A DNA stretch of 64,000 nt from Moorella sp. Hama-1 (lineage in GTDB: Bacteria > Bacillota > DSM-521 > Neomoorellales > Neomoorellaceae). A program made the position numbers and the translations under genes. The notes under the pieces are model-generated. The model saw only the letters and a program-made list of their open reading frames with translations, was not told the DNA's origin and searched no databases. The DNA is taken from the NCBI RefSeq assembly GCF_023734095.1, contig NZ_AP024620.1, positions 244,501 through 308,500 of the forward strand. The letters run 5' to 3'. Positions 1 through 64,000 of this stretch are shown here, piece after piece; the stretch's first letter is position 1, and every line of letters starts with the position of its first letter.

Positions 1-420
1 TTCCTCCGTTCCGAGCGTTCCCTCATCCAGACCATCGGCCGGGCGGCCCGTAATGCCGAGGGCCAGGTCATCATGTATGCCGACACCATTACCGATTCCA
101 TGCGCCGGGCCATCAGCGAAACCAACCGCCGCCGCCGGATCCAGCTGGAGTATAACCGCCAGCACGGCATCATCCCCCGGACCATTAGCAAACCGGTGCG
201 GGAGGTTCTGGAAGCCACCCGGGTGGCTGAGGGTCCGGCCAAATACGAGGCCCCCGGCGACCGGGAGCATAAAAAGAAACCTAAACTGAGCAAGCGGGAG
301 ATGCGCTCCCTGATCAGCCAGCTGGAGAAGGAGATGCGCGCCGCCGCCAAGCAGCTGGAGTTCGAGCGGGCGGCCGAGCTGCGGGATGCCATCCTGGAAC
401 TCCGGCTACAAGTCGGTTAA
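1..420 (+). CDS. uvrB: UvrABC system protein B, C-terminal part
   Basis: The reading frame is open from base 1, so the gene begins outside the window. What remains is the end of the second helicase domain (the [15 protein letters not shown] motif, helicase motif VI), the YNRQHGI-type linker, and a C-terminal UVR domain of about 35 residues ([20 protein letters not shown]) that binds the similar UVR segment of UvrC. UvrB is the damage-verifying helicase-like subunit of nucleotide excision repair. uvrA and uvrC lie 8-13 kb downstream on the same strand, separated by other genes. Its stop codon overlaps the stop codon of the convergent PIN-domain gene, so no terminator separates the two. Confidence 0.97.
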
Positions 421-887
421 TGGGAGTAGGTGTCCAGGAGAATTACTTCCGGTAGTTCTGCTATCGATGTATCAACTTTTGACCAGGCAAGATCGTTGGC
501 GATAATTGCCCCACACCCGGCTGTTTTTGCTGTGGCGATAATAAGGGCGTCTGGAAGGCGCAAGTTTGTTCTGGCCCGGATGCCTGCAGCCATTTGGCCA
601 ATCTGGCGTGAAATAGGGATTACCTTGAGGCCTGGAAAATCGTTTAGAAATAATTTTACCATAGTCAAGGCTTCTTTATTATCCTTCTTTAGTGGCCCGA
701 CCAGTAGTTCTGCTTCAGTAATTACCGAAATGACAGCTTCCACATCCCGTTGTTCAAAAAGGCCGAATAGAGGGTTTAAGATAGCGTCGTATGGGCTAAT
801 ACCCTGCAAAAAATAGATTATGGCATTAGTATCGAGGAGTAAGCGCCGGAAACCTGTAATTTTGTTTAAGAAGGCGTCTTTTCCCAT
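417..887 (-). CDS. PIN-domain ribonuclease toxin (VapC-like)
   Basis: A 156-residue protein of normal VapC length (a little long because of a 15-residue N-terminal extension). PIN-domain acidic residues are visible: Asp19 in [11 protein letters not shown], a Glu in TEAELL near residue 58, Asp in [10 protein letters not shown] near 113, and a C-terminal ND near 130. PIN toxins of this kind cleave RNA, often tRNA anticodon loops. The gene lies downstream of, and overlaps by 22 bases, an AbrB-type antitoxin gene on the same strand, which is the usual toxin-antitoxin arrangement. AT content is higher than in the flanking repair genes, suggesting acquisition. The target RNA cannot be predicted from the sequence. 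Confidence 0.85.
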
Positions 888-1123
888 GTTTCGCGTTCCT
901 TTCCGACATAGACGTCTATCTCTTCTTTGGTTTGGCCGTAGATGCCATTTAGTGATCCGGCCAGTAATTCAGTGAAACTTTTAGTTTTGGGCCAAATGAC
1001 AAGCTTATCTCCATGTACTTCCAGCAATAATTTTTGTCCCGGCTGGATACCAAGCTTTTTATAAATAGTGGTGGGTATAGTTATTTGGCGCTTACTGGAA
1101 ACCTTTATGATAGCCTGATCCAT
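866..1123 (-). CDS. AbrB/SpoVT-type antitoxin (swapped-hairpin DNA-binding)
   Basis: An 85-residue protein. I take the ATG at 1123 because GGAGG lies 7 bases upstream; the frame stays open 26 codons further upstream without a better site. The N-terminal 45 residues are a swapped-hairpin AbrB domain (KVSSKRQITIPTTIYKKLGI, then PGQKLLLEV). The C-terminal 40 residues are acidic and probably wrap around the toxin. Proteins of this family bind their own promoter as dimers together with the toxin, so autoregulation is likely. The gene starts the operon and its 3' end overlaps the PIN toxin gene. Confidence 0.85.
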   Translation of the reverse strand: MDQAIIKVSSKRQITIPTTIYKKLGIQPGQKLLLEVHGDKLVIWPKTKSFTELLAGSLNGIYGQTKEEIDVYVGKERETWEKTPS

Positions 1124-1238
1124 TTCGTTTCCTCCAAATCTTTTTTCGCTTTCTATTATAAGACCAGTAAGTGATTTTGACAACGTCATACATACTGTCA
1201 AGTGGCGAATAAAGGTGCAAAATAATTGCGGGTGATTA

Positions 1239-4200
1239 GTGTTGCCATTTATCGCGGACCTTCACATCCATTCCCATTACTCCATGGCTACCAGTAAAGA
1301 CGCCAACCCGGAGAACCTCTACCGCTGGGCGTGTTACAAGGGTGTAACCCTGGTGGGCAGCGGCGACTTTACTCATCCGGGCTGGCGGCAGGAACTCCAG
1401 GACAAGCTGGAACCGGCCGGAGAGGGGTTATATCAGCTCAAGGACGAGCTCTGCCGGCAAGTGGAGAAGGATTCCCTGGCGGAGTTAACAGCGGCCGGGT
1501 TACAATGGAGGGGCAGCCCTGCCGGTGCTTGGGCAATGGGGGAGGCGGCCACCGCTGGCTCCAGCTACCTTACCCTGGACGCTACCGGCCGGCCGGTGGT
1601 ACGTTTTATCATCAGCGGGGAGATCAGTACCATTTACAAACAGGGCGGGCGCACCCGCAAGGTTCACCACCTCATCCTCCTGCCCAGCCTGGAGGCGGCG
1701 GCGGAATTGAGTCGCCGCCTGGAGGAGATCGGCAACCTCCACTCCGACGGGCGGCCCATCCTCGGCCTGGACAGCCGCCGGCTCCTGGAGATGACCCTGG
1801 AGGCCTGTCCGGAGGCCATCTTCATTCCGGCCCACATCTGGACGCCCCACTTCTCCCTTTTTGGTGCCAATTCAGGCTTCGACGCTATCGAGGAATGCTA
1901 CGGCGACCTGGCCCGGCATATCTTTGCCGTGGAAACCGGGCTCTCCTCCGACCCCCCCATGAACTGGCGCCTGGCGGCCCTGGACCGGCTGACCCTGGTA
2001 TCCAACTCCGACGCCCACTCACCCCGGCACCTGGCCCGGGAGGCCAACCTTTTTAATACGGATCTTTCCTATCCGGCCCTGCGCCGGGCCCTCGAGGATC
2101 CGGGAGGTGACGGCTTCCGGGGGACCCTGGAGTTTTTCCCCGAGGAAGGTAAGTATCACTATGACGGCCACCGCAACTGCCAGGTCTGCTGGCAGCCGGT
2201 CCAGACCAGGGCCGCCGGGGGTATCTGCCCTGTGTGCGGCCGCAAGCTCACCATTGGCGTCCTGCACCGGGTGGAGGAACTGGCCGACCGGGAGGCGGGG
2301 TTCCGGCCGGGTGGTGCCCGACCCTTTGCAAGCCTGGTCCCCCTGCCGGAGGTCATTGCCGCCGCCCTGGGTATGGGGGTGGCCAGCAAAAGGGTGACGC
2401 GGGCCTATTTTAACCTGATCGGCACCCTGGGACCGGAGCTGCCAGTATTGCGGGAGGTACCCCTGGAAGCTATCGCCCGGGTGGCCGGCTCCCTGGTGGC
2501 CGCGGCCATCCGGCGCATGCGTACCGGCGAAGTAGAGGTCCATCCGGGTTTTGACGGCGAATACGGCAAGGTTTTCCTGCTACGGCCGGAGGAGCGCCAA
2601 CTCCTTTCCGAAGAGCCACGCCTTTTTATAGAGGATGCCGCTGTCGCACCCGTAGCGGCCACCGGGGAGGGCCGGTCGGAAATGGCCCTCCCCGGCCCGG
2701 CTAGTGCAACTACAGAAAAGTCCGCCCCGGATTCTCCCGGAAGGTGGGGCCCGGTCCTGAAGGGCGGAGTTTTGGTACCAATACCGGACCCATCATCAAC
2801 GCCGGCAGGACCCGCAGACCAGCAACCCCTCAATCCCGAACAACAGGCTGCCGTGGTGGCGACGGATGGACCGGTGGTAGTCGTGGCCGGCCCGGGCACG
2901 GGCAAGACTCGTACCCTGGTCTACCGGCTGGCTTACTTGATCCAGGAGCGGGGCGTCGCTCCGGGGGAGATCGCCGCCGTCACCTTCACCAACAAGGCCG
3001 CAGCTGAAATCCGCCAGCGGGTGGCTGACCTGCTGGGGGACAGGCAGGGATTATCAGCCCTGACGGTGGGGACCTTCCACAGCATCTGCCTGGACCTCCT
3101 CCAGGCTGGTCTACAGTTGGGAGCAGGCCGCTCGCTAACCATTATTGACGAGGTTGACGCCCGGGAGATCCTGGCTGAAGTCCTGGCGGAGGCTCAGGGG
3201 AGGGGCCGGCGGGGGGTAACCGCCTTGCAACGGCAGATCTCCCTCCTAAAAGGCCGCGGCCTGTTCCCGGATGCCCCGGATGTGCCGGATGACCTGCGCC
3301 CCCTCTTCCGATCCTACCAGGAGCGGCTGGCGGCCTATGGCCTCCTCGATTACGACGATATCCTCCTGCAGGCCCTGGAGTTCCCTAAGCTCACCCCGGA
3401 GGTTCCAGGTACGGACAAGCGCGAACAAGATGGAGACCGGGGAACTGTTCCCTTTACCCATCTCCTGGTTGACGAGTTCCAGGATGTCAACGCCGTCCAG
3501 TACCAACTGGTAAAAAAGTGGGCCGGTAACGGAAAGAACCTCTTCGTAATCGGCGATCCCGACCAGGCGATTTACGGTTTTCGCGGTGCTGATTATCGCT
3601 TTTTTGGCCAACTCCTGCAAGACTTTCCCGTAGCCCGGCTCTTTCACCTGCACCGGAATTACCGTTCGACGCCGGTCGTCCTCCGGGCGGCCGCCGGGGT
3701 GGTTGCCCATAACCCGGCCGAAGGCCCCCTGAGCGTTACCCGGTCTGAACTGGCGGCCGCCTACCTGGAGCCTACTACCGCCCAGCCAGTACCTGCTGCC
3801 CTATCCGAGCCGGCCAGTGAAGCTGCCCCGGAGGTTACCCCCCCAGGTAGATTGCCATTCAAGGTAACCGGCACTGCTGGCGAGGCTGCTCCAAGGGTTT
3901 CCCGACCGCAGGGTTCCCCCATTATATACCTGGAAGCCCCGGGGGAGACGGCCGCAGGTATAGCCATCGTCAGGGAGATCGGTCGCCTGATCGGCGGCAC
4001 CACCATGCTCCAGGCCCACGGCCAGGGCCGGGGAGCCAAAAGGGGGGGCCTGGAGCCCGGGGATGAGGAAAGCTACGGTTTCAGCGATATAGCCGTCCTC
4101 TGCCGCACCGGGCGTCAGCTGCAGTTCCTGGAGGAATGCTTTCTGAAGGAGGGCCTGCCCTATCGCATTGTAGGCCGGGAGAGTTTCCTGGAGGCAGCCC

Positions 4201-5057
4201 CGGTCCGTCAAGCCCTGGCCTTCTGCCGTTGCCTGGTAAATCCAGGCGACGATTTCTACCTCCGGCAATGCCTTGCCGGTCATCAGGGCATCAGCCGGGA
4301 GACCGCCGCCCGGATCGGGGAGCTGGCCCGGCGGCAGGGGAGCCCGCTCTGGCAGGTCCTCGGTGAACTCGCCGGTGGTGGAGGAAACCGGCCACCAGCG
4401 GCGGTTGCGCCAGCCCTGGAGGCTTTTCCCTGCGGGCCGGCGCTCCGTAGCCGTCTCCAGGCCTTTATCGACACCCTGACCACCTGCCGCGCCGCCCGGG
4501 GGGGACATTCTCCTGCCGACCTCCTGGCCCGCTGGGCTAAAGAAAAAGGCCTCCTGAATGAGGAGTCCCTGAACCGGTTAATCCGGGTGGCAGCGGGCTT
4601 TTCCGACCTTTCCTCCTTCTTGCGCGGGGTCGTCCTGGCCGGTGAGGCCGATCATGAACGCCGGGGGCCCAGGGACCTCTCCCCGGAAGTGATTACCCTC
4701 ATGACCCTCCACGCTGCCAAGGGTCTGGAATTCCCGGTGGTCTTTATTGCCGGTCTGGAGGATGGTGTGTTGCCCCTGCGGGAACGCCAGGGGGCGAACC
4801 TGACTCCGGAAGAGATGGCCGAAGAACGCCGCCTCTTCTATGTCGGCATGACCCGGGCCCGGAAGTTGCTGTATCTGGTGGCGGCCCGGAGGCGGGAGCA
4901 AGGTGGTGCCACGGTACCGGCGGAGCCTTCCCCCTTCCTGCAGGAGATACCCGCCGGTTGCCTGGTGGCGCGGGCCTGGGAAGGCAGGGGTAAAAGCAAG
5001 GGTAGTAACGACGGTGTGGAAGATGACGCGCAGTATAAACAGCTGAGCTTGTTTTAA
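1239..5057 (+). CDS. EndoQ-like PHP nuclease fused to UvrD/PcrA helicase, with C-terminal beta-clamp motif
   Basis: A single 1272-residue protein. Residues 1-410 match the EndoQ/YqxK family: PHP metal motif DLHIHSHYS at 7-15, SGDFTHP near 42, then a four-cysteine zinc site (CQVC near 314, CPVCGRK near 330). Residues about 410-530 are a linker. From about 535 there is a superfamily 1A helicase: Walker A AGPGTGKT near 550, TFTNKAAAEIR, LLVDEFQDVNAVQ, GDPDQAIYGFRGAD, RNYRST, TLHAAKGLEFPVVF near 1155 and EERRLFYVGMTRAR. The last five residues are QLSLF, the consensus bacterial sliding-clamp-binding pentapeptide. EndoQ enzymes nick 5' of deaminated bases; the helicase could open the nicked strand. 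Start GTG follows GGGTGA. In other organisms the two parts are usually separate proteins. Confidence 0.88.
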   Translation: MLPFIADLHIHSHYSMATSKDANPENLYRWACYKGVTLVGSGDFTHPGWRQELQDKLEPAGEGLYQLKDELCRQVEKDSLAELTAAGLQWRGSPAGAWAMGEAATAGSSYLTLDATGRPVVRFIISGEISTIYKQGGRTRKVHHLILLPSLEAAAELSRRLEEIGNLHSDGRPILGLDSRRLLEMTLEACPEAIFIPAHIWTPHFSLFGANSGFDAIEECYGDLARHIFAVETGLSSDPPMNWRLAALDRLTLVSNSDAHSPRHLAREANLFNTDLSYPALRRALEDPGGDGFRGTLEFFPEEGKYHYDGHRNCQVCWQPVQTRAAGGICPVCGRKLTIGVLHRVEELADREAGFRPGGARPFASLVPLPEVIAAALGMGVASKRVTRAYFNLIGTLGPELPVLREVPLEAIARVAGSLVAAAIRRMRTGEVEVHPGFDGEYGKVFLLRPEERQLLSEEPRLFIEDAAVAPVAATGEGRSEMALPGPASATTEKSAPDSPGRWGPVLKGGVLVPIPDPSSTPAGPADQQPLNPEQQAAVVATDGPVVVVAGPGTGKTRTLVYRLAYLIQERGVAPGEIAAVTFTNKAAAEIRQRVADLLGDRQGLSALTVGTFHSICLDLLQAGLQLGAGRSLTIIDEVDAREILAEVLAEAQGRGRRGVTALQRQISLLKGRGLFPDAPDVPDDLRPLFRSYQERLAAYGLLDYDDILLQALEFPKLTPEVPGTDKREQDGDRGTVPFTHLLVDEFQDVNAVQYQLVKKWAGNGKNLFVIGDPDQAIYGFRGADYRFFGQLLQDFPVARLFHLHRNYRSTPVVLRAAAGVVAHNPAEGPLSVTRSELAAAYLEPTTAQPVPAALSEPASEAAPEVTPPGRLPFKVTGTAGEAAPRVSRPQGSPIIYLEAPGETAAGIAIVREIGRLIGGTTMLQAHGQGRGAKRGGLEPGDEESYGFSDIAVLCRTGRQLQFLEECFLKEGLPYRIVGRESFLEAAPVRQALAFCRCLVNPGDDFYLRQCLAGHQGISRETAARIGELARRQGSPLWQVLGELAGGGGNRPPAAVAPALEAFPCGPALRSRLQAFIDTLTTCRAARGGHSPADLLARWAKEKGLLNEESLNRLIRVAAGFSDLSSFLRGVVLAGEADHERRGPRDLSPEVITLMTLHAAKGLEFPVVFIAGLEDGVLPLRERQGANLTPEEMAEERRLFYVGMTRARKLLYLVAARRREQGGATVPAEPSPFLQEIPAGCLVARAWEGRGKSKGSNDGVEDDAQYKQLSLF

Positions 5058-5182
5058 TGGGGAGACGCAGTCCTTTAAGTTTGCCAGTGCCAGGAGCGGC
5101 ACCAGATTACCGTCCGGTTGCCCGGGTGTTGAACCGGCAAAGTTTGTGTTGCCTGATGGGAACCGGCAGAGGTGAAGGGGTT

Positions 5183-6850
5183 TCAAAGGGCCCGGGCGGA
5201 CGGGTAAACTTCCTCCACGGCGGCTATAAAAAGGTCGACCAGGTTGGGGTCATAAAGGCTACCGGAGTGTTTTTTTAGCTCCAGATAGGTTTCATAGGAT
5301 TTGAGGGCATGGCGGTAGGGGCGGTCGGAGGTCATGGCGTCGAAGCTGTCGGCCAGGCGGACGATGCGGGCCAGGAGGGGGATAGCCTCGCCGGAGAGAC
5401 CATCGGGATAACCGGAGCCGTCGTAGTTTTCGTGATGGTAGCGGATAATGGGGGCTATGGATTTTAAAGACGCAATGGGCTGGACCATGTCGCTGCCCCA
5501 GATCGTATGGCGCTGGGTAAGCAACCATTCCCTGCTATCAAGGGGTCCGGCCTTGGTGAGGATGGCGGTTTCGATCTCGATCTTGCCGATATCGTGGAGG
5601 TAGGCCCCGTAGCGCAGGGTATCCTTTTCTTCCTCGGTTAGGCCCAGTTTCTGGGCCAGGGCCAGGGCGTAGGACATGACCCGTTCCGAATGGCCGAAGG
5701 TGTAGCGATCCTTGGCGTTGATGAGGGCCATCAGGGTTTGCAGAGCGGGGAAGGCGTCCTTGATCTTCAGGGTGCTGATCTCGCTTAAGACGGACTGATA
5801 GAGGTAGGTATGGCCCTTGCTGTATTTGGCCCGGAAGAGGTCGTTCTCCGCCGCCCGGATGAGCAGGGAGACCTCCTCGCCGTCGCCGGGATAAACGGCC
5901 GCCCCCAGGGAGATGGTAAAGGGCTTACCATTGGTCCAGCCATCCCCCGTCAAGGCGGTAGAGGCCTGGACAATAATCCGCGCCGCTATACCAGCAGCTA
6001 TTTTTAGGGCCTCGTCCTTGCCCTTGCCGGGCATAACTAAGGCAAATTCATCGCCGCCATAACGGGCGGCATAGAAGGGCTTCCCTATTGCCTCCTGGAG
6101 CAACCGGCCGGTGGAACTCAGGATCTCATCGCCCTTATGGTAACCATAGATGGAGTTGTAGTATTTAAACTGGTCGATGTCCATAATGACAATGGCCAGG
6201 GGTTCCCGGGGCGCCCCGGCCGTTTGCAAAAACTGGGTGAGCCTTTCCTGAAGGTAGCGATGGTTGTACAGGTCCGTCAGCTGGTCGTAGTCGGCCAGCC
6301 GGAGTAGTTCCTGCTGGGTATTCCTTTCTACCTCCATCAGGCCGCCCACCAGCCAGGCTACCAGAATGGTGACGCCGGCGATAATGATATTGGTTTGAAA
6401 GACCTCCGGCAGCAGGTGGTGCAGCACCCGGTAATCGAGGAAGAAAAGGTAAGCACTGGCCAGGGCTGCCGCAGCGATACCGGCATTCTTGCCGAAGGCG
6501 GTGGCCGTTATAATAACCGGGATAATAATTAAAAACCTTGCCTCCAAAAAATTCTGGCTACGCCAGATAAAGGTAAGAGTTAAAGGAAAAACGACGGCCA
6601 GGAGCAGGATTTCGTCAGTTTTGGATTGATCGAAAAGGGAGGCTTTTGCAATAGCCTTCCGGAGAATATAGATAACAGCACCAATACAAAATATAACTAG
6701 CAGGAAGCTAAAGCGTATAGATAATGCGTTTCCAAGATTTATATTATAATAGCTGAAAACAATCATAAGAAAGATCAATAGGCAAACGATATGAGTAACC
6801 AATATATACTCAGATATCTCGGCAATCCTTCTCTTTTCCCATAACCGCAT
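5183..6850 (-). CDS. Membrane GGDEF / HD-GYP protein (cyclic di-GMP turnover)
   Basis: About 555 residues from the ATG at 6850, preferred because GGGAG lies 8 bases upstream; the frame extends 11 codons further but would start inside a palindrome. The N-terminal 190 residues contain about six membrane segments. Next is a GGDEF domain with an intact YGGDEF signature near residue 263; the usual RxxD inhibitory site just before it is absent. The C-terminal third is an HD-GYP domain (HDIGKIE near 417, HHENYDGSGYPDGL). GGDEF domains make and HD-GYP domains degrade cyclic di-GMP, so the net activity is uncertain. It lies downstream of the agr-type genes on the same strand, 128 bases after agrD. Confidence 0.92.
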   Translation of the reverse strand: MRLWEKRRIAEISEYILVTHIVCLLIFLMIVFSYYNINLGNALSIRFSFLLVIFCIGAVIYILRKAIAKASLFDQSKTDEILLLAVVFPLTLTFIWRSQNFLEARFLIIIPVIITATAFGKNAGIAAAALASAYLFFLDYRVLHHLLPEVFQTNIIIAGVTILVAWLVGGLMEVERNTQQELLRLADYDQLTDLYNHRYLQERLTQFLQTAGAPREPLAIVIMDIDQFKYYNSIYGYHKGDEILSSTGRLLQEAIGKPFYAARYGGDEFALVMPGKGKDEALKIAAGIAARIIVQASTALTGDGWTNGKPFTISLGAAVYPGDGEEVSLLIRAAENDLFRAKYSKGHTYLYQSVLSEISTLKIKDAFPALQTLMALINAKDRYTFGHSERVMSYALALAQKLGLTEEEKDTLRYGAYLHDIGKIEIETAILTKAGPLDSREWLLTQRHTIWGSDMVQPIASLKSIAPIIRYHHENYDGSGYPDGLSGEAIPLLARIVRLADSFDAMTSDRPYRHALKSYETYLELKKHSGSLYDPNLVDLFIAAVEEVYPSARAL

Positions 6851-6871
6851 AGTCGTTACTCCCGTCGCGGA

Positions 6872-6912
6872 TGTAAACACCATTATCTTTTTTAAAGATA
6901 ATGGTGTTTACA
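6872..6912. promoter_or_regulatory. Perfect 19-bp inverted repeat upstream of GGDEF/HD-GYP gene
   Basis: Arms 6872-6890 and 6894-6912 are exact reverse complements separated by three bases. The sequence is AT-rich (arm starts TGTAAACACC). It lies 22-62 bases upstream of the chosen start of the GGDEF/HD-GYP gene and downstream of agrD. In the minus-strand transcript it would form a long hairpin but has no following U-run, so it is a poor terminator. It fits an operator for a dimeric regulator or an RNA-processing or translational control hairpin. Confidence 0.6.
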
Positions 6913-6978
6913 GCTAGAGTTAGCAAACTGAACTAAGTATCGATGCCGGGAGGGCGGGTTCCCGGTCAATGAAACCTG

Positions 6979-7110
6979 TTATTTTTTCAGGGCAGCAGGA
7001 ACCTCGGGCTGGTACCATAATACTGTACAAGCAGGCTTGATGGTGGTCAGGGCCACCAGGGTCAGGAAGCTGAAGCAGGTAGGCAACAGGCGATAGAAGA
7101 GGCGCTTCAT
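6979..7110 (-). CDS. agrD: AgrD-type cyclic lactone autoinducer pro-peptide
   Basis: A 43-residue ORF. Its ATG overlaps the AgrB stop codon (ATGA), and GGAGG lies upstream inside agrB. Layout is typical of the family: a basic amphipathic N-terminus (MKRLFYRLLPTC), a hydrophobic helix, then PACTVLWYQPEVPAAL. The Cys28-x3-Trp32 stretch fits a five-membered thiolactone ring, and YQPEVP matches the conserved C-terminal recognition segment of cyclic lactone autoinducer peptides. AgrB should cleave after the ring and close it. The mature peptide sequence is inferred. Confidence 0.85.
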   Translation of the reverse strand: MKRLFYRLLPTCFSFLTLVALTTIKPACTVLWYQPEVPAALKK

Positions 7111-7742
7111 GCTGTTATTCCTCCTTTGGCCATGAGGTTATCTATCAGAATGGCAAACCAGTGCCCCGCCCTGGTTAAACTAAAGGTTTGCCACCACAGA
7201 CCCAGACTGAGGGCCAGGACCAGGGGTGCAGATTGGAGTGTAACCAAGATAAACACCTGGAGGGCAGCAATCAGGATTACCAGCAATAGGGAAAGGGAGC
7301 GCAGCTTCCGGCGTTCCGCCGGAGAGGTGATGGGTTTGGCCGGGGAATCCACCGGCGCCCGGCGCCAGGCAACTACGACCGCCACGATAAACCCGGCCAG
7401 GATTATTACTAACAGGCCGGCAGGGGTAATCAAGGGCGCCGCCAGGGCCGCCAGCTTCCCCAGGAGGGGGGCGACGATCATCCCCAGGAGATTACAGGTC
7501 AGAGGGGAACGGCTGTGGGCGCCGCCGGCAAAAAGGCGCAGGCTCGCCGCTGCCAGGGTGACAACCAGGGTGAGGGCCAGGACACCCAGGAGCCAGCCCG
7601 CCAGGCAAATGGAGAGGAAGCCGGTGACGGTATAGACCAGCATCTGCAGGCCAAAAAGGGCGATGGCTTCTTCATCGGAGTTCAAGTGGAGGTGTTCTTT
7701 TAAGTAGGCGGCGGCCGGGCGCGTCAGGGAGAGCTTCAGCAT
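7107..7742 (-). CDS. agrB: AgrB-like accessory gene regulator peptidase
   Basis: A 211-residue integral membrane protein with five to six hydrophobic segments. The catalytic His and Cys of AgrB peptidases are present in RLFAGGAHSRSPLTC near residues 70-84. AgrB removes the C-terminal tail of AgrD and catalyses thiolactone formation. The start ATG at 7742 is preceded by GAGGGG. It overlaps the upstream membrane gene by 7 bases and the downstream agrD by the ATGA junction, so the three are translationally coupled. No AgrC kinase or AgrA response regulator gene is present nearby. Confidence 0.9.
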   Translation of the reverse strand: MLKLSLTRPAAAYLKEHLHLNSDEEAIALFGLQMLVYTVTGFLSICLAGWLLGVLALTLVVTLAAASLRLFAGGAHSRSPLTCNLLGMIVAPLLGKLAALAAPLITPAGLLVIILAGFIVAVVVAWRRAPVDSPAKPITSPAERRKLRSLSLLLVILIAALQVFILVTLQSAPLVLALSLGLWWQTFSLTRAGHWFAILIDNLMAKGGITA

Positions 7743-8206
7743 GTTAAACCCCTCTTGAGGTTGTAGTAGTTTTTACCCAGGGCCACCATCAGTAAGAGGA
7801 CCTCATAGGGCAGGGCAAAGGCCGCCCTGAGGAAAGGGTCGGCAAAGCTCCTTTCATAAGTCAACCCGGTTAACTTTAAGAGCGGCCCGGTATAGGCCAG
7901 CTCGGCCGCCGCGACCATGGCAACACATATCAGCACCGCCAGGAAGGTCCAGCTGAGCCGGGTCCCGGTCAGGAGCCGGGTGTAGATGGCCAGGGAGATA
8001 ATCAGGACTACCGAGTGCATGCCGAAGGTGATGGGCAAATAACGGATCAGGTTGGTCAGGGTTTGCAGGACTGCCACCGCCAGGATTCGTTTATCCCGCA
8101 GGCGGATATTTAAAAGGCTGAAGACGACCATGGTCTCGACCAGGCTTTCGGGAAAATCCTGGAGGACCAGGGCATATATGGCGTGCGCTAGACTCTCTTG
8201 CAGCAT
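7736..8206 (-). CDS. Membrane protein upstream of agrB, possible orphan sensor domain
   Basis: A 156-residue protein from the ATG at 8206 (GGAG six bases upstream; the frame opens at 8221). It has four to five hydrophobic segments, an N-terminal LQDFPESLVETMVVF segment, and an ...LADPFLRAAFALPYE... type loop before the last helix. This layout resembles the membrane sensor part of GHKL-type histidine kinases in Peptococcales, but no kinase domain follows. It is the first gene of the agr operon. Being co-encoded with AgrB and AgrD suggests a part in autoinducer export or sensing; that is inference. It matches no family I can name with confidence. Confidence 0.65.
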   Translation of the reverse strand: MLQESLAHAIYALVLQDFPESLVETMVVFSLLNIRLRDKRILAVAVLQTLTNLIRYLPITFGMHSVVLIISLAIYTRLLTGTRLSWTFLAVLICVAMVAAAELAYTGPLLKLTGLTYERSFADPFLRAAFALPYEVLLLMVALGKNYYNLKRGLTC

Positions 8207-8251
8207 ATCTGACTCCATCACGATTAAAGATTGTTACTCCCGGAACCGGGG

Positions 8252-8274
8252 CTGACTGCTCTAAAGTCAGTCAG
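8252..8274. promoter_or_regulatory. Inverted repeat upstream of the agr operon
   Basis: CTGACTG at 8252-8258 and CAGTCAG at 8268-8274 are exact inverted arms with a nine-base spacer, about 46-68 bases upstream of the first agr-operon gene. It could be an operator or a 5' untranslated hairpin. The rest of 8275-8418 holds no gene I can support; a short GCAGG/CCTGC hairpin with a six-T loop lies near 8392-8407. Confidence 0.35.
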
Positions 8275-8418
8275 GTAGTTAATGATGGGCGGTAACCTAC
8301 ATGACCAAAAAATTATTGCCCGGGGAGCAACGCCTGCTAATAGAGGTAATATTTTCCCCCATGGTAAGTATTAGTTCGACACCGGCAGGTTTTTTCCTGC
8401 TTTAATTTACTTCTTAGA

Positions 8419-8476
8419 TTCGGAAAAGTGGTTGCCGGGAGGAGAAGGAGGCCGTGCGTTCGGAAAAATGGTTGCC
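8419..8476. repeat. Direct repeat pair upstream of uvrA
   Basis: Two 18-base copies differing at one position (TTCGGAAAAGTGGTTGCC at 8419-8436 and the A variant at 8459-8476), exactly 40 bases apart start to start. They lie about 45-100 bases upstream of the predicted uvrA -10 element. Spacing near four helical turns would place both on roughly one DNA face. They do not match the Gram-positive LexA box. Confidence 0.5.
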
Positions 8477-8496
8477 ACGAGCCGGAGGGGCGACGG

Positions 8497-8525
8497 TATG
8501 TTTCCCCGGGCATTTATGGTATAAT
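8497..8525 (+). promoter_or_regulatory. uvrA promoter
   Basis: A perfect TATAAT at 8520-8525 lies 60 bases before the uvrA ATG. The -35 position 17 bases upstream (8497-8502) is poor, which leaves room for an activator acting at the direct repeats just upstream. No LexA operator is visible. Confidence 0.55.
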
Positions 8526-8584
8526 ACTGCCGGGAATTAACGCCCTGAGCTACCTCGAGCTAAAAAGGAAACAGGAGGTGCAGT

Positions 8585-11542
8585 ATGGCCAGGGATAGGA
8601 TCATCGTTAAAGGGGCGCGGGCCCACAACCTGAAGAATATCGACGTGACCATCCCCCGGGACCGGCTGGTGGTCATTACCGGCCTCTCCGGCTCGGGTAA
8701 ATCTTCCCTGGCCTTTGACACCATTTACGCCGAAGGCCAGCGCCGTTATGTAGAATCCCTGTCTTCCTATGCCCGGCAGTTTCTGGGCCAGATGGACAAA
8801 CCCGACGTCGACGTTATCGAGGGGTTATCCCCGGCTATCTCCATTGATCAGAAGACGGCCAGCCACAACCCCCGCTCCACTGTGGGCACGGTGACAGAGA
8901 TCTACGATTACCTGCGCCTCCTTTTTGCCCATATCGGCCGCGCCCATTGTCCCGTCTGCGGCCGGCCCATTGCCCCCCAGACGGTCTCCCAGATGGTGGA
9001 TCGCCTGCTGACCTACCCGGAAGGGACCCGCCTGCAGGTGCTGGCGCCTGTTGTCCGGGGCCGCAAGGGCGAGTACCGCAACGCCCTGGAGGAAATACGC
9101 CGCCAGGGTTACGTCCGCATCCGGGTGGACGGGGAGACCCGTGAGGCCAGCGAAGATATCCGCCTGGCTAAGAATAAGAAGCATACCATCGAGGTCATCG
9201 TCGACCGCCTGCAGGTGCGGCCCGGGGTGGCCGGTCGCCTGGCGGAATCCCTGGAGACGGCCTTGAAGATGGGTGACGGTGTGGTCCTTATTGACATCGT
9301 CGGCCAGGAAGAATTTTTGTTAAGCGAGAAGTTCGCCTGCGTGGAGTGCGGCGTCAGCCTGCCGGAGATTACTCCGCGGCTTTTTTCCTTTAATAATCCC
9401 TACGGTGCCTGTCCGGCCTGTACCGGCCTGGGGATTACTATGAAGGTAGACCCCGGCCTGGTCATTCCGGACCACAGCCTGACCCTGCGGGAGGGGGCCA
9501 TCGCCCCCTGGAGCCGCGGCAATAATGGCTACCCGCAGATGCTGGAATGCCTGGCGGCTCACTATGGTTTCAGCCTGGATGTGCCGGTCAAGGAACTGGC
9601 GCCGGAATACCTCCAGGTGATCCTCTATGGTTCCGGCAGGGAACGGATCAAATTCCGTTATACCAACCGTTTTGGCGACCGGCGGGCCTATGAGGCTCCC
9701 TTTGAAGGGGTGATCCCCAACCTGGAACGGCGCTACCAGGAGACCCAGTCGGAGTGGTCGCGGGCGGAGATCGAAAACTATATGAGTCAGCAGCCCTGCC
9801 CGGCCTGCCGGGGGGCGCGACTGAAACCCGAGGCCCTGGCCGTCAAAGTGGGGGGGCTCAATATCTGCGAACTCACGGCCCTGGACGTCCGGGCGGCGGC
9901 CGATTTTTTACGGCACTTGGATTTAAGTGAGCGTGAGGAGATCATTGCCCACCAGATTTTAAAAGAGATCCTGGCCCGGCTGCAGTTTTTACTGGACGTG
10001 GGCCTGGACTACCTGACCCTGGACCGGGCGGCGGCCACCCTCTCTGGAGGCGAGGCCCAGCGTATCCGCCTGGCCACCCAGATTGGTTCCCAGCTCATGG
10101 GCGTCCTTTACATCCTGGACGAGCCCAGCATCGGCCTGCACCAGCGGGATAACGCCCGGCTGATTGCCACCCTGAAGCACCTGCGCGACCTGGGCAACAC
10201 GGTCATCGTCGTCGAGCACGACGAGGATACCATGCGCGCCGCCGATTATATTGTCGATATTGGTCCCGGGGCCGGGGAGCACGGCGGCCGGGTGGTGGCT
10301 GCCGGGACGGTGCCGGAGGTTATGGCCAATCCCCGCTCCTTGACCGGCCAGTACCTCAGCGGGCGACGGCGCATCCCGGTGCCGGCGGTCCGGCGCCGGC
10401 CAGGGGATAAATGGCTGACTATTAAAGGCGCCGGGGAGCACAACCTCAAAGGTATCGACGTCAGTTTCCCCCTGGGCCTCTTCATCGGCGTGACCGGGGT
10501 CTCCGGTTCCGGTAAGAGCACCCTGGTCAATGAGATCCTCTACCGCGCCCTGGCCCAGCGCCTCAACGGCGCCCGGACCAACCCCGGGGCCTTCGCCGGG
10601 ATTACCGGTACCGAGCACCTGGACAAGGTCATTGAGGTCGACCAGGCGCCCATTGGCCGGACGCCCCGTTCCAACCCGGCCACCTATACCGGGGTCTTTG
10701 ACGACATCCGCGCCCTTTTTGCCGCCACCCCGGAGGCCCGGACCCGGGGATATAAGCCGGGGCGTTTCAGCTTTAACGTCAGGGGCGGCCGTTGCGAGGC
10801 CTGCGGTGGCGACGGTATTATCAAGATCGAGATGCACTTCCTGCCTGACGTCTACGTACCCTGCGAGGTCTGCGGCGGCAAGCGTTATAACCGGGAGACC
10901 CTGGCCATAAAGTATAAGGGTAAATCCATCGCTGATGTCCTGGCCCTGACCGTGGATGAGGCGGCCGAGTTCTTTGCTGCCATTCCCCGGCTGCACCGGC
11001 GGTTGAGCACCCTCCAGGACGTAGGCCTGGGGTACATCACCCTGGGCCAGCCGGCTACCACCCTCTCCGGCGGTGAAGCCCAGCGGGTGAAGCTGGCCAC
11101 AGAGCTGGCCCGGCGCAGCACCGGCCGCACCATGTATATCCTGGATGAGCCCACCACGGGCCTGCATATGGCTGATATCGAGCGCTTGTTGAACGTCCTG
11201 CAGCGCTTGGTGGATGCAGGGAATACGGTAGTAGTCATCGAGCATAACCTGGATGTCATTAAATCAGTCGACTATATTATCGACCTGGGGCCCGAGGGCG
11301 GTGCTGGTGGTGGCCGGGTAGTTGCCACCGGGACTCCGGAGGAGGTCTGCCGGGTGGCTGCCTCTTATACGGGCCAATTCCTGGCCCCCATCTTGGAGCG
11401 GGACCGGGACCGGCCGGCCCGGGAAATACCCGGGACGGAACTGGCAGGGGAGGGCCTGCGGAGCCCGGCCCGGGCCACCAGTCCGGCTGCGCCGGACCCG
11501 GAGGAAAGCCAACCCCTGCCCCGGGTGGTAGGCCAGGAGTAG
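8585..11542 (+). CDS. uvrA: Excinuclease ABC subunit A
   Basis: 985 residues, slightly longer than the usual 940 because of a Pro/Arg-rich tail of about 45 residues after the second ATPase. First ABC ATPase: Walker A GLSGSGKS at 33-40, signature LSGGEAQR near 486, Walker [11 protein letters not shown] near 509. Second: GVSGSGKST near 638, signature near 828, LDEPTTGLH near 853. Zinc cysteine pairs include CPVCGRP near 122, CVECG near 252, CPAC near 276 and 405, and CEACGG/CEVCGG near 737-770. UvrA dimers recognise DNA lesions and load UvrB. AGGAGG precedes the ATG. uvrC follows 16 bases after the stop in the open frame. Confidence 0.98.
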
Positions 11543-11558
11543 CCGCAACAACCCCATA

Positions 11559-13604
11559 TTGATGCCCGAAATTTATGGGGTGCGCAATCCTGGTAATAAA
11601 ATAGAAGGGGTGAGGAACTTGGAAACAGGAGGTATAAAAACGGCGGAGCCAGCCCTGGGGAACAGGGTCTCCCGTGCCATGGGTTACGAAAATGGCGGCG
11701 AACCGGCAGGACTGCAATCAGCAACTGACGCAGCCAATGCCGACAACGGCTCTCACCTCCCACTTCCCACCTCCCCCCTCCCATATACGGAGAAACTAGC
11801 GCGGTTGCCGGACCACCCCGGCGTTTATTTAATGCGCAATGCCAGCGGGGAGATCATTTATATCGGCAAGGCCTCCTCCCTGAAAAACCGGGTGCGCTCT
11901 TACTTTCGCGGCCAGCACCCGCCGCGGACGGCGGCCATGGTCAGCCATATTGCCGACTTTGAGTATATCCTGACAGACAACGAGGTCGAGGCCCTGGTCC
12001 TGGAGTGTAACCTGATCAAAGAACACCGGCCGCGTTATAACGTCAGCCTGAAGGACGATAAAAGCTACCCCTATATCAAGATAACCACCCAGGAGGATTT
12101 TCCCCGCATCCAGGTCACCCGTTCCCTGAACCGGGACGGCTCCCGTTACTTTGGTCCCTATACCAACGTCGGGTCCCTCAAGGAGACCTTGAAACTGCTG
12201 CGCAGCCTTTTCCCCATCCGGACCTGCCGGGATACCCCCCTGCAACCCCGCAGCCGGCCCTGCCTCAACGCCCATATCGGCCGCTGCCTGGCCCCCTGTT
12301 CCGGGCAGGTAAAACGGGAGGACTACCGGGAGGCGGTGGAGAACGTGGTCCTGTTCCTCGAAGGAAGGCATACGGCCCTGGTTAAAGAGTTAAAGGAACA
12401 GATGGAAGCTGCTGCCAGGGATTTAGAGTTTGAGAAGGCGGCCCGGCTGCGGGACCAGCTCCGGGCGGTGGAGGAGGTCTCGGCTAAGCAAAAAGTTGCC
12501 GCCGCCAGCGGGGAGAATGCCGACGCCATCGCCTTCGCCCGGGAGGGAGAGGCCGCCCTGGGCCTGATCTTTTTCAGCCGGGGCGGTAAGGTCATCGGCC
12601 AGGATCACTTCTTCCTGACGGGCAGCGAGGGCCTATCCCGGGGAGAGGTCATGGCAGCCCTGGTGAAGGAGTATTACAGCCGGGGTGTGGAGATTCCCCC
12701 GGAGATCCTCCTCCACGACGAACCTGAGGATGCCACCACCATTGCCAGCTGGCTGGGCCGCCTCCGGGGTGCCAGGGTCAGCTTGAAGGTCCCCCGGCGG
12801 GGCACCAGGTATAAGCTCTTACAACTGGTCCACGAGAACGCCGTCACCCTCCTCCAGGAACACCTCCTGGCCCGCCGGCGCCAGGAAGAGGGGAGCAAGG
12901 CGGCCCTCCTGGAGCTCCAGGAAATCCTGGATTTACCCCGGTTACCGCGGCGGATGGAGGCCTATGACATCTCTAACTTTCAGGGCACCAACCAGGTGGG
13001 GGCCATGGCCGTTTTTATTGACGGCCGGCCCCAGCCGGCCGCCTACCGCCGTTTTCAGATTAAAACGGTGCAGGGTCCCAACGACTTTGCCTCCCTGCAG
13101 GAGGTTTTGGGCCGCCGTTTCCGGCGGGCCGCCGGGGGGGAACCCCGTTTCGCTGAACTCCCGGATCTGGTCCTCATTGACGGTGGTCCGGGCCAGCTCC
13201 ACGCCGCCCGGGAGACCATGGTTACCCTGGGGGTGGAAGACATCCCCACCATTGGCCTGGCCAAGGAGGAGGAACTGATTTTCCGGGTGGATAACCCCGA
13301 GCCCCTGCGCCTTCCCCGGGATAGCCGGGCCCTGCAAACCCTGCAGCACCTGCGGGACGAGGTCCACCGCTTCGCCATCACTTATCACCGGCAGAAGCGG
13401 GAAAAGGGGGCCTACCGCTCGGTCCTGGACGATATCCCCGGAGTTGGCCCTACAAGGAAGAAAGCTTTGTTGCGTCATTTTGGCTCCGTCGCCGCCATTA
13501 GCCAGGCGACGCTGGAAGAATTGCTGGCCGTGGAGGGTATGAACCGGGCGGTTGCCGCCCGCGTCCTGGCCGGCCTGGGGAGGAAGATTGATGGGGAGAA
13601 TTAA
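11559..13604 (+). CDS. uvrC: Excinuclease ABC subunit C
   Basis: The open frame gives 681 residues, but UvrC homology begins only near residue 77 (EKLARLPDHPGVYLM), so the true start is probably internal. Candidates are TTG 11619 (AAGGGG eight bases upstream) and TTG 11805 (GGAG twelve bases upstream). Domains: GIY-YIG nuclease (PGVYLM ... IIYIGKASSLKNRVRSYF), UVR motif (EQMEAAARDLEFEKAARLRD), RNase H-like nuclease (MEAYDISNFQGTNQVGAM, LVLIDGGPGQLHAA), and tandem helix-hairpin-helix (DDIPGVGPTRKKALL ... VEGMNRAVAARVL). UvrC makes the 3' and 5' incisions beside lesions. The 5' region carries a repeat copy, which obscures the start. The next gene overlaps the 3' end by 14 bases. Confidence 0.95.
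   Translation: MMPEIYGVRNPGNKIEGVRNLETGGIKTAEPALGNRVSRAMGYENGGEPAGLQSATDAANADNGSHLPLPTSPLPYTEKLARLPDHPGVYLMRNASGEIIYIGKASSLKNRVRSYFRGQHPPRTAAMVSHIADFEYILTDNEVEALVLECNLIKEHRPRYNVSLKDDKSYPYIKITTQEDFPRIQVTRSLNRDGSRYFGPYTNVGSLKETLKLLRSLFPIRTCRDTPLQPRSRPCLNAHIGRCLAPCSGQVKREDYREAVENVVLFLEGRHTALVKELKEQMEAAARDLEFEKAARLRDQLRAVEEVSAKQKVAAASGENADAIAFAREGEAALGLIFFSRGGKVIGQDHFFLTGSEGLSRGEVMAALVKEYYSRGVEIPPEILLHDEPEDATTIASWLGRLRGARVSLKVPRRGTRYKLLQLVHENAVTLLQEHLLARRRQEEGSKAALLELQEILDLPRLPRRMEAYDISNFQGTNQVGAMAVFIDGRPQPAAYRRFQIKTVQGPNDFASLQEVLGRRFRRAAGGEPRFAELPDLVLIDGGPGQLHAARETMVTLGVEDIPTIGLAKEEELIFRVDNPEPLRLPRDSRALQTLQHLRDEVHRFAITYHRQKREKGAYRSVLDDIPGVGPTRKKALLRHFGSVAAISQATLEELLAVEGMNRAVAARVLAGLGRKIDGEN
11669..11792 (+). 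repeat. Interspersed repeat, module B, diverged copy before uvrC
   Basis: The stretch ACTGACGCAGCCAATGCC, then GACAA and a run of pyrimidine-rich CTCACCTCCC blocks ending in CGGAG, aligns with the module found before rapZ, whiA and the first tnpA. It is read in frame with uvrC, giving an odd leader (GSHLPLPTSPLPYTEK). GGAG at 11789-11792 lies 12 bases before an in-frame TTG, the same spacing as in the whiA copy. Confidence 0.6.
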
Positions 13605-14421
13605 ACTGGTAGCCCTTGACCTGGACGGGACACTTTTGACGGACGATGTCACCCTTGAGCCCCGGGCCAGGGAAGCTATCAGACGAGTTAAAGATAAAGG
13701 CGTGATTGTAACCCTGGCCACCGGGCGCATGTTCAGCTCGGCCCGGCCCTATGCCGTAGAATTGGGGTTGGAACTGCCCTTGATTGTCTATCATGGTGCC
13801 CAGGTACGCCACTCCGGGACGGGGGCGGTACTCTATGAGCGCGTCATCCCCCGGCCCCTGGCCCGGGTTTTAATTAAGAAAATCAAGGAATTCAACTACG
13901 CCTATAATGTGTACCTGGACGACCGGCTCTATGTAGAGCACATCCAAACGGAGAACGAAGAGTATGCCTGGCGGGCCGGAGTTGAGTTGCACCAGGTGGA
14001 GGATATGGAGGCCCTGCTGGAACAGCAGCCGCAAGGTCCCCTGAAGATTGTCGCTTTGAATGAGGGACCGGCCCTGGATCCCCTGGAGGCGGCCATTCGC
14101 CGGGAGGTGGGGGACGGCATCTACATTACCCGCTCGTTGCCCACCTACCTGGAGCTCTTGCACCCGGAGGTCAACAAGGCCCGGGGCCTGCAAGCCCTGG
14201 CGGAACTGGAGGGCATCAGGCCGGAGGAGATCATGGTCTTCGGTGACAGCTATAATGATGTGCAGATGTTCCGTTACGCCGGCCTGGCGGTGGCCATGGC
14301 CAACGCCCCGGCCGAGGTCCGGGCGGCGGCGGATTACGTCACCGGCAGTAATAACGACGGTGGTGTCGCCCAGGCCCTGGAGAAATTCATCCTGCAGGAC
14401 GGAGCCCCTTATGGGGGCTGA
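13591..14421 (+). CDS. Cof-type HAD hydrolase (sugar-phosphate phosphatase family)
   Basis: 276 residues from the ATG at 13591, preceded by GGGGAGGAAG; it overlaps uvrC by 14 bases. HAD motif I is LDLDGTLLTDD at the N-terminus, motif II is TLATGR, and motif IV is GDSYNDVQMF. A cap of about 100 residues lies between motifs II and III, as in Cof/YbjI-type phosphatases acting on sugar phosphates or cofactors. The physiological substrate cannot be read from sequence. Co-translation with uvrC is likely from the overlap, although a functional link to repair is not evident. Confidence 0.9.
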   Translation: MGRIKLVALDLDGTLLTDDVTLEPRAREAIRRVKDKGVIVTLATGRMFSSARPYAVELGLELPLIVYHGAQVRHSGTGAVLYERVIPRPLARVLIKKIKEFNYAYNVYLDDRLYVEHIQTENEEYAWRAGVELHQVEDMEALLEQQPQGPLKIVALNEGPALDPLEAAIRREVGDGIYITRSLPTYLELLHPEVNKARGLQALAELEGIRPEEIMVFGDSYNDVQMFRYAGLAVAMANAPAEVRAAADYVTGSNNDGGVAQALEKFILQDGAPYGG

Positions 14422-14897
14422 CGCCCCCCCGCCAGCGAACTAAAAAATGCAGGTTGAGGTTAAGGGTTGGTTGGAACAGGCTTCGGGCTCCGGGTGCTTA
14501 AGCGAGCAAACTTGGCGCTCAGTTGCTTAAGCGGCGGGGGTGGCTTGACTTTATTTCTTTGAATAATCTTAGCGAGGAGCGAAACTCTTAGTTTTTAAAC
14601 TCACGTTACGATCCCCATCCCGTTCACCGCCGCCTCGCCTCGGCTTCGCTGAGTTTGCTTTACGCCTCGAACCAAGTCGCCCCCCGCCTGTATCAACCAG
14701 CCCGTAGCACGTACGCCAACAGTAACCATTTTTGCCAGAGCCCTATTTTCGGAGGAGCCCCTCATGGCGGCGAACTGCCGCCAGCGAACGGTGGAAAATG
14801 AGAGGCGCGGCAAGCTTTAATTCAGGAACTGGCGTAGCCAGTTCCGACAAGCCTCCCACCTCTCACTTCCAACCTCACACTTCTCATTCCGGTGGAG
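14401..14897. repeat. Composite interspersed repeat region between the HAD gene and rapZ
   Basis: This 486-base gap holds no gene. Module A start is at 14401-14460 (GAGCCCCTTATGGGGGCTGA, then CCAGCGAAC). Module C is at 14476-14535 (ACAGGCTTCGGGCTCC, then GCAAACTTGGCGCTCAG). An inverted copy of the module A core is at 14600-14704 (its reverse complement reads ACAGGCGGGGGGCGACTTGG, then TTCGAGGCGTAAAGC). Module B is at 14726-14897 (TTTTTGCCAGAGCCC, ACTGGCGTAGCCAGTTCC, pyrimidine tract, GGAG). The terminal GGAG at 14894-14897 lies 10 bases before the rapZ ATG and acts as part of its ribosome-binding site. Confidence 0.8.
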
Positions 14898-14907
14898 GGG
14901 AGAGCAT

Positions 14908-15807
14908 ATGGCAGAGTCTAAATACCCGCGCCTGGTGATTGTCACCGGCCTGTCCGGAGCCGGCAAGACCCAGGCCGTACGCTGCCTGGAGGACCTGGGC
15001 TTCTTCTGCGTCGACAACCTGCCCCCCTCCCTCATTCCCGGCCTGGTCGACCTCCTGGGCCACCCCGGTAAAGAGGGGGAAGGGATCACCAAAGTCGCCC
15101 TGGTTATGGATATTCGCGGCGGGGAGTTCTTTACCGGCCTGGACGCCGCCCTCAACTACCTGGACGGCCTGGGCATCCCCTACGAGATTCTTTTCCTGGA
15201 GGCGGCCGACGAGATCCTGGTCCGGCGATATAAAGAGACCCGGCGGCGCCATCCCCTTTCCAGCGGCGGCCAGATTCTGGAGGGTATTATTGAAGAACGG
15301 CGCCGCCTGGAGGAGCTGCGCGGCCGGGCCAGCAAGATCATCGACACCTCGGAACTAACGCCCCGCCAGTTAAAGGAGCAGGTTTCCGAGCTTTTTGGCT
15401 CCAGCCGGCGGCAGCTCATTGTCAGCATCATCTCCTTCGGTTATAAATATGGCATTCCCCTGGATGCCGACCTGGTAATGGACGTCCGCTTTTTGCCCAA
15501 TCCTTATTATGTGCCCGCCCTGCGACCCTTCACCGGTCACGATCGCTGCGTGAAGGATTTCGTCCTGGCCTCGCCGGTCACCCAGCAATTCACGAAGCAG
15601 TTCACTGCCCTCCTGCGTTTCCTGATCCCCCACTACCTGAATGAGGGCAAATCCCACCTGGTCATTGCCATTGGCTGCACCGGCGGCCAGCACCGCTCGG
15701 TCGCCCTGGCCAATAAGCTGGGGGAGTTCCTCCAGAGCGAAGACTACGTGGTGACAGTCAAGCACCGGGATGTAGTCCGCTACCTGGGTACGGGCAACCG
15801 GCGGTAA
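14908..15807 (+). CDS. rapZ: RNase adapter / nucleotide-binding protein RapZ (YvcJ)
   Basis: 299 residues, the normal length. N-terminal P-loop kinase-like domain with Walker A GLSGAGKT at 14-21 and [11 protein letters not shown] following; C-terminal domain with the conserved [15 protein letters not shown] motif. In E. coli RapZ guides RNase E to the GlmZ sRNA; in Bacillus YvcJ is a GTP/ATP-binding protein involved in competence and phosphorylation control. It heads the conserved rapZ-yvcK-whiA set, here spread out by repeats. The start ATG follows GGAGGGGAGAG, which belongs to the end of repeat module B. Confidence 0.96.
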
Positions 15808-15834
15808 GTTCATGAACGCCGGAACTGTTTCCTG

Positions 15835-17214
15835 TTGACGGCGCCTGATTACAAGCGCACGGGGGGTTGGGGCTTGGAGGGCTTCAAGTGGCTTTACCCG
15901 GGGCTCAAAATCAAACGCTGGCTGCTGCTGGCTATCCTCGGTTTGTTATTGCTGGTGTCTGGTCTGACGGTCATCCTGGGGATTACCCTGCTGGCCAGCG
16001 CCGAAAGGGGTTTTACCTGGTTTATCCTTCATACCCTGGGCAACCTGGGCTCACCCCTGGTGGGGGGCTTGCTGGCCGTGGCCCTGGGACTGGCCTGCAT
16101 TATTGTCAGTGTCCGGTACCTGGCCCATTCCATTATCCAGGTCCTGCTCCCCGGCCAGACGGCCAATCCCTGGCAGGTTTTTTACCGGCGCCAGTATTTG
16201 GCCCGGGGGCCCCACCTGGTGGCCATTGGTGGGGGTACGGGGCTGGCTGTTCTCCTGCGGGGCTTAAAAAACTATACCCGTAATCTGACGGCTATTGTCA
16301 CCGTAGCTGATGACGGCGGCAGTTCCGGTCGCCTGCGCCAGGAGTTGAATATCCCGCCGCCGGGGGATATCCGCAATTGCCTGGTAGCTCTGGCCGACAC
16401 GGAGAGCCTGATGGAGGACCTGTTCAGCTATCGTTTCCGCCAGGGCGAGGGCCTGGCCGGCCACAGCCTGGGGAACCTTCTCCTGGCAGCTATGACGGAT
16501 ATGGCCGGCGATTTTGATCAGGCCATCCAGGAACTAGCCCGGGTCCTGGCGGTAGGGGGGCGAGTGATCCCCTCGACGACCAGTCACGTGATCATGGGGG
16601 CCGAATTTGCCGACGGCAGCACAGTCCTGGGGGAAAGCAACATCCCCCTGGCCGGTAAACCCATTAAAAGGGTTTTTTTGCAGCCGGTTGCCTGCCGGCC
16701 ACCGAAGGCGGCCCTGGAAGCCATCGCCCGGGCGGATGCAATCATTATCGGCCCGGGGAGCCTCTATACCAGCGTCCTGCCCAACCTGCTGGTGCCGGGC
16801 ATTGTTGAGGCCCTGCGGGATACGCCGGCCCCGGTCTTTTATGTCTGTAACATCATGACCCAGCCGGGGGAAACAGATGGTTATACAGTGGCTGACCACC
16901 TGCAGGCCATCATTGTTCACTGCGGGCGGGGGATAATAGATACGGTTATTGCCCATAGCGGCCCCATCTCCCGGGCCGCCCGGCGGCGGTACGGCACCAA
17001 AGGGGCGCGACCGGTCCTGATTAACGGGCCGGCCATCGCCAAAATGGGGGTCGAGTTGCGCCGGGGCTGGCTGGTAGACGAGACCCATGTCGTCCGGCAC
17101 CACCCCGAGCGCCTGGCCGGTCTGGTTATGGAAGAGGTCTACCGGCACCAGTCCCGCAGCCGGCAACGCCTGGTCTACCTGCTACGGGAGAAGTTTCGCC
17201 ACCTGGCCAGATAG
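15835..17214 (+). CDS. yvcK: Gluconeogenesis factor YvcK (CofD-like), membrane-anchored form
   Basis: 459 residues from a TTG at 15835, about 130 longer than Bacillus YvcK. The extra N-terminus carries two membrane segments (residues about 25-50 and 65-95: WLLLAILGLLLLVSG and VGGLLAVALGLACIIVS). The CofD-like domain follows, with GGGTGLAVLLRGLK near 131, TVADDGGSSGRLR and GPGSLYTSVLPNLL. YvcK is needed for growth on gluconeogenic substrates and for cell-wall balance, and binds UDP-sugars in Bacillus. The start lacks a strong Shine-Dalgarno, so the first residues are uncertain. It lies 27 bases after rapZ. Confidence 0.94.
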   Translation: MTAPDYKRTGGWGLEGFKWLYPGLKIKRWLLLAILGLLLLVSGLTVILGITLLASAERGFTWFILHTLGNLGSPLVGGLLAVALGLACIIVSVRYLAHSIIQVLLPGQTANPWQVFYRRQYLARGPHLVAIGGGTGLAVLLRGLKNYTRNLTAIVTVADDGGSSGRLRQELNIPPPGDIRNCLVALADTESLMEDLFSYRFRQGEGLAGHSLGNLLLAAMTDMAGDFDQAIQELARVLAVGGRVIPSTTSHVIMGAEFADGSTVLGESNIPLAGKPIKRVFLQPVACRPPKAALEAIARADAIIIGPGSLYTSVLPNLLVPGIVEALRDTPAPVFYVCNIMTQPGETDGYTVADHLQAIIVHCGRGIIDTVIAHSGPISRAARRRYGTKGARPVLINGPAIAKMGVELRRGWLVDETHVVRHHPERLAGLVMEEVYRHQSRSRQRLVYLLREKFRHLAR

Positions 17215-17227
17215 GCAGAGAGCGAGT

Positions 17228-17774
17228 AGCCCCTCATGGGGAGCTAACGCCCCCTCCAACGAACAAGGAAAATGCTGGCTCCAGGCAAAGGGCTGACGAG
17301 TACAGGCGGAGGGCGACTTGGTTCGTGGCACAAGCAAACTCAGCGAAGCCGATAGCCTCGGCGCGGTGAACGGGATGGGGAATGGAACGTAAGCGCTATG
17401 GAGGGGGTGAGGCAGGTTCCCGGAGGGCGCCTTGGCGCGTGAGTATCAGAAGAACGAGGCCGGCTGAGGAACAGCGCGGCCGCCTGTTTGAGGCCGCAGG
17501 CCGAGTTAAGGCCGCGCCCGAAGCCGGCCGAGTTCGACACAAGTATAAGGGCGCAACCAGCGCCCGAAGGGAACCTGCCTCACCCCAGCAGCATGATGAC
17601 ATTGACATCCATTTTTGCCAGAACCCCATTTTCGGAGGAGCCCCTCATGGCGACGGGCCGCCACCAACGAAGGGAAGAAATGAGAGGCGAGCAAACTTTA
17701 ATCTGAAACTGGCGCAGCCAGTTTCGACAAGCCTCCCACCTCTCACCTCCAACATCTCATATCTCATTTCGGAG
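17228..17774 (+). repeat. Composite interspersed repeat region between yvcK and whiA
   Basis: A 572-base gap filled by repeats. Module A is at 17228-17400 (CCCCTCATGGGGAGCTAACG, GAGTACAGGCGGAGGGCGAC, then TTCGTGGCACAAGC and AAACTCAGCGAAGCC). A less repeated GC-rich stretch (17400-17600) follows. Module B is at 17609-17774 (TTTTTGCCAGAACCCC, GAAATGAGAGGCGAGC, ACTGGCGCAGCCAGTTTCG, then CTCCCACCTCTCACCTCC, CTCATATCTCATTTCGGAG). Its terminal GGAG is 12 bases before the whiA ATG. Short ORFs here have no conserved features and I do not call them genes. Confidence 0.8.
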
Positions 17775-17786
17775 TAGATAATACCA

Positions 17787-18734
17787 ATGGCGTTATCCTT
17801 TTCCCTCCAGACCAAGGAAGAACTCGCCCGGGTCAAGGCCCGCCGCCCCTGCTGCCGGGAAGCGGAGCTGGTAGCTTTTTTACGCCTGGGTAACCTGGAA
17901 GCGGGGACGCCGGCCGGGGAAACCATACTCTTCATCACCACCCACCCGGCCCTGGCGCGCAAGTTCTACTCCCTGGCCAGGGAGTTTCTGGCTGCCCCGG
18001 TGCAGGTCAGGAGCAGCCGCCGGCAGGGCAGGAGCCGGCCGGTCCTGAAGGTTATTACCCCGGCCAGCCTGGCCGATATTCAGGCCTGGCTGCAAGCCCG
18101 GGCCCAGGTGCCGGAATATCCATGCTGCCAGGCTGCTTTCCTGCGGGGGGCTTTTCTGGCTACCGGTTCGGTAAATAAACCCTCCGGGACCCATCACCTG
18201 GAGTTTCTCCTGCCGGATGCAGAACGGGCCGGGCAGGTGCAGTCCCTTATGCAGCTGCTGGAATTGGAATCCCGCCTCAGCCGTCGCCAGCGGGGTTATG
18301 TCCTTTACCTGAAGGACAGCGAGCAGATTATCCGCGCTTTGAGTTTGATGGGGGCCCACAGCGCCGTCCTGGCCTACGAGAATACCCTGGTTTATAAGGA
18401 TATGCGCAACCGGGTGAACCGCCTGGTCAACTGTGAGACGGCCAACCTGAGTAAAACCGTGGAGACCGGCCTGCGCCAGGCCGAAAACATCCGTTACCTG
18501 GTGACCACCATGGGCTGGGGGTTCCTTCCCCCTGGCCTGCAGGAGATAGCGGCCCTGCGGTTGCAGCATCCCGAGGCCAGCCTGAAGGAACTGGGGGAGA
18601 TGCTCCATCCCCCGGTGGGGAAGTCAGGGGTTAATCACCGCCTGCGCCGCCTGGAGCTCCTGGTCAGGCAGGTGCGCAACCGGGGGGGGATGGGGCCTGC
18701 GCCGGACGACGACCTTCCCCGTTCACGGCCATAA
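17787..18734 (+). CDS. whiA: DNA-binding protein WhiA
   Basis: 315 residues. The N-terminal two thirds show the LAGLIDADG-like fold of WhiA ([35 protein letters not shown]), and the C-terminus carries the DUF199 helix-turn-helix ([28 protein letters not shown]). WhiA is a sporulation regulator in actinobacteria; in Firmicutes it influences cell division and chromosome organisation. It is the third gene of the conserved rapZ-yvcK-whiA set. The ribosome-binding GGAG comes from the upstream repeat. The acyltransferase gene begins 5 bases after the stop, so the two are probably co-transcribed. Confidence 0.96.
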
Positions 18735-18738
18735 CGCC

Positions 18739-19185
18739 ATGGCCGCCTGGCGGCAGGTGGCTCCCCTCTGGCGGGTGGCGTGGAACTTTTGCTGGATTAC
18801 CCTCAGCCGCTACCTGCCCTTTTTATCCCTGAAAGCCTGGCTCCTGCGCCACCTGGTGGGGATGGACGTGGCCCCCACAGCAGCGGTAGGAGTCATGGCC
18901 ATGCCGGATATCCTGCGGCCGGACCTCATCCATATCGGGCCGGAGACCATTATCGGCTATAACGCCACCATCCTCACCCACGAGTTCCTGCCCCGGGCTT
19001 ACCGCCTGGGGCCGGTAGAGATTGGCGCCCGGGTCCTCATTGGTGCCAACGCCACCATTTTGCCCGGCGTGCGTATCGGCGACGATGCGATAATCGGCGC
19101 CGGGGCGGTGGTGACCGGGGATATCCCGGCCGGTGTCCTGGCCGCCGGCGTTCCGGCCCGGGTCAAGGGGCCGGTGTCAGGTTAG
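18739..19185 (+). CDS. Left-handed beta-helix acyltransferase
   Basis: 148 residues. An N-terminal hydrophobic segment ([29 protein letters not shown]) is followed by hexapeptide repeats ([66 protein letters not shown]), the mark of LbH acyltransferases. The ending is typical of acetyltransferases of the maltose/nodulation (NodL/LacA-like) type, but the acceptor is unknown. It follows whiA directly and probably shares its transcript. Confidence 0.85.
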
Positions 19186-19199
19186 ACAATTTTGGGTGT

Positions 19200-19330
19200 C
19201 TCCTTCATGGGGGCTGAAGCCTCCGCTAACTATAAAATACTGGAAAAATGCTGGCTGAAGCAAGGGGCGGGCTGGTACAGGCGGAGGGTGACCTGGTCGA
19301 GGCGGTAACATGAAAGAATGTTAGCGGAAA
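19200..19330 (+). repeat. Interspersed repeat, partial module A
   Basis: A shortened module A: CTTCATGGGGGCTGAAGCC, then AAAATGCTGGCTGAAGC, GGTACAGGCGGAGGGTGACC and GGTCGAGGCGGTAAC. It occupies nearly all of the 162-base gap between the acyltransferase and the DUF1405 gene. Module B is missing here, and a GGGGTAA-type site serves the next gene. Confidence 0.65.
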
Positions 19331-19347
19331 AGGGGTAACAAGGGCCA

Positions 19348-20004
19348 ATGGGAATAGTGACCAGTTCCAGGCGGCACGTCTGGCGAGATTTTTATCTATG
19401 GCTGCGCCACCTCCTCTGGGAGAATCCTTACCAGGACTGGTTACTGGCCACCCTGCTGATGATCAACCTGCTGGGCTCTATCTATGGCTACTACTGGTAC
19501 CATGAGCAGCTCCTGGCGACGCCATGGTACTGGTGGCCCTTCACCCCCGACAGCCCCCTGGCGACAACCCTCTTCACCCTGGCCCTCTTTCTGGCCCTGG
19601 GACGCCGGGAAAGCGGCCTGCTACGGCTGGTGGCGGCGATAGCGGTAATGAAATACGGCCTCTGGGCCATGGTGATTATCACCGATTTCTGGCGTGCCGG
19701 GGCGGCGGTGACCCCGGTGGAAGCCGGCCTGTGGCTCTCCCACCTGGGTATGCTGGTGGAAGGCTATCTCTTCCTGCGCCACTGGCCGGTGGTTCCCTGG
19801 CAGCTGGGCGTAATAGCCATGTGGCTGATCATCAACGACTTCGTTGATTACGGTGTGGGGCTGCATCCCTATCTCTTCCTGCCGGGTCAGGAGGACCTGG
19901 CTTTAGTAACGGCGGGTGCCATCAGCCTGGCAGCCATCCTTTATTTGGTTTTGCGAATAAAGTGGCCTTCACGGGCAGGAAAAAGGGGCACCGGAAACGA
20001 ATAG
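19348..20004 (+). CDS. DUF1405 family membrane protein (YpjA-like)
   Basis: 218 residues with about six membrane segments. The N-terminal NPYQDWLLATLLMINLLGSIYGYYWY segment and WYWWPFTPDSPL match the DUF1405/YpjA family of Firmicutes. The function of this family is not established. The C-terminus ends in a short basic tail (KWPSRAGKRG). The ATG at 19348 has a weak purine-rich site. rpoN starts 50 bases downstream on the same strand. Confidence 0.8.
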   Translation: MGIVTSSRRHVWRDFYLWLRHLLWENPYQDWLLATLLMINLLGSIYGYYWYHEQLLATPWYWWPFTPDSPLATTLFTLALFLALGRRESGLLRLVAAIAVMKYGLWAMVIITDFWRAGAAVTPVEAGLWLSHLGMLVEGYLFLRHWPVVPWQLGVIAMWLIINDFVDYGVGLHPYLFLPGQEDLALVTAGAISLAAILYLVLRIKWPSRAGKRGTGNE

Positions 20005-20053
20005 TATATATTAAGGACCGGAGCCCAATCAACTCAGGGAAAGGGGGAGAGCT

Positions 20054-21439
20054 ATGCGCACCGGTATGGGTCTTAACCTGGAACAGACGCAGAGGCTGAT
20101 TATGACGCCGGAACTGCGCCAGGCTATCGTTGTCCTGCAACTCTCCACCCTGGAACTGGCCGAGTATATCCAGCAGGAACTCCAGGATAACCCGGTGTTG
20201 GAAGTGCGGGATGACGGCGAGGTCGCGGCGGGCAGCGAGGTGCCGGAGGATAATGACTCCTTCGACATCGACTGGCAGGAATACTTCCAGGACGGCAGTG
20301 ACCTGGGTTATATCCGTGAACCTCGGGAAGAACGGCAGGAATGGTCCCCGGAAAACTACCTCACCGGCCAGCCCACCCTGCAGGATCATCTGTTGCTCCA
20401 GTTGCAGATTGCCGCCAAAACCCCGGCCCAGCTGACAATCGGTAGTTTCCTAATCGGCAATATGGACGCCAATGGCTATTTAAAAATCGGCCTTAAAGAA
20501 GCTGCCGGCCTGTTAAAGCAACCCCAGGCCGCCGTCTGGCAGGCCCTGGACCTCATCCAGCACTTTGATCCCCCAGGGGTGGGCGCCCGGGACCTGGCGG
20601 AGTGCCTGCTTTTACAACTGCGCCAGCGAGGGGAGGCCCCGGCCGGGACGGAAAAGATCATTCGCAGTTTTTTGCCGGATGTAGCCGAGGGGCGCCTGAC
20701 GCGGATCGCCCGGCGCCTGAACCTGACCCTGCCCGAAGTACAGGCGGCGGTAGATTATATCCGTTCCCTGGACCCCAAACCGGGCCGTGCCTTTGGCGGC
20801 GGCCAGGATAACCGCTATATCGTGCCTGACGTCATTATTGAACGGGTGGGGGACGATTATGTAGTCCTGGTCAATGATCTGGCCATGCCACGGCTGGGGG
20901 TCAACCCCGTCTACCAGGCCCTCATGCGCCAGGAGACCCCCTGCGATCCCCAGACCAGACATTTTATTGAAAGCAAGCTCAATGCCGCCGCCTGGCTGAT
21001 TCGCAGCCTGGAGCAGCGCCGGTTGACGGTGTACCGGGTAGTCAGTTGCCTGGTCAAGGAGCAACGGGAGTTTTTAGACAAAGGCCTGAAATATCTAAAA
21101 CCCCTGACCATGCGCCAGGTAGCCGCTGCCCTGGGGATCCATGAATCCACCGTCAGCCGGGCGACGGCCAACAAATATGTCCAAACCCCCCAGGGCGTCT
21201 TTGAGCTGAAGTTTTTCTTTGCCAGCGGTGTTGAAAGGCAGGGGGGCGCTGCGGCGGCGGAGAGCATCAAAAAGATGATTGTTGAAGCCATCCGCCGGGA
21301 AGACGCCACGGCCCCCCTGACGGACCAGCAGCTGCAGAAAATCCTCCAGCAGCAGGGCATCCGCATCTCCCGGCGGACGGTAGCCAAGTACCGAGACGAA
21401 GAGGGTATCCCGGCGGCCGGAAAAAGAAAACGCTATTAG
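20054..21439 (+). CDS. rpoN: RNA polymerase sigma-54 factor
   Basis: 461 residues, normal length. Region I is glutamine/leucine-rich (LNLEQTQRLIMTPELRQAI, LQLSTLELAEYIQQELQDNP) and contacts activators. An acidic region II follows, then the core-binding and DNA-binding domains (TMRQVAAALGIHESTVSRAT helix-turn-helix). The RpoN box reads SRRTVAKYRDEEGIP at the C-terminus. It should direct transcription from -24/-12 promoters with AAA+ activators; none is encoded in the window. GGGGGAG precedes the ATG. It lies just upstream of the glycolytic genes, the position it also holds in other Clostridia. Confidence 0.97.
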   Translation: MRTGMGLNLEQTQRLIMTPELRQAIVVLQLSTLELAEYIQQELQDNPVLEVRDDGEVAAGSEVPEDNDSFDIDWQEYFQDGSDLGYIREPREERQEWSPENYLTGQPTLQDHLLLQLQIAAKTPAQLTIGSFLIGNMDANGYLKIGLKEAAGLLKQPQAAVWQALDLIQHFDPPGVGARDLAECLLLQLRQRGEAPAGTEKIIRSFLPDVAEGRLTRIARRLNLTLPEVQAAVDYIRSLDPKPGRAFGGGQDNRYIVPDVIIERVGDDYVVLVNDLAMPRLGVNPVYQALMRQETPCDPQTRHFIESKLNAAAWLIRSLEQRRLTVYRVVSCLVKEQREFLDKGLKYLKPLTMRQVAAALGIHESTVSRATANKYVQTPQGVFELKFFFASGVERQGGAAAAESIKKMIVEAIRREDATAPLTDQQLQKILQQQGIRISRRTVAKYRDEEGIPAAGKRKRY

Positions 21440-21471
21440 CAATCAGGCAGGAAGGATTTTGGTGATTTTTG

Positions 21472-21537
21472 TTGAATAGACAGTGTCTGAAGGTACAATC
21501 ATGGTAGATGGGAGACCGGGTACCTGCTACCGGTCTT
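21472..21537 (+). promoter_or_regulatory. gap promoter with inverted repeats
   Basis: TTGAAT at 21472-21477, a 16-base spacer, and TACAAT at 21494-21499. The spacer begins with AGACAGTGTCT (21478-21488), a 5-bp inverted repeat. Downstream, GACCGG and CCGGTC near 21512-21536 form a hairpin with an imperfect extension. A second TATAAT lies at 21560-21565 without a clear -35. The repeats are possible operators for a glycolytic regulator; cggR itself is not present beside gap. Confidence 0.5.
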
Positions 21538-21672
21538 CATAAAACAGGTTGGCTTGAGATATAATAGCAGCAGGTGCGGAGTCTGGGCAGTAGAGCGGGG
21601 CCACAGGTCAAGAACCCCCTGCCGGGATCAGGGCGTTTAAATATGGCCGGGGTTATAATCCGCCAGGGTTAA

Positions 21673-22716
<1,044 letters not shown>

Positions 22717-22723
22717 AAGGGGC

Positions 22724-22750
22724 GGTCGCCGCGAGGCGACCGTTTCGTAT
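22724..22750 (+). terminator. Terminator after gap
   Basis: GGTCGCC at 22724-22730, loop GCGA, GGCGACC at 22735-22741, then a short GTTTCGT run. The stem is strong but the T-run is weak. It would separate gap from the downstream insertion. Confidence 0.6.
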
Positions 22751-22794
22751 GCGGGGGGAATCAGGGTAGCATAATAGGGGGATGGGTAGCATAA

Positions 22795-23043
22795 TTTCTG
22801 CCCCACCCCAAAGTTTAGGCTGGGTAGGGGTTGGCGCGTACAGGCGGAAGGCGACTTGGTTCGAGACGTAAGCAAACCCAGTTTTTGGTAGAAGCCCAAT
22901 TTCGCAGGAGCCCCTCATGGGGGTAAACTCCACCAGCGAACGGGAGAAATGAGAGGCAAGGCTTTAATCTGAAACTGGCGCAGCCAGTTTCTACAAGAAT
23001 CCCACCTCTCACCTCCCACATCTCATATCTCATTTCGCAGGAG
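22795..23043 (+). repeat. Interspersed repeat (partial module A plus module B) before tnpA
   Basis: Partial module A at 22795-22880 (GCGTACAGGCGGAAGGCGAC, then TTCGAGACGTAAGCAAACCC) followed by full module B at 22881-23043 (AGAAGCCCAATTTCGCAGGA, GAAATGAGAGGCAAGG, ACTGGCGCAGCCAGTTTC, CTCCCACATCTCATATCTC, ending GCAGGAG). The final GGAGG is followed by an ATG at once, but no gene continues there. The gene once served by this repeat may have been displaced by the IS insertion. Confidence 0.75.
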
Positions 23044-23075
23044 GTATGAAGCAGCTACCAACAGGTCAATAAATA

Positions 23076-23104
23076 TTGACAAAGCAAAACAAAACAGTTA
23101 CCAT
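23076..23104 (+). promoter_or_regulatory. tnpA promoter, probably leaderless
   Basis: TTGACA at 23076-23081, a 17-base spacer, and TACCAT at 23099-23104. The tnpA ATG is at 23111, about where transcription should start, so the mRNA would have little or no leader. No Shine-Dalgarno lies before the ATG. Confidence 0.6.
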
Positions 23105-23110
23105 GACCAC

Positions 23111-23772
23111 ATGGAAAGATTAACCATCAGCAAAGCAGCAAAAAAGTTGGGCGTTCACCCGAACAGCCTGCGCAACTGGGAAAAGGAATGGCTTATCAAG
23201 CCCGTCCGTTTACCTGATGGCCAGCGCCGGTATTCCATGGACGAATTGAACCGCCTTTTGTCCTCCGGTAACTTATCCGGCGAACCGGAAGCGGTTGTGC
23301 TGTACGCCCGGGTATCCACTAAAAAGCAAGCCGACGCGGGCAATCTGGAGCGGCAGATGGAACGGCTGCGGCAATATGCCCGGGGAAACGGATTTACCAT
23401 AAGGCGGAACTCATGGACGTAGCCAGCGGTTTGAACCGGAAACGCCGAGGATTAACAAATGTGCTCAAGCTGGCCGAACAAGGGGAGTACAAGAAACTGC
23501 TTATCGCATATCCCGACCGGCTGTCCCGTTGCGGTTATGCGTACCTTGAGCGACACTTGAAATACTGCGGCGTAGAAATAATCGCCATCGCGGAAAAAGA
23601 GCCGGAGGAAGCGCAGGCGGAACTGGTGCGGGACCTGCTGTCCATCGTGACCTCCTTTTCGGTCCAGCTGTACGGCGCCAGAGGCGGCAGGAAAGTTAGG
23701 CAAGGATTTCGGGAACTGATCGCGGGAGTGAAACCGGATGCAGAAACCGAAAAAGAAGAAACCGACTATTAA
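23111..23772 (+). pseudogene. tnpA: IS607-type serine recombinase TnpA, frameshifted
   Basis: Two overlapping frames together make one IS607 transposase of about 220 residues. The first (23111-23422) has the MerR-like helix-turn-helix (ISKAAKKLGVHPNSLRNWEKE) and the catalytic serine in LYARVSTKKQ. The second (from 23413) has the rest of the resolvase domain (LLIAYPDRLSRCGYAYLERHL, LSIVTSFSVQLYG). The frame changes near 23400, where ACCATAAGGCGG would read through if one more A were present. This looks like loss of one A in a short A run: an inactive gene, a sequencing error, or slippage. It overlaps tnpB by 35 bases. Confidence 0.85.
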
Positions 23773-25444
23773 CCCGAGCGAAGGCAACAAATATACCATC
23801 TGTGGCGAGTGGTTTCCGGCAATCTACCCGGCCCGGCGCAACGACAAGTGGGCGCAGGGAACCGAAGACCCCTTGACCACGGAAAGGCGCCTTTACTGTG
23901 CCTGCACCCGTTGGGCTTTCAACCGGCTGCTGGAAGGCTATTCGCGGGAAGCACTGAAAAAGCAGGGTCAGGAAATATTCGGTATAAACTCCCGCTACTG
24001 CGATGATGCCATCTTAAAGGCCCAAGAAATCATCGGCTCCCAAAAGGAATTGCTTACCCGCGAGATTGACGAGACCCAAACCAAACTGGGTCGGGCGCAA
24101 AAGAAACTCCAGCAGGCTGAAAAAGACCTAGCCCGAGCAATTAAAGCCAACGACGCATTTAAAAGCGAAAAAGCCAAACGCACCGTCCAGGGTCGTAAAA
24201 CCAGGGTCAAAAAGCTGGCCGCTAAACTGGCGGATCTACAAACCCACCAGAATAACGGCACCATACCCAGGGTAGTCTTTGGCGGCCGGGCCTTGTGGCG
24301 GCGGGTCTGCCAAGGCAAAGCCACCCGGGAAGAGTGGCGTAACGCTAGACAGAACCGGCTCTACGCCCGGGGAGACGAAACCAAAGGCGGCAACCCGAAT
24401 ATGAAGCTAAGTTACCAGAATGGCGGCTTCACCCTGGCGGTAACCATCTCCCACTTGTCGGAACAGATAGGTACCGATAGCAAAGGGCGACCAATTATGA
24501 CCAAAGCGCCCCGGGTAGAAGGTAAATTGTGGCTGCCGGCAAAGCACCGGCTTAAAGTGTGGGAATTGCTTCTTACCGGAGCACCATACACCGTGGAGCT
24601 AATCAGAGACAATGACGGTCGTTACCGGGCCCACATTACCTTTACCATTGCCGCACCAGCAACAGTGACCAATCCCAACCGGGGCTACCTGGGAATAGAC
24701 ACCAACCCGGACGGCGTAGCGTTAGCCAACGTAGGTTACACCGGCCAGCCGGAACCCTGGCCGGAAGGCTTCAGCGTACCCTACCCGAAAGCACTGCGCA
24801 AATATGACGGGGAATTGCAGGTAACCATACACCCGAACGGTTTTCTTTACATCAAGATACCCGAACTGGCCTACAGCCGGGGATACCGGCGCACCTACCT
24901 GATCGGCGTGCTGGCCCAGGTAGTGGTAAGCATAGCCAGAGCCCTGGGTAAACCCCTGGCGGTGGAAAAACTGGACTTCGGTAAAGACCGGCTGGACACG
25001 AACAAAAGATTCAACCGCCTAGCGGCCAACTTTCCCTTCCAAAAGATAATCGCAGCCGTCATGCGCAAAGCATTCAAAGAAGGCGTGGAAGTAAGACCGG
25101 TTTGGCCGGCGCACACCTCCACCATCGGTTACTGGAAGTACAGGCAGCGGTACGGGATAACTATCCACCATGCCGCAGCCTTAGTCATCGCCCGCCGGGC
25201 GATAGGTTTCAAGGAGAAGATCACCAAAGAGTTAAAGAGACAAGTCCAAGCCATTAAAGAAAAGCTGATCCCAAAGGCAAATTCCTTACCTGGGGAAGGA
25301 AAAGGGATGACCCGAAAGGTAAAGCGGCCCTTCAAGCAGCTAGACGCAAAGATACCCGTTCACAACGGGTTGACCCGTTTCAAACAGGAATCGTTTTATT
25401 CCGCCTGGCACGACTTGAAGCAGCTCGCTCTATCAAGTAGGTGA
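23738..25444 (+). CDS. tnpB: TnpB-like RNA-guided nuclease family protein, atypical long form
   Basis: 568 residues, longer than standard TnpB (about 400). A coiled-coil-like insertion sits near residues 100-170 (KELLTREIDETQTKLGRAQ, KKLQQAEKDLARAIKAND). RuvC motif I is LGIDTNPDG with Asp321; motif II is AVEKLDFGKD with Glu410. The expected CxxC zinc pairs are absent; where TnpB has TSQxCxxCG this protein has HTSTIGYWKY. The usual third RuvC aspartate (DxNAAxNI) aligns with HHAAALVIARR, His477-His478. TnpB proteins are guided nucleases that keep IS200/605/607 elements in place. GGGAG precedes the ATG, which overlaps tnpA. Loss of the third acid suggests altered or lost cleavage; this is inference. 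Confidence 0.8.
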   Translation: MQKPKKKKPTINPSEGNKYTICGEWFPAIYPARRNDKWAQGTEDPLTTERRLYCACTRWAFNRLLEGYSREALKKQGQEIFGINSRYCDDAILKAQEIIGSQKELLTREIDETQTKLGRAQKKLQQAEKDLARAIKANDAFKSEKAKRTVQGRKTRVKKLAAKLADLQTHQNNGTIPRVVFGGRALWRRVCQGKATREEWRNARQNRLYARGDETKGGNPNMKLSYQNGGFTLAVTISHLSEQIGTDSKGRPIMTKAPRVEGKLWLPAKHRLKVWELLLTGAPYTVELIRDNDGRYRAHITFTIAAPATVTNPNRGYLGIDTNPDGVALANVGYTGQPEPWPEGFSVPYPKALRKYDGELQVTIHPNGFLYIKIPELAYSRGYRRTYLIGVLAQVVVSIARALGKPLAVEKLDFGKDRLDTNKRFNRLAANFPFQKIIAAVMRKAFKEGVEVRPVWPAHTSTIGYWKYRQRYGITIHHAAALVIARRAIGFKEKITKELKRQVQAIKEKLIPKANSLPGEGKGMTRKVKRPFKQLDAKIPVHNGLTRFKQESFYSAWHDLKQLALSSR

Positions 25445-25640
25445 CCCCGTTAGCCGGTATCGGACAAACCGGTAGGCCGTATCTAACAGATCGCGGGAGG
25501 CAGAAGCCGAAAGGCTTTCCCTTGACGGTCAACGCAGGACGGAAATCCCTCGGGGTTTCCCAAATGGCCACGTCCTGCGCCCGTAAAGTGCAGTTCTCCC
25601 GTCCGGGTGGGACTCCCGGGGCCGAGGCCCCCCTGTCGTA
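25441..25640 (+). ncRNA. Candidate omega/reRNA scaffold at right end of IS607 element
   Basis: The stretch right after tnpB is rich in nested stems. AAGCC-GAAA-GGCTT at 25504-25517 is capped by a GNRA loop and flanked by GGGA/TCCC. CGCAGGAC at 25533-25540 pairs with GTCCTGCG at 25572-25579, enclosing an 8-bp stem GGAAATCC/GGGTTTCC (25541-25548 and 25553-25560) with a CTCG loop. GCCGGT/ACCGGT near 25452-25472 may pair. TnpB guide RNAs derive from exactly this position, with the guide running past the element end. No protein is supported here. The 3' boundary is uncertain. Confidence 0.55.
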
Positions 25641-25710
25641 TGCCCGCTTCCAGGAGCAGGCAAAACAAATCCGAAAGGAGCGAAATCCTGGTCATGGGGG
25701 TGGCCGGCTA

Positions 25711-25750
25711 CACAAAATCTAATGCTTGTTAGATATTGTGAGCTTTTTTG
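25711..25750 (+). terminator. Hairpin terminator before pgk
   Basis: CACAAAATCTAA (25711-25722) and TTAGATATTGTG (25729-25740) form a 12-bp stem with one mismatch and a six-base loop, followed by AGCTTTTTTG. It would end transcripts coming from the IS element about 18 bases before the pgk ATG. It could also act as an attenuator for pgk. Confidence 0.65.
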
Positions 25751-25767
25751 AACCAGGTGTATGATAG

Positions 25768-26949
25768 ATGGCCAAATTAACTATCAAGGACCTGGACCTG
25801 CAAGATAAAAGGGTCCTGGTGCGGGTGGACTTCAATGTCCCCCTGGAAGACGGCCGGGTAACCGATAATACCCGGATCCGGGCCGCCCTGCCCACCATCG
25901 AGTACCTGCTGGACCACGGCGCCCGGGTGATTCTCATGTCCCACCTGGGCCGGCCCAAGGGTAAGGTTAAGGAAGAGCTGCGCCTGAACCCGGTAGCCAG
26001 GGAACTGGAGGGACTCCTCCGCCGGCCGGTACATAAGGTCAACGACTGTATTGGTCCCGAGGTGGAGGCCGCCGCGGCCGCCCTGCAGCCAGGAGAGGTC
26101 CTGCTCCTGGAAAACCTACGTTTCCATCCTGAAGAAGAAAAGAACGACCCCGGCTTTGCCCGCCAGCTGGCCGGACTGGCCGATATCTATGTTAACGACG
26201 CCTTCGGTGCCGCCCACCGGGCCCACGCCTCTACCGAGGGTGTGGCCTACTACCTGCCGGCGGCGGCCGGCTTCCTGCTGCAGAAGGAGATCGAAACCCT
26301 GGGCCGGGCCCTGGCCGACCCGGAGCGGCCCTTTGTGGCCATTATCGGTGGGGCCAAGGTGTCCGATAAGATCAGCGTTATCCGCAACCTCCTTGGCAAA
26401 GTAGACACCCTGATTATCGGCGGCGGCATGGCCAATACCTTTTTGAAGGCCCAGGGTCATGTCATGGGTAAATCCCTGGTGGAAGAGGACCAGGTGCCCC
26501 TGGCTCAAGAATTGATCGAGCTGGCTGCCCAAAAGGGTGTTAAGCTGCTCCTGCCCCGGGATCTGGTGGTGGCCCGGGAGTTTAAGGCTGACGCCCCGCA
26601 CCAGGTCGTAGCCGTTAACGCCGTACCCAACGACTGGATGGCCCTGGATATAGGCCCCGAGACGGCCCGGGCCTATGCCGGCGCCCTGTCAGGAGCCCGG
26701 ACCGTCGTCTGGAACGGCCCTATGGGTGTCTTTGAGATGGAGGCCTTTGCCCACGGCACCGAGGTCGTGGCCCGGGCGGTGGCTGCCGTTGACGGCATGA
26801 CCATCGTCGGTGGCGGGGATTCGGTGGCTGCTGTGGAAAAGATGGGCGTGGCGGGAAAAATCAAACACATCTCCACCGGCGGCGGCGCCTCCCTGGAGTT
26901 CCTGGAAGGTAAAGCCCTGCCAGGGGTAGTCGCCCTGGCGGAAAAGTAA
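25768..26949 (+). CDS. pgk: Phosphoglycerate kinase
   Basis: 393 residues, normal length. Conserved motifs: [19 protein letters not shown], the ENLRFHPEE segment, [17 protein letters not shown], and [13 protein letters not shown] at the nucleotide site. It transfers phosphate from 1,3-bisphosphoglycerate to ADP. The ATG at 25768 has only a weak site (CCAGGTG). In most Firmicutes pgk directly follows gap; here an IS607 element separates them, so pgk, tpiA, gpmI and eno need their own promoter, which I do not find clearly. Confidence 0.98.
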
Positions 26950-27028
26950 TTGCCGCCCGGCTACTTAACTCTAAATACTGCCTGCCCCCCGGGGAAACCG
27001 GGGTAACTCGGGCAAGGGAGGATTTAAA

Positions 27029-27781
27029 TTGCGGCGACCGATTATTGCCGGCAACTGGAAGATGCATAATACTACAGAAGAGGCCAGGGATCTGGTGACC
27101 TTGCTGCGGCCCCTGGTGGGCAAAACCGGGGCCGAGGTGGTAGTCTGCCCGCCCTTTACGGCCATAGCGGCCACAGTCAATGCTGCCGCCGGTTCCAACA
27201 TTGCGGTAGGAGCCCAGAATCTCTTCTGGGAGGATAAAGGAGCCTACACCGGGGAAATCTCCGGGCCCATGCTCCGGGACCTGGGCTGCCGTTATGTAAT
27301 CATCGGCCATTCTGAACGGCGCCAGTATTTCGCCGAGACTGATGCTACAGTTAACAAGAAGCTCATGGCCGCGTATCGCCATGAGCTGATTCCCATCGTC
27401 TGCGTCGGCGAGACCCTGGAGCAGCGGGAGGCCGGGGAGACCCTGGCGGTTATTGGCCGCCAGGTCCGGGAAGGGTTAAAAGGCCTGGAATCCGGCCAGG
27501 CCCGGGAGCTGGTGGTGGCCTATGAACCTGTCTGGGCCATTGGTACCGGCAGGACGGCCACAGCCGCCGACGCCCAGGAGGTTATCGCCTTTATCCGCCG
27601 GACCCTGGCCGAGATGTACGGTGAGGTGGCCCGGGAGATCCGCATCCAGTACGGCGGTAGCGTCAAGCCAGGCAATATCGTCGAGCTCATGGCGCAACCG
27701 GATATTGATGGCGCCCTGGTGGGCGGGGCCAGCCTGGATGCCGTTTCCTTCGCGGCCATTGTCAACTACGACGAAAAATAG
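27029..27781 (+). CDS. tpiA: Triosephosphate isomerase
   Basis: 250 residues from a TTG at 27029 with GGGAGG ten bases upstream. Active-site features: AGNWKMH (Lys), GHSERRQYF (His), YEPVWAIGTGRTA (Glu) and phosphate-binding YGGSVKPGN. It interconverts dihydroxyacetone phosphate and glyceraldehyde 3-phosphate. It lies 79 bases after pgk and 124 before gpmI in the same direction, consistent with one operon. Confidence 0.98.
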   Translation: MRRPIIAGNWKMHNTTEEARDLVTLLRPLVGKTGAEVVVCPPFTAIAATVNAAAGSNIAVGAQNLFWEDKGAYTGEISGPMLRDLGCRYVIIGHSERRQYFAETDATVNKKLMAAYRHELIPIVCVGETLEQREAGETLAVIGRQVREGLKGLESGQARELVVAYEPVWAIGTGRTATAADAQEVIAFIRRTLAEMYGEVAREIRIQYGGSVKPGNIVELMAQPDIDGALVGGASLDAVSFAAIVNYDEK

Positions 27782-27905
27782 GGGAACAGCACCACCTGGC
27801 CAGCCCCTTCTGGGTCTGGTTGCCTATTAGCAGCATGCTGTTGGTGGGGTGGTGGGTCGTGCGTGCGGCCGTCCCTGATAAAAATCGGGAACAGGAGAAT
27901 TTAGT

Positions 27906-29444
27906 TTGGTTAATAGCAATCGTCCGTTAATGTTAATGATCCTGGATGGTTTTGGCCTGGGGCCGGAGGGCGCCGGTAATGCCATCAGCCAGGGCCGGTT
28001 GCCCAATTACCGCCGTCTACTGGCGGAGTATCCCCATACCCGGCTGCAGGCCTCCGGCGAAGCCGTAGGCCTGCCGGCCGGCCAGATGGGTAACTCCGAA
28101 GTCGGCCACCTCAATATGGGTGCCGGCCGGATTGTTTACCAGGAGCTAACCCGCATCAGCAAGGCCATCCGGGAGGGCTCCTTCTTTACCAACCAGGTCC
28201 TGGTAGGAGCTATCCGTTCGTCCCGGGAACGGGGTGGCGCCCTGCACCTCATGGGCCTGGTTTCCGACGGTGGCGTCCACAGCCACCTGGACCATCTCTA
28301 TGCCCTCCTGGACCTGGCCCAAAGGGAGGGACTGGAAAGGGTATATATCCATGCCTTCCTTGATGGCCGCGACGTCCCGCCCGCCAGCGCCGCCGGTTAT
28401 CTGGAACAGGTGGAGGGCGAGTGCCGGCGCCGGGGGGTCGGCGCCCTGGCCAGCATTATGGGCCGCTACTACGCCATGGACCGCGATCGGCGCTGGGAGC
28501 GGACGGAACGGGCCTACCGGGCCCTGGTGGCCGGTGCCGGGCACCAGGCGCCTTCCGCCGGCGAGGCCATCCAGGCCTCCTACGCCAGGGAGATTACCGA
28601 CGAATTCGTCGAACCGGCGGTAATCACCCGGGACGGCAGGCCCCTGGCGGTAGTGCAGGATGGCGACAGCGTCATCTTCTTCAATTTCCGCGCCGACCGG
28701 GCGCGGCAGTTGACCCGGGCCTTTGTCGATCGCGATTTTGAGCCCTTCGCCCGGCCCGGCGGGCGCCTGGACATCGAGTTTGTCTGCCTGACCCAGTATG
28801 ATGTCACCATCCCGGCGCCAGTGGCCTTCCCGCCCCAGGTGTTAAAGAACGTCCTGGGGGAGGTCATCGCCGCGGCCGGTATGAAGCAACTGCGTATTGC
28901 CGAGACGGAAAAGTACGCCCACGTCACCTTCTTCTTTAACGGCGGCGTGGAAGAACCCTTCCCCGGCGAGGACCGGTTGCTCATTCCGTCGCCTAAAGTG
29001 GCTACCTATGATCAAAAGCCTGCCATGAGCGCCCGGGAGGTTACCGAGGCCGTCCTGGAACGACTGGCCAATTATGACCTGATCGTCCTCAACTTTGCCA
29101 ACCCTGATATGGTCGGCCATACCGGCGACCTGGCGGCAGCCATCGCCGCCGTGGAGACGGTGGACGAGTGTATCGGCCGTATCGTCCGGGCGATGACCGG
29201 GCGCCGGGCGCCTCTGCTCATCACCGCCGACCACGGCAACGCTGAGGAGATGCGGGAGCCCGACGGCGAGCCCCATACCGCCCACACCAGCAACCTGGTA
29301 CCATTTATCCTGGTAGATGAGCGCTACCGGCAGGCTTCCCTGCGCGCGGGAGGTGCCCTGGAGGACGTAGCTCCCACAGTGCTGCAAATCTTGGGGTTGC
29401 CCCAGCCGGCGGAGATGACGGGGCAGAGTTTGCTAAAAGGATAA
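27906..29444 (+). CDS. gpmI: Cofactor-independent phosphoglycerate mutase
   Basis: 512 residues from a TTG at 27906, preceded by AGGAGAA. The catalytic serine lies in [21 protein letters not shown] and [15 protein letters not shown] are family motifs; the metal ligands include [12 protein letters not shown] and the HTSNLVP histidine. It is the manganese-dependent enzyme of the alkaline phosphatase superfamily that interconverts 3- and 2-phosphoglycerate. It lies between tpiA and eno, the classic order. Confidence 0.98.
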
Positions 29445-29606
29445 AACAGGTTCCCGGTGGGTGACCCTTTTTGTCTCGCAACCAGCACCCGGAAAGGCCT
29501 GCTTACCTGGGCCGAATAAAAGTTGCTGTACTTTAAAAAGAGTGCAGCCGGTAGTCAGATGGATGGTTTATCTTAATTTGGTCCAAAATGATGGAGGTGT
29601 TTTTAA

Positions 29607-30896
<1,290 letters not shown>

Positions 30897-30913
30897 AGCC
30901 CTTGAGCAAAAAG

Positions 30914-30947
30914 TAACCCCGGCCTGCAACACGGCCGGGGTTAATAT
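30914..30947. terminator. Bidirectional terminator between eno and corA
   Basis: TAACCCCGGCC (30914-30924) and GGCCGGGGTTA (30933-30943) form an 11-bp perfect stem with an eight-base loop, AT-rich on both sides. It serves eno on the plus strand and corA on the minus strand. Confidence 0.85.
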
Positions 30948-30952
30948 ATTCG

Positions 30953-31903
30953 CTAAAACCATCCCTTGCGCCGGAAGAAGAAGAGCATCACCCCGGCCAG
31001 CAGGGCCATGACACCCAGGACGACAAAATAGCCGTAACGCCATTCCAGCTCCGGCATATAGTGAAAGTTCATGCCGTAGATGCCGGCGATGAGGGTCAGG
31101 GGCATCATGATGGTGGTGATAACCGTCAGCACCTTCATGATTTCATTCAGGCGGTTGGAGGTCAGGGAGAGGTAGATTTCTACGGTAGAACTTGCTAGGT
31201 CGTGGAAGGTTTCCACCTGGTCGATGAGACGTAACATTTCGTTATAGATATCCAGGAAAAAGACCCGGTTTTCCTCTTTAACCAGTTTGAACTCGGGGTA
31301 GGCCAGGAGATTGATAATATCCCGCTGGGCACCAAGGATTTTGCGCAGTTTTATAGCCTGGCGCCGCATCGTAAAGACCTGGTTTAAGATCTGGCGGGTG
31401 GGCCGGCGGAAGACTTCCTCTTCCAGGTACTCGATTTTGCCTTCGGTACGGTCAAAGAAGGTAAAGAAGGTCTCTGTCAGGGGCTCCAGCAGGCTGTAAA
31501 GGACAAAGTCGGCGCCTTTCTGGAAGAGCTGCGGGTCCTGGCGGTACTGCTGCCAAAGTTGATTGACGAACTCCAGCTCTTCATGGTGCACAGTGACAAT
31601 AAACCCGGGACCGAGAAAGACGTTGAGGGCGCCAGTCAGGGAGCGCTGGTGGGATTGGACACAGCGTAGGGTAAGAAAAGCGTAGTCTTCATACTGGGCC
31701 ATCCCCGGCCGGTAGTGGGGATGGCGACAATCGTCTACGGCCAGGGGATGGAAGTGCCAGAGGGATGTTAGTAGCTCCAGCTCCTCCGGGGTGGGTCGGT
31801 TGAGGTCCAGCCAGACATAACCTTCTACATGGCGGGGTTGACAACCAGGGGGCAGGTTTTCCAGGAGTCCCCGGGCCGGATCAAATATTAAGAGACGCTG
31901 CAT
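30953..31903 (-). CDS. corA: CorA-family magnesium/cobalt transporter
   Basis: 316 residues from the ATG at 31903 (the frame also offers a GTG at 31912). A long soluble N-terminal domain is followed by a coiled stretch and two C-terminal membrane helices. The signature YGMNF loop lies between them (AGIYGMNFHYMPELEWRYG). CorA forms pentameric divalent-cation channels, mainly for magnesium. The C-terminus is basic (FFFRRKGWF), as usual. It is convergent with eno and stands alone. Confidence 0.93.
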   Translation of the reverse strand: MQRLLIFDPARGLLENLPPGCQPRHVEGYVWLDLNRPTPEELELLTSLWHFHPLAVDDCRHPHYRPGMAQYEDYAFLTLRCVQSHQRSLTGALNVFLGPGFIVTVHHEELEFVNQLWQQYRQDPQLFQKGADFVLYSLLEPLTETFFTFFDRTEGKIEYLEEEVFRRPTRQILNQVFTMRRQAIKLRKILGAQRDIINLLAYPEFKLVKEENRVFFLDIYNEMLRLIDQVETFHDLASSTVEIYLSLTSNRLNEIMKVLTVITTIMMPLTLIAGIYGMNFHYMPELEWRYGYFVVLGVMALLAGVMLFFFRRKGWF

Positions 31904-31989
31904 CTCAATCACCTGGAGTTAGTTTACCTTTAGTTTACCACAGGAGGGGCTATCAAGTACCGGGTTGTTGGCTATTTTTCCTGATAATA

Positions 31990-32019
31990 TTGTTCCGGCG
32001 TGAGCCCGGGTGTTAGAAT
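31990..32019 (+). promoter_or_regulatory. Promoter for the small membrane gene and DUF72 gene
   Basis: TTGTTC at 31990-31995 and TAGAAT at 32014-32019 with an 18-base spacer, 40 bases before the TTG start of the first gene. Confidence 0.45.
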
Positions 32020-32058
32020 AAGATAGCTAATTAATTAAAATCACGGGGGCAGAGAAAC

Positions 32059-32295
32059 TTGTCCAAGCGTACTGCAGGCGTAGTTTTCCTGGCCATCGCT
32101 GCTTTTCTCCAGGGAATACACTACCTGGCGGCAGCCATCTTCGGTTCAGGCGTATCATCCTGGAATAAAGATTTGTTTCGGGCTATGCTCGGCTATACGG
32201 CTCCTGGCCTTGTTATCTGGATCAACATAGCCCTGGCAGCCGGAATCATTTACTTATTATGGGCAGAGATTGAAGCATGGCGGCAAAAAAAGTAG
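32059..32295 (+). CDS. Small membrane protein of unknown function
   Basis: 78 residues from a TTG at 32059, with GGGGGCAG upstream. Two hydrophobic helices (VVFLAIAAFLQGIHYLAAAIF and GLVIWINIALAAGIIYLLW) flank a polar loop, and the tail is charged (EIEAWRQKK). I do not recognise the family. Its 3' end overlaps the DUF72 gene by 19 bases, so the two are likely co-translated. Confidence 0.65.
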   Translation: MSKRTAGVVFLAIAAFLQGIHYLAAAIFGSGVSSWNKDLFRAMLGYTAPGLVIWINIALAAGIIYLLWAEIEAWRQKK

Positions 32296-33074
32296 CAATA
32301 TATATCGGCACCTCCGGCTACAGCTATCGCGATTGGCTGGGACACTTTTACCCGCCGGGGCTGGCGGCCAGGGAGATGTTGCCCTACTACGCCCGGGAAT
32401 TTAACTTCACCGAGATCAACTCCTCCTATTATAACCTGCCGCGGCCCCAGAATCTGGAGCAAATGGCCCGCCGGGTGCCGGAGGGGTTTATCTTTGCCGT
32501 CAAGGCCTACCGCACCCTGACCCACGACCGGGGGGAGAGCGTCGCCGGCGACAGCAAGCAGCTGCGCCAGGCCCTGCAGCCCTTGCTAGACCGGGGCCGC
32601 CTGGGGGCCGTTCTCCTCCAGTTCCCCTATTCCTTTCACAACAACCAGGCCAACCGGGAGTACCTGGTGCGTTTACGTGAGCTCCTGCCTGACCTGCCCC
32701 TGGTGGTAGAGTTTCGCCAGGCTGGCTGGGTCCAGGATGCTGTCCGGGATTTTTTGGCCCGCTACGAGCTGGCCTATACCTGCATCGATGAGCCGCAGCT
32801 GCCCGGGTTGCCGGGACGGGCCGTCTACTGCACCGCTCCCCTGGCCTACGTTCGCTTCCACGGCCGCAATGCCGCTAAATGGTGGCGGCACGAGGAAGCC
32901 TACGAGCGCTACGACTACCTGTACACGGCGGCTGAATTAAAGGAGTGGCTGCCCGGTATCGCCTACCTGGCCAACCAGGCCCGCCAGGTTTTCGTAGCCT
33001 TTAACAACCACTACCATTCCCAGGCCGTGACCAATGCCCGGATGCTGAAGGAACTGCTGGCCCGGCGGTTGTAG
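32277..33074 (+). CDS. DUF72 family protein (YecE-like)
   Basis: 265 residues. The N-terminus reads YIGTSGYSYRDWLGHFYPPGL, followed by the INSSYYNLPRP and FAVKAYRTLTHDRG segments and a C-terminal YVRFHGRN and VFVAFNNHYHSQAV, all typical of the DUF72 TIM-barrel family. The reaction is not established. The ATG lies inside the end of the preceding membrane gene. Confidence 0.88.
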   Translation: MAAKKVAIYIGTSGYSYRDWLGHFYPPGLAAREMLPYYAREFNFTEINSSYYNLPRPQNLEQMARRVPEGFIFAVKAYRTLTHDRGESVAGDSKQLRQALQPLLDRGRLGAVLLQFPYSFHNNQANREYLVRLRELLPDLPLVVEFRQAGWVQDAVRDFLARYELAYTCIDEPQLPGLPGRAVYCTAPLAYVRFHGRNAAKWWRHEEAYERYDYLYTAAELKEWLPGIAYLANQARQVFVAFNNHYHSQAVTNARMLKELLARRL

Positions 33075-33120
33075 GGCCGCCGGCCTGTCGCCCCGAAGGG
33101 GTGGGGGGTCTTGCCCTCAC

Positions 33121-34014
33121 TTAATTGGCGTAAAAATAGAGTTTGCCGTTTTCCACGGTGCAGGCGATGCGACCCTCGTCCTTCAGGTAGCTGAGAAAGG
33201 CCGAGAGGCTGGAGAGGTTCAGGATATACTGGGGGATGTCCATATTTAGTTCCTCCAGGATGGCTACCTGGGCCAGCAGGTCTTCCCGGGTCAGGGGCTG
33301 GGCCAGGAGCTCGATGAGTATATCCAGGCAGTCGTTAATCTGGCGGCGGTTCTTTTCCAGGACCGGTACCGGGTCGCTAAAGACTTCCTGGCCGTGGGCT
33401 GGCAGCAGGTAGTTAATCTCCAGGCCGGCGACGGCCTCCAGGGTAGCCAGTTCGGCCTTGATATCCAGCAGGAAGGGCAAAGGATACTTGGCCAGGGTGG
33501 CCGGATCATAGACAGCGTCGCCGCTGAAGAGAACCCCGTCCGAGGTGAGAAAGGCCAGGTGCCCGGCAGTATGCCCCGGCGTGGCCAGGACCTGGAGGTG
33601 CTGATCCAGAAGCCTCAGGGGCCCTGGTGTGATGGTACTATCGACCGTTGCCGGCCGGGCGAAGAGGAGGGGAACTTTAATTTCGTTGAAGGGGGTAGCC
33701 CCGTAAAGGGCAGTCGTACCCAGCAGGTTGTTCTCCATGAAGGCCTTTTCCAGGGGGGAAGCCAGGATCTCCAGGCCGGGGTGGAGTTCCTTCAATAGGG
33801 AGTGGGCGCCGAAGTGATCGGCATGGCCGTGGGTGGTCAGGAGGTAACGGGGTTTGAGACCATTATCGGCGAGGACGCGGCTGATTTTATGAGCAATGGT
33901 ATTGTTAATCCCGGAATCAATTAACAGGCAGTAACCGCTTTTAGTAGTAAAGACCCCGGCGTTGGTGGCACCGGGAATATAGTAGGTATGACCCTGAATC
34001 TTGACCAGTTCCAA
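33121..34014 (-). CDS. Metallo-beta-lactamase-fold hydrolase
   Basis: 297 residues from a TTG at 34014 with AAGGA about ten bases upstream; the frame opens six codons earlier. The zinc-binding motif TTHGHADHFGAH is intact, with further ligands in TPGHTAGHLAF and LFSGDAVYD and a C-terminal LLPAHG. The C-terminal 80 residues form a helical extension (PVLEKNRRQINDCLDILIELL) as in many MBL proteins of glyoxalase II or lactonase type. The substrate is unknown. It is transcribed alone, convergent with the DUF72 gene. Confidence 0.85.
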   Translation of the reverse strand: MELVKIQGHTYYIPGATNAGVFTTKSGYCLLIDSGINNTIAHKISRVLADNGLKPRYLLTTHGHADHFGAHSLLKELHPGLEILASPLEKAFMENNLLGTTALYGATPFNEIKVPLLFARPATVDSTITPGPLRLLDQHLQVLATPGHTAGHLAFLTSDGVLFSGDAVYDPATLAKYPLPFLLDIKAELATLEAVAGLEINYLLPAHGQEVFSDPVPVLEKNRRQINDCLDILIELLAQPLTREDLLAQVAILEELNMDIPQYILNLSSLSAFLSYLKDEGRIACTVENGKLYFYAN

Positions 34015-34125
34015 TACTATCGTTCCTTTCACTTTGATGCTTCCTGTTGATGCGGCCTGATTATCTGAAAATGGGGCGCTGCCAGAAATGTTTATCGCCG
34101 GTTAAACTTATTATAAGCTGGCGGA

Positions 34126-34185
34126 TACAGGCTACAGGCTCCGTGGTTAAGTGGGCAAACCTGGCGCTCAGCCTTGCTCGATGGC
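34126..34185 (+). repeat. Interspersed repeat, module C copy
   Basis: ACAGGCTACAGGCTCC, then TGGTTAAGTGGGCAAACC and TGGCGCTCAG match, with a few differences, the stretch at 14476-14520. It lies in the divergence-free gap between the MBL gene and the small cysteine-rich gene; modules A and B are absent. Confidence 0.55.
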
Positions 34186-34260
34186 GAGGGTCCCTGACCC
34201 TTTGCTATATTATAATCGCCAGGTGGAAGACAGGGTAGTCCCCAGAGCGCCCGGAAGGTA

Positions 34261-34284
34261 TAAAAAAAGTGCCTGCCAGGCACT
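34261..34284 (-). terminator. Terminator of the small cysteine-rich gene
   Basis: On the minus strand AGTGCC-TGGCA-GGCACT is followed by seven Ts. The hairpin starts directly at the stop codon of the gene at 34284-34493. Confidence 0.8.
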
Positions 34285-34493
34285 CAGTCATTGATGGCGA
34301 TAAAGTTTTTACAATAGCCGTCAGTATTCCGCGGCGGCCAGGCGCGACAGCAGTAATGGTTGTTTAAACAGTAGATACATTCCACTTGATCACAGGGAAT
34401 GCCGTTGCCGTAAACTCCGGGGAGACCGCCCATAATCCGTTCTTGCTCAGGGAAGGTATTTTTGTTTCCTGCGGCGGCGAATTCCTGAAGCAT
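34284..34493 (-). CDS. Small cysteine-rich protein
   Basis: 69 residues, with a very strong site (GGAGGGAGGAG) before the ATG and a terminator at its stop, so it is a well-bounded single gene. Cysteines cluster in the middle: CDQVECIYC, then HYCCRAW and YCKNF, six in 30 residues, which could bind zinc or an iron-sulfur centre. This resembles small DUF1540-like spore-former proteins, but I cannot assign it firmly. Confidence 0.7.
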   Translation of the reverse strand: MLQEFAAAGNKNTFPEQERIMGGLPGVYGNGIPCDQVECIYCLNNHYCCRAWPPRNTDGYCKNFIAIND

Positions 34494-34738
34494 GGATAAT
34501 CTCCTCCCTCCGAATTTTCTAGGGCTATTGTATCATGTATACAGTATTTTTTAAAACCGGCTGCCTGCCCGTTAGGGGCAGTGTGGTAGATTTTTCAGGC
34601 TTATCATCCTTATTGCGGCACCGGGGTTGGGCTGGTGTATTTTTAGCTGCAGACCGTTGTTATAGACGGCTTTTAAAGAGCGGAGTAAGGTACAGGCCTG
34701 ATGTATGCTCCTATAAATGGCGCCATAGTAACTTTTCC

Positions 34739-34768
34739 TTGCTTTGCCGGGTGTTTTTTTGTTAAAAT
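34739..34768 (+). promoter_or_regulatory. secG promoter
   Basis: TTGCTT at 34739-34744 and TAAAAT at 34763-34768 with an 18-base spacer, about 30 bases before the secG start. The rest of the 34494-34738 gap shows no gene. Confidence 0.45.
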
Positions 34769-34796
34769 TAGGGCTGGGCGATAGTGCAGCAGGGGG

Positions 34797-35030
34797 GTGA
34801 AATTTTTGCTGCATACAATTATCCTGATTCTGGATATGCTGGTGGCCCTGGGGCTCATAGCTACGGTTCTTTTGCAGTCGGGCCGCAGTGCCGGGATGTC
34901 CGGCGCCATTGCCGGCGGCGCCGAGGCTATCTTTGGCAAGAAAAAGGGCTTGGATGATTTCCTGGCGCGGATTTCAGCCGTCCTTGCCGGTATATTTATC
35001 GTGTTTACCCTGCTTCTATCGATTATATGA
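34797..35030 (+). CDS. secG: Protein translocase subunit SecG
   Basis: 77 residues (or 74 from the TTG at 34806, which fits the GGGGGG site better). Two membrane helices flank the SecG-typical loop: LLQSGRSAGMSGAIAGGAE, then FGKKKGLDDFLARISAVLA. SecG is the small accessory subunit of the SecYEG channel. rnr and smpB lie downstream, the arrangement seen in many Firmicutes (secG-rnr-smpB-ssrA), with an HD-domain gene inserted. Confidence 0.95.
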   Translation: MKFLLHTIILILDMLVALGLIATVLLQSGRSAGMSGAIAGGAEAIFGKKKGLDDFLARISAVLAGIFIVFTLLLSII

Positions 35031-35094
35031 TCGTCTATGAGCAGTTAACGGGCAATAATGCCCAATTTTTTTAGGTCATGAGGAGATGGGCATC

Positions 35095-35646
35095 ATGGAC
35101 CGGGAAACAGCCCGGAAGCTGATGGAAAAGCATGTTAAAAACAAAAACCTGCGCAAGCACTGCCTGGCCGCAGGAGCCGTCATGGCTGCCCTGGCCCGGT
35201 ACTTCAATGAAGACGAAGAGAAATGGGCTGTGGCCGGCTTGCTCCATGATATCGATTATGAGGGGACCAAGGAAGACCCCGACCGCCACAGCCTGATAGG
35301 GGCGGAGATGCTGGCCCGGGAGGGCCTGCCGGAGGATGTGATCTACGCCGTCAAGGCCCATAATGAGCGCCACGGCCTGCCGCGACCGGATCGCTTGAGC
35401 CAGGCCCTCTACGCCACCGATCCCCTGACCGGGTTAATTGTCGCCGCGGCCCTGATCCGCCCGGAGAAAAAGCTGGCCATTGTCGACGTACCCTTTTTAC
35501 TTAACCGTTACCAGGAAAAATCTTTCGCGCGCGGGGCCAACCGGGAGACCATGGCTGCCTGCAGCGAACTGGGGCTGACCCTGGAGGATTTCTTCCACAT
35601 CGGCCTGGAGGCCATGCAGGGGATAGCCGCTGAACTGGGATTATAA
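35095..35646 (+). CDS. HDIG-type HD-domain hydrolase
   Basis: 183 residues from the ATG at 35095, nine bases after GAGGAG (an ATG at 35086 directly abuts that site). Metal motif: RKHCLAAGAVMAAL ... AGLLHDIDYE ... DRHSLIGAEML ... AVKAHNERHG. This matches small stand-alone HDIG proteins of Clostridia, presumed phosphohydrolases with unknown substrate. It lies between secG and rnr and ends in a strong terminator. Confidence 0.88.
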   Translation: MDRETARKLMEKHVKNKNLRKHCLAAGAVMAALARYFNEDEEKWAVAGLLHDIDYEGTKEDPDRHSLIGAEMLAREGLPEDVIYAVKAHNERHGLPRPDRLSQALYATDPLTGLIVAAALIRPEKKLAIVDVPFLLNRYQEKSFARGANRETMAACSELGLTLEDFFHIGLEAMQGIAAELGL

Positions 35647-35656
35647 AAAATTACTG

Positions 35657-35684
35657 TACCCGGTGGTGCACCGGGTATTTTTTT
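35657..35684 (+). terminator. Terminator after the HD-domain gene
   Basis: TACCCGGTG (35657-35665), loop GTG, CACCGGGTA (35669-35677), then seven Ts. A textbook intrinsic terminator that separates secG/HD from rnr. Confidence 0.9.
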
Positions 35685-35737
35685 AAGGCCTCCTGGTTGC
35701 ATAATACATACGAGAACCCTGTTTCCGGAGGGGAATT

Positions 35738-38233
35738 TTGGCCACCAATGGCCTGGATGCCTTCCGGGTAACGGGTGCAGGAAAAAACGAACGAAATTCT
35801 GGCAGAAAGGGAATTGATATGGATCGTGAAGAACTACTCACCCTGATGCGGGCCCGGTCCTACCGGCCCCTGACAACGGCGGAGTTGATGGCTACCCTGG
35901 GGATAGATGATGCCGGGTCTTTCCAGGAACTCCTGCATTCCCTGGAACAGGAAGGTCTCATCGTCCGTACCAGGAAGGATAAATACGGCCTGCCGGAGAA
36001 AATGGGCCTGGTCAGCGGCCGTCTCCAAGCTTCACCCCGGGGTTTCGCCTTTGTTGTTCCTCCGGAGAAGGGGCGCGAAGATTTATATATCAGCGCCCTG
36101 AATATCAATGGCGCCATGCATGGTGACCTGGTCCTGGCCCGGGTGCTCCCCGGAAACACTGGCCCGCGCCAGGAAGGGGAGATTATCCGCGTCCTGCAGC
36201 GGGTCAATAAGCGGGTGGTGGGGACCTTTGACGCCACCCGCAACCTGGATTTTGTCATCCCCGACGACACCCGGCTGCACCAGGATATTATAATCCCCGC
36301 CGGGGCCTCCTTGGAGGCCCGGGACCGGGATAAAGTAGTGGTCGAAATCACTCGCTGGCCGGAGGCGCGGCGCAACCCCGAGGGCCGGGTCATCCAGGTC
36401 CTGGGGCAGACGGGTGAGCCCGGGGTGGACGTTTTAAGTATTATTAAGAAATACGGCCTGGAGCCCGATTTTCCCCCGGAGGTGGTGCAGGAGGCGGCGG
36501 CGATCCCAGAAGAGATCAATCAGGAAGAACTGGCTCGCCGCCGCGACCTGCGGGACTGGAGCCTGGTGACCATTGACGGCGCCGATGCCCGCGACCTGGA
36601 TGACGCCGTCTCCCTGGAGCTGCGGCCAGACGGCAGCTACCTGCTGGGAGTCCATATTGCCGATGTCAGCCTCTACGTCCGGGAGGGCGGGCCCCTGGAC
36701 CGGGAGGCCTTCAACCGGGCGACGAGCGTTTACTTCGTTGACCGGGTCATTCCCATGTTACCGGCGCGGTTGTCCAATGGTATCTGCTCCTTAAACGCCG
36801 GCGAGGACCGCTTGGCCCTGACGGCCCTCATGACCATTACGCCTACAGGCACCATCCAGGCCTATGAGCTTTTTCCCTCAGTGATCAGGGTGCGGGAGCG
36901 TATGACCTACGACGACGTCCGGCGCCTCCTGGAGGAAAAGGACCCGGACCTCACGGAACGTTACCGGGAACTGGTACCTACTTTCCAGAACATGGCCCGG
37001 CTGGCGGCCATTCTCCGCCGCCGGCGCCGGCGGCGGGGCGCCATTGACTTTGACTTCCCGGAGGCTAAAGTAAAACTGGATGATCAAGGGTTGCCGGTGG
37101 CCATTATCCCGCGGCAGCGGTCGGTGGCCGAGGGCCTGATCGAAGAGTTTATGATCGCTGCCAACGAAGTGGTGGCCCGGCACCTGTACGAACTGGCGGT
37201 ACCCGCCGTTTACCGGGTACACGAAGAACCGGCGCCGGATAAACTGGAGGACCTGAATAGTTTCCTGGCCTTTTTCGGCTTCCACCTCAAACCCAACCGG
37301 GAGGGGCGGGTCAAGCCCCGGGCCTTCCAGGAGATCCTGAAGGTTGTCAAGGGCCGGCCGGAGGAACGGGTAATCAGCACCGTGATGCTGCGTTCCATGA
37401 TGCACGCCCGCTATGCCGGCGACTGCCTGGGCCACTTCGGTCTGGCTTCCCCTTACTACTGCCACTTTACCTCGCCCATCCGCCGCTACCCCGACCTGGT
37501 GGTCCACCGCGTTCTCCGGGAGACCTGGTCTCCCGGAGGAATACCCGTAGAGCGGATGGCAGAACTCGACAACCTGGTAAACCTGGCCGCGGTCCAGGCC
37601 TCGGAAAGGGAGAAACTGGCCGAGGAAGCCGAGCGGGAATCCCTGGATATGAAAAAGGTCCAGTACATGGAACGCCATGTGGGATCGACCTTTGCCGGGG
37701 TTATCAGCGGGGTGGTGCCTTACGGCTTCTTTGTGGAGCTGGAGAATACCGTTGAGGGGTTGGTCCATGTCTCGACCCTGACCGACGATTATTACCACTA
37801 CCAGGAGGACCAGCTGACCCTGGTCGGCGAGCATACAGGCAGATCCTTCCGTATTGGCCAGCCGGTAGAGGTGGTAGTTACCCGGGCGAATGTCGATGCC
37901 CGCCAGGTGGATTTTGAATTGGTGAAACAGGATGATGGGGCGCCCGGTGGCCCGGCCGTTAAGACCGGGGGCCAGCGGCAGGGATTAAAAGCCGGGGATA
38001 AGGAGGGTAGGTCCGCCGGGGATAAAACCCGGGGAAGGAGGTCGGAGAGGGCCGGGGGTAAAGCCGGGGCCAGGGGAACCGGATCAGCTGCCGGCAGGGC
38101 TGGCGGGAAGGAGCCCGTAGCTGCCCCCGACCAGGAGCGGCAAAGGGAGGTTACTCCCAAAAAGAGCAAAAACCGGCCCCAGGGGAAGGCTAAGACCCGG
38201 GGGAAACGGAATAAAGGGACCCGGCGGCGTTAA
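35738..38233 (+). CDS. rnr: Ribonuclease R
   Basis: 831 residues from a TTG at 35738 (GGAGG six bases upstream). The conserved start MDREELLTLMRARSYRPLT is the ATG at 35819, so the first 27 residues may not be translated. Domains: winged helix, two cold-shock domains, RNB catalytic domain with IDGADARDLDDAVSLE (four aspartates), S1 domain (GSTFAGVISGVVPYGFFVEL), and a disordered Lys/Arg/Gly-rich tail of about 85 residues. RNase R degrades structured RNA 3' to 5' and works with SmpB-tmRNA on stalled mRNAs; both are encoded just downstream. Confidence 0.97.
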   Translation: MATNGLDAFRVTGAGKNERNSGRKGIDMDREELLTLMRARSYRPLTTAELMATLGIDDAGSFQELLHSLEQEGLIVRTRKDKYGLPEKMGLVSGRLQASPRGFAFVVPPEKGREDLYISALNINGAMHGDLVLARVLPGNTGPRQEGEIIRVLQRVNKRVVGTFDATRNLDFVIPDDTRLHQDIIIPAGASLEARDRDKVVVEITRWPEARRNPEGRVIQVLGQTGEPGVDVLSIIKKYGLEPDFPPEVVQEAAAIPEEINQEELARRRDLRDWSLVTIDGADARDLDDAVSLELRPDGSYLLGVHIADVSLYVREGGPLDREAFNRATSVYFVDRVIPMLPARLSNGICSLNAGEDRLALTALMTITPTGTIQAYELFPSVIRVRERMTYDDVRRLLEEKDPDLTERYRELVPTFQNMARLAAILRRRRRRRGAIDFDFPEAKVKLDDQGLPVAIIPRQRSVAEGLIEEFMIAANEVVARHLYELAVPAVYRVHEEPAPDKLEDLNSFLAFFGFHLKPNREGRVKPRAFQEILKVVKGRPEERVISTVMLRSMMHARYAGDCLGHFGLASPYYCHFTSPIRRYPDLVVHRVLRETWSPGGIPVERMAELDNLVNLAAVQASEREKLAEEAERESLDMKKVQYMERHVGSTFAGVISGVVPYGFFVELENTVEGLVHVSTLTDDYYHYQEDQLTLVGEHTGRSFRIGQPVEVVVTRANVDARQVDFELVKQDDGAPGGPAVKTGGQRQGLKAGDKEGRSAGDKTRGRRSERAGGKAGARGTGSAAGRAGGKEPVAAPDQERQREVTPKKSKNRPQGKAKTRGKRNKGTRRR

Positions 38234-38269
38234 TAATATATATATCTGACGCCGAAGGAGGTTTGTTAC

Positions 38270-38536
38270 ATGACCCAGCGGGTAGCAATAGAGAGGGATC
38301 TCAGCGCCATTGGTGACCACCTGGCAGAAAACGGCCTCCAGGTGGAGCGGTTAGATCTGACGGATATGACGCCGGAACGCCTGCAGGGTTACGGTGCTGT
38401 CATCATCAGCGGCCAGACGACTAATTTCATGGGTATGGCCGACCTGAAGACCCGGATACCGGTCATCGAGGCTGCCGGTAAGACGGCCGACGAGATAACC
38501 TCCATGGTCAAGGAACGCCTGCAACTGTTACATTAG
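38270..38536 (+). CDS. YkuS/UPF0180 family protein
   Basis: 88 residues. The segments VAIERDLSAIGDHLAENG, AVIISGQTTNFMGM and the ending ADEITSMVKERL resemble the UPF0180 (YkuS) family of small Firmicutes proteins, whose function is unknown. AAGGAGGT precedes the ATG by 9 bases. It sits between rnr and smpB. Confidence 0.8.
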   Translation: MTQRVAIERDLSAIGDHLAENGLQVERLDLTDMTPERLQGYGAVIISGQTTNFMGMADLKTRIPVIEAAGKTADEITSMVKERLQLLH

Positions 38537-38557
38537 GGAAAATCTGGCGGCGCCCCC

Positions 38558-38588
38558 TTGACGTCACCCCGGCGACCTGTGTTATAAT
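38558..38588 (+). promoter_or_regulatory. smpB promoter
   Basis: TTGACG at 38558-38563 and TATAAT at 38583-38588 (spacer 19, or 18 if TTATAA is used), 22-31 bases before the smpB start. Confidence 0.6.
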
Positions 38589-38609
38589 AAAGCAGGCGGG
38601 AAAGCGAGT

Positions 38610-39086
38610 GTGACGCCTATGGGCCGCCAGATAAAGATCGTGACGGATAACCGTCGTGCCCGTCACGATTATTTTATCGAAGAAACCTTTGAGACCGGCA
38701 TTGCCCTTACCGGTACGGAAGTCAAATCCCTGCGTAACGGTAGGGCCAATATCAAGGACAGCTACGCCCGGGTTGAAAACGGTGAACTGATCCTGCACGA
38801 CATGCATATCAGTCCCTATGAGCAGGGTAACCGTTTTAACCACGAACCGCGCCGGCCACGGCGCCTGCTCATGCACCGTTATGAGATCCAGCGCCTGTAC
38901 GGTAAAGTCCGGGAAAAGGGGTTGACCTTAATACCCCTAAAGGTGTATTTTAATGAACGTGGCCGGGCCAAGGTGGAACTGGCCCTGGTCAAGGGAAAAC
39001 GCCTCTATGATAAACGGGAAGATATCGCCGCCCGGGACGCCCAGCGGGAAATAGCCAGGGCTTTACGTGAGAGACAAAAAATTTAA
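38610..39086 (+). CDS. smpB: SsrA-binding protein SmpB
   Basis: 158 residues from GTG 38610, or 155 from ATG 38619; the Shine-Dalgarno is weak for both. Typical SmpB sequence: [57 protein letters not shown] and a basic C-terminal tail that enters the mRNA channel. SmpB delivers tmRNA to stalled ribosomes. ssrA begins 3 bases after the stop. Confidence 0.97.
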
Positions 39087-39089
39087 CCT

Positions 39090-39448
39090 GGGGGCGTACT
39101 GGTTTCGACGGGGGTGGCATTGGCAGTAGTAGCCAGGCGAGATCCCACCGGCTCGTTAAACGGTGGAACGGCTTTTAAGTGCCGACGATAATTTAGCTCT
39201 GGCTGCTTAGTTAATTAAGTAGCCCATCCGCCTGGTCCCGGCCTGCGGGGACCAGTAACGGGTGTCAAATCTAGCAGGCTACCGGCAAGGCCCCGGCCCG
39301 GGGGTCTGAAGGGAAATTCAAGCGGGCTGGCCCGCGGGTATCCGGTTTCCGGGAGACCCAACGGCGAGATTTAAAGCGGAAGCTATCCTGGTAGAAGCTA
39401 CTGTGGGTGTACCTTCGGACAGGGGTTCGACTCCCCTCGCCTCCACCA
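39090..39448 (+). ncRNA. ssrA: Transfer-messenger RNA
   Basis: 359 bases. The 5' end GGGGGCG pairs with CGCCTCC near the 3' end, followed by ACCA. The tRNA-like T arm (AGGGGTTCGACTCCCCT) is intact. The tag frame starts at GCC in AAGTGCCGACGATAATTT and encodes ADDNLALAA before TAG, a normal degradation tag ending in LAA-type residues. It sits directly after smpB, so both parts of trans-translation are adjacent, with RNase R nearby. Confidence 0.97.
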
Positions 39449-39685
39449 TCTGAATCCAAAGACACCTTGAAGACGATTTCAATGGTGTCTTTTTTTACTA
39501 TTACCTTGTTAACAAACTGCTCCACCAAATATCTGGCGTGGTGAGGTATGGTTTGGTGCGGCGGGGCGGGGTACGGCCGGGCTGGGGCAGGTGCGGCAAG
39601 GCGAGGCATCGAAGGAATGAGAGAAGCCCCTGGGCCTGCGGCTATATGCTGGGGTCCGGGGATTTTTTGTTTATCGTACAAAAAC

Positions 39686-39707
39686 AGCCCCCCGAAATAG
39701 GGGGGCT
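39686..39707. terminator. Bidirectional hairpin terminator
   Basis: AGCCCCCC (39686-39693), loop GAAATA, GGGGGGCT (39700-39707), with AAAAA on the left. It would terminate the minus-strand YjcZ-like gene and, more weakly, ssrA-side transcripts. Between 39449 and 39685 I see no gene. Confidence 0.65.
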
Positions 39708-39733
39708 AACAGACTAGGAATTTTCAACAGATT

Positions 39734-39829
39734 TTAGGAATCCCCAAAGAATAGCAGGATGAGGATTAGGAACAACACGAAAGCAAACCTTCCGCCCATA
39801 AATCCGGGGCCAAAAAATCCGCCGCCCAT
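39734..39829 (-). CDS. YjcZ-like tiny hydrophobic protein, copy 1
   Basis: 31 residues: MGGGFFGPGFMGGRF then a single hydrophobic helix (AFVLFLILILLFFGDS). A strong AAAGGAGG lies before the ATG. The Gly/Phe-rich head plus one helix resembles the YjcZ/sporulation-associated family of very small proteins in endospore formers. A related gene is at 41882-41968. No promoter assigned. Confidence 0.7.
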   Translation of the reverse strand: MGGGFFGPGFMGGRFAFVLFLILILLFFGDS

Positions 39830-40106
39830 AAAAACCCTCCTTTCCCATTTCTCACTATATTGTATGGAATGGGTGGAGAAGTGTGAGTGTTAACGCCCGA
39901 ATTTATGTATTAAGGCCCGTGTACATTGAGGCCGGTGCAATAGGGGCGGTACTTATGGGTGCCCCCTTTGTTATCAAAGGAATTTGCCAGTAGAACCTAT
40001 CAAAATTTAGTTGATAGATTTAATTACCTACTTGATGACAAAGTAACAATTTGGCAGATATGCGAATAGGATATACCATTAAATTCCTAAAGGAGGATTC
40101 TTTACC

Positions 40107-40436
40107 ATGACTGACAGCAACAGCAACACCAACGTACAGCGAGTTACCCTGGAAAACTTTATCAGAAGGTTAGCTTCCAGATTTCAAGGCAGGGTAGTTA
40201 ATGTAGAGTTTTTCTGTGGCGAATGCTGTAAAAAAGCCAAAGGTGGAAAGTTAACGCTAATAGGTAGAGATTTTATCGAGCTAACTGAAGTTGACGATTT
40301 GGAAATTGAAGTTATCACCATTTCCGGCGGCGACGTAGTAGATACTGAATTTGTAGATGTTATTATTATACCTTTAAGTCAGGTATGTAGTGTAGAAATA
40401 CCGGAGAAATGTAAAGACGACGAGATATCAGACTAG
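40107..40436 (+). CDS. Unrecognised 109-residue protein, LSm-like pattern with cysteines
   Basis: AAAGGAGG ten bases before the ATG supports translation. The core alternates short beta strands (GRVVNVEFFCGECC, KLTLIGRDFIELTE, IIIPLSQVCSVEI), a pattern like the small LSm-type barrels of DUF2642 and related spore-coat proteins, but with four cysteines. The N-terminus is Asn/Ser-rich and the C-terminus acidic. It lies between the two YjcZ-like genes, which suggests a spore-related cluster. Lower GC than the flanking housekeeping genes. Confidence 0.55.
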   Translation: MTDSNSNTNVQRVTLENFIRRLASRFQGRVVNVEFFCGECCKKAKGGKLTLIGRDFIELTEVDDLEIEVITISGGDVVDTEFVDVIIIPLSQVCSVEIPEKCKDDEISD

Positions 40437-40541
40437 ATTATTTATTGAATTGCAATCTCCCCCTGCGATTGGCCGAAATTTTTTTATCCCCAGGGCGATC
40501 CAGGGACTTTCCATGAAGCAAATTATCTGCCTCCACTTTAT

Positions 40542-40604
40542 CCCCGGCGTGAGCCGGGGTATCTTTTTTAAACATAAAAAAACCCCGGCAATAGCCGGGT
40601 TTTA
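40542..40604. terminator. Tandem terminator hairpins
   Basis: CCCCGGC-GTGA-GCCGGGG at 40542-40559 followed by TATCTTTTTT terminates the plus-strand 109-residue gene. A second hairpin, CCCGGC-AATA-GCCGGG at 40584-40599, has A and T runs on its two sides and works in both directions. Confidence 0.8.
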
Positions 40605-40698
40605 AGACAATATCGATTTAACCCTGATAGCTTGATGGATTAAAGTACGAAGAGATATCTCAGGCCAATTGTTAAGAAGCTGGTGCATGTGGACAGGC

Positions 40699-41082
40699 CT
40701 AAGGGGGTTCGGTAATTATGGGAGGAGTAGTCTTATAGTCTGAAGCTGGGAAATCAGTTTCGATGATAATCAACTGGCCGCCAGGATAGACACCATTGTT
40801 GGTAACTTTGTAATCATCGTGGTTGTGGGCGAGATAGAACTGGGGAAACATGAAGTTATCAGCGGTGGTGGAGCTGTAATTCCATACCGCCCAGTTGTAT
40901 GGCGGGATAAAGGTCCCCTGACCCAGACCTGTCTTCAGAATGATATTAGCCCACAAATCGGTGGCGCCGGGGAAGGGCTCGATGAAGGTACCGGCGGCTT
41001 TGGCTTTGGCCGCCGGACCCAAACTACCTTCCTGTCGCCTTCTGCTGGCGCAACCGCTGGTACCCGGTGGCCCGCTACACAA
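40699..41082 (-). CDS. Uncertain ORF, possibly a fragment of a secreted protein
   Basis: 127 residues from a TTG, with no good ribosome-binding site. From about residue 30 the sequence looks protein-like (TFIEPFPGATDLWANIILKTG, then PPYNWAVWNYSS and FPQFYLAHNHDDYKVTNNG), aromatic-rich and ending in TTPPIITEPP. The first 30 residues look like out-of-frame sequence, so the true N-terminus may be lost or shifted. I do not recognise the family. Confidence 0.35.
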   Translation of the reverse strand: MCSGPPGTSGCASRRRQEGSLGPAAKAKAAGTFIEPFPGATDLWANIILKTGLGQGTFIPPYNWAVWNYSSTTADNFMFPQFYLAHNHDDYKVTNNGVYPGGQLIIIETDFPASDYKTTPPIITEPP

Positions 41083-41441
41083 ATAAAAGAAAACATCCTA
41101 CTCCTAGCCGGATTGGCACCGTAAGCCGAAACTGCCCAAATATCGGTGCATGAATGGCCAGGGCATGGTTTGCGACCTAGTGCAGGATGAGGCGGGATGA
41201 GTGCTGGATAGGGCTTGGGACTAATAGCTTGACGAAAACAGCCTAAATGGGTAATTTACTTGACTGCGTATAAGGAAGAAGAAAAAGAGTCGGTGGACGG
41301 TATAGATGAGCTTAACGAAGGCGGAAATAGAGAGGGATACCAGGATACCCTGGACCAGCAACCGTAGGCATGCAGCCGGTTAAGGCTGCTTTTTTTGATT
41401 CCTTTATACCAGGGGGTTTATCTGTTAGGAATAGCTGCCTC

Positions 41442-41494
41442 CCCAAATCGAGGGCCCCGGATTTACTAGTCCGGGGCCCTCGATTTGGGATTTT
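41442..41494 (+). terminator. Perfect 20-bp hairpin with T run
   Basis: Arms 41442-41461 and 41470-41489 are exact reverse complements (arm begins CCCAAATCGAGGGCCCC) with an eight-base loop TTTACTAG, followed by ATTTTTGG. It is far stronger than needed for termination. The 41083-41441 stretch before it holds no supported gene; an acidic 36-residue frame at about 41259-41369 lacks a start signal. Confidence 0.7.
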
Positions 41495-41541
41495 TGGGGA
41501 ATGTTCCGGCGTATACCGGGCACCCTATTTGGGGGTGAGTA

Positions 41542-41802
41542 ATGATGCTATTAGATCAGATGATGAGCGTTGTTGATAAACTGGTAGGCGAAATAAAGGA
41601 AGCGGACCAGGAAAAAAGAGACCACTTTGTCAAGAGTGCGGTGGCCCTTTTTGAAATTGCCACCGAAGCCTTAAAAACAAGCCCGGAGTTCCGGCGCGGT
41701 TTCTTAAAAGCCCATGTGGAGTTTTTAGACCATCCAGAGGAGAGCAGGGAGATGATCGAAAAAAGTATTCAAGCATATAAAAGGTTTAGAGGCAACAACT
41801 GA
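41542..41802 (+). CDS. Unrecognised small helical protein
   Basis: 86 residues, highly charged and helical (MVDKLVGEIKEADQEKRDHF-like start, FLDHPEESREMIEKSIQAYKR end). A GGGGGTGA lies before the ATG pair. No signal peptide or membrane segment. I do not recognise the family; the setting among YjcZ-like genes hints at a spore role, which is speculative. Confidence 0.55.
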   Translation: MMLLDQMMSVVDKLVGEIKEADQEKRDHFVKSAVALFEIATEALKTSPEFRRGFLKAHVEFLDHPEESREMIEKSIQAYKRFRGNN

Positions 41803-41881
41803 TCAGCCCCCCGGGATCGGAGGGCTGCCGGCAGGAAACTACAGCTACAGGGGTGGGAAGAGCTCCTACTTTGCCATTTCA

Positions 41882-41968
41882 TTAGTTGCCGAAGAACAAG
41901 AGGATAAGGATCAAGAAAAGTATAAAGCCCCAGTTACCAAAGAAGCCGGGGAAACCGAATCCTCCCAT
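41882..41968 (-). CDS. YjcZ-like tiny hydrophobic protein, copy 2
   Basis: 28 residues: MGGFGFPGFFGNWG followed by FILFLILILLFFGN. A strong AAAGGAGG precedes the ATG. The helix is nearly identical to copy 1 (FLILILLFFG in both), so the two genes are paralogues. Same minus-strand orientation as copy 1, 2 kb away. Confidence 0.7.
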   Translation of the reverse strand: MGGFGFPGFFGNWGFILFLILILLFFGN

Positions 41969-42127
41969 AATAATCCTCCTTTCTTAGTTTCTACCATATA
42001 TTATGATTCCTGTTAAAAAGTGTGATGGGTACCAGTAGAAGTTTCCCGATGCCCGGGGCAAATTCATGTTAAAATAGGTTGGGGCGCAGCTACCATGCCG
42101 GCCGGGGCAAAGTATGGGAGGGAAACG

Positions 42128-43060
42128 GTGGCACTCATGGCGGATAGCTATACAGATAATACTGATAGGACAATAGAAGCGGCCATGATGGAGGATTGCC
42201 GGCTCTGTCCCCGGGCCTGTGGGGTAAACCGCCTGGCCGGGGAAAGGGGCTTTTGCCGGGCCGGCGCCCGGCCCCGGGTGGCCCTGGCAACCTTGCATCA
42301 ATGGGAAGAGCCCTGCTTAAGCGGTAGCCAGGGTTCTGGAGCGGTCTTTTTTTCCCGCTGTAATATGCGCTGTGCCTTCTGCCAGAATTACCGGATCAGC
42401 TGGCAGGGCCGGGGACGCGAAATGACCATAGCCGAACTGGCAACCACCTTCCTGGACCTGCAGCAGCAGGGGGCCCATAATATTAACCTTGTTTCGGCGA
42501 CCCCCTATACTCCCCTGGTGGTCCCGGCCCTCCGTCAGGCCCGGGAGCAGGGCCTTAAGATACCGGTGGTTTATAACTGCAATGCCTATGAGAGACTGGA
42601 GTCCCTGCGCTCCCTGGAGGGGCTGGTGGATATCTATTTGCCGGACCTGAAATATGTAGATGAAGAGCCGGCCCGGCGTTACAGCCAGGCCCCGGGTTAC
42701 TTCGCTGCAGCTACAGCAGCCATTCTGGAGATGCAGCGCCAGGTGGGGGTTTTAACCCTGGATGCCAATGGCCTGGCCCGGCGTGGCCTCCTCATCCGGC
42801 ATCTGGTGCTCCCCGGTCAGGTAGAAGCGGCCTGCCGGGTGCTGGATTGGGTGCGGGCCAACCTGCCCCGTGAGACCCACCTGAGTATTATGGCCCAGTA
42901 TGTGCCCATCTGGCAGGCGGAAGGCTTCCCGGAGATTAACCGCCGCTTGACTCCCGGCGAATACGAGCAGGTACTTGACTACTTTGAACGGCTGGGTCTG
43001 GAGAACGGCTACTGCCAGGAAATGGAGGCTGCGGCCCAAGAATATATTCCCAATTTTTAA
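42128..43060 (+). CDS. Radical SAM protein of the PflA-like (YjjW/AmmeMemo-type) group
   Basis: About 310 residues from the GTG at 42128, eight bases after GGGAGGG; ATG 42137 is an alternative. The cluster motif is CNMRCAFCQNY, binding a [4Fe-4S] centre and S-adenosylmethionine. A preceding cysteine-rich segment (CRLCPRACGVNRLAGERGFC) is typical of PflA-related proteins with an additional N-terminal cluster. The partner enzyme is unknown. It is a single-gene unit between the microprotein region and the zinc-ribbon gene. Confidence 0.88.
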   Translation: MALMADSYTDNTDRTIEAAMMEDCRLCPRACGVNRLAGERGFCRAGARPRVALATLHQWEEPCLSGSQGSGAVFFSRCNMRCAFCQNYRISWQGRGREMTIAELATTFLDLQQQGAHNINLVSATPYTPLVVPALRQAREQGLKIPVVYNCNAYERLESLRSLEGLVDIYLPDLKYVDEEPARRYSQAPGYFAAATAAILEMQRQVGVLTLDANGLARRGLLIRHLVLPGQVEAACRVLDWVRANLPRETHLSIMAQYVPIWQAEGFPEINRRLTPGEYEQVLDYFERLGLENGYCQEMEAAAQEYIPNF

Positions 43061-43079
43061 GACTACAGGCAAGAAATAG

Positions 43080-43226
43080 TTGCAAAAATATTATCGATGC
43101 GGTATACTAAGAGAGCCTCTAAAGACTTGGCTTGGCCGGCTACTAAAACTATCACCCCCCAGGGATAGCCCTAGTCAGTACGGTACCTGGCCCGGATGCT
43201 TTAGGGAGAATATCTTTGGGGAGAGT
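43080..43226 (+). promoter_or_regulatory. Promoter and long leader of the zinc-ribbon gene
   Basis: TTGCAA (43080-43085), a 17-base spacer and TATACT (43103-43108) form a near-consensus promoter. Transcription from about 43115 gives a leader of roughly 110 bases with several GC-rich complementary patches (GGCTTGGCC, CCCCCCAGGGATAGCCC). It may fold into a regulatory structure; I recognise no known riboswitch. Confidence 0.5.
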
Positions 43227-43547
43227 ATGATGATTTACCAGGACAAAACATTGACGTGCAAGGAATGCGGGGCGGAGTTCGTTTTTACAGCCGGTCAGCA
43301 GGAGTTTTTTGCCGAAAAGGGCTTTACCAATGAACCCTCCCGTTGCCCCGATTGCCGGGCCGCCCGGAAGCAGCGTATGAACGGCGGCCAGCGTCGTAAC
43401 GATTTCCGTTCCGGCCCGCGGCAGATGTACAGGGCCATCTGCAGCCAGTGCGGTGCCATGACGGAAGTACCCTTTGAACCCCGGGGCGACCGGCCTGTTT
43501 ATTGCCGGGACTGCTACAACAGCATGCGTACCAGGAGCTACCGTTAA
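43227..43547 (+). CDS. Small zinc-ribbon protein
   Basis: 106 residues from the ATG at 43227, just after GGGGAGAGT. Two zinc knuckles: CKECGAEF ... CPDCRAARKQR and CSQCGAMTEVPFEP ... CRDCYNS, each with paired CxxC ends. This matches the CxxC-x17-CxxC zinc-ribbon proteins found widely in Firmicutes, some annotated as probable zinc-binding domain proteins. The basic, Arg-rich stretch between the knuckles could bind nucleic acid. Preceded by a strong promoter and long leader; followed by a terminator. Confidence 0.8.
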   Translation: MMIYQDKTLTCKECGAEFVFTAGQQEFFAEKGFTNEPSRCPDCRAARKQRMNGGQRRNDFRSGPRQMYRAICSQCGAMTEVPFEPRGDRPVYCRDCYNSMRTRSYR

Positions 43548-43595
43548 TCTGCCAGGTAAGCTTGGGAAGCCCCATGGGGCTATTATATAACCATT

Positions 43596-43630
43596 AAGAA
43601 ACCCGGCCTTTAATAAGGGCCGGGTTTCTT
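43596..43630. terminator. Bidirectional terminator
   Basis: AAGAAACCCGGCC (43596-43608) and GGCCGGGTTTCTT (43618-43630), a perfect 13-bp stem with A-rich and T-rich outer ends. It serves the zinc-ribbon gene and the convergent secreted coiled-coil gene. Confidence 0.85.
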
Positions 43631-43747
43631 AGTGCGCCCGGCATGGGCACTCAAACGCGGGTTATGTCTTTCCCCTGCTGCCCCCACCCCGTGGCTTCCC
43701 GGGCAATTTGTCATAAACAGGGGAGATACTGCCTGGCGGGCCAGGCC

Positions 43748-44824
43748 TTATTTCTTCAGGACCAGGACCATCCGGCCTGGAGCCAGGTTGATATCTTTAA
43801 ACTCCAGGCCAAAGTCGGGCGGGGGTAAGTCGATGGTCAGCTTTTCCCGGGGCAGGAGTTCGCTCCAGGTGGCTGGACTCAAAGGTAGACCGGCAAAGGT
43901 TACCCCCTGGGGAATGAATAAAAGCTGGTGGGGCCCGGCCACCTGCAGGTTGCCGGTAATTTGAAAATCTGGGCCCGGGATCAGCAGGCCCCCGTCGGAG
44001 AGGGCCAGGTGTACCCCGGGTAGTTTTGCCGGTGCCAGGAGGGTGGCGTTGAGATTCTGCTGGCTGAAGGTGGCCAGGACCTCGCCCCGGGCGAAGTCAA
44101 CGTTGACGGCGTCGGGTTTTAAGTCTTTCCAGGGCAAAACCGGAAGTTGCCCCAGCAGGTAGTGTAGGGTGGGGAGGGCTCCCGACCAGGCCTCCTCCAG
44201 GGCCAGCAGGTCCCGGGACCAGGAGGTACTCTGCCGGCGCAGGTTATCCAGCTCGATTTCCCGCTCTTTTTTTAAGGCGGCCAGGCGCTCTTCGGCTGCC
44301 TGCAGGGCGGCCTGGGCCTGCTGGAGTTCTTTTTCCCGGGCGGCTACCTGCGCTTCCTCTTCCCGGGCCAGGCGATAAAGGGCCAGATTATTGCGGACAA
44401 TTCCTAAAAAATGATTGCCCAGATATTTTAACAACTCCCAGCGGATAAAAAAATCTGGCAGATCACGGCTGAAAACAGCCGCCAGGATGTAAGGGGAGGC
44501 GCCGTAGGTTTGAAAGAAGCGCAGGCTGCGGCCAAGGTCCTGCCTTCCAGCAGCCAGGCGGGCCTCGGCTTGCTCCTGCCGGGAGCGGGCTGCCTGCAAC
44601 TGCTCCCTGGCAGTAACCAGGCCCCGGGCCAGCTTCTGGCCTTCATCCCGGGTTTTCTGCAGGCGGGCGTCCAGGAGCATAATTTCCTGGAAGAGGCGGC
44701 TTTCTTCGTTCGCATTATTTTTGAGTTGCTGGCGCAGGGAGTCAGTGATGGCCGTGCTCTGGGCCGGGGGAGCCAGGGCGAGCAGCGCCAAAAAGATGGC
44801 CGGCAGGATTAAAAACCGTCGCAT
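43748..44824 (-). CDS. Secreted coiled-coil protein, CwlO/PcsB N-terminal-like
   Basis: 358 residues from the ATG at 44824 (GGAGGG six bases upstream). A signal peptide (MRRFLILPAIFLALLALAPPAQS) precedes a long coiled coil (residues about 25-200) rich in Leu, Ala, Glu and Arg. The layout resembles the N-terminal domain of CwlO/PcsB-type cell-wall hydrolases, including an SLRFFQTYGASPYILAAVFSRDLPDFF stretch split by helices, but the C-terminal 140 residues are not NlpC/P60 or LytM. A role in cell-wall regulation through FtsEX is possible and unproven. Confidence 0.65.
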   Translation of the reverse strand: MRRFLILPAIFLALLALAPPAQSTAITDSLRQQLKNNANEESRLFQEIMLLDARLQKTRDEGQKLARGLVTAREQLQAARSRQEQAEARLAAGRQDLGRSLRFFQTYGASPYILAAVFSRDLPDFFIRWELLKYLGNHFLGIVRNNLALYRLAREEEAQVAAREKELQQAQAALQAAEERLAALKKEREIELDNLRRQSTSWSRDLLALEEAWSGALPTLHYLLGQLPVLPWKDLKPDAVNVDFARGEVLATFSQQNLNATLLAPAKLPGVHLALSDGGLLIPGPDFQITGNLQVAGPHQLLFIPQGVTFAGLPLSPATWSELLPREKLTIDLPPPDFGLEFKDINLAPGRMVLVLKK

Positions 44825-44906
44825 TTTTTTCCCTCCTGGCATATAGATTCGCCGCCGGGAAGTTGAATCCTGCTGGCGGAGGAAAAAAATGTAAATTATG
44901 ATGTAA

Positions 44907-45254
44907 TCAGTAGCGATAGTTCAAGCCGTAGCCGCCCCGGGGATATTCCATCAGGATATTTCCTTCAGGGCAGAACAACCGGCAGGCACCGCACTCCATA
45001 CAGCGCGGGTAGTTCACCCGGACATGATCCTCTTCCCACTCAAATACCTGGCTGGGGCAGGCATAGGTACAGGGTTTATTAAGGCAACGGGGGCAGGCCT
45101 GGTCGTCCTTAATCTGGATATGGGTCTCTTCATCAACCCGCCTTTTTAATAAAAGAAGGGGATCACCAGGGAATTTACCCGGCAAATGGTTTTTTTCTTC
45201 GTTCCTGGTCACTTCAGGCGTTACCTGGTGGTGCTGGTGTCTGACCTTGATCAT
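44907..45254 (-). CDS. fixX: Ferredoxin-like protein FixX
   Basis: 115 residues, slightly long. The ferredoxin part has CPRCLNKPCTYACPSQVFEW and CMECGACRLFCPEGNILMEYP, a pattern that leaves ligands for one main iron-sulfur cluster, and the typical FixX ending GYGLNYRYG-like. FixX works with FixC and an electron-transferring flavoprotein (FixAB). Its ATG overlaps the fixC stop codon, so the two are coupled. No fixA or fixB lies in the window. Confidence 0.9.
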   Translation of the reverse strand: MIKVRHQHHQVTPEVTRNEEKNHLPGKFPGDPLLLLKRRVDEETHIQIKDDQACPRCLNKPCTYACPSQVFEWEEDHVRVNYPRCMECGACRLFCPEGNILMEYPRGGYGLNYRY

Positions 45255-46564
45255 TAGAAAGCCCCCCAGTGGTGCAGGCCGGCCCAGAGATCATCCAGGG
45301 TTTTCAGGGGGAACTGCTGGCCGGCAACGATGTTTCTTAACTGCTGGTGTTTCTGGCGCTCATTCTGCAGGTCGACGGTGAAGAATTGATAAGCCAGGTC
45401 GTTTAAAGTGCTGCTCAACAGGTAATCAACGTCGGGGTGTTTTTTATAATACAGGAAGTCCTCCCTACCGGCCTTGATATCCTCATAGAAAAAGCTTTTT
45501 TGCAGTTTTACCTGGTAATTGGCCAGCATTTTGGCGGAAAAATCCCCCTTGGCCTTGGCCTGGGCTGTGGTTTCGCCGGCGTATTTACCCGAAAGCATGG
45601 CCAGGTCCGTCCCCCGGCGGCCGCTGATCATAGTCGCCGCGTCCCCGGTTACCAAGACGTGGTCACCGTAAAGCTGGGGGATAAACTCAAAGCCCCCCTT
45701 AGGTATCAGGTGAGCCTGGTACTCCAGGGGTTCAGCTCCTGCGATTAAGGGTTTGACCAGGGGATGGCCTTTAACCCGTTGCAGGAGGACATAAGGGCTC
45801 AGGCCCATGGACACCATCTGGGATAAAGGCCCGCCGACGATAAGGGATAGGGTTTCCCGGTAAGTCCAGAGAGCGGCCTTGCCGACGCCGGTAGCGTTGG
45901 GATAACCAAACATGCCGATGATGCTACCCTCGTCGTTTTCCAGGTGGAAGCGCTCATTGATTTTTTCCTGGGGCAGGCCCAGAACCTCTTTAACATAGAG
46001 GGTGAAGGCCGCCGGTGGGAGCTGTTTTTTTAACAAGCCTGCTTTACCGGTGAGTAAAGGGTTGACTCCCTCAGCAATGACGACCACATTAGCCCGCAGG
46101 GTTTCCCCCGTGTCCAAGCGTACACCGTTAATAGGACCTTTGGTGACCAGGGCCTTGTCATAGGTGAAATCCCGGGCGCAGGCCCGGTTACGTAGGATAG
46201 CCCCGGCCTCCTGGGCCTGGCGCGCCAGCCATTTATCAAAGTGGGCGCGGTAGACAGCGAATTTATTGTACGGGTCGCGGGCAAAGCGCTTGCTGGTAAA
46301 GCCCATGCGAACGGCGGAGTCGGTTTCTAAGAGCCAGAGCTCGTCGTTGATGATGGCCCGTTCCAGGGGGGCTTCGTGCCAGAAGGCCGGGCAGATCTCC
46401 GCCGTGGGTTGGCGGTAGATGGTACCACCGAAGACATTCTTACTGCCCGGGTATTCACCCCGCTCCAGCAGGGCAACAGAGAGGCCCTCCCGGGCCATGG
46501 TCAGAGCGGCCGCGCTACCGGCCGGGCCGGCGCCGACGACAATGGCATCGTAACTATCAACCAT
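45254..46564 (-). CDS. fixC: FixC-type flavoprotein:quinone oxidoreductase
   Basis: 436 residues. The FAD-binding motif is VVGAGPAGSAAALTMAREG with a downstream Glu; GDAATMISGRRGTDLAMLSGKYAGE near residue 300 is the second FAD signature. It belongs to the ETF-quinone oxidoreductase (FixC) family, which in FixABCX complexes bifurcates or transfers electrons from NADH to ferredoxin and quinone. GGAGG lies upstream of the ATG. In anaerobic acetogens such complexes can use menaquinone; here the ETF partners must be encoded elsewhere. Confidence 0.93.
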   Translation of the reverse strand: MVDSYDAIVVGAGPAGSAAALTMAREGLSVALLERGEYPGSKNVFGGTIYRQPTAEICPAFWHEAPLERAIINDELWLLETDSAVRMGFTSKRFARDPYNKFAVYRAHFDKWLARQAQEAGAILRNRACARDFTYDKALVTKGPINGVRLDTGETLRANVVVIAEGVNPLLTGKAGLLKKQLPPAAFTLYVKEVLGLPQEKINERFHLENDEGSIIGMFGYPNATGVGKAALWTYRETLSLIVGGPLSQMVSMGLSPYVLLQRVKGHPLVKPLIAGAEPLEYQAHLIPKGGFEFIPQLYGDHVLVTGDAATMISGRRGTDLAMLSGKYAGETTAQAKAKGDFSAKMLANYQVKLQKSFFYEDIKAGREDFLYYKKHPDVDYLLSSTLNDLAYQFFTVDLQNERQKHQQLRNIVAGQQFPLKTLDDLWAGLHHWGAF

Positions 46565-46704
46565 GGTGAACCTCCATCAAAGAACTATAGAATGATATAC
46601 ATTGCTGCCAGGGTAACTTATGCTTTCCCAGGCAATCGAGCTTTTATCGCCCCGGGGACAGGCCCGGGCCTTATGTGCCAGGCTGGAATATACCGCTATT
46701 ATCA

Positions 46705-46733
46705 TTTACATTTTGGGGGGAGAATAATATAAT
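46705..46733 (+). promoter_or_regulatory. Promoter of the TSUP gene
   Basis: TTTACA at 46705-46710, a 17-base spacer and TATAAT at 46728-46733, about 32 bases before the GTG start. The 46565-46700 stretch is the divergent upstream region of fixC and carries no gene. Confidence 0.7.
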
Positions 46734-46764
46734 AGAATGACGAAAAAAGTCGGAGTGATGCAGT

Positions 46765-47601
46765 GTGGCCCTGAGTCTGGCACTGGAGATTCTCATCATG
46801 GGCTTTTTAACGGGTATCCTGGGGGCCATGGTTGGCATTGGCGGCGGGGTTTTGCTGGTGCCCCTTCTAACCCTGGTATTTCACGTGCCCATACATACAG
46901 CCATTGGCGCCAGTATAGTAGCCGTAATCGCCACTTCCAGCGCCTCGGCCAGTACCTTCCTGGAGAGCCGCCTGACCAATATGCGCCTGGGCATGACCCT
47001 GGAGACGGCCACGGCTACCGGGGGCATCCTGGGGGGCTTAACGGCCGCCCTCCTCAGCCGCCAGGTTTTAAGCGGGATTTTCGCCGTGGCCCTGGTGGGT
47101 ACAGCCTATTCTATGTTCAAAAAGGTAAAGGGAAGGCAGGTAGGGCAGGAAAGGATACTTGATACCGGCCGCCTGGGAGCCACCTTCTATGACGCCCACC
47201 TGCAAAGAGAGGTTAGTTACCGGGTACAAAAGTTACCCTTTGGGTTACTTATTTCCTTCATCGCTGGTAATATCTCCGGGCTTCTGGGCATCGGCGGCGG
47301 CGTCATTAAAGTACCGACGATGGTCCTGGCCATGGGAGTGCCTATGCGGGCGGCGGCGGCTACCAGCAACTTTATGATTGGGGTGACGGCCGTAGCCAGC
47401 GCTTATATCTATTACACCCGGGGTTTCGTCGACCCCCTGATTGCCGCACCGACAGCCATCGGCGTCTTCCTGGGGGCGAGCCTTAGCTCGCACCTGGCGG
47501 GGAGGGTTAACAGTAACTTCCTGGCCAAACTCCTGGCGGTGGTCCTGGTTTTTCTGGCCGTACAGATGGCTTTAATCGCCGCCGGGATCCAGATTCGTTA
47601 G
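46765..47601 (+). CDS. TSUP/TauE-family anion exporter
   Basis: 278 residues from a GTG with GGAG about eight bases upstream. Eight hydrophobic segments and the duplicated glycine motif of the family (GAMVGIGGGVLLVPLL near residue 20 and GLLGIGGGVIKVPTMV near 175). TSUP proteins export sulfite, sulfoacetate and related anions. A DUF1634 protein follows 370 bases later; such pairs are common, and the DUF1634 protein is probably an accessory subunit. Confidence 0.9.
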   Translation: MALSLALEILIMGFLTGILGAMVGIGGGVLLVPLLTLVFHVPIHTAIGASIVAVIATSSASASTFLESRLTNMRLGMTLETATATGGILGGLTAALLSRQVLSGIFAVALVGTAYSMFKKVKGRQVGQERILDTGRLGATFYDAHLQREVSYRVQKLPFGLLISFIAGNISGLLGIGGGVIKVPTMVLAMGVPMRAAAATSNFMIGVTAVASAYIYYTRGFVDPLIAAPTAIGVFLGASLSSHLAGRVNSNFLAKLLAVVLVFLAVQMALIAAGIQIR

Positions 47602-47605
47602 GAAG

Positions 47606-47955
47606 GAGCCCCTCATGGAGTTGACGCCCCCGCAAGGAAAATGATGGATGAGGCAAGGGGCTGACGAGTACAGGCGGAGGGCGACGTGGTTCGAGGCGTA
47701 AGCAAACTCAGCGAAGCCACAGGGAGGCGGCGGTGAACGGGAGGGGGATCGTAACGTAAGTGTAGGAACTAAAAGTTCCAATCCCCGCTGCGGTTATTCA
47801 AAGAGATAAAGTCATGCCACCCCCGCCGCCGGGCAAGGATGAGCGCCAAGTTTATTAGCCAAGAACCACCGGAGCCTGCAGCCTGTACCGCCAGCCTGCA
47901 CTAAAGTGCCTGCCAAAAGCACCATTTTTGCAAGAAGTCTATTTTGGAGGAACCC
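47606..47955 (+). repeat. Interspersed repeat (module A plus partial module B)
   Basis: Module A at 47606-47763 (GGAGCCCCTCATGGAGTTGA, then GACGAGTACAGGCGGAGGGC and TTCGAGGCGTAAGC, AAACTCAGCGAAGCC, GCGGTGAACGGGAGGG). A partial module B is at 47932-47955 (CCATTTTTGCAAGAAGTC then TTTTGGAGG). The end again provides purine-rich sequence just before the next gene. The middle (47764-47930) is not repeated elsewhere in the window and holds no gene. Confidence 0.75.
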
Positions 47956-47969
47956 GCAAAGGAGGTAAA

Positions 47970-48350
47970 TTGTTTTATATGGCCGTAGCTGATAGAGCCC
48001 GGAGGGGCCAGGCAAGGGAATACAACCTAGAACACGTCGTCAGCCGCGTCCTGCTTGCGGGGGTACTGACCAGTGTCGTTTTAATGCTCCTGGGGATGGG
48101 GATCCTGGTACTAAAGCCAGAACTGGCCCAAAGTAGTGTCCTGCCGGTGGGTCAGGTATTAAAGCTGGCCCCTCATTTCCAGCCAATGGCCCTGATTGAT
48201 CTGGGGCTGATAGTTCTCCTCTTGACCCCCCTGGCCCGGGTGATTATCACCGGCCTGGGTTTCGCCCTGGAAAGGGACTGGTTGTTCGCCGCCATCTCCC
48301 TGACAGTAATGGTGATTCTCTTTATCAGCCTGGCCGTCGGTTCGGCTTGA
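47970..48350 (+). CDS. DUF1634 family membrane protein
   Basis: About 126 residues from a TTG at 47970, four bases after AAAGGAGG; ATG 47979 is an alternative. Three membrane helices (VLLAGVLTSVVLMLLGMGILVL, IDLGLIVLLLTPLARVIITG, LFAAISLTVMVILFISLAV) match DUF1634, which is regularly found beside TSUP exporters. The function is assumed to be accessory to the exporter. The TSUP gene and this gene are split by a repeat. Confidence 0.85.
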   Translation: MFYMAVADRARRGQAREYNLEHVVSRVLLAGVLTSVVLMLLGMGILVLKPELAQSSVLPVGQVLKLAPHFQPMALIDLGLIVLLLTPLARVIITGLGFALERDWLFAAISLTVMVILFISLAVGSA

Positions 48351-48431
48351 CAGGCCGGCGGCCGGGGGATATAATTAGATGTGCATATAGCGGGTGTATG
48401 GAGCATCCCGCAGGCCCAGAATAGGGTAGGG

Positions 48432-48507
<76 letters not shown>

Positions 48508-48519
48508 ACAATTTTACAG

Positions 48520-48594
48520 GGGCGCGTAGCTCAGTGGGAGAGCGCTTGACTCACATTCAAGAGGTCGCTGGTTCGAAACCAGCCGTGCCCACCA
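48520..48594 (+). tRNA. tRNA-Val (CAC)
   Basis: Full cloverleaf with encoded CCA, 12 bases after tRNA-Ala and likely on the same transcript. Acceptor GGGCGCG/CGTGCCC with one G-T pair. Anticodon stem CTTGA/TCAAG with loop CTCACAT, anticodon CAC. T arm GCTGGTTCGAAACCAGC. Confidence 0.95.
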
Positions 48595-48692
48595 GGAAAA
48601 CATAGCAGTTCCAAGGGTTTTAGGCGTCATGAATTGTTTCCAGCTGGAAGGAGCAGGAAACGGTTCACATTTAGTTCACCTGCAGTATGCAG

Positions 48693-48726
48693 GGCCGGCA
48701 GTTACGAAATGCCGGCCTTTTTTTTG
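48693..48726 (+). terminator. Terminator after the tRNA pair
   Basis: GGCCGGCA (48693-48700) and TGCCGGCC (48710-48717) with a nine-base loop, followed by nine Ts. Between 48727 and 48998 there is GC-rich sequence with no supported gene. Confidence 0.85.
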
Positions 48727-48998
48727 TCCCCGCCGCCGAAGAGGAAGGAGTTGAGGCGTAAGGCCGGCCTTGACCGGTGGCGGCTTAAAGTAGCCGGTTG
48801 CACAGGTTGCTCGGGTTTATCGACCTGCCCAGGGCCGACCTCCGCCCCGGGAAAGGTTGTGGGCGGGGCATGGTCCGGGCTTTAAATGGGGCAGCAGGTG
48901 GGCCGGGGGGGGGGTAATAAAGCACGCCGGCAGGCGGGCGGGGAAACCCGGGGCAGGGGGACATTCCTGCTGGGCAGGGTGATAAAGGGCGGCGAGCG

Positions 48999-49286
48999 GT
49001 GACCAACGAGAACCTGCTGGAACTGCGACAGTTCCGCCCCAACGAGGCGGTAATCGTGATCATCACCGCCCAGCAGGTTAATATGCTGGAGCTGTTAGAC
49101 CAGGGATCAACGGTGACGCAAACCGAGGATGGGAATAAAGGCGTAGAGGAACTGCTTTTAACAGATGAAGATGGTGCCATCGGTAACGGCGGCCAAGTGG
49201 TAAGGGAATGGAACTTTGATGTTTGGGCAAAAAGTGCCCTTTTTGTTTTTACGAAAAGGATTCGGGGGCTCGCAGCTGCTAAATAA
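48999..49286 (+). CDS. Doubtful ORF of 95 residues
   Basis: GTG start with a moderate GGGCGGCGAG site. The first 60 residues look protein-like (LELRQFRPNEAVIVIITAQQV), but the frame runs through a strong terminator hairpin (GGGCA-AAAAG-TGCCC then a T run, 49225-49250), so the end is suspect. No recognisable family. It may be the remnant of a displaced gene next to the second IS607 element. Confidence 0.35.
   Translation: MTNENLLELRQFRPNEAVIVIITAQQVNMLELLDQGSTVTQTEDGNKGVEELLLTDEDGAIGNGGQVVREWNFDVWAKSALFVFTKRIRGLAAAK
49225..49250 (+). terminator. Terminator hairpin upstream of the second tnpA
   Basis: GGGCA (49225-49229), loop AAAAG, TGCCC (49235-49239), then TTTTTGTTTTT. Strong intrinsic terminator, 50 bases before the tnpA promoter of the second IS element. 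Confidence 0.7.
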
Positions 49287-49300
49287 AACTTAGATATATC

Positions 49301-49329
49301 TTGATATTCTTACTCATATTGTGTAGAAT
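49301..49329 (+). promoter_or_regulatory. tnpA promoter of the second IS607 element, probably leaderless
   Basis: TTGATA at 49301-49306, a 17-base spacer and TAGAAT at 49324-49329. The tnpA start (TTG 49330 or ATG 49336) lies within seven bases of the -10, so the transcript would begin at the start codon. The same arrangement occurs in the first element. Confidence 0.65.
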
Positions 49330-49335
49330 TTGGAC

Positions 49336-49977
49336 ATGAAGGTTTCGATCGGAAAAGTAGCCAAAGAACTGGGAGTGTCGCCAGAGACGTTGCGCCGCTG
49401 GGAAGCGGAAGGGAAGATCCGGGTGGAGCGGACACCGGGCGGGCACCGCCGGTATGACCTGGCCAGCCTTCGCGGATGGTCCCGCAAGGAGCCGGAACCA
49501 AAAGAGCGGATCACGCTCGCCTATGCCCGGGTATCCAGCCACGACCAGAAAGCGGATCTGGAGAGGCAGGTGGAGTTGCTGGAGACCTTTTGCGCCGCGA
49601 ACGGCTGGCGGTTTGAAGTCCTTCGCGATCTGGGTTCCGGGCTCAACTATAACAAACGGGGCCTGCGGGAACTCATCCGCCGGATTTGTTCCGGCGAAGT
49701 GGGCCGGTTGGTGGTCACCCACAAGAACCGCCTGCTTCGGTTCGGGTCGGAGTTGGTCTTTTCCTTGTGCGAGCATTTCGGGACGGAGGTGGTCATCATC
49801 AACGCCTCGGAAGAGGCGACCTTCGAGGAAGAGCTGGTTCAGGACGTGCTGGAGATCATCACGGTGTTTTCGGCCCGGCTGTACGGGAGCCGGAGCCGGA
49901 AGAACCGGGACATCATGAAACGACTGAAGGAGGCGGCCGATGCAATCTGCCCTGAAAATGCGCCTGGAAGTGGATGA
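49336..49977 (+). CDS. tnpA: IS607-type serine recombinase TnpA
   Basis: 213 residues from the ATG at 49336 (a TTG two codons upstream is possible). An N-terminal MerR-like helix-turn-helix (SIGKVAKELGVSPETLRRWEAEG) is followed by the serine recombinase domain with catalytic serine in LAYARVSSHDQKADLERQ and the LVVTHKNRLLRFG and DVLEIITVFSARLYGSRSR helices. Intact, unlike the copy at 23111. It overlaps tnpB by 38 bases. Confidence 0.93.
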   Translation: MKVSIGKVAKELGVSPETLRRWEAEGKIRVERTPGGHRRYDLASLRGWSRKEPEPKERITLAYARVSSHDQKADLERQVELLETFCAANGWRFEVLRDLGSGLNYNKRGLRELIRRICSGEVGRLVVTHKNRLLRFGSELVFSLCEHFGTEVVIINASEEATFEEELVQDVLEIITVFSARLYGSRSRKNRDIMKRLKEAADAICPENAPGSG

Positions 49978-51340
49978 ACACACCGCAGCGGTGCTGGACG
50001 GCCAGTCGCGGATCGCCAACTGGCTGTACAACCGCCTGCTGGAGGAAGCGAACGAATTGCGCCGGCGGTTCCGGGAAACCCAAGACCCGGAAGCGGCCAA
50101 GGTGCTGTACACGGAGCGGGGCTTGCGGAACCGGATTCCGGCGCTCAAACAGGAGCACCCGTTCCTGCGGACGGTTCATTCGTCAGTGTTGAAAAACGCG
50201 GCCCTGCGGCTCAGCAGTGCGATCCGGGAATACCAGAAGGGCCGCCACGGCAGGCGGGCGAAGCGGGCGGGCTGGCCGAAGTTCCGGTCGTGGAAGCGGA
50301 AGTGGTTCTCGTTGCACTACGACGAGCCGTGGAAGGGATTCCGGTTGGATGGCCCAACCTTGGTCCTGTCCCTGGGGATGGCGCTGAATGAAGCGACGGG
50401 CAAACGGAAGCAAGTTCATGTGTCCACCCGGCTGGCGGAACCGTTGCCCGATTGGTTCGAGCCGGGGATGGTTCGTCAGCTTCGGATCGTGAAGGAAGGG
50501 AAGCTGTTTTACGCGGTCTTCACGGTCAGGCGGCCTGTGCCGGCCCAGCGATCTGTAAAGCGGGTCATCACGATTGACCCGAACCACAAGAACCTGGGCT
50601 ACGGAGTGGGGACCGACGGGGTGGCGACGGAGATCTTCAACCCCTGGTTTCTCAAGATTCTGGACCGGCGGATCGACGAAGTGAAGTCGTTGCGTGACCG
50701 ATGCCAGAGGAACTCCGTTCGGGTGGTGAGGGAAGACGGGTCGGAGGCGTGGCTGCCGTCCCGGCGGTGGCGGAAGCTGAATGAGCGGCTGGACGAGTTG
50801 TGGCGGGTGCGCCGAGAGCAGACGAAGGTGTACCTGCGCACGGTGGCCAACCGGCTGTACCGGGAATATGACGCGGTGTTCGTGGGGGACTATACGCCGC
50901 ACGGCGGGGGAATCAGCCGGGGAATGCGCCGGGCGATGAACAACCAGTCGCTCATTGGGCGGTTCAAGGAAACCCTGGCGTGGGTGGCGACCCGATCCGG
51001 GAAAGTGTACGGTGAGTGGGACGAAGACGGGTCCACCCGGACCTGCCATGCCTGCCACTACAAAGTGCCTGGCGGGATTCCTCCGGAGGTTCGGGAGTGG
51101 ACCTGTCCGGAGTGCGGGACGCACCACATCCGGGACGAGAATTCGTCGATCAACGGACTGGAACAAGTGCTGAAAAACTTGGAGGTGCCTGGCTCGGGCC
51201 GTCTGGGAGACAAGATTGTCGTGAGGACCAGGCGGGCTTGGCGGTTCGACGGTCTAGGGATCCAAGAGATTCCGGGGGCCGTCGGCGGGCGGGTGAGGGA
51301 TCATGCCGCCGGCCGCCAAGAAATCAAATGCGGAGCATGA
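49940..51340 (+). CDS. tnpB: TnpB RNA-guided nuclease family protein
   Basis: 466 residues; AAGGAGG inside tnpA lies six bases before the ATG. RuvC motif I is VITIDPNHKNLG with Asp213; motif II reads AVFVGDYTPHG, with Asp317 where most TnpB proteins have Glu; motif III is HIRDENSSING with Asp399. Two CxxC zinc pairs are present (Cys369/Cys372 and Cys389/Cys392). These features fit a catalytically competent TnpB that cleaves DNA under a guide RNA from the element's right end. The 3' part of the gene is GC-rich and self-complementary, as expected if it overlaps the guide RNA. Confidence 0.9.
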   Translation: MQSALKMRLEVDEHTAAVLDGQSRIANWLYNRLLEEANELRRRFRETQDPEAAKVLYTERGLRNRIPALKQEHPFLRTVHSSVLKNAALRLSSAIREYQKGRHGRRAKRAGWPKFRSWKRKWFSLHYDEPWKGFRLDGPTLVLSLGMALNEATGKRKQVHVSTRLAEPLPDWFEPGMVRQLRIVKEGKLFYAVFTVRRPVPAQRSVKRVITIDPNHKNLGYGVGTDGVATEIFNPWFLKILDRRIDEVKSLRDRCQRNSVRVVREDGSEAWLPSRRWRKLNERLDELWRVRREQTKVYLRTVANRLYREYDAVFVGDYTPHGGGISRGMRRAMNNQSLIGRFKETLAWVATRSGKVYGEWDEDGSTRTCHACHYKVPGGIPPEVREWTCPECGTHHIRDENSSINGLEQVLKNLEVPGSGRLGDKIVVRTRRAWRFDGLGIQEIPGAVGGRVRDHAAGRQEIKCGA

Positions 51341-51678
51341 CAGCTCCAAACCCAAATTCTGCACAAAGTGAGATTTGTGTAGGTTTGGGAGAGCGGCCGC
51401 TTATAGAATTTATTAGCAGCAGAACCATAAACAACATACATACTTAATACTACAGCGAAAATTTCTGCCAGCGGCGTTAAAAAACATAAGAGGACTCACT
51501 AGAAAAAGGAGTTATGCCCTTATATCGGAGCCTCCTAATTGCTAGGGAAAGGAAGCAAATTACGCTGTAGTGCTAATTGTTTTTTAACTAACTCGGTCGC
51601 ACCTGGAAGGCACAACCTATCACGAAATAGGGTTATGCTCGTACTAATCCCCGAAAAGGAGAGATTTTTCAAGGGAAT
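51341..51678. other. Intergenic region after the second IS607 element
   Basis: 338 bases of lower GC than its surroundings. No repeat module and no supported gene; an 18-codon frame at about 51513-51569 has a good AAAGGAG site but nothing else in its favour. The right end of the IS element and the promoter of the ADP-ribosylglycohydrolase gene should lie here, but I cannot place either. Confidence 0.5.
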
Positions 51679-52614
51679 ATGATAGAGCCTACTCATCGCT
51701 ATCGCGGTAGCCTGCTGGGCCTGGCGGTGGGGGACGCCCTGGGGACCACCCTGGAGTTCCGGCCACCCGAGTCTTTCGATCCCATCACCGGCATGGCCGG
51801 CGGCGGGCCATTCAACCTGCAGCCGGGCCAGTGGACCGATGACACCGCGATGGCCCTGTGCCTGGCGGAGAGCCTGGTGGAGCGCCGGGGCTTCGACCCC
51901 GTCGACCAGATGGAAAGGTACCTGCGCTGGTATCGGGAAGGCTACCTGAGCAGCACCGGGCACTGCTTCGACATCGGCAACACCGTCCGGGCGGCCCTGG
52001 AGCGCTTTGAGCGCACCCGGGGACCTTACTGCGGGTCGACAAATCCCTTTACCGCCGGCAACGGCTCCCTCATGCGGCTGGCGCCGGTGCCGCTGTTCTA
52101 CGCCCGGAAGCCGTGGGAAGCAGTCGCGAAGGCCGGGGAAAGCTCCCGCACTACCCACGGCGCTAAAGAGGCCGTCGACGCCTGCCGCTATCTCGCCGCC
52201 CTCATCCTGGGGGCCGTAGACGGCGCCGCTAAAGAGGAACTCCTGTCCGATCACTATGAGCCGACGCCCGGGCTGTGGCGGGAGGCTCCCCTGGCGCCGA
52301 AGATCGCCGCGGTGGCCTCAGGCTCCTTCAAAAGGCGCAACCCGCCCGAAGTCCGGGGCACGGGCTACGTGGTCGACTGCCTGGAGGCCGCCCTGTGGGC
52401 CTTCTACCACAGTTCTTCCTTCCGGGAAGGGGCGCTCCTGGCCGTGAACCTGGGCAACGACGCCGACACCACCGGCGCCGTCTACGGCCAGCTCGCCGGG
52501 GCCTACTACGGCGAGGACGGCATACCGGGAGAGTGGCGGGAGAAGATCGCCGTGCGGGAATTCATCGAAACGCTGGCGGAGAAGATATTTGCCCTTGCCC
52601 GGCAATACGGCTGA
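51679..52614 (+). CDS. ADP-ribosylglycohydrolase family protein
   Basis: 311 residues. Metal-binding motifs of the ARH/DraG family: [15 protein letters not shown] near residue 15, [18 protein letters not shown] near 49, and [21 protein letters not shown] near 255. Such enzymes remove ADP-ribose from protein side chains or nucleic acids. The gene is unusually GC-rich compared with the following low-GC genes. It heads a defence-like stretch, where ADP-ribosylation reversal could act as immunity, but no ADP-ribosyltransferase is nearby; a housekeeping role is also possible. Confidence 0.88.
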
Positions 52615-52650
52615 TACTAGGCCATAACTCACGATAATAGAGGAGAAAAA

Positions 52651-53193
52651 ATGAACGCCTTTGAGGATATTGTCGCTTATTATTTTGAAGAGGAAGGTTA
52701 CTGGGTCAGGCAGTCGGTTAAAGTAAATATCTCCAAAGAAGATAAAAAAATTCTTGGCCTGCCTTCCATGCCACGGCCGGAGATAGACCTGGTCGCATTG
52801 AAGGTAAAAGAAAACACCCTCTTACTGGTCGAAGCCAAATCCTATCTCGATTCACCGGGAGTCCGCTTTGACGATGTAACCGGGGAAAACCCGGACGCCG
52901 CTAAACGCTACCGGCTGTTTACAAATCCTCGCTTCAGAGAAATAGTGACCAAAAAATTGCAGGAAGATTATCTGGAGCAGGGACTGATAAACGCCGGCAC
53001 CAGGATAAACTATGCCCTGGCCGCCGGCAATGTTTATGCCAATGACGAAGCCAGAATCCAAGACTACTTTCAAAAAAACGGCTGGCTATTCGTTTCGCCA
53101 CAACAGATAAAAGAAAAAATAAAAAAACTGGCCGCTAAAGGCTGGGAAGACAGCCTGATTACCATAACTGCAAAATTGATCTTAAAAAATTAA
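52651..53193 (+). CDS. PD-(D/E)XK nuclease-like protein
   Basis: 180 residues, with a GGAG site before the ATG. The core is PEIDLVALKVKE then LLLVEAKSYL, giving Asp46, Glu61 and Lys63, the D-ExK catalytic triad of restriction-type nucleases, after an N-terminal helix with Glu (FEDIVAYYFEEEGYW). No helicase or DNA-binding domain is attached. It follows the ADP-ribosylglycohydrolase by 36 bases and precedes the DUF262 gene by 265 bases. Likely a stand-alone defence nuclease or a regulator of a neighbour; the specificity is unknown. Confidence 0.72.
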   Translation: MNAFEDIVAYYFEEEGYWVRQSVKVNISKEDKKILGLPSMPRPEIDLVALKVKENTLLLVEAKSYLDSPGVRFDDVTGENPDAAKRYRLFTNPRFREIVTKKLQEDYLEQGLINAGTRINYALAAGNVYANDEARIQDYFQKNGWLFVSPQQIKEKIKKLAAKGWEDSLITITAKLILKN

Positions 53194-53458
53194 CAGGAAA
53201 ACAGCCGCACCTACTTTACATTTCCCGGCCATACCTGGCAGGCAGGGACGGTTTAATAGCAAGCAACCTTCTAATTTTTCATGATCAGGGTGAATCCTCT
53301 CCCTGGCGGCCGAAGCTAAAATAACCTGCCCGCCTTTGATTTGACAGCCAGCTGACGATGACAGAGGATAGTATCGTTTTGGCAGCAGGGTCATTAGAAT
53401 GGGAGAGACTCCTGGGTGTTAGAAAAACATTTAAAAACTTAATAAGGAGCTGTTACAT

Positions 53459-55186
53459 ATGGCCTTCCAAACCGCGATTACGGTGGTAGAGGCGGTAAAA
53501 AGAATAATTGACCGTAGCTACCTCCTGCCGGCCATTCAAAGGGAATTTGTTTGGAGTGAAGAGCAGATTGAGCGCCTTTTTGATTCCATCATGCGAGGTT
53601 ACCCCATTGGCTCCTTTCTCTTCTGGAAGGTTTCGCGCGAGAACCTCAAAAACTACCAGTTTTACGAGTTCATTAAAGACTACCACCAGATGAAGTCCCA
53701 CAACCAGAAGGCCACCCTTATGGGTGATGAAAATATCACCGCTATCCTGGATGGGCAGCAGCGGTTAACCGCTTTGTACATTGGCCTCAAAGGCAGCTAT
53801 GCTTCTAAGGTGCCTTATATGCACTGGGACAACCCCCAGGCATTCCCACAGAAGAAACTGTATCTAAATCTGTTGGATGAACCGGGCGAAGACGAGGAAA
53901 TGCTCTACCAATTCAAGTTCCTCACCGATGAAAAAGCACAGGAAAGAAACGAACACAGCTACTGGTTCCCCGTGGGCAAAATCTTAGATTTTAATCCAGA
54001 CAATCCCTTTGAACTGCACGAGTATCTTACGGAGAACAACCTGACCTCCAAATATGCGGGAAAGTGTTTGTTCCGGCTCAGTGAGGTGATTAACAAAAAC
54101 GCCATTATCAGCTACTATCTGGAGGAAGGCCAGGAGCTCGACCGGGTGCTTAACATCTTTATCCGAGTTAACAGCGGCGGCACCCTGCTCAGCTACTCCG
54201 ACCTTTTACTGTCAATTGCTACGGCCCAGTGGGAGAACCGCGATGCCCGGGAGGAGATCACCAGTTTGGTGGATGAGATTAACCGCCTGGGTAGCGGCTT
54301 CACTTTTGATAAAGACTTTGTGCTCAAAACCTGTCTGGTCTTGTGTGACAAGGATATCAAGTTCAAAGTGGATAACTTTAACTCCCGGAATATGCTAGAT
54401 ATCGAGAACCAGTGGGATAAGATCAGGGAGATCATCCTGGCCACGGTGGAGCTGGTGTCCGGCTTTGGCTTCAATTACCAGACCCTCACCTCCCATAATG
54501 CCATCATCCCTATTTGCTATTATCTTTTCCAACGAGGTAAGGCCCGCGATGTTTTGGCTTTGCCCAGGTATGCCGGCGAGCGGGAAACTATGCGCAAGTG
54601 GCTGCATCTGGTGCTTTTGAAGCAGACCTTCGGCGGCCAATCCGATGAGATACTGCGGATCATTCGGGAAGTAATCAGGGATCATCATACTATTTTCCCG
54701 GCAGACGAGATAAAGGCGCGGCTCAAGAGAATGGTAAAAACCCTGGAGTTGACCGAAGAAGAAATCGACAATCTACTGGAAAACCAATATGGTAAAAAGT
54801 ATACTTTTTCGGTGCTGGCCTTATTGTATCCCAGCCTGAATTACCGCTACAGCTTCCATCAGGACCACATTCATCCCCGCAGCCTCTGTTCCAGCCGCGA
54901 TAAACTGAGAAGGGCCGGGATACCCGATAACGATATAGATTTCATCCTGCAGAACTACAATAAAATACCCAACCTGCAGCTTTTAGAAGGGGCTGAGAAC
55001 ATTAGTAAAAAAGACCGGCCCTTTGTGGATTGGCTGGATGAGACTTACCCGGATGCAGTTGCCCGGGAACAGTTTAAAGAGAGGCATTTCCTGACCGGTT
55101 TAGACCTTTCCTTGAATAATTTTAGTAGTTTTTACGAAAACCGTAAAAAGGCCCTCAAGAATGCCTTGAAGCAGACAGTGTTATAG
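53459..55186 (+). CDS. DUF262 / HNH protein (GmrSD-like)
   Basis: 575 residues. The N-terminal DUF262 (ParB-like nucleotidase) domain has YLLPAIQREFVWSEEQIERLFDS and ITAILDGQQRLTALYIGLK, with Asp98-Gln-Gln-Arg102. The C-terminal part has an HNH-like motif DHIHPRS at 469-475 and IPNLQLLEGAENISKK. This layout is that of GmrSD/type IV-like restriction proteins and related phage-defence factors that act on modified DNA. AAGGAGC precedes the ATG. Terminated by a hairpin downstream. Confidence 0.85.
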   Translation: MAFQTAITVVEAVKRIIDRSYLLPAIQREFVWSEEQIERLFDSIMRGYPIGSFLFWKVSRENLKNYQFYEFIKDYHQMKSHNQKATLMGDENITAILDGQQRLTALYIGLKGSYASKVPYMHWDNPQAFPQKKLYLNLLDEPGEDEEMLYQFKFLTDEKAQERNEHSYWFPVGKILDFNPDNPFELHEYLTENNLTSKYAGKCLFRLSEVINKNAIISYYLEEGQELDRVLNIFIRVNSGGTLLSYSDLLLSIATAQWENRDAREEITSLVDEINRLGSGFTFDKDFVLKTCLVLCDKDIKFKVDNFNSRNMLDIENQWDKIREIILATVELVSGFGFNYQTLTSHNAIIPICYYLFQRGKARDVLALPRYAGERETMRKWLHLVLLKQTFGGQSDEILRIIREVIRDHHTIFPADEIKARLKRMVKTLELTEEEIDNLLENQYGKKYTFSVLALLYPSLNYRYSFHQDHIHPRSLCSSRDKLRRAGIPDNDIDFILQNYNKIPNLQLLEGAENISKKDRPFVDWLDETYPDAVAREQFKERHFLTGLDLSLNNFSSFYENRKKALKNALKQTVL

Positions 55187-55281
55187 GCTGATTGAAATCC
55201 TTCCCTTGTCCCAGCGGGGACGGGGGAAATCTAATTCCAACCCCCCTTGACATCCCCCCGCTTTATGGTTACGCTGAGACC

Positions 55282-55320
55282 AAAGACCGGCTGAGGTTGA
55301 TTAACCTGGCCGGTCTTTTA
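55282..55320 (+). terminator. Hairpin terminator
   Basis: AAAGACCGGC and GCCGGTCTTT (around 55282-55291 and 55309-55318) pair, enclosing a smaller AGGTT-GATT-AACCT stem, followed by TTAC then T-rich sequence. It separates the DUF262 gene from the DUF1659 gene. Confidence 0.75.
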
Positions 55321-55385
55321 CATTTTTCAGGCGGGGCGTCCTTCAGCCGGTCTAGCCCCGCCGTAATCAAAGGAGGAGAGCATTT

Positions 55386-55607
55386 ATGCCCGTCGTCAAC
55401 ACCCCGGTGGGGTCGTCCTTCCAGCTCCGGGTGCAGATGGGGACCGACGCCAACGGCCAACTCCTGTACCGGACCCGCGCCTACAGCCGGGTCAAGCCCG
55501 AGGCCGCCTACCAGAACGTCTACGACGTGGCCCAGGCCATTGGCGGCCTCCAGGTCCATCCGGTGAAAGCAGGAATTAATTACGGGCAGACCAACCCCTG
55601 GCTCTGA
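55386..55607 (+). CDS. DUF1659 protein
   Basis: 73 residues, strong AAAGGAGGAG before the ATG. SSFQLRVQMGTDANGQLLYRTRAYS and QNVYDVAQAIGGLQ are typical of DUF1659, a small family of unknown function in spore-forming Firmicutes, usually paired with a DUF2922 gene. Here the partner position holds a 42-residue ORF instead. Confidence 0.85.
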   Translation: MPVVNTPVGSSFQLRVQMGTDANGQLLYRTRAYSRVKPEAAYQNVYDVAQAIGGLQVHPVKAGINYGQTNPWL

Positions 55608-55645
55608 TGGGCTGGGGAGGTGCAGCACAACAGGAGGTGAATCAA

Positions 55646-55774
55646 ATGCCCTCAAAGCGCCTGTTGATTGGGTGGATTGATCAGGTAACCTTGGAAATAA
55701 GCAGGGAAATCTGGAATGGTGGCGAATTAAAACGATGGAAGATTATAAACGGTAGAGTATTTAGGCCCGGCTAA
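55646..55774 (+). CDS. Small 42-residue protein downstream of DUF1659
   Basis: CAGGAGGTGA lies just before the ATG, so translation is well supported. The product is basic and tryptophan-rich (RLLIGWIDQVTLEISREIW, then LKRWKIINGRVFRPG). It starts 38 bases after the DUF1659 stop and is probably co-transcribed. I do not recognise the family; the place would normally be held by a DUF2922-type gene. Confidence 0.6.
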   Translation: MPSKRLLIGWIDQVTLEISREIWNGGELKRWKIINGRVFRPG

Positions 55775-55816
55775 TTACAGTCACCAGCAGCGGACACCAA
55801 AAGGGAGGAACTAAAA

Positions 55817-55843
55817 ATGAGGGCAAATCTTGTTTGGGGGTGA
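55817..55843 (+). CDS. Eight-codon leader ORF before the second PD-(D/E)XK gene
   Basis: GGGAGGA lies before ATG 55817, and the frame MRANLVWG stops at TGA inside TTTGGGGGTGA, which then serves as the Shine-Dalgarno for the GTG start at 55850. This arrangement suggests translational coupling or regulation by a short leader peptide. Translation is not proven. Confidence 0.35.
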   Translation: MRANLVWG

Positions 55844-55849
55844 CTTGTT

Positions 55850-56743
55850 GTGGCCTCTGAAGTCTCTGGTGACGCTATTATGACAGCGCGAGAAAAACAG
55901 CGGCTAGCTAGTATTGCAGAGAAGCTAGCGAACCTTCAAAGGTTCTTAAACACCATAAACATAGGGAAAGAACATTGTAACCTTGAAGATTGGTACAAGA
56001 CTGTTTCCACTTTTAAGCGGTTGTTGGGGAACTTCGATAACGATGTCAGCTTCATAGCTTGTCTCATAGCAAAGCATTTCCTATCCATGAGACATGATCT
56101 TCCGCTGATTGATATTGCAGCTAAGCCCCAGGGAGCCCCTGGTTTAGATTTAGATGTAACAATTAAGGACGGGAAACGAATCATTGCTGAGATTAAAACT
56201 ACCATTTCTTACCACACAAATGACCTGGGAGCGCAACAGCGAGAGACATTTCTTAGAGATTTCAAGAAACTTAGAGAGAATAAAGCGGACTACAAGTATT
56301 TCTTCGTTACAGAACGGGATACCTATGAAGTCATCAGAAGGCATTACACGAAATACTTGACAGAGGAAATAAGTCTGGTTCTTCTCCCCCCATCAGGTTT
56401 GGAAATTACCAAGTTTGTCCTTAAAGGAGAAATAGCTACAGGAAGTGAACTGAGTTCAGAGCAGCCACATCCGGTCACTTCTTCCCCTTCCCCTTCTTCA
56501 TCGGCTGATCTTGTTAGACAGTTTATTCAGGATAACTACTTCGAACCTGCTAAAAGAAGGGGCGTGGAGCAATTAATATTAAGGTCCGGGGACATCCATA
56601 GAAAAATGAACTTACATAATAGGTATCCATTGGTCTGCAGTGTGATGAGAGGCCGAAAGATAGAACGGATGTGTGATGTTAGAATCATCAAAACCGAGGG
56701 CAGTGACGGAGCTAACTTCTACGTAACTTACTCGTTAGTTTAA
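55850..56743 (+). CDS. PD-(D/E)XK endonuclease with C-terminal winged-helix-like domain
   Basis: 297 residues from a GTG at 55850. The catalytic core is GLDLDVTIKDGKRIIAEIK, giving Asp100/Asp102, Glu114 and Lys116. A Ser/Pro linker (residues about 205-220, PVTSSPSPSSS) joins it to a C-terminal segment (FEPAKRRGVEQLILRSGDIH, RKMNLHNRYPLVCSVMRGRK) that looks like a winged-helix DNA-binding domain. This nuclease-plus-recogniser layout is that of small restriction endonucleases. No cognate methyltransferase is adjacent, except the type III pair downstream. Lower GC than the genome core. Confidence 0.7.
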   Translation: MASEVSGDAIMTAREKQRLASIAEKLANLQRFLNTINIGKEHCNLEDWYKTVSTFKRLLGNFDNDVSFIACLIAKHFLSMRHDLPLIDIAAKPQGAPGLDLDVTIKDGKRIIAEIKTTISYHTNDLGAQQRETFLRDFKKLRENKADYKYFFVTERDTYEVIRRHYTKYLTEEISLVLLPPSGLEITKFVLKGEIATGSELSSEQPHPVTSSPSPSSSADLVRQFIQDNYFEPAKRRGVEQLILRSGDIHRKMNLHNRYPLVCSVMRGRKIERMCDVRIIKTEGSDGANFYVTYSLV

Positions 56744-57231
56744 CTTCCTCACGTATAATAGAGCGGTGTAGCCGGGTGCTCACCTGGGAAGAAGCGAAAC
56801 GCTACCACCCAAAACGAAGAGGTATCCACCAGCGCCAGGGCAGATTATCTCTATTTTCGTCTGCTTCGTGGGCGAGGATCGCAAATACCACGACCAGCTT
56901 CTTGCTGAGGACCTCATGCTTTACATAGGCAAAGGGGAGTTCACCCGGCCGCAGTGGGACACCCTACGTAATAGGGGTTAAGGTTCATGATATTTTCAGC
57001 TTAATTTATCGTAAATATCCGGACTCTTATTTAACAGTTATCACCAGCGATCAACCGGTACCCCCAGACGGTCAGCGAGTGCGATGGGTACTGATGGCTA
57101 GCTAAATAGTTATGACTTTACTTCAACGGATGTAAATCTGGTGGCGAAAATGTCGCCCTAGATTCTGGTGGGGGCCCGAGATCACCAGGTGTGCTTAGAG
57201 AATCCCAAGCTATGAGTAAGGGGGAATAGCA
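56744..57231. pseudogene. Degenerate region with gene fragments
   Basis: A 488-base gap with no intact gene. Fragments read as protein in different frames: LTWEEAKRYHPKRRG near 56780, FVGEDRKYHDQLLAEDLML then YIGKGEFTRPQWDTLRN (56860-56980), and VHDIFSLIYRKYPDSYLTVI (56990-57050) ending in MAS. These look like remains of one or more lost genes upstream of the type III system. The families are not recognised. Confidence 0.4.
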
Positions 57232-59982
57232 GTGGCCAGACGCCGCCAACGGCCGACGCAGGTAGCGGTAGTGCCGAGAGCTGAAACCTATCGGCATCTG
57301 GAGGCCGAGAGCCTTTTGCGTCCTGACGTGGGCACCCAGGCTCAGTTCAAAAAGAAAAAGCCACCTGTTACGTATCGTTACGATTCTTCGCTCTCGCCAG
57401 CCCTAGATTGGGATGGCCAAAACCAGACCCGGGAGTTGGGCGAGTGGGTGCTGGCGATGATTGAAGAAGCTAGCCGGCTTGAGCCGCCTCATATTTTCCC
57501 TCATCCCAGGGAGTTTAACGGTGGCGAATACAAGGTCTATGGACTTCAGGATGCCGTACAGCTCCTGAAGGAGATAAGTAAGCCTTTTCTCAACTGGGCC
57601 GGTAAAGCCGAGGGCCTGTCCTTCGAAGTGCCGACGCTGCCGTTGTTCGTTCACGAGCGTCTGTCAACCAGGGCCATTATGGAGACCCTGCAGGGGCACC
57701 GGAAAAGGGGCCCCCAGCAGATGACCCTCTACGACCTCTTCGGCGATCCCCAGCGGCCGGTGATAGACCAGATCCTGAGGGCTTACGAGTACAAGGATAA
57801 GTGGGTTAACCGCATGATCCTGGGCGATTCCCTGGTGGTAATGAATTCCCTTTTACACTATGAGGGCCTGGGTGGGCAGGTCCAGATGATTTACATGGAC
57901 CCGCCCTATGGGGTGAAGTTCGGTTCCAACTTCCAACCCTTTGTGCGTAAGCGAGACGTAAAACATAATGATGACGAAGACATGACCAGGGAGCCGGAGA
58001 TGGTCAAGGCCTACCGGGATACCTGGGAGCTGGGCCTGCACTCCTACTTGACCTACCTGCGGGATCGGTTATTACTCTGCCGGGAACTGCTGGCTCCCAG
58101 CGGCAGTATCTTTGTCCAGATCAGCGACGAAAACCTGCACCACGTGCGGGAAGTGATGGACGAGGTATTTGGCCCAGAGAATTTTGCCGGAATGATTAGT
58201 TTCCAAAAGACTGGTGGGATGGAAGGCAATCTTCTTCCGCCTACGGTTGACTATTTGTTGTGGTATGCAAAAGATAAGGACTGTATCAAATACCGACAGC
58301 TCTACACTGATCGGAAGCCTGGGGATACTTCATTGGATCGATATGATATGTTGTTACTCCCTGATGGTCAAACAAGGCGCTTATCTCGCAAGGAGCTTGA
58401 GACTGGTATCATACCTGATGGTGCACGAAGATATCAACTGGCACCTCTATACTCTGAGGGAGCAGCCAGAGAACCAGTAGTGTTTTGGTTCCAGGGCAAG
58501 AAGTACGTACCACGTCCTGATACACATTGGAAGACAACCTTGGAAGGCCTCCACAGGCTTGCAGAAAACGATCGCATAGAGGTTATGGGGTCTGTAATTA
58601 GGTATCGACGCTTCGTCGAAGACTTCCCAGTGATACCTATCACAGATAGGTGGGAGTCTACACAAACAGGGACACAACGCGTCTACGCGGTTCAAACATC
58701 GCCGACTGTCATAGAGCGTTGTATCCTCATGACCACCGACCCCGGCGACCTGATACTTGATCCCACTTGTGGCAGCGGGACCACCGCTTATGTGGCCGAG
58801 CAGTGGGGCCGGCGGTGGATTACCATTGACGTGAGCCGTGTCCCCCTGGCCTTGGCTCGTCAGCGGCTGCTCACGGCGACCTTTCCTTACTACCAGCTAA
58901 AGGACGAGTCACGTGGACCGGCTGGCGGGTTCGTGTATGTGCGCAAGCAGAACCGCAAAGGGAAGGAAATCGGCGGCATCGTACCGCACATTACCCTGGA
59001 GAGCATAGCTAATAACGAGCCGCCCAAGGAAGAGATCCTGGTGGACCGGCCCGAGGTGGTCCCAAATATTGTGCGCGTTACCGGGCCTTTTTGCGTAGAG
59101 GCCACCATACCCACCCCTGTGGACTGGGAAGGCTCAGGCGACGCCCAGGCCCTGGCCGAGGACCCCGAGGGCTACGGTTCGTTCATGGGGAGGATGCTGG
59201 AAGTCCTCCGCAAGTCCCCGGTACTACATTTAGGAGGCGGAAAAACGGTCACCTTAAAAAATGTCCGTCCACCAGCCAAAACCCTGGCACTATCGGCCGA
59301 GGCAGTAGTAGTTAACGGCGAAGATAAACCGGTGGCCATAGTTTTCGGGCCGGAGAACGGCGCCATAAGCGAAAGGCTGATCTATGAAGCCGCCCGCGAG
59401 GCCTATGCCAAGGGTTATAGCCATCTCTATGTCATTGGTTTCGCCATTCAACCTAACGCCCGCGTACTCGTAGAAAACTGTGAGGCCACGGTGGGCGTCC
59501 CAGCCACTTACGTCCAGGCGACACCAGACCTGCTGATGGGCGACCTGCTCAAAAATATGCGCAGCAGCCAGATCTTCAGCGTCTGCGGCCTGCCGGAGGT
59601 CAAACTCAAAAAGGTGCAGGTTAAGCCGGCAAAGCAACCAGCCAGGTACCAGGTCGAGCTGGTTGGGCTGGACGTGTTCGATCCGGTAACGATGGAGACA
59701 GACCACCGCAAAGGCAATGACGTCCCGGCCTGGTTCCTGGATAGCGACTACAACGGGCTATGCTTTCACGTAGACCAGGCCTTCTTCCCCCGCACCAGTG
59801 CCTGGGGCAACCTTAAGCGAGCCCTTAGAGGTATTTATGAGGATAGCGTATGGGATCACCTGGCCGGCACCATCAGTGCACCGTTCGAGGCGGGCGAGCA
59901 TGGCCAAGTGGCGGTTAAGGTCATCGACGACCGCGGTAACGAACTCCTGATAGTCAAGCGCCTCGAGGAGGCCGAGAAATGA
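57232..59982 (+). CDS. Type III restriction-modification methyltransferase (Mod)
   Basis: 916 residues from GTG 57232. Methyltransferase motif IV DPPYGVKFGSNF starts at Asp223, and motif I DPTCGSGTTAYVAEQWG at about residue 510, the order of beta-class N6-adenine or N4-cytosine enzymes. The segment between (about 320-500) is the expected target-recognition domain and has visibly lower GC and different codon use than both flanks. The C-terminal 350 residues are the type III-associated region that contacts the Res subunit. It starts the operon; res overlaps by four bases (ATGA). Confidence 0.92.
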   Translation: MARRRQRPTQVAVVPRAETYRHLEAESLLRPDVGTQAQFKKKKPPVTYRYDSSLSPALDWDGQNQTRELGEWVLAMIEEASRLEPPHIFPHPREFNGGEYKVYGLQDAVQLLKEISKPFLNWAGKAEGLSFEVPTLPLFVHERLSTRAIMETLQGHRKRGPQQMTLYDLFGDPQRPVIDQILRAYEYKDKWVNRMILGDSLVVMNSLLHYEGLGGQVQMIYMDPPYGVKFGSNFQPFVRKRDVKHNDDEDMTREPEMVKAYRDTWELGLHSYLTYLRDRLLLCRELLAPSGSIFVQISDENLHHVREVMDEVFGPENFAGMISFQKTGGMEGNLLPPTVDYLLWYAKDKDCIKYRQLYTDRKPGDTSLDRYDMLLLPDGQTRRLSRKELETGIIPDGARRYQLAPLYSEGAAREPVVFWFQGKKYVPRPDTHWKTTLEGLHRLAENDRIEVMGSVIRYRRFVEDFPVIPITDRWESTQTGTQRVYAVQTSPTVIERCILMTTDPGDLILDPTCGSGTTAYVAEQWGRRWITIDVSRVPLALARQRLLTATFPYYQLKDESRGPAGGFVYVRKQNRKGKEIGGIVPHITLESIANNEPPKEEILVDRPEVVPNIVRVTGPFCVEATIPTPVDWEGSGDAQALAEDPEGYGSFMGRMLEVLRKSPVLHLGGGKTVTLKNVRPPAKTLALSAEAVVVNGEDKPVAIVFGPENGAISERLIYEAAREAYAKGYSHLYVIGFAIQPNARVLVENCEATVGVPATYVQATPDLLMGDLLKNMRSSQIFSVCGLPEVKLKKVQVKPAKQPARYQVELVGLDVFDPVTMETDHRKGNDVPAWFLDSDYNGLCFHVDQAFFPRTSAWGNLKRALRGIYEDSVWDHLAGTISAPFEAGEHGQVAVKVIDDRGNELLIVKRLEEAEK

Positions 59983-62900
59983 GCAGCTACGAGGTTCCCG
60001 ATCCCATTCTTAACTCCCCCTACGAGGAGCCAGCCGCTTACTGGTACCTGGAGGAAGGGAAGGAGCCGGAATTCCGGACTGGACGCCGGCCAGCAGGCTA
60101 CTTCTACCGTGATCCAAAAGCGCCGCTAAGTGATAATGAGCACGAGGTCCGGGGCCAGTGGATTGAGCTGGAGCTGGTCAACCTGATCCGGCAGCGGCTC
60201 AAGGAGTGGCGGGAGCAGGGCTGGCCAGGGGTCACAAGGACCACCCTTGAGCTACTAAATTATTGGCAGCGGGAGGGGCGCCAGCAACGGCTATTCTACG
60301 CACAGTTAGAGGCGGCAGAGACGCTCATCTTCCTAACTGAAGCTCGGGCCGACTTCCTCCAGGGGATCGAGGTTCCCCTGGACGAACCAAGCGAGGAGCG
60401 CAAAGCCGATGGATACCGGGCCTTCCGGCGTTACGCCTGCAAGATGGCCACGGGTACGGGGAAGACCACGGTGATGGCTATGTTAGCCGCCTGGAGCATT
60501 TTGAATAAGGTCAACGATCGGAACGATGCCCGGTTTTCCGACGTGGTGCTGGTAGTCTGCCCCAACGTCACCATCCGTAACCGCCTGCAGGAGCTGGACC
60601 CTGCGCGTGGGGAGGCCAGCCTTTACCGCACCCGTGACCTGGTGCCCCGGCACCTGATGTCCGACCTGAACAGGGGGAGGGTGCTGGTGACTAACTGGCA
60701 CGTCTTCGAGCCGCAGGCGGTACAGACCGGCGGTGAAAGCGCCAGAGTGGTCAAGGCCGGCGTGCCGGTAAAAACTATAGAGACCGTCACTATAGGAGAT
60801 AAAACCACCACCGCTCGCGGCAAGCGCTACTTGACCTTCGAGGACTTTAACCGCCAGGTGGCGGCCGGGCTCCTCACCGTGATTGGCGAAGAACGGGACA
60901 GTCAGGGAAACCTGAGGCGCGTCCAGGTGGAGTCCAACAAGTACCTAAAAAGCGATACCGCCTGGATTAACCACGTACTGGGCCGGGAGGTCGGCGGCAA
61001 GCAAAACATCCTCGTCTTCAACGACGAGGCTCACCACGCCTACCGCATTTTCCGGCCGCAACCGGATGAGGGTGAAGAGGACCTTTTCGGTGAGGAAGAG
61101 GAAAGCGAGGAGTTCTTTAAGGAGGCCACCGTCTGGATAGACGGGCTGGACCGGATTCACAAACTCCGCGGCATCAACCTTTGCGTAGACTTTTCCGCTA
61201 CGCCCTACTTCCTCGGCCGGGTGGGCCAGGAGAGTAACCGCATTTTCCCCTGGGTAGTGAGCGACTTCGGGCTCACCGACGCCATCGAGTCCGGGCTGGT
61301 GAAAATCCCGCAGCTCGCTGTACGCGATACCACGGGTGCCGAGATCCCGGGTTACTTCAACATCTGGCGCTGGATACTGCCCAGGCTCACGCCGGCAGAG
61401 CGCGGCGGGCGGAAGGCGAGCCCTAAACCGGAGGCCATCTTGAAATGGGCGAATACGCCCATCGTCATGCTGGCCGGGTTGTGGGAGGAATTGCGGCGAG
61501 AATGGGAGGAGGTCCGTGACGATCCACGGCCACCGGTATTTATCATCGTGTGCAAGAATACCAAGCTGGCTAAGGTAGTCTACGAATGGCTGGCTGAAGA
61601 CAAGCCGCCGGCAGGTATTCCGCCGGCCAATATTGAGGGATTCCGCAACAGCGCCGACCACTTAAACACCATACGAGTGGATTCTAAAGTAGTACACGAA
61701 ACGGATACAGAGCAGGCCAAGAGCGACGAGGCGAGGTGGATGCGCTTCACCCTGGACACGGTAGGCAAGACCGAGTGGCCCAAGGACCTTCAGGGTCGAC
61801 CTATCTACCCAGAAGGCTTTAAGGAGTTGGCCGAGAAACTTAAGCGTCCCTTGCATCCCCCTGGCAGAGACGTACGCTGCATCGTCAGCGTAGGCATGCT
61901 TACCGAGGGCTGGGACTGCAATACAGTAACCCACATCGTCGGCTTACGTCCCTTTATGTCTCAGCTCTTATGCGAACAGGTGGTAGGCCGCGGCCTGCGC
62001 CGATCAAATTACGAGATCGGCGAGGATGGGAAGCTCACCGAGGAAGTCGCCAAGATTTTCGGCGTACCCTTCGAGGTCATTCCGTTTAAGGCCAACCGGG
62101 GACCCACCCGGCCCAGTGAAAAGCGGCACCATATCCACGCCGTCCCGGCCAAGGCCCGATACGAGATCACGTTCCCCAGGGTAGAGGGCTACCAGCAGGC
62201 CATCCGTAACCGGGTTACGGTGGACTGGCAGGCCGTGGCCGAACTCACCCTGGACCCCACCAAAATCCCCCCTGAGGTCGAAATGAAGGCAGGGCTGGCC
62301 AATAACCAGGGCAGGCATAGCCTGATAGGGCCGGGCAAGATCGAGAGTGTGGACCTTAACCCCTATCGTTCCGGCCACCGGTTCCAGGAACTGGTCTTTG
62401 AATTGGCCCGGGACCTTACCAGGACCTATGTCTCCCAGCCGAGCTGCGAGGCTCCGGCGCATGTACTATTCCCACAGTTGGTCCGGATCGCCGACCGTTA
62501 CCTGCGGGAAAAGGTACACCCCGTTTCCCCGGCCAACATCCTGGACGTATTTCTTTCTCCCTATTACGGGTGGGTTATCGAGCGACTGGTGGAGGCCATA
62601 AGACCCGATACCTCTCAGGGAGAGGCTCCGGAGTTCCCTCGCTATGAGACCAATCGAGGCCCCGGCTCTACAGCCGACGTTGATTTCTGGACGAGCCGTG
62701 ACGTCCGCGAAGTTATACATAGTCACGTAAACTATGTAGTGGCGGACACGAAACAGTGGGAGCAGTCGGCTGCCTACTTCATTGATACTCATGAAATGGT
62801 TGACGCCTTCGTGAAAAACGCCGGGCTGGGCTTTGCCATCCCTTACCTGCACAACGGCCAGGTACACGATTACGTGCCCGACTTTATCATTCGCCTGAAG

Positions 62901-63095
62901 GGTAACGCCGGTCACCTGATCCTGGAGACTAAGGGTTACGACGAGCTAACCGAAGTTAAAGCCCAGGCCGCCAAACGGTGGGTCAACGCGGTCAATGCCG
63001 ACGGGAGCTACGGCAGATGGTATTATGCCATTGCCTGGAAACCTGCGGAAATTCCTGGGATAATTAGAAAGGTGATTACAGGGGTAAGCGATTGA
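59979..63095 (+). CDS. Type III restriction helicase-endonuclease (Res)
   Basis: 1038 residues. Superfamily 2 helicase: Walker A MATGTGKTT near 156-164, NDEAHHAYR near 348 (motif II), VDFSATPYFLG near 403 (motif III), GMLTEGWDCNTVTH near 640 and EQVVGRGLRRSNYEIGEDG near 666 (motif VI). The C-terminal nuclease has DYVPDFIIRLKGNAGHLILETKGYDE near 963-987, a PD-ExK core. Type III Res subunits translocate along DNA and cut between two unmethylated sites. The start ATG overlaps the mod stop. A truncated ATPase gene follows 260 bases later. Confidence 0.93.
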   Translation: MSSYEVPDPILNSPYEEPAAYWYLEEGKEPEFRTGRRPAGYFYRDPKAPLSDNEHEVRGQWIELELVNLIRQRLKEWREQGWPGVTRTTLELLNYWQREGRQQRLFYAQLEAAETLIFLTEARADFLQGIEVPLDEPSEERKADGYRAFRRYACKMATGTGKTTVMAMLAAWSILNKVNDRNDARFSDVVLVVCPNVTIRNRLQELDPARGEASLYRTRDLVPRHLMSDLNRGRVLVTNWHVFEPQAVQTGGESARVVKAGVPVKTIETVTIGDKTTTARGKRYLTFEDFNRQVAAGLLTVIGEERDSQGNLRRVQVESNKYLKSDTAWINHVLGREVGGKQNILVFNDEAHHAYRIFRPQPDEGEEDLFGEEEESEEFFKEATVWIDGLDRIHKLRGINLCVDFSATPYFLGRVGQESNRIFPWVVSDFGLTDAIESGLVKIPQLAVRDTTGAEIPGYFNIWRWILPRLTPAERGGRKASPKPEAILKWANTPIVMLAGLWEELRREWEEVRDDPRPPVFIIVCKNTKLAKVVYEWLAEDKPPAGIPPANIEGFRNSADHLNTIRVDSKVVHETDTEQAKSDEARWMRFTLDTVGKTEWPKDLQGRPIYPEGFKELAEKLKRPLHPPGRDVRCIVSVGMLTEGWDCNTVTHIVGLRPFMSQLLCEQVVGRGLRRSNYEIGEDGKLTEEVAKIFGVPFEVIPFKANRGPTRPSEKRHHIHAVPAKARYEITFPRVEGYQQAIRNRVTVDWQAVAELTLDPTKIPPEVEMKAGLANNQGRHSLIGPGKIESVDLNPYRSGHRFQELVFELARDLTRTYVSQPSCEAPAHVLFPQLVRIADRYLREKVHPVSPANILDVFLSPYYGWVIERLVEAIRPDTSQGEAPEFPRYETNRGPGSTADVDFWTSRDVREVIHSHVNYVVADTKQWEQSAAYFIDTHEMVDAFVKNAGLGFAIPYLHNGQVHDYVPDFIIRLKGNAGHLILETKGYDELTEVKAQAAKRWVNAVNADGSYGRWYYAIAWKPAEIPGIIRKVITGVSD

Positions 63096-63356
63096 ATGTT
63101 AGACGTTATGGTAGATATCCAGACTCGTTCTTGGGAGCCTGAAGTGGCTGGGGCGATGAGGGTACGTTAGTAATCTGACTAATTCTCCGGAGGCGCGGTC
63201 AAACCGAAGGTCAGAAGTATCCAGCCGGGCCATCCTTACAGCTATCCCGCAGAGATCAGTGGGCCTACTCTTAAAGAGCATAAGAGGAGCCAAAAGTGGT
63301 ACTTTAGCCACATAACAAAATCCAGCCTTGAGGTCAGCTAGAAAGGGAGGCCAATC
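63096..63356. other. Intergenic region between res and the ATPase fragment
   Basis: 261 bases without a supported gene. It starts with a short frame RRYGRYPDSFLGA that echoes the RKYPDSYLT fragment at about 57020, upstream of mod. The match is short and may be chance. A good AAAGGGAGG precedes the next ATG. Confidence 0.4.
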
Positions 63357-63590
63357 ATGATTACTGAAGTGACTGTGAGGAATTTCAAGAAATTTGGCGA
63401 AGAGACCTTTACGTTATATGATACCACCGTACTTGCTGGGCCAAACAACGCTGGCAAGACCACGCTCCTGCAGGCAGTTGCCACGTGGTATTTAGGTCTA
63501 ACTCGTTGGCGTGAAGAACGTTCAGGATCCTCGGCGACAAAAAGGACAGGCGTGCCAATCACCCGAGAGACCTTAACCGGACCAGGGTAA
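63357..63590 (+). pseudogene. Truncated AAA/OLD-type ATPase
   Basis: 77 residues. MITEVTVRNFKKFGEETFTL and the P-loop LAGPNNAGKTTLLQAVATWY are the start of an OLD/SMC-like ATPase; such proteins are several hundred residues long. The homologous part stops near residue 72 and the frame ends six codons later in GC-rich unrelated DNA, so this is a 3'-truncated gene. AAAGGGAGG precedes the ATG. ATPases of this kind commonly accompany type III-like restriction systems, so the island probably lost a third component. Confidence 0.75.
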
Positions 63591-63703
63591 GCCGCACCCG
63601 AAGGACCAGCCTGCTGCGACCGCCGGGACGGATCAAACGGCGATGCCGGACGGGGCGTGACGGCCGGGACGCCCGCGAGTTGAGGCTAACACAGCATGTT
63701 CAT

Positions 63704-63750
63704 GAAAAAGCCCCGGTGCCCTCTTAAACGAGGGTCCGGGGCTTTTCATT
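63704..63750. terminator. Bidirectional terminator
   Basis: GAAAAAGCCCCGG and CCGGGGCTTTTC (63704-63716 and 63736-63747) pair, with an inner CCCTC/GAGGG stem. A and T runs lie on its two sides. It ends the minus-strand gene that enters from the right edge and closes the island. Confidence 0.85.
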
Positions 63751-63765
63751 GTCGGTACGATCAAG

Positions 63766-64000
63766 TTATTGCTGGACGGAAGGCGTCGGCGGCGTCGGGC
63801 GAATCTTCCCTCCATGGCCGCCGAACTTACCAAAATGGGTCAGATCCATCTGCTCCAGTCTGGATAAAATCTTATTTTCAGTATCCTGGGTCATCTGGCC
63901 CTGGGCCACTTTCTGGTCCAGGGTCTGCTTTTCCTGGGCCACCAGCTTCTCCTTTAGCTGGTCCAGGGTCATGCCCTTTTCTTGCGCTATGTCCGCCAGG
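63766..64000 (-). CDS. C-terminal part of a DUF2680-like helical protein
   Basis: The frame is open past base 64000, so the start lies outside. The visible 77 residues include LADIAQEKGMTLDQLKEKLV, a repeat-like helical segment (LDQKVAQGQMTQDTENKILSRL), and a His/Gly/Pro-rich tail (HFGKFGGHGGKIRPTPPTP). This matches small secreted DUF2680/YckD-type proteins of Firmicutes, of unknown function. It ends in a strong terminator. Confidence 0.65.
   Translation of the reverse strand, partial: LADIAQEKGMTLDQLKEKLVAQEKQTLDQKVAQGQMTQDTENKILSRLEQMDLTHFGKFGGHGGKIRPTPPTPSVQQ

Follow-up and report, generated by a model that had tools for sequence, protein, structure and literature searches.

An agrBD cassette with a detached AgrC-type sensor half and a membrane GGDEF/HD-GYP protein in Moorella and its relatives

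Introduction

Peptide signalling in Gram-positive bacteria usually depends either on a kinase and a regulator or on import of the peptide followed by intracellular binding. In the RpfC/RpfG system of Xanthomonas, a hybrid kinase passes the quorum signal DSF by phosphotransfer to a receiver domain, and the pathway ends in an HD-GYP phosphodiesterase. The agr1 locus of C. difficile harbors agrB and agrD without agrC or agrA and is active in vivo (PMC8534292), and agr in this species affects c-di-GMP enzymes at the transcript level through AgrA (PMC3754575). RpfR is a BDSF receptor in which a diguanylate cyclase and a phosphodiesterase domain are combined; its hydrolytic activity rises in response to BDSF, and the genes for the receptor and the signal synthase are neighbors (PMC6361424).

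Here we describe a locus of Moorella sp. Hama-1, located in a stretch of 64,000 nucleotides (the window; contig NZ_AP024620.1, positions 244,501 to 308,500), that resembles each of these systems in part. It shares AgrB, AgrD and an AgrC-type sensor half with canonical agr (AgrBDCA; Staphylococcus aureus, clostridia), but the catalytic half of the kinase and AgrA are absent, and a GGDEF/HD-GYP membrane enzyme is present instead. Whereas only agrB1 and agrD1 are named for C. difficile agr1 (PMC8534292), the cassette adds the sensor half and the c-di-GMP enzyme as conserved partners, and whereas the C. difficile agr regulon involves an AgrA-driven effect on transcripts (PMC3754575), the enzyme of the cassette is encoded in the agr locus itself. 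The HD-GYP end is common to RpfC/RpfG and the cassette, but the cassette enzyme has no receiver domain. RpfR is like the proposed cassette in that a quorum signal acts directly on a two-domain c-di-GMP enzyme and the genes are neighbors. It differs in its fatty-acid signal, PAS domain, EAL hydrolase and Gram-negative hosts, and its input parts are not homologous to those of the cassette; with 6-TM, GGDEF and HD-GYP domains against the PAS, GGDEF and EAL domains of RpfR, the cassette enzyme would be RpfR-like in its working and not a member of that group. We found no description of an X-agrB-agrD-GGDEF/HD-GYP cassette in the literature searched, although earlier mention in subscription journals is possible.

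Results

Four genes, encoding the membrane protein designated here as X, AgrB, AgrD and a membrane GGDEF+HD-GYP protein, occupy positions 5183-8206 of the window on the minus strand (Table 1). X overlaps agrB by 7 nt and agrB overlaps agrD by 4 nt, and a gap of 128 nt separates agrD from the enzyme gene, whose longest open reading frame starts at 6883 and whose true start is placed at 6850 by its orthologues. The matches to PF04647 and TIGR04223 (the latter with 36.3 bits against a cut-off of 19) bear out the proposal of an earlier note on this DNA that AgrB and AgrD are encoded here, and the domains and coordinates agree with its placing of a GGDEF/HD-GYP gene directly downstream on the same strand. 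Profile searches detected no GHKL kinase (AgrC, HATPase_c_5) beside the four genes, and no LytTR regulator (AgrA) open reading frame adjoins them.

Table 1. Features of the locus (positions in the window)
Feature	Position	Strand	Remarks
X	7736..8206	-	5-TM membrane protein, 156 aa from ATG 8206
AgrB	7107..7742	-	membrane peptidase for AgrD; Pfam PF04647, E 8.6e-36
AgrD pro-peptide MKRLFYRLLPTCFSFLTLVALTTIKPACTVLWYQPEVPAALKK	6979..7110	-	TIGR04223, E 4.4e-9
Inverted repeat, perfect 19 bp, 3-nt loop	6872..6912		between agrD and enzyme gene
6-TM + GGDEF + HD-GYP protein	5183..6850	-	ATG 6850 from alignment to orthologues
N-terminal 6-TM input domain of enzyme	6308..6850	-	no Pfam family
GGDEF domain	5816..6295	-	E 4.5e-33; RYGGDEF
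HD-GYP domain	5240..5737	-	HD_5, E 6.8e-38; HD, HHE, GYP motifs

The catalytic pattern of AgrB, G-x-H-x6-C, is present as GGAHSRSPLTC, with the His/Cys pair intact. By analogy with S. aureus AgrD, the product of AgrD is most likely a thiolactone with the five-residue ring Cys-Thr-Val-Leu-Trp (CTVLW), and cleavage is predicted to occur before YQPEVP. The ring position is occupied by Cys in the cassette AgrDs of the family and by Ser in its kinase-type AgrDs.

X belongs to no family in Pfam or NCBIfam. An AlphaFold2 model of the close homologue from locus L120 (pLDDT 92) consists of five long helices; a fold search of X against the PDB gave no match at an E value of 0.001 or below, and structural alignment gave VIA-align Z values no higher than 6.4, such as unrelated helical bundles also reach; X has no clear relative of solved structure. 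A profile seeded with X retrieves fused kinases (E ~1e-43 after iteration, residues 8-169), and in loci L131, L143 and L144 the X domain is fused in frame to kinases in which SPOB_a and HATPase_c_5 (GHKL) are detected. In other agr operons X adjoins short 2-TM AgrC kinases, and in L178 and L189 it is paired with kinases that have neither agrB nor agrD nearby. X is thus a homologue of the N-terminal membrane half of AgrC-type GHKL kinases, which agrees with the reading of the 156-residue protein in the earlier note as a sensor domain without its kinase, and the fusions, together with the adjoining 2-TM kinases, place X on the receiving side. A phage-borne AgrC was set aside as a yardstick for X, its matches lying mostly in the kinase half.

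The 6-TM domain at the N terminus of the enzyme is likewise common to histidine kinases linked to agr. With a kinase as its output it adjoins X or agrD in nine loci (L146, L163, L168, L177, L178, L180, L189, L250 and L263), and in three further loci (L251, L256 and L258) the 6-TM kinases have no agr genes within ~4 kb. The output has therefore been swapped on a common 6-TM input domain. Profile comparison detected no homology between X and the 6-TM domain. Their pairwise distances correlate with r 0.94, the highest of all pairs tried, while the value for the 6-TM and GGDEF domains of the same protein is 0.83.

The motif residues of the HD-GYP domain (HD, HHE and GYP with the metal ligands) are invariant in 38 of 38 proteins, which makes it a putative c-di-GMP phosphodiesterase. 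The domain matches structure 4mcw (E 2.9e-34), but its substrate is not fixed by sequence, since 5z7c, a 3'3'-cGAMP phosphodiesterase, scores equally well per domain. The GGDEF signature is intact in the protein of the window (RYGGDEF) and in 28/38 relatives, and has lost its second Gly in the other 10/38. Judged from these motifs, HD-GYP hydrolysis is kept in all relatives whereas GGDEF synthesis is not, and hydrolysis would be the constant output. None of the 38 proteins, including that of the window, has the RxxD inhibitory site in its GGDEF domain; this site is common in GGDEF diguanylate cyclases and is not required. Assignment to the Hypr type of GGDEF domain (cGAMP synthesis) was considered and rejected, as N243 and D252, which we take to be the Hypr-relevant positions, are invariant.

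Synteny in relatives had been named as a check on the locus, and the order X>agrB>agrD>GGDEF/HD-GYP proved to be kept in ~22 GTDB families with differing flanks. It is found at seven other loci of the family, besides an eighth without agrB, and at more than 20 across the phylum, amid different flanking genes. A reverse search from the 6-TM domain (E<1e-25, 299 genomes of the phylum) gave 46 matches, 37 of them GGDEF/HD-GYP proteins; 35 of the 37 adjoin an intact X/agrB/agrD, one lies beside an agrB remnant, and one is at a contig edge. Among the 12/37 outside the set used for building the profile, the corresponding numbers are 10, 1 and 1. As the loci share ancestry, these counts are not of independent events. 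The cassette is present in ~37/299 sampled genomes of the phylum, including relatives of Moorella and Desulfofundulus, and searches with X and with the 6-TM domain both lead to the same linkage. The link between agr and the enzyme is far stronger than adjacency in a single genome, and the refuting outcome foreseen in the earlier note, a lack of conserved synteny, is not observed.

The gap between agrD and the enzyme gene folds as a strong RNA hairpin (z -7.4). Values below -2.5 are found in 17/29 such gaps, versus 7% upstream of X, and at some loci the hairpin is terminator-like. Strong hairpins at this position in many loci indicate that the enzyme gene may be on a transcript partly separate from that of agrD. 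The inverted repeat at 6872-6912 is single copy in the genome and thus not a mobile repeat, and comparison with Rfam elements gave chance miRNA matches only.

The genome carries three further agrB loci, each with its own agrD. The operon at 2.2566-2.2595 Mb is intact (X-AgrC-AgrA-AgrB-AgrD); at 1.062-1.066 Mb lies an X-AgrC-AgrB-AgrD locus in which an IS element interrupts agrC, and the third copy, at 2.265 Mb, is decayed. The absence of AgrC and AgrA, as stated in the earlier note, therefore holds for the locus and not for the genome, in which the first of these loci provides one intact agrCA pair. The AgrC-like kinase that was to be sought elsewhere thus exists, together with AgrA, but it has its own agrBD, and its AgrD has Ser, not Cys, at the ring position. 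Crosstalk is possible, in that this pair could read the peptide of the cassette.

Discussion

Gene content, linkage, the homology of X, the swap of outputs and the intact catalytic motifs lead us to propose, with a probability of roughly 0.64, that the four genes work together as a single signalling cassette in which X and the 6-TM domain read the AgrD peptide and the enzyme sets c-di-GMP directly. We infer the following course, from the structure of the peptide through its binding and a contact between X and the enzyme to the direction of the effect. AgrB would mature and export the AgrD peptide, most likely the CTVLW thiolactone, which would be sensed in the membrane by X jointly with the 6-TM domain of the enzyme. 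Binding would alter c-di-GMP turnover by the enzyme without a histidine kinase or response regulator, and the GGDEF domain may add synthesis or, in degenerate form, GTP sensing. By analogy with RpfR, the most likely direction is that at high cell density the peptide would increase hydrolysis and lower c-di-GMP.

The enzyme alone might instead be the receptor, through its 6-TM domain, with X aiding the maturation, export or stability of AgrB/AgrD. The overlap of X with agrB and its persistence beside agrB would suit such a helper, as would the restriction of fusion with an output domain to the 6-TM domain and the three 6-TM kinases without nearby X; against this stand the in-frame fusions of X with SPOB_a/GHKL kinases and its pairing, in L178 and L189, with kinases that have no agrB or agrD nearby, so that we regard a helper role as unlikely. 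It is more doubtful that the cassette only makes the peptide, with an AgrC elsewhere reading it and the enzyme co-localized for shared regulation. The intact operon at 2.2566-2.2595 Mb could supply that AgrC, and the hairpin that precedes the enzyme gene may be a sign that its transcript level is separate from that of agrD. However, no kinase locus in the genome is without an agrBD of its own, the residue at the ring position is not the same (Cys versus Ser), and the membrane domain of the enzyme is nearly always linked to agr, and mostly so when carried by kinases.

The fixed order of peptide and enzyme genes, in which no kinase is needed, would also accommodate a peptide that is a private ligand fixing the state of the enzyme (e.g., in sensing secretion capacity or the envelope) and not a density signal. 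We give this still less credence: judging by the intact catalytic pair of AgrB and the usual AgrD processing motif, the peptide should be cyclic and exported, like those of other agr systems. A chance neighborhood or an inherited block without a functional link has nothing in its favor beyond the common ancestry of some loci; with ~22 families, different flanks and retrieval of the linkage from either end, the likelihood of this is negligible.

If X and the enzyme do read the peptide directly, peptide signalling would have a third route, in which a receptor that is itself an enzyme converts a secreted cyclic peptide directly into a change of second messenger. The cassette supplies a candidate role for agrB and agrD where agrCA is missing, as well as for two membrane domains without a family name, and it makes the inputs to c-di-GMP networks in acetogens and sulfate reducers a directly testable question. 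More tentatively, and at slightly less than even odds, the cassette may represent a widespread receptor class: X, as a split AgrC sensor, and the 6-TM domain would jointly gate the attached output, whatever its kind. With an output that is mostly a c-di-GMP phosphodiesterase/cyclase, the level of c-di-GMP would be set by a cyclic peptide without a phosphorelay. Were this the case, the riboswitches that stand before kinase-type agr operons, as at L139, L148, L149 and L153, would join two agr systems in one circuit via c-di-GMP.

Neither the window nor the cassette loci scanned showed a riboswitch directly before the cassette. c-di-GMP does have receivers in the genome, as nine c-di-GMP-I riboswitches score above the cut-off and a PilZ protein is encoded. 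In some cassette-bearing genomes, c-di-GMP-I riboswitches precede a kinase-type agr operon.

Layout and conservation of the cassette

The Moorella sp. Hama-1 genome is closed (3.32 Mb; window at G000:C1:244501-308500). X, a five-helix membrane protein of 156 residues, heads a four-gene cassette in which X overlaps agrB by 7 nt, agrB overlaps agrD by 4 nt, and a gap of 128 nt precedes the gene for a membrane-bound GGDEF/HD-GYP enzyme. AgrB matches its Pfam family at an E value of 8.6e-36 and keeps the His/Cys pattern (GGAHSRSPLTC). AgrD matches TIGR04223, and alignment of its YQPEVPAAL tail with DEVEVPKEL of Staphylococcus aureus AgrD-I predicts a C-T-V-L-W ring. Elsewhere in the window, two overlapping minus-strand genes (417-887 and 866-1201), judged from their translations to encode PIN-domain-like and AbrB-like proteins, look like a toxin-antitoxin pair.

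Coordinates of cassette genes, flanking genes and related elements (window positions unless a compared locus, L, is named)
Feature	Position	Strand	Remarks
X	7736-8206	-	
agrB	7107-7742	-	PF04647
agrD	6979-7110	-	TIGR04223
GGDEF+HD-GYP gene	5183-6850	-	Longest ORF from 6883; ATG at 6850 is the start position in close relatives
PcrA-like helicase gene	1239-5057	+	One flank of the four-gene group; name read from translation
uvrA	8585-11542	+	Other flank; name read from translation
Second large GGDEF protein gene	L040 7993-10395; L041 8001-10370; L043 6088-8547	Same as X	Upstream of X
c-di-GMP-I class riboswitch	L139 4859-4942	-	Upstream of kinase-type X-AgrC-AgrB-AgrD-AgrA operon
c-di-GMP-I class riboswitch	L148 3977-4060	+	Upstream of kinase-type operon; terminator-like hairpin next
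c-di-GMP-I class riboswitch	L149 4191-4275	+	Upstream of kinase-type X-AgrC-AgrB-AgrD-AgrA operon
c-di-GMP-I class riboswitch	L153 4106-4192	+	Upstream of kinase-type X-AgrC-AgrB-AgrD-AgrA operon

The earlier note had connected these genes by adjacency and orientation only; their order proved to be kept in family and phylum loci with differing flanks. Eight other genomes of the family harbor a close X (58 to 69% identity), followed directly by a close relative of the enzyme in all eight and with agrB and agrD in between in seven; in the exception (L042), agrB is missing and the enzyme gene is broken. Moorella mulderi and Moorella stamsii are the closest named relatives at this locus. Flanking genes vary among the family loci. 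A second, more distant cassette type (X ~25% and enzyme ~36% identical) has the same order at L057, L075, L076, L077 and L079, and this order recurs at X-based loci of the phylum sample, including those of Desulfofundulus australicus, an Ammonifex, a Desulfovirgula, a Pelotomaculum, a Thermanaeromonas and Candidatus Formimonas warabiya. Some cassettes (L127, L129, L136, L214 and L216) have X in two or three tandem copies ahead of agrB or agrD, and in three Moorella-type genomes a second large GGDEF protein is encoded directly upstream of X.

X as the sensor half of AgrC-type kinases

X belongs to no Pfam or NCBIfam family. The AlphaFold2 model of a close homologue (L120) has five long helices (mean pLDDT, 92). 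A profile search of 299 genomes of the phylum found X in 103, mostly as short proteins of 150 to 200 residues, and many listed matches lie inside open frames of 440 to 496 residues. In three of these frames (L131, L143 and L144), X occupies residues 8 to 169 and is followed by a further membrane stretch and then by SPOB_a and HATPase_c_5 domains; agrB and agrD adjoin the fused kinases of L131 and L143. Other agr operons encode a separate X and then a short GHKL kinase (~280 residues), whose N terminus looks like two transmembrane helices. These arrangements indicate that X is the split-off membrane sensor half of AgrC-type kinases, and they bear out the earlier description of the 156-residue protein as a sensor domain without its kinase.

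The 6-TM domain and its outputs

In the same 299 genomes, a profile of the N-terminal six-helix (6-TM) domain of the enzyme gave 46 matches at E<1e-25. GGDEF/HD-GYP domains are carried by 37, of which 35 adjoin intact agr genes; the other two adjoin an agrB fragment (L235) or start at a contig edge (L264). Twelve of the 37 were absent from the profile-building set, and these comprise 10 linked proteins, 1 beside an agrB fragment and 1 at a contig edge. The remaining nine matches are GHKL kinases, several with a fused AgrA-like part. Six of the nine lie next to X or agrD, and L251, L256 and L258 adjoin neither. The 6-TM domain is joined to either GGDEF/HD-GYP or a histidine kinase, mostly beside X and agr genes. 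Overall, the cassette occurs in ~22 families and ~37 of the 299 genomes, a tally that includes the weaker linked matches L261 and L262 and counts nonindependent events, the loci sharing ancestry; their varying flanks nevertheless argue against a block that was simply inherited.

Pairwise distances of X correlate best with those of the 6-TM domain (r = 0.94, the highest of all part pairs), compared with 0.89 for X and AgrB and 0.83 for the 6-TM domain and the GGDEF domain of its own protein. Because X and the 6-TM domain are both fast-evolving membrane parts, this correlation is compatible with a joint receptor but falls short of proving contact.

Predicted activity of the enzyme

In the predicted model (pLDDT, 85), the last of six membrane helices extends as a long signalling helix, followed by GGDEF and HD-GYP domains. 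An alignment of 38 relatives shows no variation in the HD, HHE and GYP motifs or in the metal ligands. The GGDEF signature is unaltered in 28 of them, 10 lack its second Gly (GSDEF, GNDEF, ANDEF and GHDEF), and the RxxD inhibitory site occurs in none. Judged from these motifs, the predicted constant activity is hydrolysis, and the window enzyme could perform both hydrolysis and synthesis. Of the HD-GYP proteins with solved structures, 5z7c (which degrades 3'3'-cGAMP) and 4mcw are closest in sequence, so c-di-GMP is a candidate substrate; N243 and D252, invariant in the GGDEF domain, speak for a c-di-GMP type. The window protein is the only full-length match in its genome, which also contains receivers for c-di-GMP: nine c-di-GMP-I riboswitches above the cutoff and one PilZ protein.

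The nearest functional analogue is RpfR, a PAS-GGDEF-EAL protein whose phosphodiesterase activity is increased by a fatty-acid quorum signal (PMC6361424). In Clostridioides difficile, agr alters transcript levels of c-di-GMP enzymes via AgrA (PMC3754575), and an agrBD pair is active without agrCA in its own locus (PMC8534292). In none of these three papers is a c-di-GMP enzyme presented as the output of an agr locus. We rate the cassette as known parts in a new wiring, with two unnamed membrane domains.

A hairpin between agrD and the enzyme gene

The agrD/enzyme gap contains a perfect 19-bp inverted repeat (6872-6912), unique in the genome. Such gaps fold with z below -2.5 in 17 of 29 cases, compared with 7% when the 120 nt before X are folded and 11% downstream of the enzyme gene. 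A terminator-like T run follows in L164, L177, L179 and L183 and is absent in other hairpins, among them that of the window. We infer an attenuator or an mRNA-end element that would keep the peptide genes expressed above the enzyme, which weakens the earlier premise of cotranscription.

Kinase-type agr operons and c-di-GMP riboswitches

At every other agr locus of the genome, the ring residue of AgrD is Ser, which argues for separate signals, although crosstalk may occur. At 4 of 16 loci scanned, c-di-GMP-I class riboswitches lie ~60 to 190 nt upstream of X in kinase-type operons, that is, those with an AgrC-type GHKL kinase (two, L139 and L148, are from one genus); none lies directly upstream of X at 27 loci, all of them cassettes but for three of the kinase type. 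The genomes of L139, L148 and L149 also harbor the cassette (L162, L157 and L164, respectively). If the circuit is real, the cassette would feed the kinase-type agr system through c-di-GMP at the strong riboswitch loci. Before the intact kinase-type operon of the window genome lies a weak c-di-GMP-I-like element (L276; G000:C1:2259621-2259698; 31.2 bits against a cutoff of 35, and 29.1 against 59 with a related model), which is probably degenerate.

Another weak element (L275; G000:C1:2245613-2245690) precedes a decayed copy of the start of that operon. Decayed extra copies near 2.26 Mb (L048 12152-13187 and 8315-8582) retain AgrC and AgrA fragments, a shortened AgrB and a still open AgrD. At the 1.06-Mb agr locus, a transposase-like gene (L047 6967-8661) splits agrC, and X, agrB and agrD remain. 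At L187, a short way past a kinase-type agr operon, a c-di-GMP-I-GGC riboswitch match (1604-1687, minus strand) has an AgrA gene on one side and an HD-GYP gene on the other. Group II intron domain matches (RF02001; 81 to 86 bits) lie downstream of agrD in two genomes (L048 2131-2288 and L055 2868-3025).
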